The notes beneath the pieces were generated by a model that worked only from the letters and a program-made list of their open reading frames with translations, was not told where the DNA came from and did not search any database. Positions 1-64,000 of a stretch of DNA of 64,000 nucleotides are shown piece by piece. This DNA comes from an uncultured Bacteroidota bacterium (GTDB lineage: Bacteria; Bacteroidota; Bacteroidia; Flavobacteriales; Flavobacteriaceae), in assembly GCA_902525795.1 (NCBI GenBank), contig CABZIT010000003.1:1-64000 (forward strand), read 5' to 3'. The position numbers were made by a program, and so were the translations under genes. How positions within the stretch are numbered: position 1 is the stretch's first letter; each line of letters begins with the position of its first letter.

Positions 1-33
1 AGATGTTTTAATAAATTATTTTCAAAATATTGA

Positions 34-126
34 TACACTGTTATTAAAAACCGACAAAAGATTTATCAAGAATGGCTAGAAGATAAAGTATACCATAGAG
101 ATAGCTCTGAAGACATAGAAGAGTAA
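34..126 (+). pseudogene. rpoZ: C-terminal remnant of a probable RNA polymerase omega subunit (RpoZ-like), frame disrupted upstream
   Basis: Frame ending at 126 reads ...KIYQEWLEDKVYHRDSSEDIEE*, resembling the Bacteroidota RpoZ tail (QEWL..KIYxR); directly upstream of coaBC, the usual order; stop codon at 31-33 in the same frame. Confidence 0.4.
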
Positions 127-127
127 A

Positions 128-1072
128 ATGTCCATCCTTGGGGGTAAAAAAATCCTATTAGGAATAACAGGGGGTATTGCAGCATATAAAATGCCAATAC
201 TTGTTAGGTTACTAAAAAAAGCAGGCGCTGTAATAAAGGTTGTTTTAACAGAAAGTGCTAAAGAATTTGTAACTCCTCTGTCTTTATCAACAGTTTCTGA
301 AAATCCTGTCCTATCAAAGTTTAAAGATGATGATGAAAATTGGAATAATCATGTCGAACTAGGTCTTTGGTGTGATTTAATGCTTATTTGTCCTGCAACA
401 GCAAATAGTCTATATAAAATGGCAAATGGGAATTGTGATAATTTATTAATTGCCACTTATTTATCTTGCAAATCAAAAATATTTTTTGCCCCAGCCATGG
501 ATTTAGACATGTACAAACATGAATCCACAAAGCAATCTATTAAAAAGCTAATTAGTTTTGGAAATATTTTAATACCTCCTGACTCAGGCGAACTTGCGAG
601 TGGCTTAGTAGGTGAGGGTAGATTACCTGAGCCAACATCCATAGTTGATTTTCTAACTGCACATTATTCTAAAAACTTACCATTAAAAAATAAAAAAGTT
701 TTAATTACCGCTGGTCCTACGCTTGAACCAATAGATCCGGTTAGGTTTATCTCAAATCATTCATCCGGTAAAATGGGGTATAGATTAGCTGAGGAGGCAA
801 AACGACTAGGTGCATCCGTATGTTTAATTAGTGGTCCTAGTAATGAAACTTTGAATGAAAATAGTATAGATTTAGTTAGTGTTAGAACCTCTGATGAGAT
901 GGAGAAAGCAGTAATGAGTAGATATCAAAATTCTGATATTATAATTATGGCAGCAGCAATCAGTGATTACACCCCTAAATCATATTCAGATAAAAAAATT
1001 AAAAAAGAATCAAGGTCAAATGATTTTACTATTGACCTTAAAAAAACAAATGTTAATAGGTTTTGCGCTTGA
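128..1072 (+). CDS. coaBC: Bifunctional phosphopantothenoylcysteine decarboxylase/phosphopantothenate-cysteine ligase, N-terminal part (frameshifted)
   Basis: KKILLGITGGIAAYK flavoprotein start, APAMDLDMY, and the CoaB motif KKVLITAGPTLEPIDPVRFISNHSSGKMG; ends abruptly after DLKKTN. Confidence 0.9.
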   Translation: MSILGGKKILLGITGGIAAYKMPILVRLLKKAGAVIKVVLTESAKEFVTPLSLSTVSENPVLSKFKDDDENWNNHVELGLWCDLMLICPATANSLYKMANGNCDNLLIATYLSCKSKIFFAPAMDLDMYKHESTKQSIKKLISFGNILIPPDSGELASGLVGEGRLPEPTSIVDFLTAHYSKNLPLKNKKVLITAGPTLEPIDPVRFISNHSSGKMGYRLAEEAKRLGASVCLISGPSNETLNENSIDLVSVRTSDEMEKAVMSRYQNSDIIIMAAAISDYTPKSYSDKKIKKESRSNDFTIDLKKTNVNRFCA

Positions 1073-1292
1073 AAATAATAATGAAATTAAAAATGCAAAA
1101 AAGAAATTAAAAGAAAAAAATTTAGATATAATTATCCTTAATTCTTTAAATGATGAAGGTGCTGCTTTTGGCCATGACACGAACAAAGTCACAATCATAG
1201 ATGATAATCTTAAAATAAATCATTATGATTTAAAGCCAAAAAGATTTGTTGCTAATGATATATTTGAATATATTTTGAGTAATAAATTATGA
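963..1292 (+). CDS. coaBC: CoaB C-terminal portion of the disrupted coaBC, in the +1 frame
   Basis: KKQMLIGFALENNNEIKNAKKKLKEKNLDIIILNSLNDEGAAFGHDTNKVTII matches the CoaB C-terminal region (GFAxETNN...KxLDxIxxN). Meaningful homology starts about 1041. Confidence 0.75.
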   Translation: MITPLNHIQIKKLKKNQGQMILLLTLKKQMLIGFALENNNEIKNAKKKLKEKNLDIIILNSLNDEGAAFGHDTNKVTIIDDNLKINHYDLKPKRFVANDIFEYILSNKL

Positions 1293-2173
1293 GAAAAATA
1301 TTTTTAATTTATTTGCTTTTTAACTTGTCTTTTTTTTACGGACAGGATTTGAACTGTGAAATTACCATTGACGCTAGACAAACAGGGCAGGAGAATTTAC
1401 AGATATTCAAATCATTAGAAAATCAACTTAACGAGTTTATTAATAATAATTCTTGGACTGGTAGATCAGTAAGACCCAATGAAAAGATAAATTGTGCCAT
1501 GTTTTTAAATATATCCTCAATGGATAATGATTCTTTTAATGGAACCCTGCAGATACAGGCATCTAGACCTGTATATAACAGCTCTTACTACTCACCGGTT
1601 TATAATTTTAATGACAAAAATTTTAATTTTCGTTACCAAGAGTATCAAAATTTAAATTTTAATCCGAATCAGTTTGAAAATAATCTTATTTCAATCATTG
1701 CTTTTCATATTTATATGATTTTGGGTATTGATGCTGATTCATTTTCTCTTAACGGAGGTACTGATTATTTTGAGGTTGCAAGAGAAATTTTAGATTATTC
1801 ACAAAATCAAGGTTACAAGGGGTGGGCATCGAGTGATGGCTTGCAGTCCAGGTATTTTTTGATTGACAACATTTTATCTCCTACTTACAAAGAATATAGG
1901 GAGGTAATGTATAGCTATCATTTGAGGGGTTTAGATAAAATGGCTGACGAGCCTAAGATGTCAAAAACGATTTTGATCGAACAAATGAATGCTTTAAATA
2001 TAATGCATAGAAGACGTCCAAATTCTTTTTTGATGCGGGTTTTCTTTGATACAAAATCAGAAGAAATATTTGAAATTTTTAAAGATGGCCCCAAGGTTTC
2101 CACTTCAAATTTAATTTCAATTTTGAACAGAATATCCCCAAACAACTCTGAAAAATGGAGGAATATAAATTAA
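1289..2173 (+). CDS. DUF4835 family secreted protein
   Basis: Signal peptide, then QDLNCEITIDARQTGQENLQIFKSLENQLNEFINN; located between coaBC and recN as is common in Bacteroidota. Confidence 0.8.
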   Translation: MRKIFLIYLLFNLSFFYGQDLNCEITIDARQTGQENLQIFKSLENQLNEFINNNSWTGRSVRPNEKINCAMFLNISSMDNDSFNGTLQIQASRPVYNSSYYSPVYNFNDKNFNFRYQEYQNLNFNPNQFENNLISIIAFHIYMILGIDADSFSLNGGTDYFEVAREILDYSQNQGYKGWASSDGLQSRYFLIDNILSPTYKEYREVMYSYHLRGLDKMADEPKMSKTILIEQMNALNIMHRRRPNSFLMRVFFDTKSEEIFEIFKDGPKVSTSNLISILNRISPNNSEKWRNIN

Positions 2174-2185
2174 ATAGTTTTACAA

Positions 2186-3838
2186 TTGTTAAAGTCTATT
2201 TCCATAAAAAACTACGTATTAATTGATGAGTTAAATATTTCATTTAATTCTGGTTTTTCTGTAATTACAGGGGAAACTGGTGCTGGTAAAACGATCTTAG
2301 TAGACGGAATATCTCTATTGCTAGGGAAACGAGCAGATTTGTCAGTCAATAGAGATAAAACAAAAAAATGTATCGTTGAGGGAATCTTTGATATTGGTGC
2401 CTATAATTTAAAACCTATTTTTGATGTTAATGAAATCGATTATGATTCGGAAACAATTTTAAGAAGAGAAATAAGTCCTTCTGGAAAGTCAAGAGCTTTT
2501 ATTAATGATAGCCCGGTAAATTTACATCAGCTATCAAAAATTGGTTCAAGAATAATTGATATTCACACTCAGCATCAAAATTTAAATATTCTAGATAAAG
2601 ATTTTCAATTTGAAATTATTGACGCATTCTCAAACAATAATGAGATTGTTAATGAATTTCGGTTAATTTTTAATCAGTATCTAGAGCTGCAAAGAAAAAT
2701 TGAAAAATTGAAGTTAGATAAAGATAGCTTAAATCAATCTATTGATTACAATAAGTTTATTTTAAAAGAGTTTGATAATTCAAATATTTTTGAGGAAAAT
2801 TTGGAAGAATTGGAGGATAACCAAGTATTTCTATCGAATTTTGAAGTTATTTCAGAGGAGCTTTCTTTTATTAATAATTTGATTACAGATGAAAATATTG
2901 GTATCCAGACCAACATTCAAAAACTATTAAACTCCCTCAATAAAATTTCAGGTAAATCTGAAAATTTAAATAGGTTATATGAAAGGGTTTTGGAGATATC
3001 TACTGAATTTGACGATATCGGTCAAGAATTAACAGATCAGTTTGAATCTTTAGAAAATAATCCTGAAAAGCTTACTTTATTAATTGAAAAAATAGATACT
3101 ATTAACACCCTTTTGAGAAAGCACTCTGTAACCTCAATAAATGATCTGCAAAGGGTAAGAGATGAGTTTGCTGCAAAAGTTGATTCCACGGAGTCCATTG
3201 ATGAAAAAATTGAAGAATTTGAAATGAAGTTTAAGAATCTTAAAAATGAATTATCGAAAATTTCTAAATCAATTACAAAAAAAAGAATGGATGCCATCCC
3301 TAAATTTACAAATGATATTGAGCTTATATTAAAAGATTTGGGAATGGAAAATGCAAAATTTAAAATAGAGCTAAATCCATCCAATAATTTTAACTCTTTC
3401 GGAATGGATGATATAAATTTTATGTTTCAGGCAAATAAAGGATATGAGTTCAAAGACTTAAAATCTAGCGCATCTGGTGGTGAAATGTCTAGAATTATGT
3501 TGGCTGTTAAATCTATTATCGCAAAGTATAGAAAAATTCCGTCCATAATTTTTGATGAAATTGACACAGGTGTTTCTGGTGCTATTTCCCAAAAAATGGG
3601 ATATATCATGAGATCTTTGTCAAAATATGTGCAAACTTTCTCTATCACTCACATTCCTCAAATTGCAGCCATGGGTTCTTCCCATTATAAGATTTATAAA
3701 TATGATGAAGACAACATTACCAAAACTACAATCATTAAGCTCGCAGAGGAGGAAAGAATTGTTGAAATTGCTAAAATGTTAGAGGGTAGTAGCATTTCTG
3801 AATCTGCCATTAATCATGCAAGGCGGTTAATGAATTAA
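2186..3838 (+). CDS. recN: DNA repair protein RecN
   Basis: MLKSISIKNYVLIDELNISFNSGFSVITGETGAGKTILVDGI, SASGGEMSRIMLAVK, IFDEIDTGVSG; TTG start. Confidence 0.95.
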   Translation: MLKSISIKNYVLIDELNISFNSGFSVITGETGAGKTILVDGISLLLGKRADLSVNRDKTKKCIVEGIFDIGAYNLKPIFDVNEIDYDSETILRREISPSGKSRAFINDSPVNLHQLSKIGSRIIDIHTQHQNLNILDKDFQFEIIDAFSNNNEIVNEFRLIFNQYLELQRKIEKLKLDKDSLNQSIDYNKFILKEFDNSNIFEENLEELEDNQVFLSNFEVISEELSFINNLITDENIGIQTNIQKLLNSLNKISGKSENLNRLYERVLEISTEFDDIGQELTDQFESLENNPEKLTLLIEKIDTINTLLRKHSVTSINDLQRVRDEFAAKVDSTESIDEKIEEFEMKFKNLKNELSKISKSITKKRMDAIPKFTNDIELILKDLGMENAKFKIELNPSNNFNSFGMDDINFMFQANKGYEFKDLKSSASGGEMSRIMLAVKSIIAKYRKIPSIIFDEIDTGVSGAISQKMGYIMRSLSKYVQTFSITHIPQIAAMGSSHYKIYKYDEDNITKTTIIKLAEEERIVEIAKMLEGSSISESAINHARRLMN

Positions 3839-3868
3839 TATTATCTTTATAGCCTAAAATATTTTATT

Positions 3869-4681
3869 ATGGCTCACAATTTACTTAAAGGAAAGAAAGG
3901 AATTATCTTTGGAGCTTTGGATCCTAATTCGATTGCTTGGATTACAGCAGAGAGAGTTTTTGAAGAGGGTGGTGCTTTCGTTTTAACAAATGCACCTGTA
4001 GCGCTCAGAATGGGGCAAATTAATGAATTAGCCAAAAAAACAAATTCTAAGGTCATTTCAGCGGATGCTACTTCGCTAGATGATCTTCAAAACCTTGTGC
4101 AAGAGTCTATGAAGATTTTAGGTGGTAAAATTGATTTTGTTTTACATTCTATAGGTATGTCAATAAATGTGAGAAAAGGGAAATCCTACACAGATCAAAA
4201 TTATGATTGGACCCACAAAGGATTAGATGTTTCAGCTATGTCTTTTCATCGCGTAATGCAAACTCTGTATAAAAACGATGCTATGAACGAGTGGGGGAGT
4301 ATTGTAGCTCTTTCCTACATGGCGGCTCAAAGGGTGTTTCCTGATTACAATGATATGGCAGATAACAAGGCGTATTTGGAAAGTATTGCAAGAAGTTTTG
4401 GTTATTTCTTTGGCAAGGATAAAAAAGTAAGAGTGAATACCATATCACAATCTCCAACACCAACTACTGCCGGTCAGGGAGTTAAAGGTTTTGATGGATT
4501 CATAAAATATGCAGATAAAATGTCTCCACTTGGAAACGCTACAGCTTTGGATTGTGCAAACTACACGGTATCCCTCTTTAGTGATTTGACTAAAAGAGTT
4601 ACTTTGCAAAACTTATATAATGATGGTGGTTTCAGCAATATGGGTGTGAGTGAAAGCATGATGGATCTATTAGATAAGTAG
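3869..4681 (+). CDS. fabI: Enoyl-[acyl-carrier-protein] reductase (NADH)
   Basis: LLKGKKGIIFGALDPNSIAWITAERVFEEG, SYMAAQRVFPDYNDMADNKAYLESIARSFG. Confidence 0.9.
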   Translation: MAHNLLKGKKGIIFGALDPNSIAWITAERVFEEGGAFVLTNAPVALRMGQINELAKKTNSKVISADATSLDDLQNLVQESMKILGGKIDFVLHSIGMSINVRKGKSYTDQNYDWTHKGLDVSAMSFHRVMQTLYKNDAMNEWGSIVALSYMAAQRVFPDYNDMADNKAYLESIARSFGYFFGKDKKVRVNTISQSPTPTTAGQGVKGFDGFIKYADKMSPLGNATALDCANYTVSLFSDLTKRVTLQNLYNDGGFSNMGVSESMMDLLDK

Positions 4682-4790
4682 TGGTACTTAGTATTATTTC
4701 AAAAATTTTTTTACTTTTAATAATTACTATTATTCAATTAAAATTATTTTTTAAATTGTATATGGATTAGTAATCAATAAAAATTATACA

Positions 4791-7790
4791 ATGAAAAAAA
4801 CTACCCTTGCCCTTGTGGCATTTTTATTTACCATTTTCACATTTTCTCAAGTTTCTGTCGGAAGCGAGCAGTGGACAAATCAGAGCCAGCCTGTGGAGCC
4901 ATGGTATGAATACTCTTACAGTCAAACAATATATAATGCAAATTTAATCAATGCATCTGGTCAGATTACCGGACTAAAATATTTTGCAACTCCAACAACC
5001 GACTTAGAAAATACTGGAACATGGGATATTTATATGGCCCACACAGATTTGAATGAACATCCACAAAATGAAGGTGGTGAATATTCCTTTGTTGATGCAT
5101 CTGAATTAACACTTGTTTTTAGCGGTGCTGTTGAAGTGGTAGACCAGACAGTCACGATAACTTTGGATACACCGTTTGATTACAATGCAACTCAAAATCT
5201 AATTGTTGCAGGTCATGATACTATGGATACAGGTACATATGACGGATCTACAGATGATTTTTATGCTTCTCTTTATGATGGTAGTTCGAGAGTAGCACTG
5301 GTCTACTATAATGATGTAACCCCACCTGACCCGTTAGCACCCCCATCACCATCAGATGCCTTACTGAGATATGCTAATATAGTTTTTGAGGGAATCACTC
5401 AACAATGTCCAAATCCAACAGACATAAGTGTTTCTAATATTTTAGGTACCTCTGCAGACTTTACATGGTCATCTGGTGAAAATGTAACTGGGTTTGAATA
5501 TGCTGTTTTACCTGCTGGACAAGAATTTGAATCTGGAACGGCTATTACTGAAAATTCAGTATCAATTTCAGGTCTTGATCCCTTGACAAATTATGTTTTT
5601 TATATCCGTTCCCAGTGTGATGGAGAGTATGGCGGAGTTGTAAGTTATGGATTTACAACAGGTTGTGCAGATTTATTTGAACTACCTTTCTCTGAAAGTT
5701 TTGAACAAGATTCAGAAAACGAAATTTGCTGGACAATCATTGATTTAAGCCCTGAAGCTGCACCTAACAATTCCTCATGGAATACTAATGTAAGCAATGC
5801 TTTTGATGGAAGTCAAGCAGCCTGGTTGTATACATTTGGAAACCAAGGTAAAAATGATGATTATTTAATTTCTCCGAGGTTTGATTTAACTGGAAATGAT
5901 AGAATTAAATTTGCAGCAAAATCATATGGAAATGGTGAGGAAAATAATTCTATGGCAATATTAATGTCTACAACAACATCAAACCCAGAAGACTTCACCA
6001 TAACTTTGAGCGAAACAACTGAGTACTCAGGTGATTGGACAGAAGTTAATATAGATTTATCTGCTTATTCAGGACCAGCATTCATTGCATTTTATGTTCC
6101 ACCCACAGCAACAGAAGGATATGGGATGTATGTCGATGCAATCGTTGTTGAGGAAACCCCTGATTGTGATGCTCCTTTGAATGTTACCTTAGATAATATC
6201 ACAAGTGAATCTGCAGAGATTTCCTGGAATCAAGGAGCTAGTCAAGAAACCCAATGGGAATATGTCTTACAAGAGGCAGGTGCTGATCAGCCTACGGAAA
6301 GCGGTATCTTAATTGATTCGCCATCCATTTTATTGGAGGGTCTTGTTCAAGGAAATGAGTATGATTTTTATGTTCGAGCAGCATGTGATAACGGAAGCTT
6401 TAGTGAATATGTTCCTGAAAATGGAGTTTATTTTATGATTCCGCCTGTTGGTGGTGTCTGTGAGGATCCACTTGTAATTGAAAGTTTTCCATTTAGTGTA
6501 ACTGATGATACAATTAACTATCAGGATGATTATAGTGGGTCACCAGGAGATGCAGAATCATGTAGTTCATCTTCACCTTATTTGAGTGGTGATGATGTAT
6601 TCTATTCATTTACTGCACCTTATGACATGTCAGTTACTGTAACATTTGATCCAGTGAACACTTGGTCAGGTATTTTTCTCTATGATTCTTGTGAAAGTGT
6701 AGGGGTGACATGTATTGCAGGAAGTGCTAGTTCATCTGCTGATGAGCGTATTTTTGAGTTGGATTTATTTGATAGTCAAACATACATAATTGCTATTTCG
6801 ACTTTTCCTTCTCCACAAAGCACACCTTATGAATTAACAATTACCGAAAATTCATGTACTCAACCTGTGATTACTGCATCTGCATTGTCATGTGTTGATG
6901 ATGAGTACTATATAGAAGTTGATGTATCTGATCTTGGAACTTCTTCGCAGTATGTTGTTTCTGATGATCTTGGAAATCAACAATCGACAGATACTGCTGA
7001 TATATTAACATTTGGTCCATATTCGGGAATAAATCCTGTAACTATAAATGCTGTTGGCGATGATGTAAATTGTGATCAGACGTTTACTGTTTTATCAGCT
7101 TGTCAATCATGTATTCCTCTAGGAATTAACTGTTCTTTTGGTGATGGATTTGTAGGTATAGTAATTGCAGATATTGATAATTCAGATTCTGGATGTTCGC
7201 CGGATGGATATGGAATTTTCCCAGATTTAACTACTGATTTAGCGCAAGGCGCTACTTATCCAGTTTCAGTTACAACAGGATATTCAAACCAGTACGTTAG
7301 AGCATGGGTTGACTTTAATGATGATTATGAATATACATTAGACGAGTTAATTATTGATAATGCATTAATTGCTAGTGTTGGAACAACAGAAATTGATGCT
7401 GTTATCCCGTCTGATGCAAATCTTGGCCCTCATACAATGAGATTTAAAGCCAATTGGAATAGCCCTGTTCCCGATGATGCTTGTGAGGTTACCAGCTATG
7501 GTGAAGTAGAAGATTATTCGATTACAATAGTTGAATCTTTAAGCACCAATGATTATCAATTAGAAGGACTTAAAATTTATCCGAACCCTGTTAATGGTGA
7601 TTTTGTAAATATCAAATCACCAATTGCAGGAGATAAATTCATTAATATTTATGATGTGAATGGAAGAAAAGTGCTATCAACAAATTTAGTTGGGGATATG
7701 CTTAATATTTCATCATTAAGTTCTGGATTCTATATGATTGAACTTGCCGTAGGTGACTCCAAAAAAGTTTCAAAGCTTGTAATTGAATAG
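4791..7790 (+). CDS. Large secreted T9SS cargo protein with FnIII-like, MAM/choice-of-anchor-like and GEVED domains and a C-terminal sorting domain
   Basis: Signal peptide; ADFTWSSGENVTGFEYAV FnIII-like repeats; VRAWVDFNDDYEYTLDE...GEVEDYSITI; tail LKIYPNPVNGDFVNI...GFYMIEL...VSKLVIE. Confidence 0.85.
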   Translation: MKKTTLALVAFLFTIFTFSQVSVGSEQWTNQSQPVEPWYEYSYSQTIYNANLINASGQITGLKYFATPTTDLENTGTWDIYMAHTDLNEHPQNEGGEYSFVDASELTLVFSGAVEVVDQTVTITLDTPFDYNATQNLIVAGHDTMDTGTYDGSTDDFYASLYDGSSRVALVYYNDVTPPDPLAPPSPSDALLRYANIVFEGITQQCPNPTDISVSNILGTSADFTWSSGENVTGFEYAVLPAGQEFESGTAITENSVSISGLDPLTNYVFYIRSQCDGEYGGVVSYGFTTGCADLFELPFSESFEQDSENEICWTIIDLSPEAAPNNSSWNTNVSNAFDGSQAAWLYTFGNQGKNDDYLISPRFDLTGNDRIKFAAKSYGNGEENNSMAILMSTTTSNPEDFTITLSETTEYSGDWTEVNIDLSAYSGPAFIAFYVPPTATEGYGMYVDAIVVEETPDCDAPLNVTLDNITSESAEISWNQGASQETQWEYVLQEAGADQPTESGILIDSPSILLEGLVQGNEYDFYVRAACDNGSFSEYVPENGVYFMIPPVGGVCEDPLVIESFPFSVTDDTINYQDDYSGSPGDAESCSSSSPYLSGDDVFYSFTAPYDMSVTVTFDPVNTWSGIFLYDSCESVGVTCIAGSASSSADERIFELDLFDSQTYIIAISTFPSPQSTPYELTITENSCTQPVITASALSCVDDEYYIEVDVSDLGTSSQYVVSDDLGNQQSTDTADILTFGPYSGINPVTINAVGDDVNCDQTFTVLSACQSCIPLGINCSFGDGFVGIVIADIDNSDSGCSPDGYGIFPDLTTDLAQGATYPVSVTTGYSNQYVRAWVDFNDDYEYTLDELIIDNALIASVGTTEIDAVIPSDANLGPHTMRFKANWNSPVPDDACEVTSYGEVEDYSITIVESLSTNDYQLEGLKIYPNPVNGDFVNIKSPIAGDKFINIYDVNGRKVLSTNLVGDMLNISSLSSGFYMIELAVGDSKKVSKLVIE

Positions 7791-7810
7791 CCTTTCAAGA
7801 TTATAAAAGA

Positions 7811-7838
7811 AAAAGGGTTTAGATTTCTAAACCCTTTT
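7811..7838 (+). terminator. Intrinsic terminator-like hairpin
   Basis: aaaagggtttaga-tt-tctaaaccctttt: perfect 13-bp inverted repeat just after the 7790 stop. Confidence 0.85.
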
Positions 7839-7918
7839 CTTGTAAAACTATTTTAATCGAAATGATTGAGAAGTTAGTTTTTTTTTTATATTAATTGATA
7901 ATTTTTTAAAACGTCACC

Positions 7919-9913
7919 ATGAAAAAAATTCCTCTTCTTTTTATATTCTTTTTAATATTTTCTTTTTCCTATTCACAAACCACTTGCCCTGTAGGTGAAA
8001 TTCCAGATTGTAATGGTAATTGCGCCCCAGAAACATGGATAGGCGATTCGTACTGTGATGATGGTACATATGGTTGGAATGGTGTAGCTATATATTTTAA
8101 TTGTGAAGAATTTGAGTGTGATGGTGGAGATTGTGTGTGCGAGGATGATCCAGAAATTCCTTCTTTTTGTGATAGTGGGGATTGTGATGTATTAACATTT
8201 GTTGTTAATACAGCAAATATTGAGGTTGGGCCAAATGGTATGTATGCTGGAGGTGGATTTTTTGAAAGCGCTACAGCAGTTCCACTTTATGAAAATGATC
8301 CCGTTTCAAATGATGGTTTTTATGTCGGATTTGTATATGTAAACACAGGTCAAAGCGGATATTTTTCTTATTTCAATAGTCCAGAAAGTTCAACTGATTA
8401 TGGCGCCAAAGAAATTTTAACAGGCCAACCTTGTGCATATGGTCCAAATGATGAAAGGTATTTACCCCCCGTTGAAGCGGATACTGAGTTGCTTCATTGT
8501 TTTGGAAGCTGTGAAGAAGATGCATCATGCCCAGGTTCGGATGGAAATGGTGATGGTGATGGTGATGGTGATGGATCATCATGTGAAAATGCGATTCCAA
8601 TAACTGCTGGAACATACCCTGTTGTTGGAATTGACGGAGAATCATACCCATTGCAATGCCATGGTGGAAATCAGGCTCCTCCAAATGGAAATATGCAATG
8701 GTATTCCTATACCCCAGATCAGGATTACATAGTTACTGTTGAATCTTTTGATAGCATGGTTGATGATACAAGATTTCAGGTTTATGGTGGTTCTTGCGAT
8801 AATTTGTATTGTGTCGGCGGAGATGATGATAGTGGGATTTCAAATTATTCCAAAGATACATTTAATGTTGAGGCTGGTAATACCTACTATATTGCATGGG
8901 ATGATGGACAAATTTCATGGGAAGACTTTCAATTTACCTTGTTTGAATTTCCAGTTCCGGAAAATTGTACTTGGACAGTGAATATGTACGATTCTTTTGG
9001 GGATGGATGGGTAGATGATTTAGGTTTATCTCTAGTTATGATAATTAGGATTACTGATCCTCAAGGTAATTATTATGATATTGCAAGCCCGTCTTTAGAT
9101 AGTGGCTATTCTGGATCAGAATCTTTTGAGGTCCCTGTTGGTTCTACCCTTGAAGCTATTTGGATAGGTGGAGCAAATTATGGTTGGGAATCATCTTATG
9201 AAATTGTTGATTCAAATGGTGTTGTAGTTGGTTCAGGTGCTCAGTCTAGTGTTTATGGAATATATGTGGATTCTAATTGTTCAGGAATAGTTGGAGGTGG
9301 AGGAGGAGACCCTCAATGTGGAGATTTCTTTGTTTATGAATATCCTTCAGGAAATAGTGGCGGTGAAAATTTTGATGTGAATTTTACTGCTCCAAACCCA
9401 GATGAACTTGTTTTTTCAACCACTGCTGGAGATGAAGATAATGATGGAATTACAGATGAGATAACCGTTACAATTGGCGGAAATACGGATGACCGCGATT
9501 GGGTTTATATAACTGATGGAGCTGGAAATTTAATATACGGCCCCGTTTCTGGAGGTCAGTCTGGTTCCTATACATCAACAGATGGAACAATTAACGTGTA
9601 TGTGGCCGCAACTGACTATTTTGAGTTAGGACCGGTGACGTTCGCAATCACATGTGCTGGATTGTCAATTAATGAAAATGAAATTGCTGATCTTGAGGTT
9701 TATCCAAACCCAGTAAGTGATAACTATGTGAACATAGTAACATCAATTTCCGAGGAAAAGCTAGTAGAATTATTTGATCTTAACGGAAGGAAAGTAATGT
9801 CAGAAATAATCTCTGAAGAAATATTAGATGTTTCAAATTTAGAACCTGGATTTTACATTACACGAATTACGATTGAAGATAAGTCAAGTACCTTTAAATT
9901 GATCATTAATTAA
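7919..9913 (+). CDS. Secreted T9SS cargo protein with Cys-rich LNR-like N-terminus, Gly/Asp linker, PPC-like domain and C-terminal sorting domain
   Basis: Signal peptide; CNGNCAPETWIGDSYCDDG...CDGGDC; GDGDGDGDG linker; tail LEVYPNPVSDNYVNI...GFYITRI...FKLIIN. Confidence 0.85.
   Translation: MKKIPLLFIFFLIFSFSYSQTTCPVGEIPDCNGNCAPETWIGDSYCDDGTYGWNGVAIYFNCEEFECDGGDCVCEDDPEIPSFCDSGDCDVLTFVVNTANIEVGPNGMYAGGGFFESATAVPLYENDPVSNDGFYVGFVYVNTGQSGYFSYFNSPESSTDYGAKEILTGQPCAYGPNDERYLPPVEADTELLHCFGSCEEDASCPGSDGNGDGDGDGDGSSCENAIPITAGTYPVVGIDGESYPLQCHGGNQAPPNGNMQWYSYTPDQDYIVTVESFDSMVDDTRFQVYGGSCDNLYCVGGDDDSGISNYSKDTFNVEAGNTYYIAWDDGQISWEDFQFTLFEFPVPENCTWTVNMYDSFGDGWVDDLGLSLVMIIRITDPQGNYYDIASPSLDSGYSGSESFEVPVGSTLEAIWIGGANYGWESSYEIVDSNGVVVGSGAQSSVYGIYVDSNCSGIVGGGGGDPQCGDFFVYEYPSGNSGGENFDVNFTAPNPDELVFSTTAGDEDNDGITDEITVTIGGNTDDRDWVYITDGAGNLIYGPVSGGQSGSYTSTDGTINVYVAATDYFELGPVTFAITCAGLSINENEIADLEVYPNPVSDNYVNIVTSISEEKLVELFDLNGRKVMSEIISEEILDVSNLEPGFYITRITIEDKSSTFKLIIN
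8549..8572 (+). repeat. Hexanucleotide tandem repeat (ggtgat)x4 encoding a (GD)n linker
   Basis: ggtgat ggtgat ggtgat ggtgat read directly. Confidence 0.9.
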
Positions 9914-9931
9914 ATTAGAATGATTAGTTTT

Positions 9932-9964
9932 AAAAAGGGGGTTAACATTTAAACCCCCTTTTTT
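9932..9964 (+). terminator. Intrinsic terminator-like hairpin with T-tract
   Basis: aaaaagggggtt ... aacccccttttt inverted repeat after the 9913 stop. Confidence 0.85.
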
Positions 9965-9977
9965 ATATATAATTGAT

Positions 9978-9985
9978 TAATTTTG
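9978..9985 (+). promoter_or_regulatory. Bacteroidota -7 box (TAATTTTG)
   Basis: Matches TAnnTTTG; 3 nt before the ATG at 9989. Confidence 0.45.
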
Positions 9986-9988
9986 AAT

Positions 9989-10993
9989 ATGGTTTCAAAA
10001 GATATTTCCTTCGTAATCCCGGTATTTAATAGGCCTAATGAGATAGACGAGCTTTTGAAAAGTTTCGCAAAATTAAATGGAGAAAAAGATTTTGAAATTG
10101 TAATCGTTGAAGATGGCTCAACAAATAAATGTGATCAGGTTGTCAAAAACCACAAGGATTTAAATGTTAGTTATTATTTTAAAGAAAATTCGGGCCCTGG
10201 TGATTCAAGAAACTTTGGTATGAAAAGAGCCAAAGGTTCCTACTACATTATCTTGGATTCTGATTGTATTTTAAGGGAAGATTATATTGAAAATGTAATC
10301 TACAAGTTAAATAATAATTACGCTGATTGTTTTGGAGGAGTAGATGATGCTCATGATTCTTTTAGTAATTTTCAAAAAGCTGTTAGTTTTTCTATGACTT
10401 CTTTTATAACAACCGGTCATCTAAGGGGAGGGAAGTGGTCAAAAGATTTTCAGCCAAGAAGTTTTAATATGGGAATTTCAAAAAGTGCCTTTTATGATTC
10501 TGGTGGATTTATTAATATTCATCCAGGGGAAGACCCAGATCTTTCATTGAGACTTTACAAGAAAGGATACGTTATTAAAAATTATGAAGATGTGGTTGTT
10601 TTCCATAATAGAAGAATTTCGTTAAAAAGTTTTTTTACTCAAGTTTATAAATTTGGAGTTGCCAGATCCATTCTTAACACTATTCACAAAGATTCCAAGA
10701 AAATAATTTATTGGTTTCCGTTTTTTTTCACATTATTATTTTTAATTTCAATTTTCTCTGTTTTTTTATATTCAAATATATTACTCTTTCTATTTTTTGT
10801 ATACTTTGCTTTGATTTTGATCAGTTGTACAATTAAAAACAACTTGATCGCTGCAATTCTAGCTATTATTACAACACTCACACAGTTTTTTGCATACTCC
10901 CTTGGATTTTTAAAGGGTAATGCAAAGATCCTTCTTAGAAGAGGTGATGACTTAGAATCAGTGTTTCCAAAAATGTTTTTTAAAGTAAATTAG
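9989..10993 (+). CDS. Glycosyltransferase family 2 membrane protein
   Basis: SFVIPVFNRPNEIDELLKSF...VEDGSTNKCD...LDSDCILREDYIE; C-terminal TM segments. ORF track starts at TTG 9983; ATG 9989 preferred. Confidence 0.85.
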   Translation: MVSKDISFVIPVFNRPNEIDELLKSFAKLNGEKDFEIVIVEDGSTNKCDQVVKNHKDLNVSYYFKENSGPGDSRNFGMKRAKGSYYIILDSDCILREDYIENVIYKLNNNYADCFGGVDDAHDSFSNFQKAVSFSMTSFITTGHLRGGKWSKDFQPRSFNMGISKSAFYDSGGFINIHPGEDPDLSLRLYKKGYVIKNYEDVVVFHNRRISLKSFFTQVYKFGVARSILNTIHKDSKKIIYWFPFFFTLLFLISIFSVFLYSNILLFLFFVYFALILISCTIKNNLIAAILAIITTLTQFFAYSLGFLKGNAKILLRRGDDLESVFPKMFFKVN

Positions 10994-11920
10994 ATGAAAT
11001 TGGATTTTAGTAGAGGTAAAACAAATGTTTTTTTAGTCTTTCTTGGATTGGCTATTATTACTTCATTTACAAGTAAGTTGCTATCAACTTATGAAAAAAA
11101 TATAGATTTTACAGTTTTACCATCAGATTTACCTAACGACAAAGTATTCACTGGTCAGTCGAGTGAAAAAATAAGCTTAAAATTAAAAGGATATGGATTT
11201 AATTTTGCAAGATATTATTTCAAAAATCCAGAATTGAAATTATCTGTTGATGAAATGAAAACAAATAAATCTAGTTTTATATGGACAAAAGAAAAGAACT
11301 TATTTAGCTTGGAAAGATTTGTAAGCCCCATGACTTTATTGAATATTTCTGAAGATTCTTTGTTATTTTATTTTGATAAGTATACTACTAAATCAATTCC
11401 TGTCAAAGGACTCACAGAAATAAAATATGCTGCAGGTTATGGAAATTTTGGCACTTTAAAATTAACACCTGACTCTGTTAAAGTTATAGGACCAAGTAAC
11501 TCAATTCAAGCAATTAAATCGATTAAAACAGAACTTATTTCAATTGAAAACGTTAAGAATGATTTAAAGGGTAAAATAAAACTTAAACTACATGGATTAG
11601 AAAACACCATTGTAGAGAACACTGAAGTTGAATATTTTTTAAATGTTGATCAATTCACGGAGGAAACTGTTGATGTAAATATAAATGTTGTTAGTAATTT
11701 AAATAAGTCAAGTTTCAATTTCTTTCCAAAAACAGTTAAGGTTAAATTTTTAGTTAGTGTAGATAATTATGTCAAAATAAACCCTATCGACTTTAAAATT
11801 GAATGTTATATTGATGATTTGCTTAAAAATGATTATTTGTTAGAAGTTGTTAAAAAGCCAGATTTTATAAAAAATATTAGCCTAAGTACAGAGAAAATTC
11901 AATTAATAATGCTGGAATGA
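10994..11920 (+). CDS. YbbR-like (CdaR-like) domain protein
   Basis: One N-terminal TM, then repeats like LKLTPDSVKVIGPSNSIQAIKSIKTELISIENV; located before coaE. Confidence 0.7.
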   Translation: MKLDFSRGKTNVFLVFLGLAIITSFTSKLLSTYEKNIDFTVLPSDLPNDKVFTGQSSEKISLKLKGYGFNFARYYFKNPELKLSVDEMKTNKSSFIWTKEKNLFSLERFVSPMTLLNISEDSLLFYFDKYTTKSIPVKGLTEIKYAAGYGNFGTLKLTPDSVKVIGPSNSIQAIKSIKTELISIENVKNDLKGKIKLKLHGLENTIVENTEVEYFLNVDQFTEETVDVNINVVSNLNKSSFNFFPKTVKVKFLVSVDNYVKINPIDFKIECYIDDLLKNDYLLEVVKKPDFIKNISLSTEKIQLIMLE

Positions 11921-12492
11921 AGAAAATCGCTATTACTGGAATAATTGGGAGTGGAAAAAGTACTGCTGCTAATTTATTTAAAAAGTTAGGTTTACCCGTT
12001 TTTGTAGCTGATGAATCTGCTAAAGAACTTATGGAAAGTGATAGTAATGTAATTAATCAACTATTAAATCATTTTGGAGATATTGTATTTCAAGATGGAA
12101 AGTTGAACAAATCTTATATTTCAGAAAGAATTTTTAATAATTCCTCTGATTTGAAATTTGTTAATGCATTAGTTCACCCACTAGTAAAAGATAAGTTTCA
12201 AAGTTGGTGTAATGTACAACAATCAAGCTATATAATTTATGAGTCTGCTTTAGTTTATGAAAATGAATCACAGGATATTTTTGATGAAATCATTTGTATA
12301 AAAACCCCAATAAATATTATACATCAAAGAATTAATATACGTGAAAATTATAGCTTTGAAAAAATCAATAATATCATCGAGAATCAGATGTCACAAGATG
12401 AAAAATGTAAAAATTCTTCATATTGTATATTAAACGATAGTATTGAAAACTTGAATAAACGTATACTTGAAATTCACAACAAACTAGTATAA
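11917..12492 (+). CDS. coaE: Dephospho-CoA kinase
   Basis: KKIAITGIIGSGKSTAANLFKKLGLPVFVADESAKEL; 4-nt ATGA overlap with the previous ORF. Confidence 0.92.
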   Translation: MKKIAITGIIGSGKSTAANLFKKLGLPVFVADESAKELMESDSNVINQLLNHFGDIVFQDGKLNKSYISERIFNNSSDLKFVNALVHPLVKDKFQSWCNVQQSSYIIYESALVYENESQDIFDEIICIKTPINIIHQRINIRENYSFEKINNIIENQMSQDEKCKNSSYCILNDSIENLNKRILEIHNKLV

Positions 12493-12544
12493 ATCTTATT
12501 GTTAATCTTTTATTAAAATAAATTATTGCTCATTTATTTAATTA

Positions 12545-12552
12545 TAAATTTG
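12545..12552 (+). promoter_or_regulatory. Bacteroidota -7 box (TAAATTTG)
   Basis: Matches TAnnTTTG; 3 nt before ATG 12556; a TTG lies 16 nt upstream of the box. Confidence 0.45.
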
Positions 12553-12555
12553 AAT

Positions 12556-14142
12556 ATGAGTAAAAAGATATTTGTTCTGCTTTTATCGCTAATGAGTATT
12601 TCCTTAACTGGAATTATATTTATACAATCCTATTTTATTTTAAAAAACTATGAAGAAAATGACAAACAATTTTCTTCCAATATTAAATATGCTCTAACAG
12701 AAACAATCTCAGAAATTGAAAAAATAGAATTCAAAAAGTATGTTTCAAGGTTTACGGAACTTATTGCTAGTGGATCAACTATCGATACAACTAGTATCAA
12801 GAATTTATATATTATTAATGAAATTCCAGAAAAAAGAGAAACTATAATTTATAAAAATGGTGTTATTGAAGAAAATATCATAATACCTAATATTTCTTCA
12901 AAAAGTGATTATTACAGTCTTATTACGGAATCTGAGAATATTGAAATTAAAAGGTTGTCAAATCAGAGAGAGGAAAAGGTTTTTAGTAATAACGAAATTG
13001 AAAATAGCAATTTTAATCCTCAAGATTTTCTAATGAGGCTTGGAAAAATTTCTAAAAGTAAAGAAATTCTATTTGAGACAACTTATAATGATTTAGCTAA
13101 AAGAAATCCAATCGAAGCACGAATTGGTAATGTAAATGATTTTAAGAATATACTCACTCAAAATCTCAAGGATTTAGAAATAAAATTAGATTTTGAATAT
13201 GCAGTTTACAATGGTGATAAAATAACGGGTATTTCATCTTTAAACTTTGAGAAAAATAATCAAACCTACAGCTCATTAATTTTTAAAGATGAAAATGATT
13301 TGAGTAATTATTCACTGAAAATAAATTTTCCCTCTAGAACTCCATTCTTAATTTCATCTCTGCTTCCTGTTATAGCAACATCTATTGTGTTTACCTTAAT
13401 CATTATTATCGCTTATATAACTACTATTCTACTTCTTTTAAGACAGCGTCAGATATCACAGATAAAATCTGATTTTATAAATAATATGACTCATGAATTT
13501 AAAACACCGATAGCGACAATAGATTTAGCTTTATCAGCAATAAAAAATCCAAAAACAATCCTTGACACGAAAAAGGTTAATAAGTATCTTAAAATGATTA
13601 ATGATGAAAATAATAGAATGCATGATCAAGTTGAGAATGTTTTAATGATGAGTCAGTTGGAAAGAAAAGAGATTTATTTAGATAAGAAAGATCATGACAT
13701 TAATGAATTGATCAACTTGGCTATCTCACATGTTAATTTAATTATACAAAGTAAAAAAGGAAAAATAAATTTTGAAAAAGACCCAAAGTTGCCATTGGTT
13801 AGGGTAAATGAAACGCACATGGTAAATATTTTTGTAAATATTTTAGATAATGCCATAAAATACAATGAAAATCAACCTGATATAATTATTAAAAGTAGAA
13901 TTTTAGAAAAGAAGTTAATCATTGATATTACAGATAATGGTATAGGAATGAGCAAATCTACAAGGTCAAAGATCTTCGATAAATTTTACAGACCTCAAAC
14001 AGGAGACCTTCACAATGTAAAAGGTCACGGTTTAGGCCTATCCTATGTGAAAAAAATAATAGATTTACATAATGGAAGTATTGGTGTTACCAGCGTTTTA
14101 GGAAAAGGTAGTACATTTACAATACAATTAAATTTACATTAG
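12556..14142 (+). CDS. rprX: Sensor histidine kinase (RprX-like)
   Basis: Two TM segments, FINNMTHEFKTPIATIDLALSAI (H box), ITDNGIGMSKSTRSKIFDKFYR, GHGLGLSYVKKI. ORF track starts at 12526 (TTG). Confidence 0.85.
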   Translation: MSKKIFVLLLSLMSISLTGIIFIQSYFILKNYEENDKQFSSNIKYALTETISEIEKIEFKKYVSRFTELIASGSTIDTTSIKNLYIINEIPEKRETIIYKNGVIEENIIIPNISSKSDYYSLITESENIEIKRLSNQREEKVFSNNEIENSNFNPQDFLMRLGKISKSKEILFETTYNDLAKRNPIEARIGNVNDFKNILTQNLKDLEIKLDFEYAVYNGDKITGISSLNFEKNNQTYSSLIFKDENDLSNYSLKINFPSRTPFLISSLLPVIATSIVFTLIIIIAYITTILLLLRQRQISQIKSDFINNMTHEFKTPIATIDLALSAIKNPKTILDTKKVNKYLKMINDENNRMHDQVENVLMMSQLERKEIYLDKKDHDINELINLAISHVNLIIQSKKGKINFEKDPKLPLVRVNETHMVNIFVNILDNAIKYNENQPDIIIKSRILEKKLIIDITDNGIGMSKSTRSKIFDKFYRPQTGDLHNVKGHGLGLSYVKKIIDLHNGSIGVTSVLGKGSTFTIQLNLH

Positions 14143-14145
14143 TCA

Positions 14146-14844
14146 ATGAATACAAAAAAAAGAATCCTTTTAGTTGAAGATGATCCAAATTTTGGAATCA
14201 TTCTAAGAGATTTTTTAAAAATGAATGAGTATGATGTCATTTTAGCAAAAAATGGAATGGAGGGTTTTGAAAAATTTAAAAAGTTTGAATTTAACTTATG
14301 TATTCTTGATGTAATGATGCCTTACAAAGATGGTTTTACTCTGGCAACTGAAATTAAATCAGTTTCCCCTGATATACCTATAATTTTCCTAACTGCAAAA
14401 TCAATGAAAGAGGATGTCTTAAAGGGATATAAAGTAGGTGCAGATGATTATTTAAAAAAGCCTTTTGACAGTGATGTTTTATTGTTTAAAATAAAGGCAA
14501 TTTTAAAAAGGAATAAGCTATCCACAATCATTGACAATACAGAAACTGAATTTTCATTTGGATTTTTTCAATTTAATTCTAAACTAAGACATTTAGTTTT
14601 CAAGAATGATAAACCAATTAAACTTTCTCCTAAGGAAAATATGCTTTTAAAGTTGCTCTTGCTACATAAAAATGATCTGATGCCAAGAGAACTTGCTTTG
14701 ACCAGAATATGGCACGATGATAACTATTTTACATCTAGAAGTATGGATGTTTATATTGCCAAGTTAAGAAAGCAACTTCAAAAAGATCCCAAGGTAAGTA
14801 TTAGCAATATTCACGGAGAAGGGTTTAGGCTGATTGTTGATTAA
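14146..14844 (+). CDS. rprY: OmpR-family response regulator (RprY-like)
   Basis: RILLVEDDPNFGIILRDFL, CILDVMMPYKDGF, K at ADDYLKKPF; winged-helix C-terminus; follows the kinase. Confidence 0.85.
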   Translation: MNTKKRILLVEDDPNFGIILRDFLKMNEYDVILAKNGMEGFEKFKKFEFNLCILDVMMPYKDGFTLATEIKSVSPDIPIIFLTAKSMKEDVLKGYKVGADDYLKKPFDSDVLLFKIKAILKRNKLSTIIDNTETEFSFGFFQFNSKLRHLVFKNDKPIKLSPKENMLLKLLLLHKNDLMPRELALTRIWHDDNYFTSRSMDVYIAKLRKQLQKDPKVSISNIHGEGFRLIVD

Positions 14845-15733
14845 TTTTTATATAATTAATTAATTCATCAAGATTAGGTTTGTCAAACCATTTTACATAG
14901 TTTTTTGAACGAAACCATGTAAGTTGTCTTTTTGCATATCTTCTAGAGTTAACTTTTATTTTTTCAATACAATTTTCAAGAGAATCATTACCTTCTATGT
15001 ACTCAAATATTTCTTTATAACCTATAGTATTTAGTGCATTATTTTTCCTGAATTTGTACAATGACTTAACTTCACTTACTAGTCCATTCGCCAGCATATT
15101 ATCAACTCTTTTATTAATAGCTTCATACAATTTTTTTCTATTACTGTCTAGTCCAATACAAAGGAAATCATATTTCGGTATTTTTTTAGTTTTATCAATT
15201 ATTTGAGAGTATTTTTTTTTACTTGTTAGGCATATTTCCAATGCTCTTATGACTCTTCTTGGATTTTTTGTATCAATTTTATCTAATATTTCTGGATCTA
15301 TTTTTTTTAACTGGTCCTGAAGGAATTTAATTCCATTATTTTTTAAATCATCATTTAATTTATTTCTAAGATCCAAACTAACCTCAGGAATTTGATCAAT
15401 TCCAAAAATTAGTGACTCAATATAAAGTCCTGATCCACCAACAAGAATCGCAATATTTTTTTTATTAAGTATAGACCTTAAAATAACATCAGCATCATTA
15501 GTAAATTCTGAAATATTATAGTCTTTATTCACTGAAATATTGCCAATTAAATGATGTTTTATTTTTTTTATTTCATTTGGCGACGGCTTAGCTGTTCCTA
15601 TATTCATTTCTTTGTAAAACTGTCTAGAGTCACATGAAATAATTTCTGTGTTGAAGTGGGTAGCTAAATTGATAGCAATAGATGTTTTTCCAATGGCTGT
15701 TGGACCAACAATAAAAACTAATAATTTTTTCAT
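14825..15733 (-). CDS. miaA: tRNA dimethylallyltransferase
   Basis: VFIVGPTAIGKTSIAINLATHFNTEIISCDSRQFYKEMNIGTAKP, RRYAKRQLTWFR. Confidence 0.95.
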   Translation of the reverse strand: MKKLLVFIVGPTAIGKTSIAINLATHFNTEIISCDSRQFYKEMNIGTAKPSPNEIKKIKHHLIGNISVNKDYNISEFTNDADVILRSILNKKNIAILVGGSGLYIESLIFGIDQIPEVSLDLRNKLNDDLKNNGIKFLQDQLKKIDPEILDKIDTKNPRRVIRALEICLTSKKKYSQIIDKTKKIPKYDFLCIGLDSNRKKLYEAINKRVDNMLANGLVSEVKSLYKFRKNNALNTIGYKEIFEYIEGNDSLENCIEKIKVNSRRYAKRQLTWFRSKNYVKWFDKPNLDELINYIKINQQSA

Positions 15734-16284
15734 TGGTATTCCTTAATATATTCTCTTAAATCATTTTCAGATAATTTTTCTCTTATCATATTAAACAATT
15801 TAAGTGTTGCTTCAGCATCACCAATAGCTCTGTGTCTATTGTTTATTTTTATTCCAATTCTAGAAGTTAATTTACCTAATCCATAAGATTTTTCAAGTGG
15901 GAAGACTTTTCTTGAAAGTTTTATTGTACATAAAGTTTTTCTTAAAAATTCAATTCCAACTGATTTAAATTCCTTACGTAAAACTCGATAATCAAAATTC
16001 ACATTATGTGCCACAAAAATGGAATTTTTAGTAAAATCTTGTATTTCAACTGCAACATTTGAAAAAATTGGTTTGTTTTTCAACATTTTATTATTAAGTC
16101 CGGTTAATTTTTCCACAAAAGGTTGAATCTTTTTTATTGGATTAATTAGTTTATGAAGAACATCAACTTTATTGTTATCATTAATCCTTAGAATCGCAAT
16201 TTCTGTGATTTTTTCATGATTAAACCTGCCTCCTGTAGTCTCTATGTCAATTATTGAATACTTGATTTTAAATTCTTTTACCAA
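15730..16284 (-). CDS. 3'-5' exonuclease, DnaQ/PolC epsilon-like
   Basis: YSIIDIETTGGRFNHEKITEIAILR, FVAHNVNFDYRVLRKEF, HRAIGDAEAT. Confidence 0.88.
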   Translation of the reverse strand: MVKEFKIKYSIIDIETTGGRFNHEKITEIAILRINDNNKVDVLHKLINPIKKIQPFVEKLTGLNNKMLKNKPIFSNVAVEIQDFTKNSIFVAHNVNFDYRVLRKEFKSVGIEFLRKTLCTIKLSRKVFPLEKSYGLGKLTSRIGIKINNRHRAIGDAEATLKLFNMIREKLSENDLREYIKEYQ

Positions 16285-16918
16285 AAATTAAACTACCAAC
16301 TCTAATCATATTACTACCATGATTTATAGCTATTTTATAGTCATTACTCATTCCCATAGACAGAATTTTTAAATTTGGGAAAGCAGTTTTTAAACTGTCA
16401 AAAATTTTTTTAGTCTTATCAAATTCTTTAACAACAACATCCATATTTTCAGTAAAGCTTCCTATTGTCATGATTCCTGCTACGTTAATATTCATAAGAT
16501 CTAAAATATTTATGGAATTTAATATTGATTCAATTTCTTCTTTGGAAAGACCAAACTTGGTAAATTCATCAGAAATTTTTAATTGAAGCAGACATCTAAT
16601 TACCCTATTATTTTTTTTTGCTTCTTTATTTAAAATTTTTAAAGATTTTAGAGAATCAATTCCGTGGACTAAATCTACATATGGTGCCATATATTTTATT
16701 TTATTACTCTGTACATGTCCTACCATATGCCATTTTATATCTTTTGGTAATTCTTCATACTTTTCAGTCATTTCTTGAATTTTATTTTCACCAAAAACTT
16801 TTTGACCAGCGTTATATGCTTCTAAAATCTCTTTATTTGATTTAGTCTTAGAAACTGCAACTAACTCAACATCTTTGTTAATAGAATCGCGTATTTCTTT
16901 GATTCTTTTTGTAATCAT
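16268..16918 (-). CDS. yggS: YggS-family pyridoxal phosphate-dependent protein
   Basis: ELVAVSKTKSNKEILEAYNAGQKVFGENKIQEM, WHMVGHVQSNKIKYM, LSMGMSNDYKIAINHGSNMIRVGSLIFG. Confidence 0.93.
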   Translation of the reverse strand: MITKRIKEIRDSINKDVELVAVSKTKSNKEILEAYNAGQKVFGENKIQEMTEKYEELPKDIKWHMVGHVQSNKIKYMAPYVDLVHGIDSLKSLKILNKEAKKNNRVIRCLLQLKISDEFTKFGLSKEEIESILNSINILDLMNINVAGIMTIGSFTENMDVVVKEFDKTKKIFDSLKTAFPNLKILSMGMSNDYKIAINHGSNMIRVGSLIFGKRI

Positions 16919-17805
16919 TTTAAAAATCTTTTTGAAATAACTTCTGCTTTTTTGGAATTACTATAATTGTAAAATCCCTCCCCGGATTTTACTCCTAGAT
17001 TTCCCTTATTAACTAGATCAATTAGTAACTTATTTGGTCTATATTTTTCATTATTTAGACCTTTGTGCATTATTTCTAGTATAGATTTACACACATCCAG
17101 TCCAATTAAATCTGCCAATTGTAATGGTCCCATAGGATGCCCCATTCCTAATTTCATTATACCATCTATACTTTTTACATCAGAAACCCCTGAATCTAGT
17201 GCTTCAATTGCTTCATTGATCATCGGTAATAAAATTCTATTTGAGATAAAACCAGGATAGTCATTAGCTGTCAAAGGAATTTTATTTATTGATTTGGAAT
17301 AATCAATAATCTTTTTGGTTACTTCTGAACTTGTATGCCTTCCATTTATTACTTCAACTAACTTCATTATAGGAACGGGATTCATAAAATGCATACCAAT
17401 AACCCTGTGTTTTTTTAACAAATTTTCTGATATTTTCGTAATTGAAATAGAAGATGTATTTGACGCAAATATGCACTGATCATTGCAATAACTTTCAAGC
17501 TTCTTGAAAATCATTGCTTTGGTTTCATAATTTTCAGTAATTGCTTCAACAACTAAATTTGAGGAAGATATATCACCAAACTTATTTGAATAAATAAGAT
17601 TATTCGTTGTGTTTTTAATTTCTAGCTCCGTTATTAATTCTTTAGCAAGCATCCTGTTCAAGTTTTTATGAATTGTAGATCTTGCATTTTCAAGACTTTC
17701 ACTATTAATGTCATAAACTATTACATTATAATTATGTAGAGCAAATGTTTGAGCAATACCGTTACCCATTGTTCCGGCACCAATTATAGATATTTTTGAC
17801 ATCAT
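16915..17805 (-). CDS. 3-hydroxybutyryl-CoA/3-hydroxyacyl-CoA dehydrogenase
   Basis: KISIIGAGTMGNGIAQTFALHNYNVIVYDI, IFASNTSSISITKI, IGMHFMNPVPIMKLVEVI. Confidence 0.92.
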   Translation of the reverse strand: MMSKISIIGAGTMGNGIAQTFALHNYNVIVYDINSESLENARSTIHKNLNRMLAKELITELEIKNTTNNLIYSNKFGDISSSNLVVEAITENYETKAMIFKKLESYCNDQCIFASNTSSISITKISENLLKKHRVIGMHFMNPVPIMKLVEVINGRHTSSEVTKKIIDYSKSINKIPLTANDYPGFISNRILLPMINEAIEALDSGVSDVKSIDGIMKLGMGHPMGPLQLADLIGLDVCKSILEIMHKGLNNEKYRPNKLLIDLVNKGNLGVKSGEGFYNYSNSKKAEVISKRFLK

Positions 17806-18764
17806 TCAGTATTAAAATTTTTAATTATCTCATTGGCTACAAAAAGAGCTTTATGACCATCAACTAAATTAACAACAGGTCTCGTATCATTTATAATCGA
17901 ATCAGAAAAGCTATTTAATTCATCAAGAATTGCATTGTTTTCTTTAATATTTGGCTTACTAAAAAAAATATTTTTTGTGCTTCCATCGGCTAAATCTAAT
18001 TTCATAAGTGGAATTTCATTAGAATTATTATCTATTTCAATTATTTCTGATTTTTTATTTAAAAAGTCAATGGAAATATATTTACCAGTTTGAAAAAACC
18101 TTGTTTTTCTCATATTTTTAATCGAAACTCTGCTTGCAGTTAAATTTGCTACACATCCGTTTTTAAATTCAATTCTTGCATTAGCTATGTCTGGTGTCGA
18201 GCTAATTACAGAAACACCACTGGATGATATTTTTATTATTTCAGAATCAACTGAACTTAATATAATATCTATATCATGAATCATTAGGTCAAGAACAACT
18301 GAAACATCTGTTCCTCTTGCATTAAACTGAGCCAAGCGATGAGATTCAATAAACATTGGATTATTTATTTTGTTTTCAATTGCAGTAAATGCGGGATTAA
18401 ATCTTTCGACATGTCCAACCTGTATTTTTAAGTTTCTTTTTTTATTTAGTTGTATAAGCTCTTTAGAGTCTTTTAAGCTATCACACACAGGTTTTTCAAT
18501 AAAAATGTGAACATTAGATGCAATACATTCTTTTGCGTACTCAAAATGAAAGGGAGTAGGGGTTACAATGCAGATAACATCAGATTTATTAATTAAATCA
18601 TTGGAATTTTTAAAAAAATCACAATTAAATTCCTTAGAGACAACCTTTGCAATGTCTAGGTTTTTATCATAAACTCCTGCAAGTTGATATCTTTTAGATT
18701 CAGAGAGCTGTCTTATATGAAATTTACCAAGATGACCACATCCAATAACTCCAGCTTTTAGCAT
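17802..18764 (-). CDS. Gfo/Idh/MocA family oxidoreductase
   Basis: KAGVIGCGHLGKFHIRQLSES, VHIFIEKPVCDSLKDSKELI, VGHVERFNPAF. Confidence 0.88.
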   Translation of the reverse strand: MLKAGVIGCGHLGKFHIRQLSESKRYQLAGVYDKNLDIAKVVSKEFNCDFFKNSNDLINKSDVICIVTPTPFHFEYAKECIASNVHIFIEKPVCDSLKDSKELIQLNKKRNLKIQVGHVERFNPAFTAIENKINNPMFIESHRLAQFNARGTDVSVVLDLMIHDIDIILSSVDSEIIKISSSGVSVISSTPDIANARIEFKNGCVANLTASRVSIKNMRKTRFFQTGKYISIDFLNKKSEIIEIDNNSNEIPLMKLDLADGSTKNIFFSKPNIKENNAILDELNSFSDSIINDTRPVVNLVDGHKALFVANEIIKNFNTE

Positions 18765-18780
18765 AAATTTTTGTTTTTTA

Positions 18781-18788
18781 CAAATTTA
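18781..18788 (-). promoter_or_regulatory. Bacteroidota -7 box (TAAATTTG on minus strand)
   Basis: caaattta on plus strand, 16 nt before the 18764 start. Confidence 0.45.
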
Positions 18789-18833
18789 AACTTTTGCTGT
18801 CAATATGTTTAAATTTTGCTTTAATTTGTTATT

Positions 18834-19475
18834 ATGTTGGATTCATTTAAGCATCAAGGTCTAAGAAATTTACTTGTTGAAAAGCTAAGACTAAAGGGAA
18901 TCAAAAATAAGGCTGTTTTGGATGCAATCTCAAAAGTTCCAAGACACTTATTCATGGATTCAAGTTTTGGTGATCATGCATATCAAGATAAAGCGTTTCC
19001 TATTTCATCTGGTCAAACAATATCTCAACCATACACAGTTGCTCTTCAAACAGAATTACTAAATGTATCCCCAGGAGATAAAGTTTTAGAAATTGGAACT
19101 GGAAGTGGTTATCAGGCTGCTGTACTTTGTGAAATGGGAATAAAGGTATACACAATTGAAAGAATCAAGTCCTTATTTTTAAAATCAAAATCATTTTTAA
19201 CATCAATTAATTATCAACCAAAAAAAATAATTTATGGTGATGGATTTCAAGGATTTGATGAAAAAGCACCATATGATGCAATAATTGTTACTGCTGGTGC
19301 AAATGAAATTCCAAAAGATTTGGTAGCTCAACTAAAAAACGGTGGAGTTATGGTTATTCCCATTGGAAACTCTTCTCAAAAAATGATTCAATATTCCAAA
19401 AAAAGGAATGGCGAGGTTGAAATCAATGAGTTTGGTGATTTTAAGTTTGTTCCCATGTTAAAGGATACTATTTAG
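18834..19475 (+). CDS. pcm: Protein-L-isoaspartate O-methyltransferase
   Basis: VPRHLFMDSSFGDHAYQDKAFPISSGQTISQPYTVALQTELL, VLEIGTGSGYQAAVL. Confidence 0.93.
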   Translation: MLDSFKHQGLRNLLVEKLRLKGIKNKAVLDAISKVPRHLFMDSSFGDHAYQDKAFPISSGQTISQPYTVALQTELLNVSPGDKVLEIGTGSGYQAAVLCEMGIKVYTIERIKSLFLKSKSFLTSINYQPKKIIYGDGFQGFDEKAPYDAIIVTAGANEIPKDLVAQLKNGGVMVIPIGNSSQKMIQYSKKRNGEVEINEFGDFKFVPMLKDTI

Positions 19476-19914
19476 AAAATTTATCAATTCTTTTTTTTAT
19501 ATCTTTTTCTTTCAAAGCTTGTCTTTTATCATATAATTTTTTACCTGTAGCAGTGCTAATTTCAATTTTAGCATAACCCTTTTCGTTTATAAAAAGTTTT
19601 GTGGGTATAATGGAATTTCCTTTTTGATCCTTGGTTTTTTTTATTTTACCAAGTTCTTTTTTATTCAAAAGAAGTTTTCTATCTCTTTTCGGATTGTAAT
19701 GATCATTGTTTGAAAATTCATACTTCAGAATATTCATGTTAACGATAAATAGCTCATTTTCAATAAATTTACAGAAGCTTTCCTTTATGGAAACCTTGCC
19801 ATTTCTGATTGATTTTATTTCACTTCCAGAAAGTACTATTCCAGCGACATAATGATCATGAAGGTAATATTCAAATTTTGCTTTTTTGTTTAATATTTTA
19901 AGTTTAGAATTCAT
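19468..19914 (-). CDS. smpB: SsrA-binding protein
   Basis: NKKAKFEYYLHDHYVAGIVLSGSEIKSIRNGKVSIKESFC, LYDKRQALKEKDIKKRI. Confidence 0.95.
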   Translation of the reverse strand: MNSKLKILNKKAKFEYYLHDHYVAGIVLSGSEIKSIRNGKVSIKESFCKFIENELFIVNMNILKYEFSNNDHYNPKRDRKLLLNKKELGKIKKTKDQKGNSIIPTKLFINEKGYAKIEISTATGKKLYDKRQALKEKDIKKRIDKFSK

Positions 19915-20002
19915 TTTATAAAGTAAAGCTTTCTGTTAATTATTTTTTAATAAGTAGCTTTTTAATATCTAAAAAATGCATTTATATTGCAGATCAATTG
20001 CT

Positions 20003-20010
20003 TAATTTTG
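20003..20010 (+). promoter_or_regulatory. Bacteroidota -7 box (TAATTTTG) upstream of glyA
   Basis: Matches TAnnTTTG, 25 nt before the start codon. Confidence 0.45.
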
Positions 20011-20035
20011 TACTTATCATAATTATTATACAAAT

Positions 20036-21310
20036 ATGCAAAAAGATAAGGAAATTTTTGATTTAATTGATGCAGAAAAGAAACGTCAAATTGAAGGAAT
20101 TGAGTTAATTGCATCTGAAAACTTTACTAGCGATCAGGTCATGCTAGCTACTGGTTCAATTTTGACAAATAAGTATGCGGAAGGTTATCCTGGAAAGAGA
20201 TATTATGGTGGATGTCAAGTTGTTGACGAGATTGAATCAATAGCAATTGAACGCGCAAAGGAGTTATTTGGTGCTTGTTGGGCAAATGTTCAACCGCACT
20301 CTGGCAGTCAAGCAAATTCTGCAGTTTTTTTCGCTTGTTTAAAACCTGGTGATAAAATTATGGGTTTTGACCTTTCACATGGTGGCCATTTGACCCACGG
20401 ATCTAGTGTAAATTTTTCAGGAAGATTGTATAACCCAGTTTTTTATGGCGTAGAAAAGGAAACAGGATTATTAGATTATGATAAAATTGAAAAAATGGCA
20501 ATTGAAGAAAAGCCTCAAATGATTATTGCTGGTGCTTCTGCATACTCAAGAGATATTGACTTCAAAAGGTTCAGGCAAATTGCCGACAAAGTTGATGCAT
20601 TTCTTTTAGCAGATATTTCTCATCCCTCAGGATTAATTGCAAAAGGTGTCTTGAATGACCCAGTTCCTCACTGTCATATTGTAACAACTACAACACATAA
20701 AACTCTCAGAGGTCCTAGGGGAGGTTTAATTTTAATGGGTAATGATTTTGACAATCCATTTGGTTTAAAGTTTAAAAGTGGAAAACTTAAAAAAATGTCT
20801 TCCCTCTTAGACGCGGCCATATTTCCAGGAAACCAGGGTGGTCCATTGGAGCATGTAATTGCTGCAAAAGCGGTTGCCTTTGATGAAGCTCTTTCTGATG
20901 ATTTTTTAAATTATATTGTCCAAGTGAAGAAAAATGCTAATGTAATGTCTAAAGAATTTATAAATAGAGGTTATAATATTATCACAGGAGGAACTGATAA
21001 TCATTTAATGTTAATTGATTTAAGAAATAAAAATATAAATGGCAAAGACGCCGAAGCTGTGTTAGGAAAAGCTGAAATTACAGTAAATAAAAATATGGTT
21101 CCATTTGATGATAAGTCTCCTTTCGTAACCTCTGGAATAAGAGTGGGTACCGCGGCTATTACCACTAGAGGTTTGTTAGAAAGTGATATGAAAACAGTAG
21201 TTGGATTTATCGATGAGGCATTAAAAAGTCATGAAAACCCACAAAAATTGGATTCAATAGCAGAAGATGTTATAGACTTTATGAAGGGAAGACCTTTATT
21301 TAAAGCCTAA
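20036..21310 (+). CDS. glyA: Serine hydroxymethyltransferase
   Basis: [59 protein letters not shown]. Confidence 0.97.
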
Positions 21311-22899
21311 TCATCAATTATTTGGTGTTGGTATGCCCCTAGATCGGGAGCTTCAGTTCTGTTATAACCGTTTAAATCAAAAGGATAAAGAATGGCGTAG
21401 TTAATATTTCCTAAGCCAATAACCTCTGAATTTTCATCAATTGTTAAATTATTAGCATATGGATCCACAAAACTTGGATTTAAATTTAGAAATAAGTTAT
21501 TGTACTTGGGGGAGTCGAAATTCAAATTAGGATTATTTCCAAAAAAATTAGAACTATCATAAAATTTCAACAGGGAGTTTTGAACAACAAAGTCTAAATC
21601 AGAATCTTCAATTTGTTCAACAAGAAACTCAATATTTTGGTTTCCATAAATAATGGAATTACTAAGCCGCATTTCAAAAAACTCATTAATATATCCATTA
21701 TTGTCCAAATCAATATAATAGTCGTTAAATAATAATGACGGAAACTGTCGTGCACTGGATGTCCAATAATTAGCAATAGTGCAATGATTTAAGTTGTATT
21801 TTCCTCCAAAAATTCCAGCAAACGAAGATTGCCCAGATTTATTGATTACTAAGTTATTGGCTTCTACTGACGAAGCTCTAGCTAAAATTCCAAAACTACT
21901 ACTATTAAAAACTTTTACATTTTCTAAACTAAGTTGAGGCTCTTGATTAAATTGTCCACCAGTAGCATAAATTCCAATGGTAGCATTTTTAATAGTTGTG
22001 AAATTAAATTTATTATTCAAACTACCATCCATTAACCAAATTAATCCCCATTGACCAGGGATATCTTCGAAATATGGCTCAAGACGATCTCCTTGAATAA
22101 TCACTTCATTTTCTAATGTATCAATACTGTTACTCAATTCACCACTTACTTGAATCGATCCTCCATTGCCAACAATAATTCCAGAATTTCTGTGAAAATG
22201 TATTCTTGCTCCCTTTTCAACAGTAAGAATTTGATTGGGGCCAACAGCTGCGTATCCATAAATTACGTAAGGTTTATTATTATTAAGATGTAGCTCGTCA
22301 TTTTCTAGAAATCTTCCCCTAATTTCAGAGTCTTCATTAATACCATCACCGTCTAAATCAATTGAAAGAGTCTCATAAAAATATTCGCCATTATTTGCAA
22401 ATCTTTCGGGATAGATAAAAACAGCATCTTTTACAAGTGTAATTAATTCAACCTCTTGTGTATTATTATTACTAAAAAATTCAATTTTATCCTCATATAA
22501 GAGCGAATTATCTGGGGTAATTATATTTTCAATATTTATGGTAGTTTCGATAAAAATGTAAAGACTATCATTGGCTAGTAACTCAATATTTTCAAATATT
22601 TTTCCTTCTGCACCGTTATTCTGATCATAAATTCCATCCACATTAAGTCTATATAATGATTCTAAACCTTTTTTTAATCTTATTTGGGGAATTACAACAT
22701 TATTTGAGGAATTATTATAGACTTTTAAATTATAGGTGCTCGAACCAATATTAGAAAAAACTGTATCCAGATAAACTGTATCTTTTGAAAAAGAAAGGTT
22801 CGATTCGTTTACAACAAATGAAATTTCTCTATCGCATGAATACCAAAAAATTAGACATAGACATAAACAAAAAAATGATTGAATGTACTTGATCATCAT
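21307..22899 (-). CDS. Secreted lipoprotein with right-handed parallel beta-helix-like region
   Basis: Lipobox-like [31 protein letters not shown], repeated short beta-strand pattern, terminal DLGAYQHQ choice-of-anchor-like ending. Confidence 0.7.
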
Positions 22900-23936
22900 T
22901 TTAAAATTTTAATTTCAAAAACTTTGTCCCACATCTTTCCAGTGACAAAAAAAGATTTTCTATCACGGTGGTAAGCAATTCCATTAATAACGTCTAGTTT
23001 CTCATGTTGAGTTACCTTTTCACTTAAATTAGATAGATTAATAACCCCTTCAATTGCGCCATTTTTAGGATTGATTATTGCAATTCCCTCAAATAAGTAC
23101 CTATTTGCATAAATTTTACCATCTACCCACTCAAGCTCATTTAAGCCAACAACTTTATTTTTATTTGTATAAATTTCAATATAATTTTCTTCAGAATAAT
23201 TCTTTTTTGGATTTAAAATCCAAATTTTTTCAGATCCATCACTTTTGTAGAGTTTAATCCCATCATTACAAAGTCCCCATCCTTCTTTGCTGTTATAATA
23301 ATCAAATGAAGAAATTTTTTTAAATGTTTCAAGATCATATACAAGTCCTATTTTTTCTTTCCAAGTTAATTGAATTATTTTATTATTTATGATTGTTAAA
23401 CCCTCTGCAAATTGGTTTGACGGTAATGAAATTTCATTTAAATATTGACCATTTTTGTAATCAACTTTAATTAATTTAGATTTTCCATATTGACCAAGAC
23501 TTTCATAAAGAGTATCATTAAAAAACTCCAAACCTTGTGTATAATTATTTTTACTTCTACTAAATTCATTTAAGATTTCATAATCGAATATTTCGGGCAT
23601 TTTACTACTAAGTATAGTAAACTTAATTTTTTCGTGTTGATGATTTTCTATGAATAATTCCTTTTTACCTAAAGTTAAATTTTCTAATGTAAAGTAATAC
23701 TTGCTTGATTCAGAAATATCTTTTTTTACAGGCAAAATCGAGATCAATTTCATATTATTTTTGATTTTAAATGTCAAATCTTTTTTGCTATTTACCCAAA
23801 GCATAAGGGTATCATTATTTTTTAATTGACTATTTAGAATATTTGATTTAACAAATATTTTTTTATCAATTATATTATTATCACAGGAAAATTGTGCAAC
23901 TAAAAAAAATATTAAAGAAGGAATATAAAATTTCAA
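22896..23936 (-). CDS. Glutaminyl-peptide cyclotransferase-like lipoprotein
   Basis: NNYTQGLEFFNDTLYESLGQYGKSKL, EGWGLCNDGIKLYKSDGSEKIW, LNELEWVDGKIYANRY; lipobox FSC. Confidence 0.85.
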   Translation of the reverse strand: MKFYIPSLIFFLVAQFSCDNNIIDKKIFVKSNILNSQLKNNDTLMLWVNSKKDLTFKIKNNMKLISILPVKKDISESSKYYFTLENLTLGKKELFIENHQHEKIKFTILSSKMPEIFDYEILNEFSRSKNNYTQGLEFFNDTLYESLGQYGKSKLIKVDYKNGQYLNEISLPSNQFAEGLTIINNKIIQLTWKEKIGLVYDLETFKKISSFDYYNSKEGWGLCNDGIKLYKSDGSEKIWILNPKKNYSEENYIEIYTNKNKVVGLNELEWVDGKIYANRYLFEGIAIINPKNGAIEGVINLSNLSEKVTQHEKLDVINGIAYHRDRKSFFVTGKMWDKVFEIKILK

Positions 23937-24006
23937 TTTATTTTTTTTTCAAATTTAAGCTATATTTTTAACCTTTTACACACGATAGTATCTAATAATA
24001 ATAATG

Positions 24007-24014
24007 TATATTTG
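24007..24014 (+). promoter_or_regulatory. Bacteroidota -7 box (TATATTTG) for the SRP RNA
   Basis: Matches TAnnTTTG; 4 nt upstream of the predicted SRP RNA 5' end. Confidence 0.65.
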
Positions 24015-24018
24015 TTTT

Positions 24019-24112
24019 GGCAAGTCCTACACAACTAGCTCCTGATAAATCCTCCAGGGTGGGAACACAGCAAAGGTATTCGGTTGTAGCAGTGTGATGT
24101 AGATAGCTTGCC
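24019..24112 (+). ncRNA. ffs: Small bacterial SRP RNA (4.5S)
   Basis: GGCAAG...CTTGCC terminal pairing, internal CCUCCAGGGUGGGAACACAGCAAAGGUA SRP apical motif with GGAA loop, followed by a T-tract. Confidence 0.88.
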
Positions 24113-24124
24113 ATTTTTTTTATT

Positions 24125-24925
24125 ATGAAAAAAGTAGTTTTAGTTACGGGCGCTTCCTCTGGTATAGGTTTGTCAATTGCAAATTATCTTCATCTTCAAA
24201 AAAAATATATTGTATATGGTACCTCTAGAAAAATTAATAATAGCTCTAATTTTTCTTTTAATTTAATAGAGCTAGATGTTACAGAAAAATCATCGGTTCA
24301 AAGATGTATCGCTGAGATACTCAAAAAAGAGTCTAAAATTGATATATTAATAAATAATGCAGGTGTGGGTATCACGGGTCCATTAGAAGAAATACCAACG
24401 AGTGAAATCAACAAACACTTTCAAACAAATGTCATTGGTCCAATATTATTGATTAAGCAAGTTTTACCATTCATGAAATCCAGTAAAAATGGTGTTATTA
24501 TCAATATTACCTCAGTTGCTGGGCAAATTGCAACACCATTTCGCTCTATTTACAGTGGAGGTAAAGCTGCTCTTGAAATTATCTCTGAAACTCTAGCAAT
24601 GGAGGTTAGAAGTTTTGGAATTGATGTAGTATCAATTGCACCAGGAGATTTTAATACAAATATTTCAAAAAGAAGGTTTCATTCTCCAGTAATAAATACA
24701 TCTGATTATAAGTCATATGCTGAATCACTTAAAAAAATGAATCTGGGGGTCAATAAAGGTTCAGACCCAGAAAAAATCGCGAAATTGGTTAGTACTATTT
24801 TACTAAAAAGAAGACCTAGAATTCGATATAGAGTAGGTTCATTTATTGAAAAAAATGGGATAATTTTAAAAAGGATTTTACCACAAAGAATTTATGAAAA
24901 GCTAATCCTCAAGCTTTTTAGTTAA
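24125..24925 (+). CDS. SDR family NAD(P)-dependent oxidoreductase
   Basis: KKVVLVTGASSGIGLSIANYL, NNAGVGITGPLEE, YSGGKAALEIISETLAMEV. Confidence 0.9.
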   Translation: MKKVVLVTGASSGIGLSIANYLHLQKKYIVYGTSRKINNSSNFSFNLIELDVTEKSSVQRCIAEILKKESKIDILINNAGVGITGPLEEIPTSEINKHFQTNVIGPILLIKQVLPFMKSSKNGVIINITSVAGQIATPFRSIYSGGKAALEIISETLAMEVRSFGIDVVSIAPGDFNTNISKRRFHSPVINTSDYKSYAESLKKMNLGVNKGSDPEKIAKLVSTILLKRRPRIRYRVGSFIEKNGIILKRILPQRIYEKLILKLFS

Positions 24926-24979
24926 AATCTACTCCTTTTTCTTTTTTTATTTGTTGTAAATTCGTGAAAAATAATTTAC

Positions 24980-25636
24980 ATGAAATTTTTTATAGATACA
25001 GCCAATTTAAATCAGATAAAAGAAGCACAAAATTTAGGTATCCTAGATGGTGTTACTACAAATCCATCTTTGATGGCAAAAGAAGGAATCACTGGAAAAG
25101 AAAATATTTTGGACCACTATTCTAAAATTTGTAACATCGTTGATGGAGATGTTTCTGCTGAGGTTATTGCAACTGATTTCGAAAACATAATAATTGAAGG
25201 TGAAGAGCTTGCCAATATAAATCCTCAAATAGTTATTAAATTACCAATGACACACGATGGTATAAAAGCTACAAAATATTTTTCAAATAAAGGTATTAAA
25301 ACTAATGTTACACTTATTTTTTCTGCTGGTCAAGCATTGCTTGCAGCAAAGGCTGGTGCTACTTACGTTTCCCCATTTCTGGGCAGATTAGACGATATTT
25401 CAACTGATGGTTTAAATTTAATTTCTGAAATTAGAGAAATTTTTGATAATTATAATTTTCAGACACACATACTTGCTGCATCAATTAGACATACTATGCA
25501 TATTATTGATTGTGCTAAAATTGGTGCAGATGTTATAACATCTCCTCTGAGCTCAATCTCTGGATTACTAAATCACCCTCTCACAGATATTGGTTTAGAA
25601 AAGTTTTTAAGTGACTACAAAAAAGGAAACAAATAA
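24980..25636 (+). CDS. fsa: Fructose-6-phosphate aldolase/small transaldolase
   Basis: [50 protein letters not shown]. Confidence 0.93.
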
Positions 25637-25644
25637 GATAAAAC

Positions 25645-27267
25645 ATGTTATCAGTTTCTAATTTATCAATTCAATTTGGAAAAAGAGTTCTTTTTGATAA
25701 TGTTAATACAACTTTTAATAATGGTAATTGTTACGGAATCATTGGAGCTAATGGTGCTGGTAAATCTACATTCCTCAAAATGCTAAGCGGTAAATTAGAC
25801 CCAACATCCGGAAATGTTTTTTTAGAGCCTAGTAAAAGAATGTCAGTTCTTGAACAAGATCATAGAATTTTTGATGACAATTCCGTGATTGAGACAGTTA
25901 TTATGGGAAATATGAATCTTTATAGGATAAAAAAGGAAATTGATAGTCTTTATGAAAATTACACTGATGAGAATGCAGATAAAATTGGTTCTTTACAGGT
26001 TAAATATGAGGAAATGGATGGTTGGAATGCAGAAAGTAATGCTGCTTCATTACTGTCAAATCTCGGAATAAAAGAGGATCTGCATTATTCTAAAATGGTT
26101 GATATTGATCCAAAAATTAAAGTTAGGGTTTTATTAGCTAAATCATTATTTGGTAATCCTGATGTTTTAATTATGGATGAACCAACTAATGATCTAGACT
26201 ATGAAACAATTTCCTGGTTGGAAGAGTATTTAGCAAATTTTGATAATTGTATAATTGTTGTTTCACATGATAGGCATTTTTTAGATTCTATTTGTACTCA
26301 TATTTCCGATATTGATTTTGGAAAAATCAATCATTATTCAGGTAATTATACTTTTTGGTATGAATCTTCTCAATTAGCTGCTAGACAAAGGGTACAGCAA
26401 AATAAAAAGGCCGAGGAGAAAAAGAAAGAATTAGAAGAGTTTATTGCAAGATTTAGTGCTAATGTCGCAAAAAGTAAGCAAGCCACTAGCAGAAAAAAAA
26501 TGATTGATAAATTAAATATTCACGAAATAAAACCCTCAAGCAGAAGGTATCCTGCAATTATTTTTGAAAGAGAGCGAGAAGCTGGTGATCAAATTTTAAA
26601 TGTTGAAAACCTATCTAAATCAATTGAAAATGAGATTTTATTTAAAAACATTGATCTAAATCTTTCAAAGGGGGACAAAGTTTTGGTTTTTTCAAGAGAC
26701 TCAAGAGCCACTACAAATTTTTTTCAAATAATTAATAATTATTTACAGCCCGACTCAGGTTCTTTCAATTGGGGGATTACTACGTCACAGTCTTATTTGC
26801 CATTAGATAATAATGATTTTTTTGATAAAAATATTAATCTTGTTGAATGGTTAAGGGAATATGCAAATAATGAGGAAGAAAGAGAAGAAGTTTATTTAAG
26901 AGGTTTTTTAGGTAAAATGATTTTTTCAGGTGATGATGCATTAAAAAAATGTAATGTTCTTTCCGGGGGAGAAAAAGTTAGGTGCATGATTTCTAGAATG
27001 ATGATGAAAAAAGGTAATGTTTTAATTTTGGATGAACCAACAAATCACTTGGATCTGGAAAGTATTACTGCTTTTAACAACTCGCTCAAAAATTTCAAAG
27101 GTACTGTTCTATTTTCTACCCATGACCATGAATTTGCTCAAACTATTGCAAATAGGATTATTGAACTTACCCCTTATGGTATCATTGATCGATATATGAC
27201 TTTTGAAGAATATATGAAAGATTCAAAGATCAAACAATTAAGGGAGTCAATGCTTGAAGCTACCTAA
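25645..27267 (+). CDS. ABC-F family ATP-binding cassette protein (Ettα/YbiT-like)
   Basis: Two Walker A/LSGGE-type domains: GIIGANGAGKSTFLKMLSGKLDP, LIMDEPTNDLDYETI, LSGGEKVRCMISRMMMKKGNVLILDEPTNHLD; no TM. Confidence 0.92.
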   Translation: MLSVSNLSIQFGKRVLFDNVNTTFNNGNCYGIIGANGAGKSTFLKMLSGKLDPTSGNVFLEPSKRMSVLEQDHRIFDDNSVIETVIMGNMNLYRIKKEIDSLYENYTDENADKIGSLQVKYEEMDGWNAESNAASLLSNLGIKEDLHYSKMVDIDPKIKVRVLLAKSLFGNPDVLIMDEPTNDLDYETISWLEEYLANFDNCIIVVSHDRHFLDSICTHISDIDFGKINHYSGNYTFWYESSQLAARQRVQQNKKAEEKKKELEEFIARFSANVAKSKQATSRKKMIDKLNIHEIKPSSRRYPAIIFEREREAGDQILNVENLSKSIENEILFKNIDLNLSKGDKVLVFSRDSRATTNFFQIINNYLQPDSGSFNWGITTSQSYLPLDNNDFFDKNINLVEWLREYANNEEEREEVYLRGFLGKMIFSGDDALKKCNVLSGGEKVRCMISRMMMKKGNVLILDEPTNHLDLESITAFNNSLKNFKGTVLFSTHDHEFAQTIANRIIELTPYGIIDRYMTFEEYMKDSKIKQLRESMLEAT

Positions 27268-29677
27268 GTTTGGCTTCAAAGTTTTTTTCTAGATTATCAA
27301 TAATTTTTTTTATTAGTGAATCAATCTCTTTTACTGATAAAGTTTTTGTCTCATCTGAAATTTTAAAACCTATTCCATAGCTCTTTTTTCCCTCCGGTAG
27401 ATTTTTTCCTTTGTAGACATCAAATAATGCTACTTTTTTTATTAAACTTTGATTAACTTTTTTTATTGATTCTTGAATATTTCTAAATTTAATATTTTCA
27501 TCAACTAATATTGAAATATCTCTAGATACTGAAGGAAATTTAGAAACTTTTTTAACAGATTTGGGTTTGATATTAATGTATTTTTCAATATTGTCAAAAT
27601 TTAATTCGGCGTAAAATACTTCATTTTCAATTTCAATTGAATTGGTTTGTAATGATGAAATTAGTCCATATTTGACAATTAAATCTTTTCCAACAGAAAC
27701 TGATTCTGCATAATTATAATAGTCGTTTGAGAATTCATCATATGTAATATTTTCAAGACCAAGTAAGTTTAGAATTGAATGAATAATACCTTTTACATAA
27801 TAAAAATCTACTGATTTGTTTTTACAGTTCCATGATAATGCAGATTTTTTACTTCCACAAACGTATATTGCAGTTACACTTTTTTCTGAAAACTTTGATT
27901 TACCATTATAATTGTAAACTTTACCGAATTCAAATAACTTTAAATTATTATTTTGCCTATTAATATTATGGCTGATTACATTTAGGCCTGAGAATATCAT
28001 TGAATTTCTAAGATTAGATAAATCACTACTTTGGGAATTTAAAATTTTTACTGATTTAGAATTTTTCTCATTGAAACTCTCCGGAACTAAGGAGTTAGTA
28101 ATTATTTCATAAAATCCTAATGAAACTAAATGGCTCGATATAATATTTACTAATTTATTTTTAATATTTTTCTTTTCTGCAATAAGAGACTGATTTAATT
28201 TTATTGATGATTTTATATTATTATATCCATAAATTCTTAGGATTTCTTCAATAACATCAGCTTCTCTTTTGACGTCATTTCTGTACGCTGGAATGGATAG
28301 TCCTAAGTTAGATTCTGTTATGCTATTTATTTTTATATCTAGGGAGCTAATTATATTTTTTATAGATTCCTTTTCGATGTCTTGCCCTACAATTCTTTTG
28401 AAATTTTCAAAGCTTAATATAATTTGAGTGTCATCAATTTTTCTTGGATATAAATCAATTAAATCACTTGATATAGCTGATTCTGGGCAAATCTCTTTAA
28501 TTAATAGTACAGCTCTTTTGAGCGCATATTTTGTTAAGTTAGGGTCTATTCCGCGCTCAAATCTGTATGAAGAGTCAGTAGATAAATTATGATGTTTGGC
28601 ACTTTTCCTTACAGAAATGGGATCAAAAAAAGCACTTTCCAAAAAAATTATACTGGTTTTTTCTGTAATACCTGAATATAAACCACCAAATATTCCAGCA
28701 AGACACATTGGTTTTTTTGAGTCACAAATAAGCAGATCATCAGATGTTATAGTTCTTTCGATTTCATCTAAAGTTTCAAACTTTAATTTTTTTGAGTTTC
28801 GCTTAATTACAACTTTATTATCTTCAATTTTGTTATAGTCAAAAGCATGAAGTGGTTGCCCTAAATCCATCATTACATAATTTGTTGCATCTACAATATT
28901 ATTTATTGGATTGATTCCAATTGACTTTAATTTATTTTTTAACCAATTGGGGGATTCACAAACTTTGATGTTTTCTAGCACTATACCGCAGTATCTTTTA
29001 GCTAAATTTTCATCTTCAACATGTATCTTAATATTTTTTGTTCTTTTTTCTACACGAAAATTAGTTACAGAAGGAGTTTTTAAATCAAAATTGAATCCTT
29101 TATGAATCAATCTAGCTCTCAAATCTCGAGCAACACCAAGATGACTCATAGCATCTGCTCTGTTTGGAGTTAATCCAATTTCAAAAATCCAATCTTTGTA
29201 AATTTCGTAAATGGAGTTAAGTTTAGTGCCAGCTTTTATATTCTCATCGAGAATCATGATGCCACTTGTAGAAGGACCCAGATTTAGTTCATCCTCACCG
29301 CAGATCATTCCATTACTAAGCTCACCTCTAATTTTAGTTTTTTTAATTTTAAATTTTTCATCATTAGGGTAGAGAATAGTTCCATTGGTAGCTACAGCAA
29401 CGGTAAGTTTATTTTTAACATTAGGTGCCCCACAAATTATTTGTAGTTCATCTTTTTCTCCGATATCAACAGTTGTTATATTTAGTCTATCTGCATTAGG
29501 ATGTTTTTTTAAAGAAGTTATTTTTCCAACTATAACTCCCTCTAAAGACCCAGGTATAGATTCATATTTAGAAATCCCTTCAACTTCAAGACCAAGGTCG
29601 GTAAGAATCTCTGAAACAGAATTGTGATCAAGATCAAAATCAAGGTATTCTTTAAGCCAATTGTAAGAAATTTTCAT
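27260..29677 (-). CDS. pheT: Phenylalanine--tRNA ligase beta subunit
   Basis: MKISYNWLKEYLDFDLDHNSVSEILTDLGLEVEGI, tRNA-binding domain, SYRFERGIDPNL. Confidence 0.97.
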   Translation of the reverse strand: MKISYNWLKEYLDFDLDHNSVSEILTDLGLEVEGISKYESIPGSLEGVIVGKITSLKKHPNADRLNITTVDIGEKDELQIICGAPNVKNKLTVAVATNGTILYPNDEKFKIKKTKIRGELSNGMICGEDELNLGPSTSGIMILDENIKAGTKLNSIYEIYKDWIFEIGLTPNRADAMSHLGVARDLRARLIHKGFNFDLKTPSVTNFRVEKRTKNIKIHVEDENLAKRYCGIVLENIKVCESPNWLKNKLKSIGINPINNIVDATNYVMMDLGQPLHAFDYNKIEDNKVVIKRNSKKLKFETLDEIERTITSDDLLICDSKKPMCLAGIFGGLYSGITEKTSIIFLESAFFDPISVRKSAKHHNLSTDSSYRFERGIDPNLTKYALKRAVLLIKEICPESAISSDLIDLYPRKIDDTQIILSFENFKRIVGQDIEKESIKNIISSLDIKINSITESNLGLSIPAYRNDVKREADVIEEILRIYGYNNIKSSIKLNQSLIAEKKNIKNKLVNIISSHLVSLGFYEIITNSLVPESFNEKNSKSVKILNSQSSDLSNLRNSMIFSGLNVISHNINRQNNNLKLFEFGKVYNYNGKSKFSEKSVTAIYVCGSKKSALSWNCKNKSVDFYYVKGIIHSILNLLGLENITYDEFSNDYYNYAESVSVGKDLIVKYGLISSLQTNSIEIENEVFYAELNFDNIEKYINIKPKSVKKVSKFPSVSRDISILVDENIKFRNIQESIKKVNQSLIKKVALFDVYKGKNLPEGKKSYGIGFKISDETKTLSVKEIDSLIKKIIDNLEKNFEAKLR

Positions 29678-29699
29678 TGTTGATTTCTGGAATTCATAA

Positions 29700-29707
29700 C
29701 AAATATA
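29700..29707 (-). promoter_or_regulatory. Bacteroidota -7 box (TATATTTG on minus strand) for pheT
   Basis: caaatata on plus strand, 22 nt before the pheT start. Confidence 0.45.
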
Positions 29708-29777
29708 ATAACTAAACTAACAGTCTTTGTAAATGAAAAACTTTTTTAATAACAATAATTTTTTTGATATTGCACAT

Positions 29778-30965
29778 ATGAATAAATTTCTAGTATTTTT
29801 TTTGGTAATTATTTTTTTCTGTTGTGAAAATAAAGAATCAGGTATAAATTATATTGGTAATTTAGTGTCAAACGATTCTATCAATATTCCATTCAAATTT
29901 AAGTATCAAAAATATGGGATTACAATTTATAATGGTGAGGAATCAGTTTTTCTTCGAGTAAATGATAATTTTAAAGATTCCTTGAGATTAGAATCTTCAT
30001 TTTTTGAAGATTATATAAATTTCAAAAAAAAAGGGGATTCAATTAATGGTAATTTATATAATCAAAGTTTATCTAGAAAAATTCCTTTTTATGCCGTACC
30101 TGTAACAGATAGATTTCAAAATAAATTTTTTTCTGAAAGTATAGATATAAGCGGAGAATGGCGTATCATTTTTAATTTTTCAAAAATTAATAGTTATGAG
30201 GGAAAGTTAATAGTTAATCAATCTAATTCAGATGTCATTTCTACTGTAAGAACTGAGACAGGTGATTATGGATATATGGAAGGAAAAATAAATTATAACG
30301 AATTAAGTATTTCAAATTTCAACGGAAGTAGGGCCTACCTAATTAAAGGTAAATTAAATAATGATACGATACGCGGTCATTTCTACAGAGGAAATTATGG
30401 GTATAGTGATTTCATAGCTTTTAAGGATGATAATTTCAGGCTTTCAGATCCTTATGGTTTAACTAGTTTAAAAAAAGGATACAAATCATTTGACTTTAAA
30501 TTTGAGGATATCAACGGGAAAATTATTTCCAATAATGATAAAAAATTTGAAGACAAGTTGATATTGGTACAAATAATGGGTTCATGGTGTCCTAATTGTA
30601 TCGATGAATCTAAATATTTATCACAGCTTAGTAGAAAATATAAAGATATCTCTATAGTTTCAATTGCATTTGAATATGCAAAAGAGAAAAATCAGGCAAT
30701 TAATAACCTAAAAAAAATAAAAAAAAATTTGAATATTGAATATGACTTATTACTGGGTGGATATGGAAGCACTGATAAAAAATTAATTCTAGAAAAATTA
30801 AATTCTTTGGATAAGCTAATATCCTATCCAACACTAGTTGTTATGGATAAAAATAAAATTGTTAGAAAAATTCACACAGGCTTTAATGGTCCAGCAACAG
30901 CAAATGAATACGAAAAATTTAAATATAATTTTGAAGAATTTTTAAAGCTCCTTATTGCTGAATAA
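29778..30965 (+). CDS. TlpA-like thioredoxin-fold lipoprotein
   Basis: Lipobox FFCCENK; KLILVQIMGSWCPNCIDESKYLSQL (CPNC). ORF track starts at 29733; internal ATG gives the better signal peptide. Confidence 0.85.
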   Translation: MNKFLVFFLVIIFFCCENKESGINYIGNLVSNDSINIPFKFKYQKYGITIYNGEESVFLRVNDNFKDSLRLESSFFEDYINFKKKGDSINGNLYNQSLSRKIPFYAVPVTDRFQNKFFSESIDISGEWRIIFNFSKINSYEGKLIVNQSNSDVISTVRTETGDYGYMEGKINYNELSISNFNGSRAYLIKGKLNNDTIRGHFYRGNYGYSDFIAFKDDNFRLSDPYGLTSLKKGYKSFDFKFEDINGKIISNNDKKFEDKLILVQIMGSWCPNCIDESKYLSQLSRKYKDISIVSIAFEYAKEKNQAINNLKKIKKNLNIEYDLLLGGYGSTDKKLILEKLNSLDKLISYPTLVVMDKNKIVRKIHTGFNGPATANEYEKFKYNFEEFLKLLIAE

Positions 30966-30968
30966 ATG

Positions 30969-33074
30969 CTAGCTTATATATTCCCAAATTTCTTTTTTGT
31001 CAAAAATATTTTTTAAGTTTTTTGAAATAATGTGATTTTCTTTACTCTTTAGATTAGGATCTTTTTTGAGAATATCGCTAGCTAAAATTCTAACTTTAGA
31101 GATTAACTTATTATCCTTAATAAGATTTGTTATTTTAAATGGGATTTCACCGCTTTGCTGAGTTCCCATTAAATTACCAGGGCCCCTGATTTCTAAATCC
31201 TTTTCAGCTATGATAAATCCATCATTAGTTGAAACCATTGTTTCCATTCTCATTATACTTTCTTTTGTTTTTTTATAACCTGTAACTAAGAAGCAAAAAC
31301 TTTTGTCACTGCCTCTACCAACTCTTCCTCTAAGTTGGTGCAGCTGAGATAAACCAAATCTTTCAGCACTTTCAATAACCATAACAGTAGCATTTGGAAC
31401 ATCAACACCAACTTCAATAACTGTGGTTGAAACTAAAATTTGCGTTTTATTTTCTATGAAACGTTTCATTTCATATTCCTTTTCATCATTTTTCATTTTA
31501 CCGTGTACAATTGAAATATGATAGTCAGGCATTGGAAAATCTCTTGAAAAGGACTCATAACCATCTAATAAGTCCTTAAAATCGAGCTTCTCACTTTCTT
31601 TAATTAAAGGATAAACGATATAGGCTTGTTTGCCTTTGTGAATTTGATCTTTTATAAATCTAATTAGTTTTAATCTATCCCTTTCAGTTTGGTGAAAAGT
31701 TTCGATTTGTTTTCTTCCAGGTGGAAGCTCGTCAATAATTGACATGTCAAGATCTCCATATACTGACATGGCAAGAGTTCTTGGAATTGGGGTTGCTGTC
31801 ATAATTAAAACATGGGGAGGAAATTTATTTTTTAACCAAAGTTTACTCCTTTGAGCAACACCAAATTTATGTTGTTCGTCAATTATTGCAATACCTAAGT
31901 TATTAAACTGTATACCATCATAAATCAGTGCATGTGTACCTATTAATAAATCAATTTTGCCATCCTTAAGGTCATTTTTTATATCTTTTTTAATTGAAGC
32001 TTTACTTGATCCAGATATTATTTGAATATTGATTTTCAACTGTTTACATATTTCATAAAATTTATTATAATGTTGGTATGACAAAATTTCAGTCGGGGTC
32101 ATTATACATGCTTGAAATCCATTTCCTATTGCAATTAAGGCACTCATAAATGCTACAATAGTTTTGCCTGAGCCAACATCACCCTGTAACAATCTATTCA
32201 TTTGTGCTCCACTTCCTAGATCTTTTCTGATTTCTTTTATTACTCTTTTTTGAGCATTTGTCAAATCAAAATCTAGAATAGATTCATAAAATTTCTCAAA
32301 ATACTTACCAATTGACTTAAAGTTGTATCCTTTAATTTTTTCTTTTCTTATCAAATTCTTTTTAATTAACCTTATCTGTAAATAAAATATTTCTTCAAAT
32401 TTTAGTCTTAAAATAGATTGATTTAGCTCCTTAGACGATTGAGGGTTGTGGATACTTATGTAAGCTGAATTTCTATCCAGTAATTTGAATTTTTTTGTTA
32501 TATATTCTGGAAGATTTTCCTCTATTTTTTTATTTATTAAGATTAGGAGTTCATTAATTAAGTTTCGAATTGTTTTATTTGTAATACCTCTTTTGATTAA
32601 TATTTCTGTTGAAGGATAAACTCCAATTAGCTTAGATTTTTTTTTCAGATTTTCACCTTTGTATATTTCTAGATCAGGATGTGGGATTGATTTAATACCA
32701 TTATATATATTAAGTTTTCCAAAAACTAAATAGGTATGATTGATTTTAATAGATTCAATTAACCATTTATTAATTTTAAACCATACCAGATCAATTGTTC
32801 CACTGTCATCAGATAAAGTAGCAATTATTCTTTTCTTTCTTCCAATTCCGAGCTCTTTTAAATTAGTAATTTTACCTATTATCTGTACATCTGTAAGTAA
32901 GTTATCGATCGACGAAATTTTATGAAATTTGGTTCTATCAATATACCTAAAAGGGAATGTGTATAATAAATCCCTATATGTAAATATTTTTAGCTGATCT
33001 TTAAGTAATTTTGCCCTGTTCGGCCCAACCCCTTTTAGAAATTCAATTGGAGTATTAAATAGCTCTATATTCAT
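30969..33074 (-). CDS. recG: ATP-dependent DNA helicase RecG
   Basis: QGDVGSGKTIVAFMSALIAIGNG, IDEQHKFGVAQR, MTATPIPRTLAMSVYGDLDMSIIDELPPGRK, GRVGRGSDKSFCFL. Confidence 0.97.
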   Translation of the reverse strand: MNIELFNTPIEFLKGVGPNRAKLLKDQLKIFTYRDLLYTFPFRYIDRTKFHKISSIDNLLTDVQIIGKITNLKELGIGRKKRIIATLSDDSGTIDLVWFKINKWLIESIKINHTYLVFGKLNIYNGIKSIPHPDLEIYKGENLKKKSKLIGVYPSTEILIKRGITNKTIRNLINELLILINKKIEENLPEYITKKFKLLDRNSAYISIHNPQSSKELNQSILRLKFEEIFYLQIRLIKKNLIRKEKIKGYNFKSIGKYFEKFYESILDFDLTNAQKRVIKEIRKDLGSGAQMNRLLQGDVGSGKTIVAFMSALIAIGNGFQACIMTPTEILSYQHYNKFYEICKQLKINIQIISGSSKASIKKDIKNDLKDGKIDLLIGTHALIYDGIQFNNLGIAIIDEQHKFGVAQRSKLWLKNKFPPHVLIMTATPIPRTLAMSVYGDLDMSIIDELPPGRKQIETFHQTERDRLKLIRFIKDQIHKGKQAYIVYPLIKESEKLDFKDLLDGYESFSRDFPMPDYHISIVHGKMKNDEKEYEMKRFIENKTQILVSTTVIEVGVDVPNATVMVIESAERFGLSQLHQLRGRVGRGSDKSFCFLVTGYKKTKESIMRMETMVSTNDGFIIAEKDLEIRGPGNLMGTQQSGEIPFKITNLIKDNKLISKVRILASDILKKDPNLKSKENHIISKNLKNIFDKKEIWEYIS

Positions 33075-33192
33075 TAGGCTAAATTTAATATTTTTTAGTG
33101 ATGAATTTGATTAAATTTTGTTTATAACTAAATAAATAATACACAATATTTATATATAACAATATTTAATTTAACTTAAAATTTTTATCTCT

Positions 33193-35448
33193 TTGAAGCA
33201 TTTTTTAGAAAATTTAAACTCATCACAATTAGATGCAACTTTACAGATGAATGGTCCCATGATTGTTATTGCAGGGGCCGGTTCTGGAAAAACAAGGGTT
33301 TTAACTTATAAAATAGCATATTTGATTACGCAGGGTGTGGATCCATTTAATATTTTATCTCTCACTTTTACAAATAAAGCTGCAAAAGAAATGAAAGAAA
33401 GAATAACAAAAATTGTAGGGGATGAGGCTAAAAATTTATGGATGGGGACTTTTCACTCAGTATTTGCTAAAATATTGAGAATTGAAGCACATAAAATTGG
33501 ATTTTCGTCAAATTATACTATATACGATTCTGATGATTCACATAAATTGGTTAATAGAATCATTAAAGAATTTAATCTAGATAAAGACATTTATAAACAC
33601 AAATTAGTTTTTTCAAGAATATCCTCCATGAAAAATAATTTTATTTCAGATCTAGATTACAAAAAAAATGATGAGTTATTATTTTCTGATAAAATTTCCA
33701 ATCAACCTAAATTTCATATGATTTATTCTGAGTATGTTAATAGATGTTTTAAAGCTGGAGCGATGGATTTTGATGATTTACTGTTAAAAACAAATGAACT
33801 TTTATCAAACTACCCTGAAACATTATCTAAATACCAAAATATATTCAAATATATTTTAGTTGATGAGTATCAAGATACTAATCATTCTCAATATTTAATT
33901 GTAAAAGCTCTTTCAGATAAATTTCAAAATATTTGCGTCGTTGGTGATGATGCTCAGAGTATATATAGTTTTAGAGGCGCAAATATTAGCAATATTCTGA
34001 ACTTTCAAAATGATTTTCAAGATTCCCAAATATTTAGGTTAGAACAAAACTACAGATCAACTAAGAACATTGTAAATGCTGCAAATAGCTTAATTGAAAA
34101 TAATCAAAATAGGCTTGAAAAAAATATCTGGACTGATAATGAAAGTGGTGAAAAAATTAACGTAAACAGATTACTTACTGATGGGGAGGAGGGTAGGTTT
34201 GTTGCAAGCTCTATTTTTGAGTTAAAAATGCAATATCAACTAAAAAATAATGATTTTGCAATTCTTTACAGGACTAATGCTCAATCAAGGTCATTTGAAG
34301 ATGCATTAAGAAAAAAGAATATTCCATATCGTGTTTTTGGTGGGCTTTCTTTTTATCAAAGGAAAGAAATTAAGGATGTTTTAGCTTACTTGAAGCTCGT
34401 TGTTAATGTTAATGATGAAGAGGCGTTAAAAAGGATTATAAATTTTCCACCTAGAGGCTTGGGACAAACAACACTAAATAAAATTTCAATTCAATCCAAT
34501 AAATTGAATGTTTCGGATTATAAGTTTATTAAGGATTTTTCTAAAGATTCAGAAATATTTAATAAATCAACCAAAAATAGACTTTTAGAGTTTATAGTTC
34601 TGATTGAAAGTTTGAAGATAAAAAATGAAGTGACAAATGTGTTTGAAATGACAAAAGAGGTTTTAAAAAAATCCGGTTTATACAAACACTTTAAGGATGA
34701 TGAGTCAATTGATGGTTTAAACAGAATTCAAAATATTGAAGAATTATTAAATGGGATTAAAGATTTTATTGATAATGATGTTTCAGAAGAAAAGACTGTT
34801 TCTTCATTTTTACAAAGTGTTGCGCTAATCACGGATCAAGATAATGAGGAACAAGATTCAAATAAAGTTCAACTTATGACTGTTCATTTGGCAAAAGGGC
34901 TTGAGTTTCCCTATGTATACATTGTGGGAATGGAAGAAAATTTATTTCCTAGTGCGATGAATTTAAATTCTAGAAATGAGCTTGAGGAGGAAAGAAGATT
35001 ATTTTATGTTGCTTTAACCAGAGCCGAAAAAAAAGTTTTTTTATCATACGTTCTTTCAAGATATCGATGGGGTAAGTTGATTGATTCAGAAAAAAGTAGA
35101 TTTATTGATGAAATAGATATTAGGTACCGAAGCGAAAACATGATACAAAAGCAATCTTTTACTAACGTGAGAGATGAATATTCTTACAACAAGGTCGGTT
35201 TAAGATTTAAGGTGCCTGAAAAAAAACCTCCTAAAAACTTCGTAAAGGTTAATAGCAGTACTACTAAAAGTAACTTATTTGATAATAGTTTAATTAAAGG
35301 CAATATAGTTTTTCATGAAAGGTTCAAAAAGGGGGTAGTAGTTTCTATCGAGGGTGCTGGTGATGATAAAAAAGCTGAAATTAAGTTTGATAAATTTGGG
35401 ATTAAAAAATTATTGCTTAGGTTTTCAAAGTTGAAGATAATTTCATAA
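33193..35448 (+). CDS. UvrD/PcrA-type DNA helicase
   Basis: LNSSQLDATLQMNGPMIVIAGAGSGKTRVLTYKIAYLI, VDEYQDTNHSQY, VGDDAQSIYSFRGA, LMTVHLAKGLEFPYV; TTG start. Confidence 0.95.
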   Translation: MKHFLENLNSSQLDATLQMNGPMIVIAGAGSGKTRVLTYKIAYLITQGVDPFNILSLTFTNKAAKEMKERITKIVGDEAKNLWMGTFHSVFAKILRIEAHKIGFSSNYTIYDSDDSHKLVNRIIKEFNLDKDIYKHKLVFSRISSMKNNFISDLDYKKNDELLFSDKISNQPKFHMIYSEYVNRCFKAGAMDFDDLLLKTNELLSNYPETLSKYQNIFKYILVDEYQDTNHSQYLIVKALSDKFQNICVVGDDAQSIYSFRGANISNILNFQNDFQDSQIFRLEQNYRSTKNIVNAANSLIENNQNRLEKNIWTDNESGEKINVNRLLTDGEEGRFVASSIFELKMQYQLKNNDFAILYRTNAQSRSFEDALRKKNIPYRVFGGLSFYQRKEIKDVLAYLKLVVNVNDEEALKRIINFPPRGLGQTTLNKISIQSNKLNVSDYKFIKDFSKDSEIFNKSTKNRLLEFIVLIESLKIKNEVTNVFEMTKEVLKKSGLYKHFKDDESIDGLNRIQNIEELLNGIKDFIDNDVSEEKTVSSFLQSVALITDQDNEEQDSNKVQLMTVHLAKGLEFPYVYIVGMEENLFPSAMNLNSRNELEEERRLFYVALTRAEKKVFLSYVLSRYRWGKLIDSEKSRFIDEIDIRYRSENMIQKQSFTNVRDEYSYNKVGLRFKVPEKKPPKNFVKVNSSTTKSNLFDNSLIKGNIVFHERFKKGVVVSIEGAGDDKKAEIKFDKFGIKKLLLRFSKLKIIS

Positions 35449-35473
35449 AAAATCCCACCAAAGTGGGATTTTT
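35447..35473. terminator. Bidirectional terminator-like hairpin
   Basis: aaaaaatcccac-caaa-gtgggattttt between convergent uvrD-like and ompA-like genes. Confidence 0.85.
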
Positions 35474-35491
35474 AGACTATTTAAAAAAAAA

Positions 35492-36346
35492 TTAGTTGGA
35501 TAGACTTTGCATTTCCTTTTCAATCATATCATAAAATTGATCAATTTTAGGCATAATTATAATCCTAGTACGTCTGTTTATTGATCTATTTTCAGCTGTA
35601 TCGTTATCTACCAAAGGGTCAAAGTAACTTCTACCAGCAGCTATTAATCTAGTAGGATTTACATCAAGATCTTTGAGGACACGAACGATAGATGTAGCTC
35701 TTTTTACACTCAAGTCCCAATTATCCAATAATACGCCTCCAGCTTTGTAAGTTAAATTATCAGTGTGTCCTTCTACCATACATTCAAAATCAGGTTTACC
35801 GTTAACTACAGTTGCAACTTTACCCAATATTTCTTTGGCTCTATCAGAAACTACGTAGCTTCCAGATTTAAATAATAATTTATCTGAAAGAGAAATGAAA
35901 ACTACTGCCTTATCAACATTAACCTCAATATCAGGGTCATTTATACCTATTTCTTTTTTCAAGCTTGTAACAATAGCAAAAGTAACACTGTCTTTTCTGT
36001 TTAAAGCGTCTTGAATCCTTGTAATTTTAAGATCTTTTTCTTTAATACTTTCTAAGGTTTTTTCTAAATTTTCAGCACCTTTTGCGGTTAGCTCCAAATA
36101 ATCTTGACTTTGAACAAATAATTGATCATTTCTCCTCTTCAAGTCTGATAATTGTTCCCTGTATGCTTCAGAAAGCGCTTCTGCAGTAGATTTCTCCTCT
36201 AAACAAGAATTAAGTTTAACAGTAGCTGTGTTTAATAAATCTTGAGTTTTCTTGTGTCTATTTTCAAGAGAAGTATATTCTTTTTTACTTACACATGAAG
36301 ACATTACAAATAAAGTTACTAAGGTTAAAAAAAATGTGTTTTTCAT
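35492..36346 (-). CDS. OmpA family lipoprotein
   Basis: MKNTFFLTLVTLFVMSSC lipobox; FECMVEGHTDNLTYKAG...SVKRATSIVRVLKDLDVNPTRLIAAGRS...NRRTRIIIMP. ORF track start 36442 likely too long. Confidence 0.9.
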   Translation of the reverse strand: MKNTFFLTLVTLFVMSSCVSKKEYTSLENRHKKTQDLLNTATVKLNSCLEEKSTAEALSEAYREQLSDLKRRNDQLFVQSQDYLELTAKGAENLEKTLESIKEKDLKITRIQDALNRKDSVTFAIVTSLKKEIGINDPDIEVNVDKAVVFISLSDKLLFKSGSYVVSDRAKEILGKVATVVNGKPDFECMVEGHTDNLTYKAGGVLLDNWDLSVKRATSIVRVLKDLDVNPTRLIAAGRSYFDPLVDNDTAENRSINRRTRIIIMPKIDQFYDMIEKEMQSLSN

Positions 36347-36416
36347 TTTAAAATATTTGTTGTTAATTATGGAATATAAAATTAGAAAAAAAAGGAAACT
36401 TGTACCAGATAAATTT

Positions 36417-37394
36417 TTAGCTTTTGTGAAATAGATATTCACAAATAACAGATCTTGTTTTATAATGAATTATTTGCCTTTTATTTCTTCGTCTATATTT
36501 AATTAACAGGTTAATATGTTTATAAAACGAAAAATATGCCCTTATTATTGCAGTAAAATGACTTATCCCTTTTGTGAATAATAAATAAATAGCAGTAATT
36601 GCATCTATAAAATGTTTTTCAAAAAGGAGTAAAAATAAATTATGTTTAGAGTTTTTGGTGATAGTAAAAAGCATATTTCTATAATTCAAATATGTTTTGT
36701 TAGGATTATTGCTATCTAATGTTCCGGCGTTGACGTGATAAATGGTTGAATTAGGATTAAAACTTATTTTGAAGCCCTTATTTTGTAACCTCCAACAGAA
36801 ATCAATTTCCTCATAATGAGACCAAAACATTTCATCAAAACCACCAAACTTTTTAAATATATTATTTCTTACAAAAAAACAGGCTCCACATGCCCAAAAA
36901 ATTTTTTTTATTTTGTTGTATTGATCATTGTCTTTCTCAATTTTATTATAAACCCTACCATCACAATATGCGTAGCCATACCTATCTAAAAACCCTCCTG
37001 ATGCACCTGCATAATCAAAATAATCTTTTTTATTATAGTTTTTCATTTTAGGTTGAATTACCACAGTTTCTTTTTCATTTTTAAATTGTATCATAATTTC
37101 CTCAGTCCATTTTTCAGTTACTTCAACATCATTATTTAAAAGACATAAAACATCATCATTAATTTTTTTTAATCCAATGTTATATCCTTTGGCATAGCCA
37201 AAGTTCTTATCCAGTTCAATTATTTTGACCCTTTTAAAATTAGATCTAATAAATTTAACAGATCCGTCGGATGATCCATTATCAATTAAATATATATTAT
37301 ATTTTTTGGGAGTAAACTTAATAACAGACGGTAAAAATTCCTTGATTAATTTTATACCATTATAATTTAAAATAACTACAGCTAAACTTTTCAT
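36417..37394 (-). CDS. Glycosyltransferase family 2 (rhamnosyltransferase-like)
   Basis: LAVVILNYNGIKLIKEFLPSV, IDNGSSDGSVKFI, CLLNNDVEVTEKW, FWSHYEEIDFCWRLQNKGF. Confidence 0.9.
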   Translation of the reverse strand: MKSLAVVILNYNGIKLIKEFLPSVIKFTPKKYNIYLIDNGSSDGSVKFIRSNFKRVKIIELDKNFGYAKGYNIGLKKINDDVLCLLNNDVEVTEKWTEEIMIQFKNEKETVVIQPKMKNYNKKDYFDYAGASGGFLDRYGYAYCDGRVYNKIEKDNDQYNKIKKIFWACGACFFVRNNIFKKFGGFDEMFWSHYEEIDFCWRLQNKGFKISFNPNSTIYHVNAGTLDSNNPNKTYLNYRNMLFTITKNSKHNLFLLLFEKHFIDAITAIYLLFTKGISHFTAIIRAYFSFYKHINLLIKYRRRNKRQIIHYKTRSVICEYLFHKS

Positions 37395-37831
37395 ATTAGG
37401 GGAAAATTAGCTAAGAATTTAATATTATTCCTATCTTCATTGATCTTGCAATAATAGTGATTTATTCCATTAGTAACCATTTGGTATTTAGATTTTAAAA
37501 TTTTGTTATAAATCAAAATTTGATCAAAGGTTTTTTGGTTGATTTTTATATTTGGGGCCTTGCACTCAACTAACAGGTTAATATTTCCTTCACTGCTGTA
37601 TGAAACTATATCAAATCTTTTTTTTAATCCATTAAATTCAATTTCTTTTTCAATTGCAATTGAAAATCTACTTATTTTTTTTTCTTCAATTAAAAATCGG
37701 ACACAATTTTGTCTTACCCATTCTTCTGAGGTGAGTTCAATATATTTTTTTCTTATTAAATCAAAAATAAATCTTTTTTGACCATCTTTTTTTAATCGAA
37801 ATTCATAATTTGGAAAATTCAATTTTATCAT
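37391..37831 (-). CDS. Type I restriction HSDR N-terminal-domain (nuclease-fold) protein
   Basis: RKKYIELTSEEWVRQNCVRFLIEEKK...RFDIVSYSSEGNINLLVECKAPNIKI: D..(V)EcKAP PD-(D/E)XK-like motif. Confidence 0.82.
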   Translation of the reverse strand: MIKLNFPNYEFRLKKDGQKRFIFDLIRKKYIELTSEEWVRQNCVRFLIEEKKISRFSIAIEKEIEFNGLKKRFDIVSYSSEGNINLLVECKAPNIKINQKTFDQILIYNKILKSKYQMVTNGINHYYCKINEDRNNIKFLANFPLI

Positions 37832-37840
37832 ATATAAGAA

Positions 37841-38848
37841 GTGAACACAATTAGTGAAATAAAAAACGATGTTAAGTTAAAAAATTTTTCCCCAGTATAT
37901 TTATTAATGGGTGAAGAAGAGTTTTTTATTGACCAAATAACAGAATTGTTTGTGAATAATATTTTAACTAAAAACGAAAAGGAATTCAATTTAAATATTT
38001 TATACGGAAAGGATACAAATATTGATGCTGTTGTTTCAATTTGTAAAAAATATCCATTAATGTCTGATTATCAATTAGTAATAATTAAAGAAGCTCAGGA
38101 TTTAGGCAATACAATTGAAAATTTATCAAATTATTTGAAAAATCCCCTTTCCTCAACAATTTTGGTTATTAATTATAAGCATAAATTCATTGATAAAAGA
38201 AAATCGATTTTTAAACTTATTCAAAAATCGGGAAAAGTATTTGAATCTAAATTTCTATATGATAATCGGGTTCAAAAATGGATTTACGACAGATTTATAA
38301 ACAACAGTTTTACAATTGATCAAAAATCAGTATCTCTAATGAATGAACATTTGGGTAATAGGCTAAATAATATAAATAATGAGATTCTAAAATTATTGGA
38401 GATAAAAAAAGAATCAAAAACAATAACAATTAATGATATTCAAAAGTATATAGGTATTTCAAAAGACTTTAACAATTTTGAATTTAGAAAATCAATTGGA
38501 AGTTTGAATTTCAAAAAAGCATATTTAATTGCAGATTATTTTTCAAAAAACCCTAAATCAAATCCTTTGGTAGTAACCATAACCCTCTTATTTGATTATT
38601 TCTGTAAGCTTATGGTTTATCAAGTTAATTCTGATTTAAATCCCAAAACACTATCATCAAAAATTGGAATTAATCCCTTTTTTTTAAATGAGTTTGCTTC
38701 AGCAGGTAAAAATTATAGTATAAAAAAAATAGTCAAAGTAATTTCTGTAATTAGAGAGTTTGATATGTATTCAAAGGGGGTAAAAGTTAAGAAAGTTTCA
38801 CCAAAGCTTTTACAAGAGCTTATTGCAAGAATTGCCAGTATTCATTAA
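37841..38848 (+). CDS. holA: DNA polymerase III subunit delta
   Basis: NFSPVYLLMGEEEFFIDQITELFVNN, NNEILKL, ELIARIASIH; GTG start. Confidence 0.88.
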   Translation: MNTISEIKNDVKLKNFSPVYLLMGEEEFFIDQITELFVNNILTKNEKEFNLNILYGKDTNIDAVVSICKKYPLMSDYQLVIIKEAQDLGNTIENLSNYLKNPLSSTILVINYKHKFIDKRKSIFKLIQKSGKVFESKFLYDNRVQKWIYDRFINNSFTIDQKSVSLMNEHLGNRLNNINNEILKLLEIKKESKTITINDIQKYIGISKDFNNFEFRKSIGSLNFKKAYLIADYFSKNPKSNPLVVTITLLFDYFCKLMVYQVNSDLNPKTLSSKIGINPFFLNEFASAGKNYSIKKIVKVISVIREFDMYSKGVKVKKVSPKLLQELIARIASIH

Positions 38849-41241
38849 ATTGGAAAATCGGCAGGATTTGTATCGTTCATAACTTTATAAATAAAGTCAA
38901 AAATATCATCAACTGAAGGTTTGGAAAAGTAGTCCCCATCGGTTCCATATGCTGTTCTGTGATTTTTTCCTGTCAAGGAGTAGGGTTTGTTATCCAAATA
39001 CTCAAATACTTCTTGTTCATTTATTAGTTTATCAAGAATATATGCGCTTGCACTACCAGAATAATCTTCATCAATAATTAGTAATCTATTTGTTTTTTGA
39101 ATACTCTTTTTAATATCATGAGCTACGTCAAAAGGAATTAGTGATTGACAATCTATTACCTCACATGTAATTCCGTGTTGTTTAAGCTCGTTACATGCTT
39201 TTTCAACTAAATTTAAGGTTGAGCCGTAGGAAACAACAGTGATGTCATCTCCAAACATTATGGTCTCTGTTTTCCCAACAGGTGTATTAAACTCTCCTAA
39301 ATTAGTTGGTAATTTTTCTTTCATCCTATATCCGTTTAAACACTCAATCACTATTGCGGGTTGATCACCACTTAAAAGCGTGTTGTAAAAACCTGCAGCT
39401 TTTGTCATATTTCTAGGAACTAGTAAATAAACTCCTCTAATTAAATTTATAATACCACCCATAGGCGATCCAGCATGCCACATGCCCTCTAATCTATGTC
39501 CCCTTGTTCTGATTATTAATGGACACTTTTGTTTTCCTCTTGTTCTGTAATGAAGAGTTGCTAAATCATCACTTATAATTTGTAATGAGTATAATAAGTA
39601 ATCAAGGTATTGAATTTCCGCTATTGGTCTCAAACCTCTTAATGCTAATCCTATTCCTTGACCAATTATTGTTGCTTCCCTAATTCCAGTATCAAAAACT
39701 CTTATTTCACCATATTTTTTTTGTAAACCTTCTAATCCTTGATTTACTCCACCTATTTTACCAGAATCTTGACCAAATATCAACACATTTTTATATTTAG
39801 TTAAAATTTGGTCAAAATTATCTCTCAAAATTATCCTACCATCAACAACCTGCTGCTGTTCAGTTTCATATTTAGGTTCAATGTAATTGACATTTACAGG
39901 ATTCATTACTGATTCACTATACAAGTGAGAGCTGTAATCAATTTGATAATTTTTTCTAAGATTAACAATCCAATTATTTAGCTTTTTATAATTTTCAAAA
40001 TCAGTTTTAAGCAATTCTCTCTTAATTTGATATGCAGAATTAAATAAATCTTTTTTATGTGGATACTTAAGTTCCTTTAAATCATTTATTATATTAGAGT
40101 AGACTTCTTTATTTTTTGCATCATTTAGAATATTTTCTAATGACTTTATATCATCAATTGTTTTTTTTACTGATTCGAATTTAGCTTCATCACTAGCTGT
40201 TTTCACTTCATTTTTTGCATCAATTTCAAGTTGACTAATCTGCCTTTCATTAACAATTTTATTTGCTAAGATCCATTCACGAAATTTTGATAAGCAGTCA
40301 TATTTATTTTCCCATGCAAGTCTCTTTTCTGATTTATATCTTTCATGGGAGCCTGATGTTGAATGACCCAGAGGTTGTGTTAATTCTTTTACATGAATGA
40401 TAATAGGAATACCGGATTCTCTACAAATTTTTTCGGCTTTATCGTATGTCTTCATTAGCTCAACATAATCCCATCCCTTTACCGAAAAAATTTCGAAACC
40501 ATTACTTTTCTTATCTCTTTTAAAACCCTTAAGAACTTCAGAAATATTACCTTTTGTTGTCTGGTATTTAGAAGAAACAGAAATCCCGTAATTATCATCC
40601 CAAATACTTAATATAATAGGAATCTCCATTACCCCAGCAGCATTTACGGTTTCAAAAAATAACCCTTCACTAGTAGCTGCATCTCCAATAGTTCCCCATA
40701 CTATTTCATTACCATTATCAGAAAACTTTTCTGCACCAGGAATTTCCACATTTTTATATATTCTAGATGCTTGAGCTAATCCAAGTAATCTTGGCATTTG
40801 ACTTGCTGTAGGCGATAGATCTGCACTGGAATTATACTGATTTACTAAGTTTTTCCAATTATAATTAGAATCAAGACTATGAGTGGCAAATGAGCTCCCC
40901 ATTTGTCTTCCTGCACTCATTGGATCGTAGTCAATGTCTGTATGTGCATATAAACCTGCAAAAAATTGTTTAGGGGTAACTTCATCAAGAGAAAACATAA
41001 AGGTCTGATCTCTGTAATATCCAGATCTAAAATCACCTTTTTTAAAATACTTAGCCATTGCTAACTGAGGCAATTCTTTACCATCACCAAAAATACCAAA
41101 ACTTGCTTTTCCTGTTAAAACTTCTTTACGACCAATTATACTACATTCTCTACTTACATAAGCAAATTTATAATCTCTCAGAATCTCTTTTTTGAACTCG
41201 TCTACTGAAATATTTTTTTTGTATTTGGTTGAAATTATCAA
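38845..41241 (-). CDS. Fused alpha/beta 2-oxoacid (branched-chain) dehydrogenase E1
   Basis: N-half TPP-binding (GDAATSEGLFFETVNAAGVMEIPIILSIWDDNYGIS); C-half E1-beta (FGQDSGKIGGVNQGLEGLQKKYGEIRVFDTGIREATIIGQGIGLALRG). Confidence 0.92.
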   Translation of the reverse strand: MIISTKYKKNISVDEFKKEILRDYKFAYVSRECSIIGRKEVLTGKASFGIFGDGKELPQLAMAKYFKKGDFRSGYYRDQTFMFSLDEVTPKQFFAGLYAHTDIDYDPMSAGRQMGSSFATHSLDSNYNWKNLVNQYNSSADLSPTASQMPRLLGLAQASRIYKNVEIPGAEKFSDNGNEIVWGTIGDAATSEGLFFETVNAAGVMEIPIILSIWDDNYGISVSSKYQTTKGNISEVLKGFKRDKKSNGFEIFSVKGWDYVELMKTYDKAEKICRESGIPIIIHVKELTQPLGHSTSGSHERYKSEKRLAWENKYDCLSKFREWILANKIVNERQISQLEIDAKNEVKTASDEAKFESVKKTIDDIKSLENILNDAKNKEVYSNIINDLKELKYPHKKDLFNSAYQIKRELLKTDFENYKKLNNWIVNLRKNYQIDYSSHLYSESVMNPVNVNYIEPKYETEQQQVVDGRIILRDNFDQILTKYKNVLIFGQDSGKIGGVNQGLEGLQKKYGEIRVFDTGIREATIIGQGIGLALRGLRPIAEIQYLDYLLYSLQIISDDLATLHYRTRGKQKCPLIIRTRGHRLEGMWHAGSPMGGIINLIRGVYLLVPRNMTKAAGFYNTLLSGDQPAIVIECLNGYRMKEKLPTNLGEFNTPVGKTETIMFGDDITVVSYGSTLNLVEKACNELKQHGITCEVIDCQSLIPFDVAHDIKKSIQKTNRLLIIDEDYSGSASAYILDKLINEQEVFEYLDNKPYSLTGKNHRTAYGTDGDYFSKPSVDDIFDFIYKVMNDTNPADFPI

Positions 41242-41318
41242 ATCTTAATTGAAAAGAACAAATTTACTTAATAGTTACTGTTTTTGCAATATTATTAATT
41301 TGTCGACTACTATAAAAA

Positions 41319-42005
41319 CTAGAAATTAGGAGAGAAGTTTTCTTTGTTATGAAATGAATTTAAAATATTTAACACTTCATCAACGGAATCAGTCAAGTGA
41401 AACAAATCTAAATCTTTTTTACCAATATTATTATTTTTCTTTAATAAGACATCTTTAATCCAATCAAAAAGTCCTGACCAAAAATCAGATCCCACAAGTA
41501 TTATTGGAAATCTTTCAGATTTGTGTGTTTGAATTAACGTAATCGCTTCAAAAAATTCATCGAGTGTCCCGAATCCCCCAGGCATTACAACAAAACCCTG
41601 TGCATATTTAACAAACATAACTTTTCTGACAAAGAAATAGTCAAAATTAAGTTTCTTGTCACTATCAATGAATTTATTGTCTGTATGTTCAAAAGGAAGG
41701 TCAATACATAGTCCCACGGACTTACCTTTTTCGTTTTTTGCGCCTTTGTTAGCTGCTTCCATTATACCAAAACCACCTCCAGTAATAATGCCATAACCGT
41801 TCTTTACAATTTTTGATGAAATTTCTTCAGCAAGTTTATAATATTTGTCGCTTGGGTCAGTTCTAGCGGATCCAAAAATTGAAATACAAGGTCCTATAGC
41901 ACTCAGCTTCTCATATCCTTCAACAAATTCTCCCATAATTTTAAAAATTGACCAGGAATCATTTGTTTTAGTTTCATTCCATTTTTTATCGTAATTTTTA
42001 TCCAT
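41319..42005 (-). CDS. LOG-family (TIGR00730-type) Rossmann-fold protein
   Basis: CISIFGSARTDPSDKYYKLAEEI, GYGIITGGGFGIMEAANKGAK, VMPGGFGTLDEFFEAITLIQTHK. Confidence 0.92.
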   Translation of the reverse strand: MDKNYDKKWNETKTNDSWSIFKIMGEFVEGYEKLSAIGPCISIFGSARTDPSDKYYKLAEEISSKIVKNGYGIITGGGFGIMEAANKGAKNEKGKSVGLCIDLPFEHTDNKFIDSDKKLNFDYFFVRKVMFVKYAQGFVVMPGGFGTLDEFFEAITLIQTHKSERFPIILVGSDFWSGLFDWIKDVLLKKNNNIGKKDLDLFHLTDSVDEVLNILNSFHNKENFSPNF

Positions 42006-42009
42006 AACC

Positions 42010-44847
42010 TCATAAATTTAGTTCTTTTTTTAAGAAATTAGAGGTTAAATTATTTTTTAGTTTAATGAAATTGTCAATATATCCTTCAAATAATAAATTC
42101 CCTCCATTCTCTCCACCTTCTGGACCAAGATCTATCACATAGTCAGCTTTTTTAATAATATCAAGATTATGTTCTATTATTAATACCGTATTTCCTTTAT
42201 TTATTAAATAGTTAATAACTTCGAGTAAAACTCTAATATCCTCAAAGTGTAGTCCAGTTGTTGGTTCATCTAAGATATATAATGTATTTCCTGTATCTCT
42301 CTTGCTAAGCTCTGTCGCAAGCTTTATTCTTTGTGCCTCACCGCCAGATAGGTTTGTACTTTGTTGACCTAGGGTTAAATACCCAAGTCCAACATTTTCA
42401 ATTGTTTTTAATTTTCTGTGAATTTTAGGAACATGATTAAAAAAGTTGACAGCCTCTGTGATTTCCATTTCTAAAACATCGTTAATTGATTTTCCTTTAT
42501 ATTTTATTTCTAGAGTCTCACGATTGAATCTTTTTTTCATACAGCTTTCACATTCAACAGAAACATTTGGTAAAAAATTCATTTCTAATATTTTTAATCC
42601 TGCCCCTTTACATTCTTCACACCTTCCACCAGGAACATTAAAGCTGAATCTTCCTGGCTTGTATCCTCTGATCACTGATTCATTTAATTTAGAATACAAT
42701 GATCTTATTTCATCAAAAACTCCGGTATAAGTGGCAGGGTTACTCCTTGGGGTTCTTCCAATTGGTGATTGATTAATTGTTATAACTTTATCGATTGTTT
42801 CCCAACCAGATATTTTCTTAAAGGGTAAAAATTTTCTTTCTGTTTTGTAAACTAAATTATGAATTGAAGGAGAAATAGTCTCATTAATTAATGTAGATTT
42901 TCCACTTCCAGAAACACCGGTTATAACCGTCAAACAATTGAGTGGGAATTTTACAGAAATATCTTTTAAATTATTTCCATTACAACCATGAATTGATAGG
43001 AAATTACCATTTCCTTTTCTAGGATTTTTAGTTTTTTTTATTTCTAATTCGTGATTTAAATATTTTGCAGTTAACGATTTAGATTTTTTAAGATTTTTTA
43101 AATTTCCAGAAAAGATAATTTTGCCACCATTTTTTCCAGCACCTGGTCCAATATCAATAATATGATCAGACTGTATTATTATCTCTTTATCATGTTCAAC
43201 AACAATGACAGAATTTCCAATTTCCTTAAGTTTTTTTAAAGAGTTAATAAGTTTTTGATTGTCGCTTTGATGAAGTCCAATGCTAGGTTCATCTAAAATA
43301 TATAAAACTTCTGTAAGTTGTGATCCAATTTGTGATGCTAATCGAATTCTCTGACTCTCACCACCAGATAATGATTTAGATGTTCGGTTTAGTTTTAAGT
43401 AGCCTAAACCAACATTGTTTAGAAACGAGCATCGATCACTAATTTCTTTAATAATTTCTTTAGCAATAATTTTTTTTCTTGGCACTAAGCTTTTCTCAAT
43501 ATTTTTTATCCATTTATATAGGTCTTTAATTTCCATTTCAACTACATCATTAATATTTTTATTTCCTATTCTAAAGTATAATGACTCTTTTTTAAGTCTG
43601 GAACCTGAACAATCATTACATATATCTTCTTTTAAAAAATTATTTGCCCATCTCTTGAGCCTGACGGAATCATTGGAATTATATTGATCCTCAATATAAT
43701 TGCAAATTCCTTCAAAGCTAATTGAGTAATCAATATTTACACCTATAAAATTATTAGGTATGACGATTTTATCTTTCATCCCATATAAAATTGTATTAAG
43801 AGATTTAGTTGGGATATTTTTAATTGGATCATCCATTGAAAACTTAAGTTTTTTAGAAATTAAATTTATTTGTTTATAAACCCATGATTTTTTGTTTGAT
43901 ACTATTGAAATACCTCCATTATTGATTGATTTGTTTTTGTCTGGAATTATTTTATTAATATCAACTGATTTATTAAATCCAATCCCCTTGCATTTTTTAC
44001 ATGAACCCCTTGGAGAGTTAAAAGAAAAGTTATTTGGCTCAGGAACTTCATAGGAAATGCCTGAATCTTCACACATCAAGTTTAAACTAAAATATTTTGC
44101 TTCTTCATTTTCAATATCAATGATTAAAATTGATTTATTTCCATGGAATAAACATGTTTCTACGCTTGATTTAAGTCTTTTTGACTGATTTTTATCATTT
44201 AACAGATGAAGTTTGTCAATTACAATTTCAATATCATGATTTTTATATCTTTCTAAAGATGTGTTATTATTAATATCCATGATTTTTCCATCAATTCTAC
44301 ATTGTGTATATCCTTTTTTAATAGTTTGCTGAAAAAGTTCTTGATAATTTCCTTTTCTCGATTTTACTACAGGAGCTAATAATATTATTTTCTTCTGATC
44401 AAAGGTTTTTTTAATAAAATCAACTAATGACTCTAAATTGTAGCTAACCATTTTCTTATCAGTAATATAACTATAAGCATCAGAGCATCTTGAAAATAAT
44501 AAACGTAGAAAATCATATATCTCAGTTGTTGTTCCTACTGTAGATCTGGGTGATTTATTGACTGTTTTTTGTTCAATTGATATTACGGGTGATAAACCAG
44601 TAATTTTATCTACGTCAGGTCTATCCAATTTTGATAGGAATTGTCTAGCATAGGCTGAAAAAGTTTCAACATACCTACGCTGACCCTCAGCATAGATAGT
44701 ATCAAATGCTAAGGATGATTTTCCGCTCCCCGAAAGTCCTGTTATAACAACTAAATTATTTCTTGGAATGGTAACAGAAACATTTTTCAAGTTGTTTGAA
44801 TTAGCTGAATATATTGAGATAGTATCTTTGTTTTTCATTTTACTCAA
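42010..44847 (-). CDS. uvrA: Excinuclease ABC subunit A
   Basis: NNLVVITGLSGSGKSSLAFDTIYAEGQRRYVETFSAYARQFL, CKGIGF, SLSGGESQRIRLASQIGSQLTEVLYILDEPSIGLH, second ABC domain. Confidence 0.97.
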   Translation of the reverse strand: MSKMKNKDTISIYSANSNNLKNVSVTIPRNNLVVITGLSGSGKSSLAFDTIYAEGQRRYVETFSAYARQFLSKLDRPDVDKITGLSPVISIEQKTVNKSPRSTVGTTTEIYDFLRLLFSRCSDAYSYITDKKMVSYNLESLVDFIKKTFDQKKIILLAPVVKSRKGNYQELFQQTIKKGYTQCRIDGKIMDINNNTSLERYKNHDIEIVIDKLHLLNDKNQSKRLKSSVETCLFHGNKSILIIDIENEEAKYFSLNLMCEDSGISYEVPEPNNFSFNSPRGSCKKCKGIGFNKSVDINKIIPDKNKSINNGGISIVSNKKSWVYKQINLISKKLKFSMDDPIKNIPTKSLNTILYGMKDKIVIPNNFIGVNIDYSISFEGICNYIEDQYNSNDSVRLKRWANNFLKEDICNDCSGSRLKKESLYFRIGNKNINDVVEMEIKDLYKWIKNIEKSLVPRKKIIAKEIIKEISDRCSFLNNVGLGYLKLNRTSKSLSGGESQRIRLASQIGSQLTEVLYILDEPSIGLHQSDNQKLINSLKKLKEIGNSVIVVEHDKEIIIQSDHIIDIGPGAGKNGGKIIFSGNLKNLKKSKSLTAKYLNHELEIKKTKNPRKGNGNFLSIHGCNGNNLKDISVKFPLNCLTVITGVSGSGKSTLINETISPSIHNLVYKTERKFLPFKKISGWETIDKVITINQSPIGRTPRSNPATYTGVFDEIRSLYSKLNESVIRGYKPGRFSFNVPGGRCEECKGAGLKILEMNFLPNVSVECESCMKKRFNRETLEIKYKGKSINDVLEMEITEAVNFFNHVPKIHRKLKTIENVGLGYLTLGQQSTNLSGGEAQRIKLATELSKRDTGNTLYILDEPTTGLHFEDIRVLLEVINYLINKGNTVLIIEHNLDIIKKADYVIDLGPEGGENGGNLLFEGYIDNFIKLKNNLTSNFLKKELNL

Positions 44848-46562
44848 AATCCGATTGCATAATCATTGCCTCTGTTATCTGAACCACCCTCTAGGCATCC
44901 TTCTAATGCAAGAATTCCATCCACTCGACCATATGGAGTCACAATTTCCAAATCGTAACCATCATTTTCAAGATCAATTAATAGCATATCATTAAATTTA
45001 TTTTTTTCAATTTTTATCACATCAGGGAATAATTGATGATGAAATCTTGGTGAATTAACTGATTCTTCCATACCCATACTAAATTCATGTACATTCAAAA
45101 TAGTTTGAATTACAGACGTGATAATTGTTGATCCTCCAGGTGTACCTAGTGTCATGTAAAAATTATTATTTTTTTCTATGATTGTAGGACTCATCGAACT
45201 TAACATTCTTTTTTCGGCTTGTATACTATTAATCTCCCCGCCAATCAGACCGTAAATATTAGGATGCCCAGATTTAATTGCAAAATCATTCATTTGATTA
45301 TTTAAAAAAATACCTAACTCATCACAAAACAATTTGGATCCAAAAGAACTATTTAGTGTAGTAGTTGCAGAGACAGAATTACCAAAAGGATCAACAATTG
45401 AATAATGAGTGGTTTCTAAACTTTCCTTTATTTCTGTGTTAGTTGAGTAAATTTCATGAGGTGGTGTGGGTTTTTGAAAAGAAAACTGCTTCATTTTTTT
45501 ACTTAGGTAATTTTGGTTAGTAATTTTCTTGTAAGGAATATCATTAAAATCAGGATCTCCCATATATACTGCACGATCTGCGTAACTTCTTTTAAAAGAT
45601 TCGACTAAAAGTTTAATATAATCAGATGAATTATGTCCTAATTTTTTTAAATCATAGGGCTCAATCATTTTCATAATCTGGTTTATACATATCCCTCCAC
45701 TTGAGGGTGGAGGCATTGAAATAATTTTAAGATCATCATATTGAAACGTTATTGGAGTTCTCCAAATTGCTTTGTATTTTTCAAGGTCCTTTGCAGAAAT
45801 AATTGAACCTTTACTTTTTAAAAACTTGATAAGTTTTTTCGATGATTCACCTTTGTAAAACTCATCAGGTCCATTTTGCATGATTCTAATAAGTAAATTT
45901 GCTAGCTGTATATTTTTAATTGTATCACCTGCTTTATATTCCCTAGAATACATTGAATTTGTTGAGTTAATTTTTCTTATTTCGGGTAAGTATTTTTTAA
46001 ATCTTTCACTTTGTTTATTATTAATTTTATAGCCATTATTTGCTAATGCAATTACAGGTTTAAAAACTTCTTCAATGGGTAATGATCCAAATTTTTCATG
46101 TACTCTAAAAATTCCAGCAATTGTACCAGGAATGCCAATTGAAAGAGCACCATATGTGCTGGATTTTGGAATGATTTCATTTATCTCATTTAAAAACATT
46201 TTTTTCGTAGCTTTTATTGGTGCTTTTTCTCTGTAATCTAATGATCCAACTGAACCATCACTAAGTCTGTAAACCATAAAACCACCACCACCCAAATTTC
46301 CAGCAGACGGGTAAACTACTGCGAGAGCAAGTTCAGTTGCAATCATTGCATCAAATGCATTTCCACCCTTTTTCATCATCATTAATCCTATTTCACTTGC
46401 TTCTTTTCTTGCGCTGACTACCATAGCGTCTCTAGTATCACATTCTTTCACATTACTTGAGCATGAGTTCAATATTATGAAGCAAAAAAATATGTGAAAA
46501 TAAGATTTCATATCAAAGGATGAATTTACAAATTCAAATGTCATAACAGAATATAAAATCAA
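44844..46562 (-). CDS. ggt: Gamma-glutamyltransferase
   Basis: AMIATELALAVVYPSAGNLGGGGFMVYR, LETTHYSIVDPFGNSVSATTTLNSSFGS (Thr nucleophile motif), GTPGGSTIITSV. Confidence 0.93.
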   Translation of the reverse strand: MILYSVMTFEFVNSSFDMKSYFHIFFCFIILNSCSSNVKECDTRDAMVVSARKEASEIGLMMMKKGGNAFDAMIATELALAVVYPSAGNLGGGGFMVYRLSDGSVGSLDYREKAPIKATKKMFLNEINEIIPKSSTYGALSIGIPGTIAGIFRVHEKFGSLPIEEVFKPVIALANNGYKINNKQSERFKKYLPEIRKINSTNSMYSREYKAGDTIKNIQLANLLIRIMQNGPDEFYKGESSKKLIKFLKSKGSIISAKDLEKYKAIWRTPITFQYDDLKIISMPPPSSGGICINQIMKMIEPYDLKKLGHNSSDYIKLLVESFKRSYADRAVYMGDPDFNDIPYKKITNQNYLSKKMKQFSFQKPTPPHEIYSTNTEIKESLETTHYSIVDPFGNSVSATTTLNSSFGSKLFCDELGIFLNNQMNDFAIKSGHPNIYGLIGGEINSIQAEKRMLSSMSPTIIEKNNNFYMTLGTPGGSTIITSVIQTILNVHEFSMGMEESVNSPRFHHQLFPDVIKIEKNKFNDMLLIDLENDGYDLEIVTPYGRVDGILALEGCLEGGSDNRGNDYAIGF

Positions 46563-46563
46563 T

Positions 46564-46571
46564 TATATTTG
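46564..46571 (+). promoter_or_regulatory. Bacteroidota -7 box (TATATTTG) for glmM
   Basis: Matches TAnnTTTG, 14 nt before the glmM start. Confidence 0.5.
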
Positions 46572-46585
46572 CCAAAACAACTATA

Positions 46586-47959
46586 ATGCCATTAATAAAG
46601 TCCATTTCAGGTATTCGTGGTACAATCGGAGATATCGAAGGTGAAAATTTAACCAGTAAAGACATAGTAAAGTTTACATCTGCATTTGTTACAATTTTAG
46701 TAAAAAATAATAAAATTAAAAGCAGAAAAATTGTTGTGGGTAGAGATGCAAGAATTTCAGGGCCAATGGTTGAAAAAATTGTTATAGATACTTTAATCAA
46801 TTTAGGTTTAGATGTGATTTGCTTGGGTCTTTCAACAACACCTACAGTTGAAATTGCAGTAACAGAGGAAAAGGCTGATGGTGGTATTATTATAACTGCC
46901 AGTCATAACCCAATAAATTGGAATGCATTGAAGTTGTTAAATGAAAAGGGAGAATTTATTAATGAGAATGAAGGTAAAGAATTAATAAAAGTATCTGAAT
47001 CTCAGGAATTTATAAAAGTTCAAGAAAAAAATGGAAATATTTTTTTTAAAAATAATTATATAAGTATACATATTGATAAAATATTAGAACTTAACAGTAT
47101 TGATGTAGATTTAATTAAGAAAAAACGATTTAAAATAGTTGTTGATGCTGTTAATTCAACTGGAGGGATTGCAATTCCCATGCTTTTAGAAAAACTAAAT
47201 GTAGATTGTGTCAAGATTTTTTGTGATCCTACAGGTGAGTTTCCACATAATCCAGAACCTCTTCCAGAAAATATAACAGAACTTTCCAAATCTGTTGTTA
47301 AAAACAAAGCTGATTTAGGAATTATTACTGACCCTGATGTCGATAGACTGGCATTTGTATGTGAAGATGGGGTAGTATTTGGTGAAGAGTATACATTAGT
47401 AGCTTGTGCAGATTATTACTTGTCTTTGCACAAAGGGTCAACCGTAAGTAATTTGAGTTCATCTAGAGCACTTAGGGACGTAACAAAAACACACGATTGT
47501 GAGCACTTTTTTAGCGCTGTTGGCGAAGTAAATGTTGTAGAATTAATGAAAAGAAAGAACGCCGTCATTGGTGGTGAAGGGAATGGTGGAGTAATTTTAC
47601 CTGAACTTCACTATGGAAGAGACGCATTGGTAGGCATCGCACTTTTTTTAAGTCATTTAGCAAAACAAAATGTAAAAGTATCGAAATTAAGAAAATCTTA
47701 TCCAAATTATTTCATAAGTAAAAGAAAGATTATGATTGATGAAAATATTGATTTTGATCAATTGATAAAATCAATTTCAAATAGATACACAAATGAAATG
47801 ATTTCAAATATTGACGGCTTAAAAATTGATTTCAAGAATTCATGGGTTCAGCTTAGAAAAAGTAATACAGAACCCATAATTAGAGTCTATGCTGAAGCTA
47901 AAACAAAAGAAAAAGCTGAAGAATTATCAAAAAAATTTCTTGAAGAAATTAGAGGCTAG
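46586..47959 (+). CDS. glmM: Phosphoglucosamine mutase (phosphohexomutase)
   Basis: SISGIRGTIGDIEGENLTSKDIVKF, IITASHNPINWNALKLLN, ITDPDVDRLAFV, GGEGNGGVILPELHYGRDAL. Confidence 0.9.
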   Translation: MPLIKSISGIRGTIGDIEGENLTSKDIVKFTSAFVTILVKNNKIKSRKIVVGRDARISGPMVEKIVIDTLINLGLDVICLGLSTTPTVEIAVTEEKADGGIIITASHNPINWNALKLLNEKGEFINENEGKELIKVSESQEFIKVQEKNGNIFFKNNYISIHIDKILELNSIDVDLIKKKRFKIVVDAVNSTGGIAIPMLLEKLNVDCVKIFCDPTGEFPHNPEPLPENITELSKSVVKNKADLGIITDPDVDRLAFVCEDGVVFGEEYTLVACADYYLSLHKGSTVSNLSSSRALRDVTKTHDCEHFFSAVGEVNVVELMKRKNAVIGGEGNGGVILPELHYGRDALVGIALFLSHLAKQNVKVSKLRKSYPNYFISKRKIMIDENIDFDQLIKSISNRYTNEMISNIDGLKIDFKNSWVQLRKSNTEPIIRVYAEAKTKEKAEELSKKFLEEIRG

Positions 47960-48831
47960 TTGTCTTTTTTGTGCTTAAATCTTCTATGAGTCCAAGTATA
48001 AAATTCAGGTTTTCTATGGATTTGCTCCTCAACCATTTTGATAAAAATATCTGTTAATTTAAAATTTTCAAAGTTTTTTGGATCATACGTAATTTCCTTA
48101 AAAGTAGCCTCATAAAATCCTCTTTTAATTTTAATCACATCCATAAATAATATTGGCATATTGTATTTTTTTGCAATAATTTCTGCTCCTGTGTGAATTG
48201 GAACTGTAATATTTAAAAATTTATTCCAATACGATGCTTTTTTCTTACTTGGTGATTGATCAGAAGCAAAGCCATACAAATGTAATTTTTTCCCCTTTGA
48301 TTGCTTAGCAATTTTTCTGTAGGTTTCATTTGTTGTAATCAGTTCACAGTCGTATTTAGATCTAATTTTTTTTACCCATCTGTTTAAATATGGATTAGCG
48401 ATTTTTTTGTAAACTGCATAAATTTTAAATCTAGTAACTCTGTCCATGATAAAACACCATTCCCATGTACAGTAGTGACTACCCATAATAATAAGATTTT
48501 TTCCTGAATCATAAACTTTCTCTAGAACTTCTGGATTTGTAAAATGAAATCTTTTTTTTATTTCATCCTCATTAATATTCATTGACTTAAAGGATTCTAA
48601 AAAAACATCACTAAGATTTCTATAATATTTTTTTTCAATTAATTGAAGATCTTTTTTAGTTTTTTCTGGAAAAACTAATTTTAAATTATTTCTTACAACT
48701 TTCTTTCTATATCCAATAACATAATATAATACGTAATAAAAAAAATCAGAAACTAAATATAATTGTTTGAAGTTGAGTCTAGAAACAAACCAAATTAAGG
48801 GGTAAATAAATAGGAATACTAATAAATGCAT
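47956..48831 (-). CDS. Lysophospholipid/lipid A acyltransferase (LpxL/HtrB family)
   Basis: MGSHYCTWEWCF (HX4E-like), YGFASDQSPSKKKASYWNKFLNITVPIHTGAEIIAKKYNMPI, EFYTWTHRRFKHK. Confidence 0.88.
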   Translation of the reverse strand: MHLLVFLFIYPLIWFVSRLNFKQLYLVSDFFYYVLYYVIGYRKKVVRNNLKLVFPEKTKKDLQLIEKKYYRNLSDVFLESFKSMNINEDEIKKRFHFTNPEVLEKVYDSGKNLIIMGSHYCTWEWCFIMDRVTRFKIYAVYKKIANPYLNRWVKKIRSKYDCELITTNETYRKIAKQSKGKKLHLYGFASDQSPSKKKASYWNKFLNITVPIHTGAEIIAKKYNMPILFMDVIKIKRGFYEATFKEITYDPKNFENFKLTDIFIKMVEEQIHRKPEFYTWTHRRFKHKKDN

Positions 48832-48846
48832 TAAAATTCTTTATAA

Positions 48847-48854
48847 CAAATATA
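48847..48854 (-). promoter_or_regulatory. -7 box (TATATTTG on minus strand) for the lpxL-like gene
   Basis: caaatata on plus strand, 15 nt before the ATG; one arm of a palindrome with 48858-48865. Confidence 0.55.
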
Positions 48855-48857
48855 TAG

Positions 48858-48865
48858 TATATTTG
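48858..48865 (+). promoter_or_regulatory. -7 box (TATATTTG) for mnmE
   Basis: Matches TAnnTTTG, 39 nt before the mnmE start; reverse complement of 48847-48854. Confidence 0.55.
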
Positions 48866-48904
48866 GCATCAAAAATTATTTATTTTATTTAACATTTTTT
48901 AAAA

Positions 48905-50290
48905 ATGATTAAAACTGATAATATAGTTGCTATAGCTTCTCCTCCTGGTTTGGGAGCTATTTCCTTAATTAGAATTTCAGGTAATGATTGTATAAATCAA
49001 ATTGATAATATTTTTTATGGATTTGATAAAATAAAATTATCAGATCAAGAATCTCATAAACTACAACTAGGATATATTAAGGATGGAGATCAGATCATAG
49101 ATAAGGTTTTAGTTACCGTTTTTAGAAATCCTAAATCCTACACAGGTGAAGATTTAGTTGAAATATCTTGCCATGGAAGTGTTTATATTCAAGAAAAGAT
49201 ATTACAAACTATTTTGAATTATAACTGCCGAATAGCTGATCCCGGTGAATTTACTCTAAGATCATTTTTAAATGGAAAAATGGATCTTTCTGAGGCTGAG
49301 GCAGTGGCAGATTTAATTGCAAGTAATACCAAAGCTTCACATAAATTGGCTTTAAGTCAGATGAGAGGAGGTTTTAAAAATGATATTAATAAATTAAGAG
49401 AAGAGTTAGTAAATTTCGCCTCCTTGATTGAGCTTGAACTAGATTTTTCTCAAGAGGATGTAGAGTTTGCAAACCTTAATAAATTAAATGATTTGGTCTC
49501 AACTATAGAAATAAAATTAACTGATCTTGTTAAATCTTTTAAAATTGGGAATGTCATAAAAAACGGTTTGCCAATTGTAATAATCGGAAAACCAAATAGT
49601 GGTAAATCTACTCTATTAAACTGTTTACTGAATGAAGAAAAAGCTATAGTTAGCTCAATTCCTGGAACTACACGAGACTTTATTGAGGATCAAATTAATA
49701 TAAATGGCATTAAATGTAGGTTTATTGATACAGCTGGCATTAGAAAAACAGAAGATAAAATTGAAAATCTAGGAATTAAAAAAACCTATGAGAAAATTAA
49801 AGAGGCAGAGATTATTTTGTACTTAATTGATAAATCTGTTTTAAATTATAAAAATATTGACAATTATTTAAGAGAAATTGTTAAAATAAAAAAAGATTTT
49901 GAGGATAAAGAAATTATAGTGCTGATAAATAAATGTGATATTACGACAAAAATTTTAGATGATAATTTAGTGTCATTTTCAGCTATACAAATAAGTGCTA
50001 AGCAAGGATTAAATATCGACAAATTAATTGAAAGAATATCAAATTACATGTCAAGGCTCAATATTGATTCGCATAATGTCATTATTACAAATGCCCGGCA
50101 TCTAGATCTTCTTTCAAAAACCTTAAATGAAATAAAAAAAATCAAATTATCAATAAAACAAAACATCTCTTCAGATTTGTTGTCAATTGACTTAAAACAA
50201 GCTTCTTACTTTCTTGGTGAACTAACTGGTGAGATATCCAATGATGAACTATTAGGAAATATATTTTCTAAGTTTTGTATCGGTAAGTAA
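48905..50290 (+). CDS. mnmE: tRNA uridine-5-carboxymethylaminomethyl(34) synthesis GTPase
   Basis: DNIVAIASPPGLGAISLIRISG, VVIIGKPNSGKSTLLNCLLNEEKAIVSSIPGTTRDFIED, C-terminal FSKFCIGK. Confidence 0.97.
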   Translation: MIKTDNIVAIASPPGLGAISLIRISGNDCINQIDNIFYGFDKIKLSDQESHKLQLGYIKDGDQIIDKVLVTVFRNPKSYTGEDLVEISCHGSVYIQEKILQTILNYNCRIADPGEFTLRSFLNGKMDLSEAEAVADLIASNTKASHKLALSQMRGGFKNDINKLREELVNFASLIELELDFSQEDVEFANLNKLNDLVSTIEIKLTDLVKSFKIGNVIKNGLPIVIIGKPNSGKSTLLNCLLNEEKAIVSSIPGTTRDFIEDQININGIKCRFIDTAGIRKTEDKIENLGIKKTYEKIKEAEIILYLIDKSVLNYKNIDNYLREIVKIKKDFEDKEIIVLINKCDITTKILDDNLVSFSAIQISAKQGLNIDKLIERISNYMSRLNIDSHNVIITNARHLDLLSKTLNEIKKIKLSIKQNISSDLLSIDLKQASYFLGELTGEISNDELLGNIFSKFCIGK

Positions 50291-50356
50291 ACAGTTGATA
50301 ATCAGGTAGTTATATAAATATAATGAAAAAAAATTAATTATTGTAAATTGTTTAGA

Positions 50357-51112
50357 ATGGGTTTGAAGGGATTTTTATTTGATTTAAATGGTGTTTTTTA
50401 TGAGGATAATAAAGTTTTATGTGGTGCTGTTGAAATAATTAATCTTTTGAGAGAAAAGCAAATTCCGTTTAGGTTTATTTCAAATAATTCAACTCTCTCT
50501 AGAAGGCTATTTACAAAGAAATTAAACGAAATCGGATTAAATATTTTTGAGAAAGAAGTTTTTACAGCAAATTATGCTGGATTTTTAATGGCTAAAAAAT
50601 TAAAATTAAAAAATTGTAGACTTATTTTAAATAAAGAAGGTCAAGAAGACTATGAGTCATTAATTAATAATAAAAGAAAAATTGATGGAATTGTGATTGG
50701 TGATATTGGAAATAAGTGGAATTATAATTTAATGAACCAGCTTATGAAAAATATTCTTGAAGGTGCAAAAATAATAGCCTTACATAAGGGTAAATATTAT
50801 CAATCAAAAGGAGAATTACAAATTGATTGTGGTGCATTTGTTAAAGGCTTAGAGTATGTTACGGGTGAAAAAGCTATTGTTGTTGGAAAACCATCTAAAA
50901 GTTTTTTTAAATTGGCAATATCAGATTGGAATAGTGAAGAAATATCAATTGTTGGTGATGATATTTTTAATGATATTATGGGAGGTAATAGAATGGGATT
51001 TGGTACATTTTTAGTAAAAACTGGAAAGTTTAGAGAAAATATTTTTAGAAAAAGCAAAATACGTCCTGATTACTGCATTGAATCAATTCAAAAGCTAAAA
51101 GATTTTATTTAG
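50357..51112 (+). CDS. HAD-IIA family hydrolase
   Basis: GFLFDLNGVFYEDNKVLCGAVEIINLLREKQIPFRFISNNSTLSRR, VGKPSKSFF, IVGDDIFNDIMGG. Confidence 0.88.
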   Translation: MGLKGFLFDLNGVFYEDNKVLCGAVEIINLLREKQIPFRFISNNSTLSRRLFTKKLNEIGLNIFEKEVFTANYAGFLMAKKLKLKNCRLILNKEGQEDYESLINNKRKIDGIVIGDIGNKWNYNLMNQLMKNILEGAKIIALHKGKYYQSKGELQIDCGAFVKGLEYVTGEKAIVVGKPSKSFFKLAISDWNSEEISIVGDDIFNDIMGGNRMGFGTFLVKTGKFRENIFRKSKIRPDYCIESIQKLKDFI

Positions 51113-51121
51113 TTATAAATT

Positions 51122-53326
51122 TTAGTTGAAAATTTTAGTTAATAAACCTCTTACGTTTGTAACATTATCTAAGTAATATTTAGCTTTTGTTATTTTTTTT
51201 CCAACTTTAATAGTAACAGCGCTTTTTGGTAAATATTTAAACATATTTTCATCGGTAACATCGTCTCCAATAGAAATTATTAAATCATATTTTCCCTTAC
51301 TAAGAATTTCTGATACAGTAGTTCCTTTATTAATAGAAGAAGGAATTACTTCAATTACATTATTAGCGTTAATTATCAAAAGATCATCAGAAATCATACT
51401 TGACAGCACAGTGTTAAGTTCAACTACTCTTCCTGCAGCCAACTCTGGATCTGTTATTCTGTAATGCCATGCAATACTACTTTTTTTAATTTCAATGAAA
51501 GTTCCCGGCGTTCTATTTGTAAAAGACTCAAAAATTGGCATTAAATTGTTTATCCATTTTCGATTAAGTGGAGATATTTTCAACCACTTCTTTTTTTTAA
51601 ATTTCATGTATTGTCCATGCTCAGCAGCTAAAATTATTTTTTTTTGATCAAAGTTTTTTTCAAGGAAATCTTGATCTCTACCACTGATAATTGCTAGTTG
51701 AGTATTTTTATAATTAACAATTTTGTTTATTATTTTTTTTAATTCATCATCAATAACAGCTAATTCAGGATTTTCATTAAATTCTACAAGTGTTCCGTCG
51801 TAGTCTAATAAAACTAGTTTTTTCTTTGAAGTTTTGACCTTTTTCAAAATACTTTCTGAAATATGTCTATCTATTTTAATCGCACTAAATTTTTCCTTAG
51901 GGTTTGGGTTGTTTTCTAATGCATTAATAAATTCTTGTGCCCAAAACTTCACGTTATATGTCTTTATCCGTTTTTGCATACTTAAATTTCTCTTTACTTG
52001 TTCTTTTAAAGACATATTTAAAGCTTTATACAATGTATCTGCCATAGAATCTAGATCAAATGGATTAACTAAAAGTGCCTCATACAATTCTTTTGAGGCA
52101 CCTGCCATTTCACTAAGAATTAATACTCCATCATTATCTATTCTAGTTGCAACATACTCTTTTGCCACTAAATTCATACCATCTCTGAGAGGAGAAATCA
52201 TTGCAATGTCAGACAACATATATAAATCGATCAAATCATGAAAATCCATTGCTCTGTAATAGTACCAAATAGGAGTCCAGTTAACTGTTGCAAACTTTCC
52301 ATTTATTCTTCCTACAAGTTCATCAGTTTGTTTTTTTAGTTTCTTATATTCAGGAACATCGGATCTGCTTGGGACCATTAACATAATTAATCTAACTTTT
52401 TCGCAATAAGATGGAAATTTATCAAGAAAAATTTCGAATGCCTTTAACCTGTTTATAACCCCTTTCGTATAATCTAATCTATCAATTGATAATATTAGTT
52501 TACTTTCGTTAGATCCTTTTTTATGCAGTTCTAATTGCTTTCTTAACTCAGATTTTTCATTTGTTTTTTGCTTCTTATGATTTAGAGCAGCATCATTGAA
52601 CTTTTTAAAATCAATCCCCATTGGAAATGTATTTACTAGAATTTTTCTATCATGATAAATAACATTGTTGAAATTAACATCCAACTTAAGTATTCTTTTG
52701 ACAGAACTTAAAAAATGTCTTTGATAATCATAGGTATGAAATCCAATTACATCAGAGCCTAAAATTCCTTCCAGCAATTCTTTTCTTCTTGGAAAAGTTC
52801 TAAAAATTTCAAAAGAGGGGAAAGGAATGTGAAGAAAGAAGCCAATTTTAATATCGGGTCTTTTATCTTTAATTATCTTAGGACATAACATAAGCTGATA
52901 ATCATGTATCCATACTGTGTCATTTTCATTTAAATTAGATAAAACACAATTACTAAATTTTTCATTAATTTCTTTATATTTTTCCCAATGTAAATTATCG
53001 AATTTGGAGAATTCAATAAAATAATGAAACAAAGGCCACAAGCAATTATTAGGTAATCCATAATAAAAATCTTTTATATTATTCGATGACAAATGAACTG
53101 GACAATATCCAGATTTATATAACTTTTTATTCATTGTTTCAAATGAAAGAGAATCAATTTCATCTTTTGATATTCCAGGCCATCCAATCCATAAAGAATT
53201 TTTATTTTTATGAATAGAGTTCATACCTGTTGCTAATCCACCTGAAGTTGGTGTAAATTTAAAAGAATTATTTACCTTAGAGATTTTTATTGGTAATCTG
53301 TTTGAAACTATAATATTCTTAGCCAT
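51122..53326 (-). CDS. Bifunctional alpha,alpha-trehalose-phosphate synthase/trehalose-phosphatase
   Basis: N-half GT20 (VSNRLPIKI, GGLATGMNSI, WIHDYQLMLCPKII, ISPLRDGMNLVAKEYVA); C-half HAD TPP (VLLDYDGTLVEF, GDDVTDENMF). ORF track starts at TTG 53344. Confidence 0.93.
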   Translation of the reverse strand: MAKNIIVSNRLPIKISKVNNSFKFTPTSGGLATGMNSIHKNKNSLWIGWPGISKDEIDSLSFETMNKKLYKSGYCPVHLSSNNIKDFYYGLPNNCLWPLFHYFIEFSKFDNLHWEKYKEINEKFSNCVLSNLNENDTVWIHDYQLMLCPKIIKDKRPDIKIGFFLHIPFPSFEIFRTFPRRKELLEGILGSDVIGFHTYDYQRHFLSSVKRILKLDVNFNNVIYHDRKILVNTFPMGIDFKKFNDAALNHKKQKTNEKSELRKQLELHKKGSNESKLILSIDRLDYTKGVINRLKAFEIFLDKFPSYCEKVRLIMLMVPSRSDVPEYKKLKKQTDELVGRINGKFATVNWTPIWYYYRAMDFHDLIDLYMLSDIAMISPLRDGMNLVAKEYVATRIDNDGVLILSEMAGASKELYEALLVNPFDLDSMADTLYKALNMSLKEQVKRNLSMQKRIKTYNVKFWAQEFINALENNPNPKEKFSAIKIDRHISESILKKVKTSKKKLVLLDYDGTLVEFNENPELAVIDDELKKIINKIVNYKNTQLAIISGRDQDFLEKNFDQKKIILAAEHGQYMKFKKKKWLKISPLNRKWINNLMPIFESFTNRTPGTFIEIKKSSIAWHYRITDPELAAGRVVELNTVLSSMISDDLLIINANNVIEVIPSSINKGTTVSEILSKGKYDLIISIGDDVTDENMFKYLPKSAVTIKVGKKITKAKYYLDNVTNVRGLLTKIFN

Positions 53327-53341
53327 ATTAAACAATTTATG

Positions 53342-53349
53342 CAAATTTA
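53342..53349 (-). promoter_or_regulatory. -7 box (TAAATTTG on minus strand) for the TPS/TPP gene
   Basis: caaattta on plus strand, 15 nt before the ATG at 53326. Confidence 0.45.
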
Positions 53350-53361
53350 TTATTAATTAAC

Positions 53362-55122
53362 ATGCTTGATAATTTAAATTACGGAATTATAGGAAATTGC
53401 AAGTCTTCTGCTATTATTAATGAGAATTCTTCAATTGATTGGTGTTGCTTACCAAAATTTGATTCATCATCTGTTTTCGCTAAGATATTAGATGAAAAAA
53501 TTGGAGGTTCTTTTCAAATCGTTTGTGAATCTTCATACTCTGTTAAACAAACCTATATCGATAAGACAGCCATTTTAAAGACAAATTTTTCTAATGGTAA
53601 AGATGAGTTTGATTTAATAGACTTTATGCCTCGGTATCAAAAAGAAAATGGATCTTTTTATTCACCCCCTGAAATTATAAGAATTTTTATACATAAGAGT
53701 GGTAAGCCAAAATTTAAAATTATATATGATCCAAAGCTTGAGTACTCCACAGCAATTACAAATAATTATATTAAAGATAAATTTATTGTTAGTATTCTTG
53801 ATAAGGATGTTTATAATACACTGTTTTTATACACTAGCATTGATAAGAAGAATTTTTTAAATAAAAATACAATTGAATTGTCTAAAGATGAATTTTCATT
53901 AATCTCTTACAATGAAAAAATATCTGCTGTTTCGAAAGAGAATGTCTTTATTGAATTTGAAAAAACTAAAGTTTACTGGTTAAATTGGTCGTCAAAAACC
54001 CCAAAATTTAATAACTATAACAAGGAAATTCTAAGAAGTGCTATAACATTGAAGTTATTGACTTTTGAAAAAACAGGTGCTGTTTTAGCTGCTGCAACAA
54101 CTTCAATTCCTGAAACAATTGGGGAAGTTAGAAACTGGGATTATAGATTTTGTTGGATTAGGGATGCTTCTATGGTAATAAAGGTAATTGCAAAGCTAGG
54201 ACATAATAAAATTGTTAAAAATTTTATTGATTATATAATTAATCTTATTCCTGATAAAAATGAAAAACTTCAAATAATGTATGGAATTAATGGTGAAAAG
54301 AAATTGGAAGAAAAGAAATTAACACATCTTTCAGGTTATTTAAATTCTAAACCTGTTAGAATTGGAAATGCAGCATATATTCAAAAGCAAAATGATATTT
54401 ATGGGATTTTAGTAGATGCGATTTATTTTCAAATAAAAAAAAATTTAAATGAAACGGATAATTTGGAGGAATTATGGTCTATAGTCAAATCAATTGTTTG
54501 GGTCGTTAAAAATAATTGGAAAAAACCTGATAAGGGAATTTGGGAATTTAGAAAAGATGATCAGCATTTTACTTTTTCAAAGCTTTTATGTTGGGTTGCG
54601 GTAGATAGAGCAATTAAAATTTCAACTTTGATTCAAAATGGTAAATCTGCCAAAAAATGGTATGCACTTCGAGATGAAATTTATGATGATATACATAAAA
54701 ATGCTTGGAATAAAAAAAAGAAAGCATTTACCCAGTCTTATGGCTCAGATTATTTAGATGCTTCGGTTCTGTTGATGGAACAATATGGATTTATTCGTGC
54801 AAATGATAAAAAATATGTACAAACTGTAAAATGTATTGAAAAAGAATTGTTGGAAAAAAATTTGATGTACAGATATAAAAATGACGATGATTTTGGTTTA
54901 CCAAGTTCATCATTCACTGTCTGTACATTTTGGTTCATTAATTCATTAAATAAAATCGGGGAAAAAGAAAAGGCAAAAAAACTATTTGAAAATTTATTAG
55001 GATTAAGTAATCATTTAGGCCTATTTAGTGAAGATATCGATTTTAAGTCTAAAAGATTGCTTGGAAATTTTCCTCAGGCATATTCTCATTTAGCGCTGAT
55101 TGACACCGCTATAGATTTATAA
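53362..55122 (+). CDS. Glycoside hydrolase family 15 protein (glucoamylase/trehalase-like)
   Basis: NYGIIGNCKSSAIINENSSIDWCCLPKFDSSSVFAKIL, GEVRNWDYRFCWIRDASMVIKVI, NFPQAYSHLALI. Confidence 0.92.
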   Translation: MLDNLNYGIIGNCKSSAIINENSSIDWCCLPKFDSSSVFAKILDEKIGGSFQIVCESSYSVKQTYIDKTAILKTNFSNGKDEFDLIDFMPRYQKENGSFYSPPEIIRIFIHKSGKPKFKIIYDPKLEYSTAITNNYIKDKFIVSILDKDVYNTLFLYTSIDKKNFLNKNTIELSKDEFSLISYNEKISAVSKENVFIEFEKTKVYWLNWSSKTPKFNNYNKEILRSAITLKLLTFEKTGAVLAAATTSIPETIGEVRNWDYRFCWIRDASMVIKVIAKLGHNKIVKNFIDYIINLIPDKNEKLQIMYGINGEKKLEEKKLTHLSGYLNSKPVRIGNAAYIQKQNDIYGILVDAIYFQIKKNLNETDNLEELWSIVKSIVWVVKNNWKKPDKGIWEFRKDDQHFTFSKLLCWVAVDRAIKISTLIQNGKSAKKWYALRDEIYDDIHKNAWNKKKKAFTQSYGSDYLDASVLLMEQYGFIRANDKKYVQTVKCIEKELLEKNLMYRYKNDDDFGLPSSSFTVCTFWFINSLNKIGEKEKAKKLFENLLGLSNHLGLFSEDIDFKSKRLLGNFPQAYSHLALIDTAIDL

Positions 55123-55196
55123 TGTTTTTGGGGTAGCATGTTTAGGATTATGTTGATTTAGAATGCACATAAGGAATTTAAATAAATTATTATATT

Positions 55197-55373
55197 ATGA
55201 AATTTAGTTGGAATGAAACCATTATATGGCTTTCTATATTAAGTCTTACAGTTTCAATAAGTGCTGAATTAATTTCTAATTATTTAGGAATTGATCCTTG
55301 GTCAATACTTTATTTTGGAATTGGTCTTGCTGCATTAGCAATACTTATATTAATCTTGAGGTTAAAAAAATAA
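55197..55373 (+). CDS. Small hydrophobic membrane protein, 58 aa (not in ORF track)
   Basis: ATG...TAA reading MKFSWNETIIWLSILSLTVSISAELISNYLGIDPWSILYFGIGLAALAILILILRLKK: two TM-like segments and a basic C-terminus. Confidence 0.55.
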   Translation: MKFSWNETIIWLSILSLTVSISAELISNYLGIDPWSILYFGIGLAALAILILILRLKK

Positions 55374-55374
55374 T

Positions 55375-57231
55375 TTAATGTTTAATTATTTTATGAATTA
55401 ATTCACTAGATCCATCAGAGAATTTTATAATATAAACTCCTTTGTCTAAATAACTGATATCTAGCTTGTTAGTAATATTCTCAATTAAAATTAATTTTCC
55501 TTTTAAATCATAAACCTTGGCTTCCAGTACTGTACTGTTATTTAAAAATAAGTAACTAGAGGAGGGGTTAGGATATATAGAAATGTCATTTAAAAAGCTT
55601 TCTTGATTAGACAAGCTACCTGAGCAGCTTGCATCAATTGTCCAATTATAGAAATAATAAAAATAACTTTCAGGACTATCTGTCGTATTTCCAATTATTG
55701 TTATTCTGTCAGCAATATCAATTGGAAATATTCCATTTGGAACAGCATTATTTCGATATAAGCCAATAGATTGATTATTTCCTGTAACCCCAATAGTATA
55801 GTTGTTTCCCTGTGGAATTAAAGTTTCTAAACTAAGAGTATTCCATCCTGGATTTAGATTGTAATCAAATTGTGCAAAAACTGATCCATTTGCATTGATA
55901 ATGTCTATTGTAATTGCGCCTGAATTTTGCGCATTTACGTCAATGGAGCTTAAGTATGTATCTTCATAGACATTGAATATCATATCCCATGAATCGTTAT
56001 AATGATATCCTCCAGATCCATATTCATTTAAAGAAGTTGGTCCACCAGTAAACACTTCAATATTTGCATCTGGATCGTAATCGGAAAATGAAGGGTCTGT
56101 ACAACCCAAATTAATAGCTACGCAGCTATTGTCATCAAAACATGCATCAGGATTATAATTAAATGCATTTATATCTGTACATCCTCCAACGTAACAACAA
56201 GATCCATCATCGGTGGTAGCTTCAGCTGAAAAATTAAATGCATTTTCATCAGTACAACCACAATTTTCATTAATAGAAAATTTGTATAAATCGGACGGAA
56301 ATGAGTTTGTATCACGAATTAAACCACTTGTAAAATAAACATTGCAACCAGAAACAAATGACCCAGGTGCCCATCTGGCTCCACCGGGATGTGGTGGTAG
56401 TTCTATCCATGAATCAGTGTCAGGATTATATTCCCAGAACTCACCATAATCAAGTGAATCATGATCATCTCCGTCACCACTCAAAATATAACCTTTTCCA
56501 TTTGCTGAAAATTGGGTTCCAGCCACACGACCTTCACCAGGAAAGTCACTTAATTGTACCCAGCTTTCAGACTCACTATTCCACATAAAAAAATCGTTAA
56601 ATATATTTAATTGTCCATTCACATTGTTCCCATGTCCAAAACCCACATAGGCAATATTATCAATTCCAAAATAGAACGGATGGTGTCGTGGTGCTCCTAT
56701 AAATGAAGGAAGTTGAGTCCAGAAATTAAACTCAATATTATATTCCCACCAATCATCAAGATTTCCGCTGGAATTACTACCAAGTCCAACAAAAATTTTA
56801 TTATTCAATAAAATCATTGCAGGATGATTTCTTCCTGTGCCAGGGAATGAGGCAAGCTGTGTCCATTGTTCATTATTCATATCAAAATGCCACCAGTCGG
56901 TAGGAAAGCCATTATTATTTGAACCAAAACCTAAAAATGCATCATTTTCATGATAAACACCATATCCGTATCCTCTTCCTCCTCCAGGAAAAGAATTAAG
57001 TTGAGTCCACTGATCAAGAGCAATATTATATCTATATACATCATCTAAATTATTGCTAAATGTTGCATCTTGACCAGCAATCATATAACCATAATTATCA
57101 TTTGCTACAGTGATTGGATGATGTCTTCCTACACCATCATATCCATTTACTTCATTCCAAACTTGCCCATATGTTATGAAATGTATCAATAAAAGAGGGG
57201 GTAAAAGAAATACGAAAAATGATTTTTTCAT
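55375..57231 (-). CDS. T9SS-secreted Kelch-repeat protein with GCTD repeats and C-terminal sorting domain
   Basis: Kelch-like repeats (WTQLASFPGTGRNHPAMILLNNKIFVGLGSN); GCTDENAFNF/GCTDINAFNYNP/GCTDPSFSDYDP; tail ISIYPNPSSSYLFL...GVYIIKF...LIHKIIK. Confidence 0.85.
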   Translation of the reverse strand: MKKSFFVFLLPPLLLIHFITYGQVWNEVNGYDGVGRHHPITVANDNYGYMIAGQDATFSNNLDDVYRYNIALDQWTQLNSFPGGGRGYGYGVYHENDAFLGFGSNNNGFPTDWWHFDMNNEQWTQLASFPGTGRNHPAMILLNNKIFVGLGSNSSGNLDDWWEYNIEFNFWTQLPSFIGAPRHHPFYFGIDNIAYVGFGHGNNVNGQLNIFNDFFMWNSESESWVQLSDFPGEGRVAGTQFSANGKGYILSGDGDDHDSLDYGEFWEYNPDTDSWIELPPHPGGARWAPGSFVSGCNVYFTSGLIRDTNSFPSDLYKFSINENCGCTDENAFNFSAEATTDDGSCCYVGGCTDINAFNYNPDACFDDNSCVAINLGCTDPSFSDYDPDANIEVFTGGPTSLNEYGSGGYHYNDSWDMIFNVYEDTYLSSIDVNAQNSGAITIDIINANGSVFAQFDYNLNPGWNTLSLETLIPQGNNYTIGVTGNNQSIGLYRNNAVPNGIFPIDIADRITIIGNTTDSPESYFYYFYNWTIDASCSGSLSNQESFLNDISIYPNPSSSYLFLNNSTVLEAKVYDLKGKLILIENITNKLDISYLDKGVYIIKFSDGSSELIHKIIKH

Positions 57232-57235
57232 AAAA

Positions 57236-57243
57236 CAAAGATA
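57236..57243 (-). promoter_or_regulatory. -7 box (TATCTTTG on minus strand)
   Basis: caaagata on plus strand; 4 nt before the ATG at 57231. Confidence 0.45.
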
Positions 57244-57351
57244 GAATTTAGTCTGTTTAAGTATTGTTTGTTAATAAGAATAATTCATATAATATTCCAA
57301 AAAATAAAAATTATGCCATATTGTATAATAATTAAATCAAAATAAGTAAAA

Positions 57352-58107
57352 ATGAAAAAAATTATAACATTGGCAATCTGTATTGGATTATTAGCATGCA
57401 AGAGCAGTGAGTCAAACAAAATCGATTCTATTTACGCGGATGAGGTAGTTTTAGTGGTTAATTACGAGCTAGAGAATATGACACTAGAAGAGCATGCTGC
57501 TTTGGGAAAAGTTGTAGCACCAAACTTTAATTCTGAAGATATTCCTGGTTTTATTGGAAAATCATTCGTTGGAGCAGAAGATAGAGAAGTTTTTGGAGGG
57601 ATATATTATTTTTCTGGTAAAGAGTCCGTCGAGAATTTCCTTGAATCAGAAATATGGAAAGGGGTTGTTTCACATCCTAATCTTGTAAATTTCTCAACAA
57701 ACATATATAACGCATTTGATGGTACTGAGCAGGCAAATGGATTGCATGCATCTAGAAAAAAATCAAATAATGTTGAAGATACTGAGGGGTTGCATATTTT
57801 AGTTGTAAATTATAATTATGTTGATCCACCTTCTTATGAAAAGATGAGTAGTGATGTAAAACAGTATGCTCCAGTGTTTAGTAATGAAAATTTTCCAGGC
57901 ATGATTGGAAAAACGATGATTAACAATCGTGATAAAAAAATCTACGGAGGAGTTTATTATTTCACAAGTCGAGATGCAATTGACAGTTATTTTGAATCTG
58001 AACTTTGGACTGGTTTTGAAGGGGATGAGAATACCGATGTTTATATGAAAGATATTTATGCAGTCGCTTCTATTTCAGCGATTTCAAATGGTGTTCCAGT
58101 TTTATAA
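57352..58107 (+). CDS. Lipoprotein with two tandem ABM/YdhR-like domains
   Basis: Lipobox LLAC; two aligned halves: VLVVNY..(A)PNF..EDIPGFIGK..EDREVFGGIYYF..FLESEIWKG and ILVVNY..APVFSNENFPGMIGK..RDKKIYGGVYYF..YFESELWTG. Confidence 0.7.
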   Translation: MKKIITLAICIGLLACKSSESNKIDSIYADEVVLVVNYELENMTLEEHAALGKVVAPNFNSEDIPGFIGKSFVGAEDREVFGGIYYFSGKESVENFLESEIWKGVVSHPNLVNFSTNIYNAFDGTEQANGLHASRKKSNNVEDTEGLHILVVNYNYVDPPSYEKMSSDVKQYAPVFSNENFPGMIGKTMINNRDKKIYGGVYYFTSRDAIDSYFESELWTGFEGDENTDVYMKDIYAVASISAISNGVPVL

Positions 58108-58112
58108 AAAAC

Positions 58113-59627
58113 TTACATCCACTTTTTATTTGAGATTTCAACAGAATAGATACTACTATTGACTATTTTTTTTAAATCAGAAAAGTTATATGTTTTGGCT
58201 TTGATATATCCACCTGCAGTGTAAAATACAATATCTCCAAGGTTTCTTTTTTTGTGCCAAACAGGTTGAGATATTATGATTGATTGTATTTTAAAGGTTT
58301 CAATGATGGTTGATTTAATATCCCAAAAACCTGACTTATATATTATAAAATCTTTTGCAATTATTAATGAGTTATTTTTGTAGAGTCTCCAATTCACAAA
58401 ACTTGTTAAAATTAGGTAACCTAAAGTAGTTAGTACTACATATTTTAAAGTTAATATTTTAAAAAACAATAAGATTAATGAGAATATTAATGCAGGTAAA
58501 ATAGATAGAAAAATGAGGCTAAACACAAGCTTTCTAATATGAGGTTTCATTTGATGCTGCTCTTGTACATTTTTATTAAATATATACTTAAACAAATCAC
58601 TTTTTTCATTTTCAGTAAAGCCTGGAATTATAATTTTTGATCTGCTATTATCTTTTACAACTTTAGTGCTGGAAGCTTGATTAATTTTGATTTCTAGTAT
58701 ATCTAAAGTTTTTTGAATGTAATTCTGTATAACCTGAAATTGTTGAACCTTTCTTGGTGATAGAATAATTGATTTTGTTTGTATAAGTCCATAACTAATC
58801 TCTAAGTTATTTGAACTTTTTATTGCAGAGAAATTAAAATATTTTAATATTGTTGATATTAAATTTATAATCAATATTGCTATTATTATAATCAATAAAG
58901 CAACTAATGTAAATATTAAACCAAAATTAGTTGAAGAAAGTACTTGCTCAATATTTTCAGTATAATCAATATTAAAATCCTCTAAGAATTGAAAGCCTAA
59001 TGCTAAAGTACCTAATATTAGTCCAAATGTTTCAAAGTACCTAGATGTTAAGCCAATTTTTATAAGTGTTAAAATATTGATATATAGTGAGTTATTATCT
59101 TTATCCTTAACTGTAGTTTTAAGTATTTCTTTTTTCTTAATTTTTGCTGAAATTACCTTTAAATCATCTGCAATTTCCTTACTAACAGCTTTTATATCAA
59201 CTTCAGTATTATCAGATCCTGCAGTATCCATTTGAACTTCAAACAAATCAAATATTTTGTGTATTAAATTTTGATTAAAGTTTATTTGTTGAATTTTTTC
59301 AAATGGTATAGAAAGTTTTGTTTTGGTAAAAAAACCTTTTTGTATTATAAATGCTGATTTATTAAAATCAAACTTATAGGTGAAATAGTAATAATTAATG
59401 AAAGAAAATATGCCAATCCCTATTAAAACCAATACAAAAATGGTAAGTGATAAAAGAAAATAACCCTGTAGTGCTGGTAAAAAAACATAAATAAAATTAT
59501 ATATGTTCTTTCGAACAGACTCGAAAAAAAATACGATAGAACCTAATTTGGATTGTTTTCGAAATTCCGAAAATTTGTTAACTAACTCTTTCTGCATTTT
59601 ATTTTTTTTCAATTTTCTTTGAAACAA
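58113..59627 (-). CDS. PH (bPH2/YdbT-like) domain membrane protein
   Basis: SAFIIQKGFFTKTKLSIPFEKIQQINFNQNLIHKIFDLFEVQMDTAGS; several TM segments; repeated PH-like segment. Confidence 0.85.
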   Translation of the reverse strand: MFQRKLKKNKMQKELVNKFSEFRKQSKLGSIVFFFESVRKNIYNFIYVFLPALQGYFLLSLTIFVLVLIGIGIFSFINYYYFTYKFDFNKSAFIIQKGFFTKTKLSIPFEKIQQINFNQNLIHKIFDLFEVQMDTAGSDNTEVDIKAVSKEIADDLKVISAKIKKKEILKTTVKDKDNNSLYINILTLIKIGLTSRYFETFGLILGTLALGFQFLEDFNIDYTENIEQVLSSTNFGLIFTLVALLIIIIAILIINLISTILKYFNFSAIKSSNNLEISYGLIQTKSIILSPRKVQQFQVIQNYIQKTLDILEIKINQASSTKVVKDNSRSKIIIPGFTENEKSDLFKYIFNKNVQEQHQMKPHIRKLVFSLIFLSILPALIFSLILLFFKILTLKYVVLTTLGYLILTSFVNWRLYKNNSLIIAKDFIIYKSGFWDIKSTIIETFKIQSIIISQPVWHKKRNLGDIVFYTAGGYIKAKTYNFSDLKKIVNSSIYSVEISNKKWM

Positions 59628-60120
59628 TCTCTTTTAGGTTTCTAGCATCCTCCAATTGAAAACCAGGAATATTGATATCACTGCTAGAACCACCAGCAGT
59701 GTAAAACTCTAGGGAAGCGAGGTTATATCTTCTTGAAAAAAAACCTTGATGCAGGGCAATATGCTGAATTCTATTGTAAGGGACAATTACCAATGATTCT
59801 TTAAATACCCCATATTTATATATCACATCATGATCTCTAAAAGCATAACTTTTTTTTCTGAAACTAGTTAAACTGTAGAAGAATGATAAGACTGAAATAA
59901 TCAAAAAACCAGCTATATAGTATATTTTATAGTTACTAAAGCTGAAAAATTTTACAAAATAGAATAAAACACCCAAAATAATTGCAAAAATAATGAATCC
60001 AATTATTTCATTAATAACTACAATATTGAGATAACTTTTTTCTAATTTCTTTGTTATAATATGCTCAAAATTTGGGATTTCACTCAATTTTATCTCATTA
60101 TTTGTAAATTTTTTTGCCAT
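59599..60120 (-). CDS. PH (bPH2/YdbS-like) domain membrane protein
   Basis: VIYKYGVFKESLVIVPYNRIQHIALHQGFFSRRYNLASLEFYTAGGSSSDINIPG. Confidence 0.85.
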   Translation of the reverse strand: MAKKFTNNEIKLSEIPNFEHIITKKLEKSYLNIVVINEIIGFIIFAIILGVLFYFVKFFSFSNYKIYYIAGFLIISVLSFFYSLTSFRKKSYAFRDHDVIYKYGVFKESLVIVPYNRIQHIALHQGFFSRRYNLASLEFYTAGGSSSDINIPGFQLEDARNLKEIVSKKIEKK

Positions 60121-60151
60121 TGTCTGTTGATTTATTCGTCTAAATTAGGAA

Positions 60152-61054
60152 TTAAAAAAAGATATTTTGAGCCAATCTAAATGTATTGGCATGTGCCTCA
60201 ATGATCTCATTAAGCTTTGTGGAATATCCACCTCCCATACTTACCTGAACAGGAATCTCATATTCTTTGCATAAGGAAATGACAAATTTATCTCTTTCCA
60301 TACAACCTTTTATGGATACTGAAAGTCTACCCAGTTTATCATTTTCAATTATATCCACACCAGAAAGGTAAAATATAAAATCTGGCATAAAATTATCCAC
60401 AAGTCTTTTTACTTCGTATTTAACAATATTTAAGTATTCTTTATCAGTTGTATAATCTTTAAAAGCATAATCATAATCGCTTTTTTCTTTTCTGAATGGA
60501 TAATTTTTTTCTCCATGAAAAGAAACTGTAAAAACATCTTTGTTTCCTTGAAAAATTTCAGCTGTACCATTCCCTTGATGGACATCTAAATCAATAATCA
60601 TGATTTTTTTGGATAGTTTATTATTTAGTAGATAATTTGCTGCTATTGCTTGATCATTGAGCATACAAAAAGCTTCTGCACGATCAGTGAATGCATGATG
60701 TGTTCCACCGGCTATATTCATTGAAATTCCATAATCTAAAGAGTAGTTTGTACATTCTATTGTTCCTTGTACAATCTTTTTCTCTCTTGCGATAAGTTCT
60801 TGTGATAATGGAAATCCTATTGCTCTGGCTTCTTTTTTACTTAAATTTAAATTAACTAGTTTTTCATAATACAATTTATCATGAGTTAGTAGAACATTTT
60901 TATCAGTAACAGATTTAGGTACAAAAAAATTTTCCTCATTACATGTGTTTTCCATTACTAATTGTTCTGGAATAAGTTCGTATTTTATCATTGGAAATCT
61001 ATGATTCTCTTTTAGTTTATGCATATAAATATTATCAAAAGCAATTTTTAGCAT
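60152..61054 (-). CDS. Histone deacetylase family protein
   Basis: SMNIAGGTHHAFTDRAEAFCMLNDQAIAANYLL, MIIDLDVHQGNGTAEIFQ, YLSGVDIIENDKLG, VSMGGGYS. Confidence 0.93.
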   Translation of the reverse strand: MLKIAFDNIYMHKLKENHRFPMIKYELIPEQLVMENTCNEENFFVPKSVTDKNVLLTHDKLYYEKLVNLNLSKKEARAIGFPLSQELIAREKKIVQGTIECTNYSLDYGISMNIAGGTHHAFTDRAEAFCMLNDQAIAANYLLNNKLSKKIMIIDLDVHQGNGTAEIFQGNKDVFTVSFHGEKNYPFRKEKSDYDYAFKDYTTDKEYLNIVKYEVKRLVDNFMPDFIFYLSGVDIIENDKLGRLSVSIKGCMERDKFVISLCKEYEIPVQVSMGGGYSTKLNEIIEAHANTFRLAQNIFF

Positions 61055-61077
61055 GTTTTTTGATTACGTTGAGTTAA

Positions 61078-61085
61078 CAAAAATA
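61078..61085 (-). promoter_or_regulatory. -7 box (TATTTTTG on minus strand)
   Basis: caaaaata on plus strand, 23 nt before the 61054 start. Confidence 0.35.
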
Positions 61086-61125
61086 TAGAACAAAATATCA
61101 TTATTATAACAATACATCAAAACTC

Positions 61126-62097
61126 ATGAAAAAGTTTATTATTTCAATTTTATTTTTAATTCCCTCGATATGTTTTTCACAGGATACATTTTCAATTATC
61201 GCTGTAGACCCTGAAACAGGTGAAGTTGGAGCTGCTGGAGCTACTTGCTTGTTTGGTGAGTCCAACGGTATAATTGATATAATATCATCAATTATTCCTG
61301 GAAAGGGAGGAGTTATTTCTCAGGCCTCTGTATGTGTTCCAAACATTAATATGGCAAATGCAACAACTTTGATGGAATCAGGGTATTCCCCGTCTCAAAT
61401 TATAACTTGGCTCAATAACAACGATTATTGTAATGCTGGAAATTATCAGTATCGACAATACGGAATAATTGATTTTGATGACTCAGGAAATGTTAGAACA
61501 GCTGGATACACTGGAAATCTTGCTGATGACTATAAAGAGGATAGGCAAGGGGCTACGTACAGCATTCAAGGAAATATTCTTCTTAATCAAAGTGTCATTG
61601 ATAATATGGAATATAATTTTTTAAATACTCAAGGGACTCTTGCAGAAAAATTAATGGCTGCTATGCAAGGAGCTAATTTTCCCGGGGCAGATGAAAGATG
61701 TCTTGATGAAGGAACTTCTTCAGCTACAGCATTTCTTGTCGTTTACAACTCTGATGATAATCCAAATCAACCTTCATTGGAATTTAATATTGCATCTCAA
61801 CCTCCTGGTATTGAACCCATTGATTTGTTGCAAGAAATGTTTGACGAGAATCTCAGTGTTGAAAATTCAACAGTTGAAGAATTGAGTCTATTTCCAAACC
61901 CTTCTGATGGTATTATTACTCTAAAATCTGATAAAAACTATAAACTAGAGATTTATTCTGTGGATGGAAAAATCATTTTGAATGATTTTGGAAATCAAAT
62001 TGATATTTCAGGAATACAAAATGGAACTTACTTTCTAAAAATAACAGAAGAAAACACAAATAATTCAGCTTCTTTTAAGATCTTAAAAAAGGATTAA
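61126..62097 (+). CDS. DUF1028 domain protein with T9SS sorting tail
   Basis: DTFSIIAVDPETGEVGAAGATCLFG...GYSPSQIITWL...GATYSIQGNILLNQSV; tail LSLFPNPSDGIITL...GTYFLKI...SFKILKKD. Confidence 0.88.
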   Translation: MKKFIISILFLIPSICFSQDTFSIIAVDPETGEVGAAGATCLFGESNGIIDIISSIIPGKGGVISQASVCVPNINMANATTLMESGYSPSQIITWLNNNDYCNAGNYQYRQYGIIDFDDSGNVRTAGYTGNLADDYKEDRQGATYSIQGNILLNQSVIDNMEYNFLNTQGTLAEKLMAAMQGANFPGADERCLDEGTSSATAFLVVYNSDDNPNQPSLEFNIASQPPGIEPIDLLQEMFDENLSVENSTVEELSLFPNPSDGIITLKSDKNYKLEIYSVDGKIILNDFGNQIDISGIQNGTYFLKITEENTNNSASFKILKKD

Positions 62098-62130
62098 AAA
62101 AAAGCACCTCAATGAGATGCTTTTTTTTTC
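62096..62130. terminator. Terminator-like hairpin between convergent genes
   Basis: aaaaaaagcacctc-aat-gagatgcttttttttt: inverted repeat with one mismatch and T-tract. Confidence 0.8.
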
Positions 62131-62143
62131 TTAACTAAAAATA

Positions 62144-64000
62144 TTAAAATATATATCTAAGACCAAATTGCATTTGCCATCTGGATAATAAACTTGCGTC
62201 ATAACCAAATGTTTCAGTTAAATCAGGGTCAAAGGTATATGTTGGTTCACCATTTTCCACGCTTACACCAATTGGTTGTACAGCATTTGGTTGTTGAACC
62301 AGTCCCCACTCAGAATTAAGCAGATTTCCTACATTCAACACGTCTAAACTCAGTTGAATTGTATTCCTTTTTCCTCTAACTTCTAAATGATAATCTTGAA
62401 GTAATCTGACATCCCATCTTCCTTTCCAAGGGGATAAAGCGCCATATCTTTCAGCATATTGACCTCTTCTCTCACTCAGATAATCATCTTGGGTAATAAA
62501 AGCATCATATGCGGCTCCCATTCCAGCTCCAGAAAAGTTCATTTGAGAAATTTCATCGCTAGTTGGAACATAAATCAAGTCATTTAAACCTGATCCATCT
62601 CCATTAATGTCACCACCATAAGTGTAGCTAAATCTACCTCCTTGTGAATACTCAAATATTGTGGAAACAGTTGTACCCCATTGATCATTACTGCCATATG
62701 TCCAACTCTTACCAGCAACACCAACAACTCTTTGTTTGTCACCATATTTTGAATAGGATAATACATCAGCATTAGCATCACCAACAACAGGATTTCCTGC
62801 AAATGCATCACCAGTTATTTCAGCTTCAATACTATTCACATCCTTAGAGTCTAAATAGCTATATGCTAAACTAGTATATAGGCCATTCTCAAACTCTTTT
62901 TGTGCTCTAAATGAAACATTTAAAATTTCACCTTTGTCAGAATTAGTAAATACATAAGCATTTGCCTGTGCTCCAAAGCCAAGACCATCACCGTTAACTA
63001 ATATGTGGTCATCTGCAGTATAAATAGGTCTATTATCAACCCCTACTAATTGTCCAGAGGGTGCGGTTAAACCCCAGTTTTGAACATGAGCACCATATAT
63101 ATCTTTAGAGTAAGTAACGTCACCTGTTAGGGTTAAACCATTTTCCATCTTTTTGTCTAGACCAAGACTACTTCTCCATACTTGAGGGTACTTGTAATCT
63201 ATATCTACCATTTGATGAAACCACCAGTTGGGATTTCCAAGTTGGTTACCGAGCCATACAAACGGAAATCTACCTGAAAATAAACCTGTACCACCTCTCA
63301 TTTGTAAAGAGTTATCTCCGTTAACATCATAGTTAAATCCAAATCTTGGAGACCATACCCAATCATCAGTTGGCATCTGAGTATTTAACAACAACTCTAA
63401 TCCTCCGGTATCGGGATTTTGATAGGGTGTATTTGGCGCATAATCACCAGTGCCGTCAATTACTTCTTGTGCTTTATCAGCTGAGTCAAAGTATAATGGT
63501 TTATCAACTCTTAAACCAAATGTGAGTTTTAAATCATCATTAGCATCCCATTCATCTTGAACATAGAAAGATAATTGCCCAACATTTGTTTCAGAAAGAG
63601 CCCAAGAATCATTTTCATTATTGCTATCATAAACTGACTGAGCATTAGCTAGGGCTTCTGAAATTAAACCATTGTCAACAGCATCTAAAAAAGCATCAAC
63701 AGATGGAAGAGCGCCAAATGCTCCAACATATCCATTATCATTTGCATATCCATATACACCTAAATTGAAGGAGTTATCAAATTCAAACTTTTCAAAAGAT
63801 CCTCCAATTGTATAAGTATGATTACCGTAATTTATAGTAAGATTATTGGACAACTGAATAACTTTTTGATCCAATCTATTATTAATAGAAAATGGCTCAT
63901 GTCCAACAATAATATAGTTTGAGCCAGCTCCGTCCTGAATAGTTATTGCAGGAGCAGGGGAGGACATGGGATTTCTAAAGTCATCAAAATGAGAATATCC
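62144..64000 (-). CDS. TonB-dependent outer membrane receptor, C-terminal part (continues past the window edge)
   Basis: NNSLQMRGGTGLFSGRFPFVWLGNQLGN, FGLRVDKPLYF, terminal SRWQMQFGLRYIF. Frame is open upstream of the listed Met to 64000 (GYSHFDDFRNP). Confidence 0.88.
   Translation of the reverse strand, partial: GYSHFDDFRNPMSSPAPAITIQDGAGSNYIIVGHEPFSINNRLDQKVIQLSNNLTINYGNHTYTIGGSFEKFEFDNSFNLGVYGYANDNGYVGAFGALPSVDAFLDAVDNGLISEALANAQSVYDSNNENDSWALSETNVGQLSFYVQDEWDANDDLKLTFGLRVDKPLYFDSADKAQEVIDGTGDYAPNTPYQNPDTGGLELLLNTQMPTDDWVWSPRFGFNYDVNGDNSLQMRGGTGLFSGRFPFVWLGNQLGNPNWWFHQMVDIDYKYPQVWRSSLGLDKKMENGLTLTGDVTYSKDIYGAHVQNWGLTAPSGQLVGVDNRPIYTADDHILVNGDGLGFGAQANAYVFTNSDKGEILNVSFRAQKEFENGLYTSLAYSYLDSKDVNSIEAEITGDAFAGNPVVGDANADVLSYSKYGDKQRVVGVAGKSWTYGSNDQWGTTVSTIFEYSQGGRFSYTYGGDINGDGSGLNDLIYVPTSDEISQMNFSGAGMGAAYDAFITQDDYLSERRGQYAERYGALSPWKGRWDVRLLQDYHLEVRGKRNTIQLSLDVLNVGNLLNSEWGLVQQPNAVQPIGVSVENGEPTYTFDPDLTETFGYDASLLSRWQMQFGLRYIF

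Follow-up and report, generated by a model that had tools for sequence, protein, structure and literature searches.

Introduction

Bidirectional promoters are well characterised for -10 elements of the sigma-70 type. In E. coli and other prokaryotes, Warman, Grainger and colleagues described near-symmetrical core promoter DNA that lies between divergent genes and seats RNA polymerase both ways (PMC12825309, PMC10268837). Opposing polymerases cannot bind such a promoter together, and competition between them counts only when one direction is strong. The two directions share one -10 element, their activity has been measured, and their start sites lie 7-25 bp apart, mostly 18.

Primary-sigma promoters of Bacteroidota are built around a -7 box, TAnnTTTG or TAHHTTTG (PMC6847099, PMC9723704, PMC7366714). 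The published sites are described singly; back-to-back pairs of boxes have no description in these three papers, and the terms "bidirectional" and "divergent promoter" are missing from the text of PMC9723704.

The element between lpxL and mnmE that we describe here would resemble the E. coli promoters in being near-symmetrical core promoter DNA between divergent genes, and its 3-nt spacing suggests that simultaneous seating is likewise sterically excluded. However, it appears to consist of two whole -7 boxes of another sigma class that have no bases in common, and in lacking a shared element it would fall outside the definition of those promoters. Its predicted starts are 28 bp apart, out of the described range, and its activity, measured in the E. 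coli cases, is here deduced from sequence. With the Bacteroidota primary-sigma promoters it shares the match of its arms, its leader lengths and its positional enrichment, whereas its boxes are paired back to back.

The palindrome and its two genes

We analysed a window, the whole stretch of 64,000 nt, from a genome of 1.08 Mb (46 contigs, 57% complete). Its genus, represented by 21 genomes in the collection, comprises Flavobacteriaceae-like bacteria with small genomes, and the named relatives found for it are marine Flavobacteriaceae. Between an lpxL-like gene (-) and mnmE (+), positions 48847-48865 read CAAATATA-TAG-TATATTTG, a perfect inverted repeat of 19 bases with 8-bp arms. TATATTTG is found on both strands, each copy oriented to its own gene. 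The palindrome with two TAnnTTTG arms facing these genes is thus confirmed as the preliminary description gave it, with gene identities from Pfam and NCBIfam; the left gene is named lpxL-like only, because it scores under the cut-offs of specific LpxL models.

Table 1 Features of the lpxL-mnmE region, in window coordinates.
Feature	Position	Strand	Basis
lpxL/htrB-like lipid A acyltransferase, left divergent gene (ATG at 48831)	47956..48831	-	PF03279 (Lip_A_acyltrans), E 5.7e-28
Predicted lpxL start, leader 11 nt	48842	-	F. johnsoniae box-to-start spacing (PMC6847099)
Putative -7 box TATATTTG toward lpxL	48847..48854	-	Sequence; box type in 85/101 family genomes
Spacer TAG, 3 nt	48855..48857	.	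Sequence
Putative -7 box TATATTTG toward mnmE (ancestrally rhomboid)	48858..48865	+	Sequence; forward arm in 35/101 family genomes
Predicted mnmE start, leader 35 nt	48870	+	F. johnsoniae box-to-start spacing (PMC6847099)
mnmE, tRNA modification GTPase (ATG at 48905)	48905..50290	+	NCBIfam NF003661, TIGR00450, over cut-off

Box signal in the source genome

The source genome shows a positional enrichment of TAHHTTTG ahead of its genes. In a 464-kb sample, made up of the window and 400 kb of other stretches and holding 173 upstream regions, it occurs 41 times 5-45 nt before start codons, compared with 12 times in reverse orientation, 12 and 5 times as scrambled forms and twice with G in the two free positions, all in the same regions. 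This enrichment matches the F. johnsoniae -7 consensus, TAHHTTTG at -12 to -5 (PMC6847099), and a start-site study of F. psychrophilum (PMC9723704).

Both arms fit TAHHTTTG, with no G in the free positions, and end 15 and 39 nt before their ATG codons, an ordinary distance in a sample where boxes mostly lie at 3-46 nt. Published spacing predicts a box-to-start distance of 4-5 nt, which would place the two starts one base off the 48841 and 48871 proposed in the preliminary description. The predicted leaders are of ordinary length beside the published average of 33 in F. johnsoniae and median of 24 in F. psychrophilum. Reading the sequence by eye, we found no clear -33 TTTG element at 17-23 nt spacing on either side; since the -33 element is weak in Flavobacterium (PMC6847099), this is not decisive.

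Neither the frequency nor the closeness of the boxes is evidence by itself. The window is not enriched in TAnnTTTG (106 observed, 119.8 expected), and the arrangement CAAANNTA-N0-10-TANNTTTG is expected 0.49 times per window, with at least one pair in 40 of 100 window shuffles. DNA of 29% G+C is rich in inverted repeats of such length: the window holds 62 of 8 bp with short loops, eight of them with a 3-nt spacer, against 36.9 in Markov sequences. Two boxes placed independently in 73 bp, at distances taken from the source genome, are separated by 0-6 nt in roughly 10% of draws. Among the 44 divergent regions of the 464-kb sample, lpxL-mnmE is the only one with back-to-back boxes at most 12 nt apart.

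Conservation of the palindrome

Both arms are intact in 13 of the 14 genus genomes that have the locus, and all 16 arm positions are invariant in these 13; the spacer reads TAT or TGT in the other palindrome-bearing genomes. Invariant columns number 17 of 19 in the palindrome versus 10 of 42 in the flanks, a contrast that is descriptive because the genomes are related. As the palindrome is kept in place across genomes, it is more than chance. A palindrome both unconserved and at chance frequency would have told against the preliminary description; its frequency is within chance in the shuffles, but it is conserved. Genome compaction, which that description had offered as a simpler account, explains the closeness in part.

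About 22 further genera among the sampled Flavobacteriaceae carry a similar palindrome next to lpxL. The spacer at this same locus has 3 nt in some genera and 2 nt in several others, a variation that suits two separate boxes. The lpxL-side box is far more widespread in the family than the forward arm (Table 1); since about two thirds of the family genomes are missing the latter, not every genome requires it. The forward arm shows at least 15 changes on the LpxL tree, with palindromes recurring in separate branches.

Where a genus lacks the forward arm, TAATTTGA often occupies the arm's position and TAGATTTG often occurs near the lpxL start, at an offset of 10-17 (upstream regions of the L090, L108 and L115 type). 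We considered TAGATTTG near lpxL as a replacement for the forward arm and rejected it as evidence: the association has a Fisher p of 7e-6 outside the genus, but a sign test on the LpxL tree gives a median p of 0.625, and the motif also goes against the no-G rule of PMC6847099.

The rhomboid partner and its loss

The usual order in the genus is lpxL, a divergent rhomboid protease gene (PF01694) and then mnmE, with the palindrome between lpxL and the rhomboid gene; almost all relatives have a rhomboid protease as the forward gene. In a simple motif test, the lpxL relatives sampled from other families showed no rhomboid neighbour. In the source genome and in another genome of the genus, G019, lpxL adjoins mnmE directly on one contig, so the rhomboid gene is missing at the locus regardless of assembly completeness. 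Rhomboid matches lie on another contig of the source genome, and none were found in G019.

The source genome retains the forward arm and, as the rhomboid gene is absent there, we propose that mnmE uses the rhomboid promoter. G019 retains the lpxL arm exactly and has lost the forward arm, with another box, TATCTTTG, 29 nt before mnmE. Such a pattern would be expected of two separable promoter boxes but not of a symmetric operator. The suggestion that lipid A acylation is coupled to tRNA modification finds no support, because the ancestral partner is the rhomboid gene; mnmE is the first gene only where that gene has been lost.

A probable bidirectional promoter and its alternatives

We consider that the palindrome probably represents two back-to-back -7 boxes of the sigma-ABfr (TAHHTTTG) class, which together make up a compact bidirectional promoter whose rhomboid side mnmE has inherited. 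The TAHHTTTG enrichment, the conservation and G019 make two divergent promoters at one spot the best-supported part of the preliminary description; functional coupling of the genes does not share this support. RNA polymerase seated one way would start near 48842 and transcribe lpxL, and seated the other way would start near 48870 and transcribe mnmE. Relative to the opposite promoter each arm covers roughly -16 to -23, a region reported to be A/T-rich in F. johnsoniae (PMC6847099), and it may serve that promoter as A/T-rich upstream DNA. Given the size of the polymerase, occupancy in the two directions would overlap at a spacing of 3 nt; such mutual exclusion need not matter, because there is little competition at basal strength in E. 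coli (PMC12825309). The element would have been inherited from the divergent lpxL-rhomboid pair of the Flavobacteriaceae, with mnmE taking over a promoter in the source genome.

It is unlikely that promoter activity is confined to the lpxL box, with the forward arm arising incidentally from A/T-rich DNA and compaction and mnmE starting elsewhere. The lpxL box does occur in many more genomes than the forward arm (85 and 35 of 101), and closeness in 73 bp is cheap, as the random placements show. However, the forward arm is invariant in 13 genus genomes in which the flanks vary, palindromes recur in separate branches of the LpxL tree, and there is no other TAnnTTTG between lpxL and mnmE in the window.

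An operator for a dimeric transcription factor, regulating one or both genes, would account for the perfect symmetry and for the two free positions, which read TA in each arm and are invariant beyond what the -7 consensus demands and of which the bidirectional promoter gives no account. We nevertheless hold an operator to be quite improbable, as a fixed dimer would poorly tolerate a spacer that varies between 2 and 3 nt from genus to genus, and G019 has one arm broken and the other exact. A degenerate form of the palindrome with a 3-nt spacer has 34 matches in the genus versus 10 in the control, of which 13 are at the lpxL locus; the others, part of whose copies were inspected, are a recurrent coding match in glutamine synthetase (in the copies examined) and about eight at control level. 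We therefore rejected a palindrome regulon in the genus, there being nothing past the lpxL locus and the recurrent coding match. A DNA or RNA hairpin, acting as terminator or cruciform, is very improbable: an 8-bp stem with a 3-nt loop could form, but the stem has at most two G-C pairs, both predicted starts lie downstream of the repeat, and the fold of the 71-nt region is not better than that of its shuffles (z -1.09; 27 of 200 as good).

If the bidirectional promoter is real, this widely kept arrangement would show that an asymmetrical box can give rise to the economy known from sigma-70-type promoters, and in a phylum that uses another primary sigma factor. The natural variants of the lpxL-rhomboid locus, with one arm, both arms or an altered spacer, are a ready set for tests of polymerase competition.

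Close box pairs elsewhere in the family

Across 61 family genomes, pairs of boxes with a 2-3-nt spacer number 179, compared with 102 in a reversed-string control that is itself imperfect; at least 10 of the 179 are the lpxL locus, lpxL status being known for all but 27 of the genomes. Spacers of 12-13 nt (140 vs 102) and boxes sharing TA (650 vs 532) exceed the control as well. Since all arrangements are raised, with spacers of 2-3 nt the most enriched, part of the excess is general. About half of 22 inspected loci, one per genome, lie in divergent intergenic regions, a figure that stands without matched control loci.

A wider class of close back-to-back promoters is possible. We suggest only tentatively, and with some doubt, that Flavobacteriaceae have a class of abutting TAHHTTTG boxes with a 2-3-nt spacer, in which each box would supply its partner with an A/T-rich upstream element and competition between polymerases would set the transcript ratio, lpxL-rhomboid being the most widely kept example. 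The gldB-nadE region was rejected as a second example: the palindrome of one genome (G007, L082) is not kept in the genus, where the forward box is mostly degraded. At the same region (L082; L290-L306), an lpxL-like CAAATATA box toward gldB is kept in the genus.

In several genera (L314, L322, L317) a close back-to-back pair precedes a gene whose product starts MEENFKMVAKTLFGFE and looks like a THUMP-type rRNA methyltransferase; this locus is a candidate second conserved example. Palindromes of the CAAAATTAGAATATATTTG type recur in the genus within the start of a glnA-like glutamine synthetase gene (the source genome, G006 and G016; L013, L065, L076). They are a coding coincidence in which a conserved peptide is encoded, and they inflate pattern counts.
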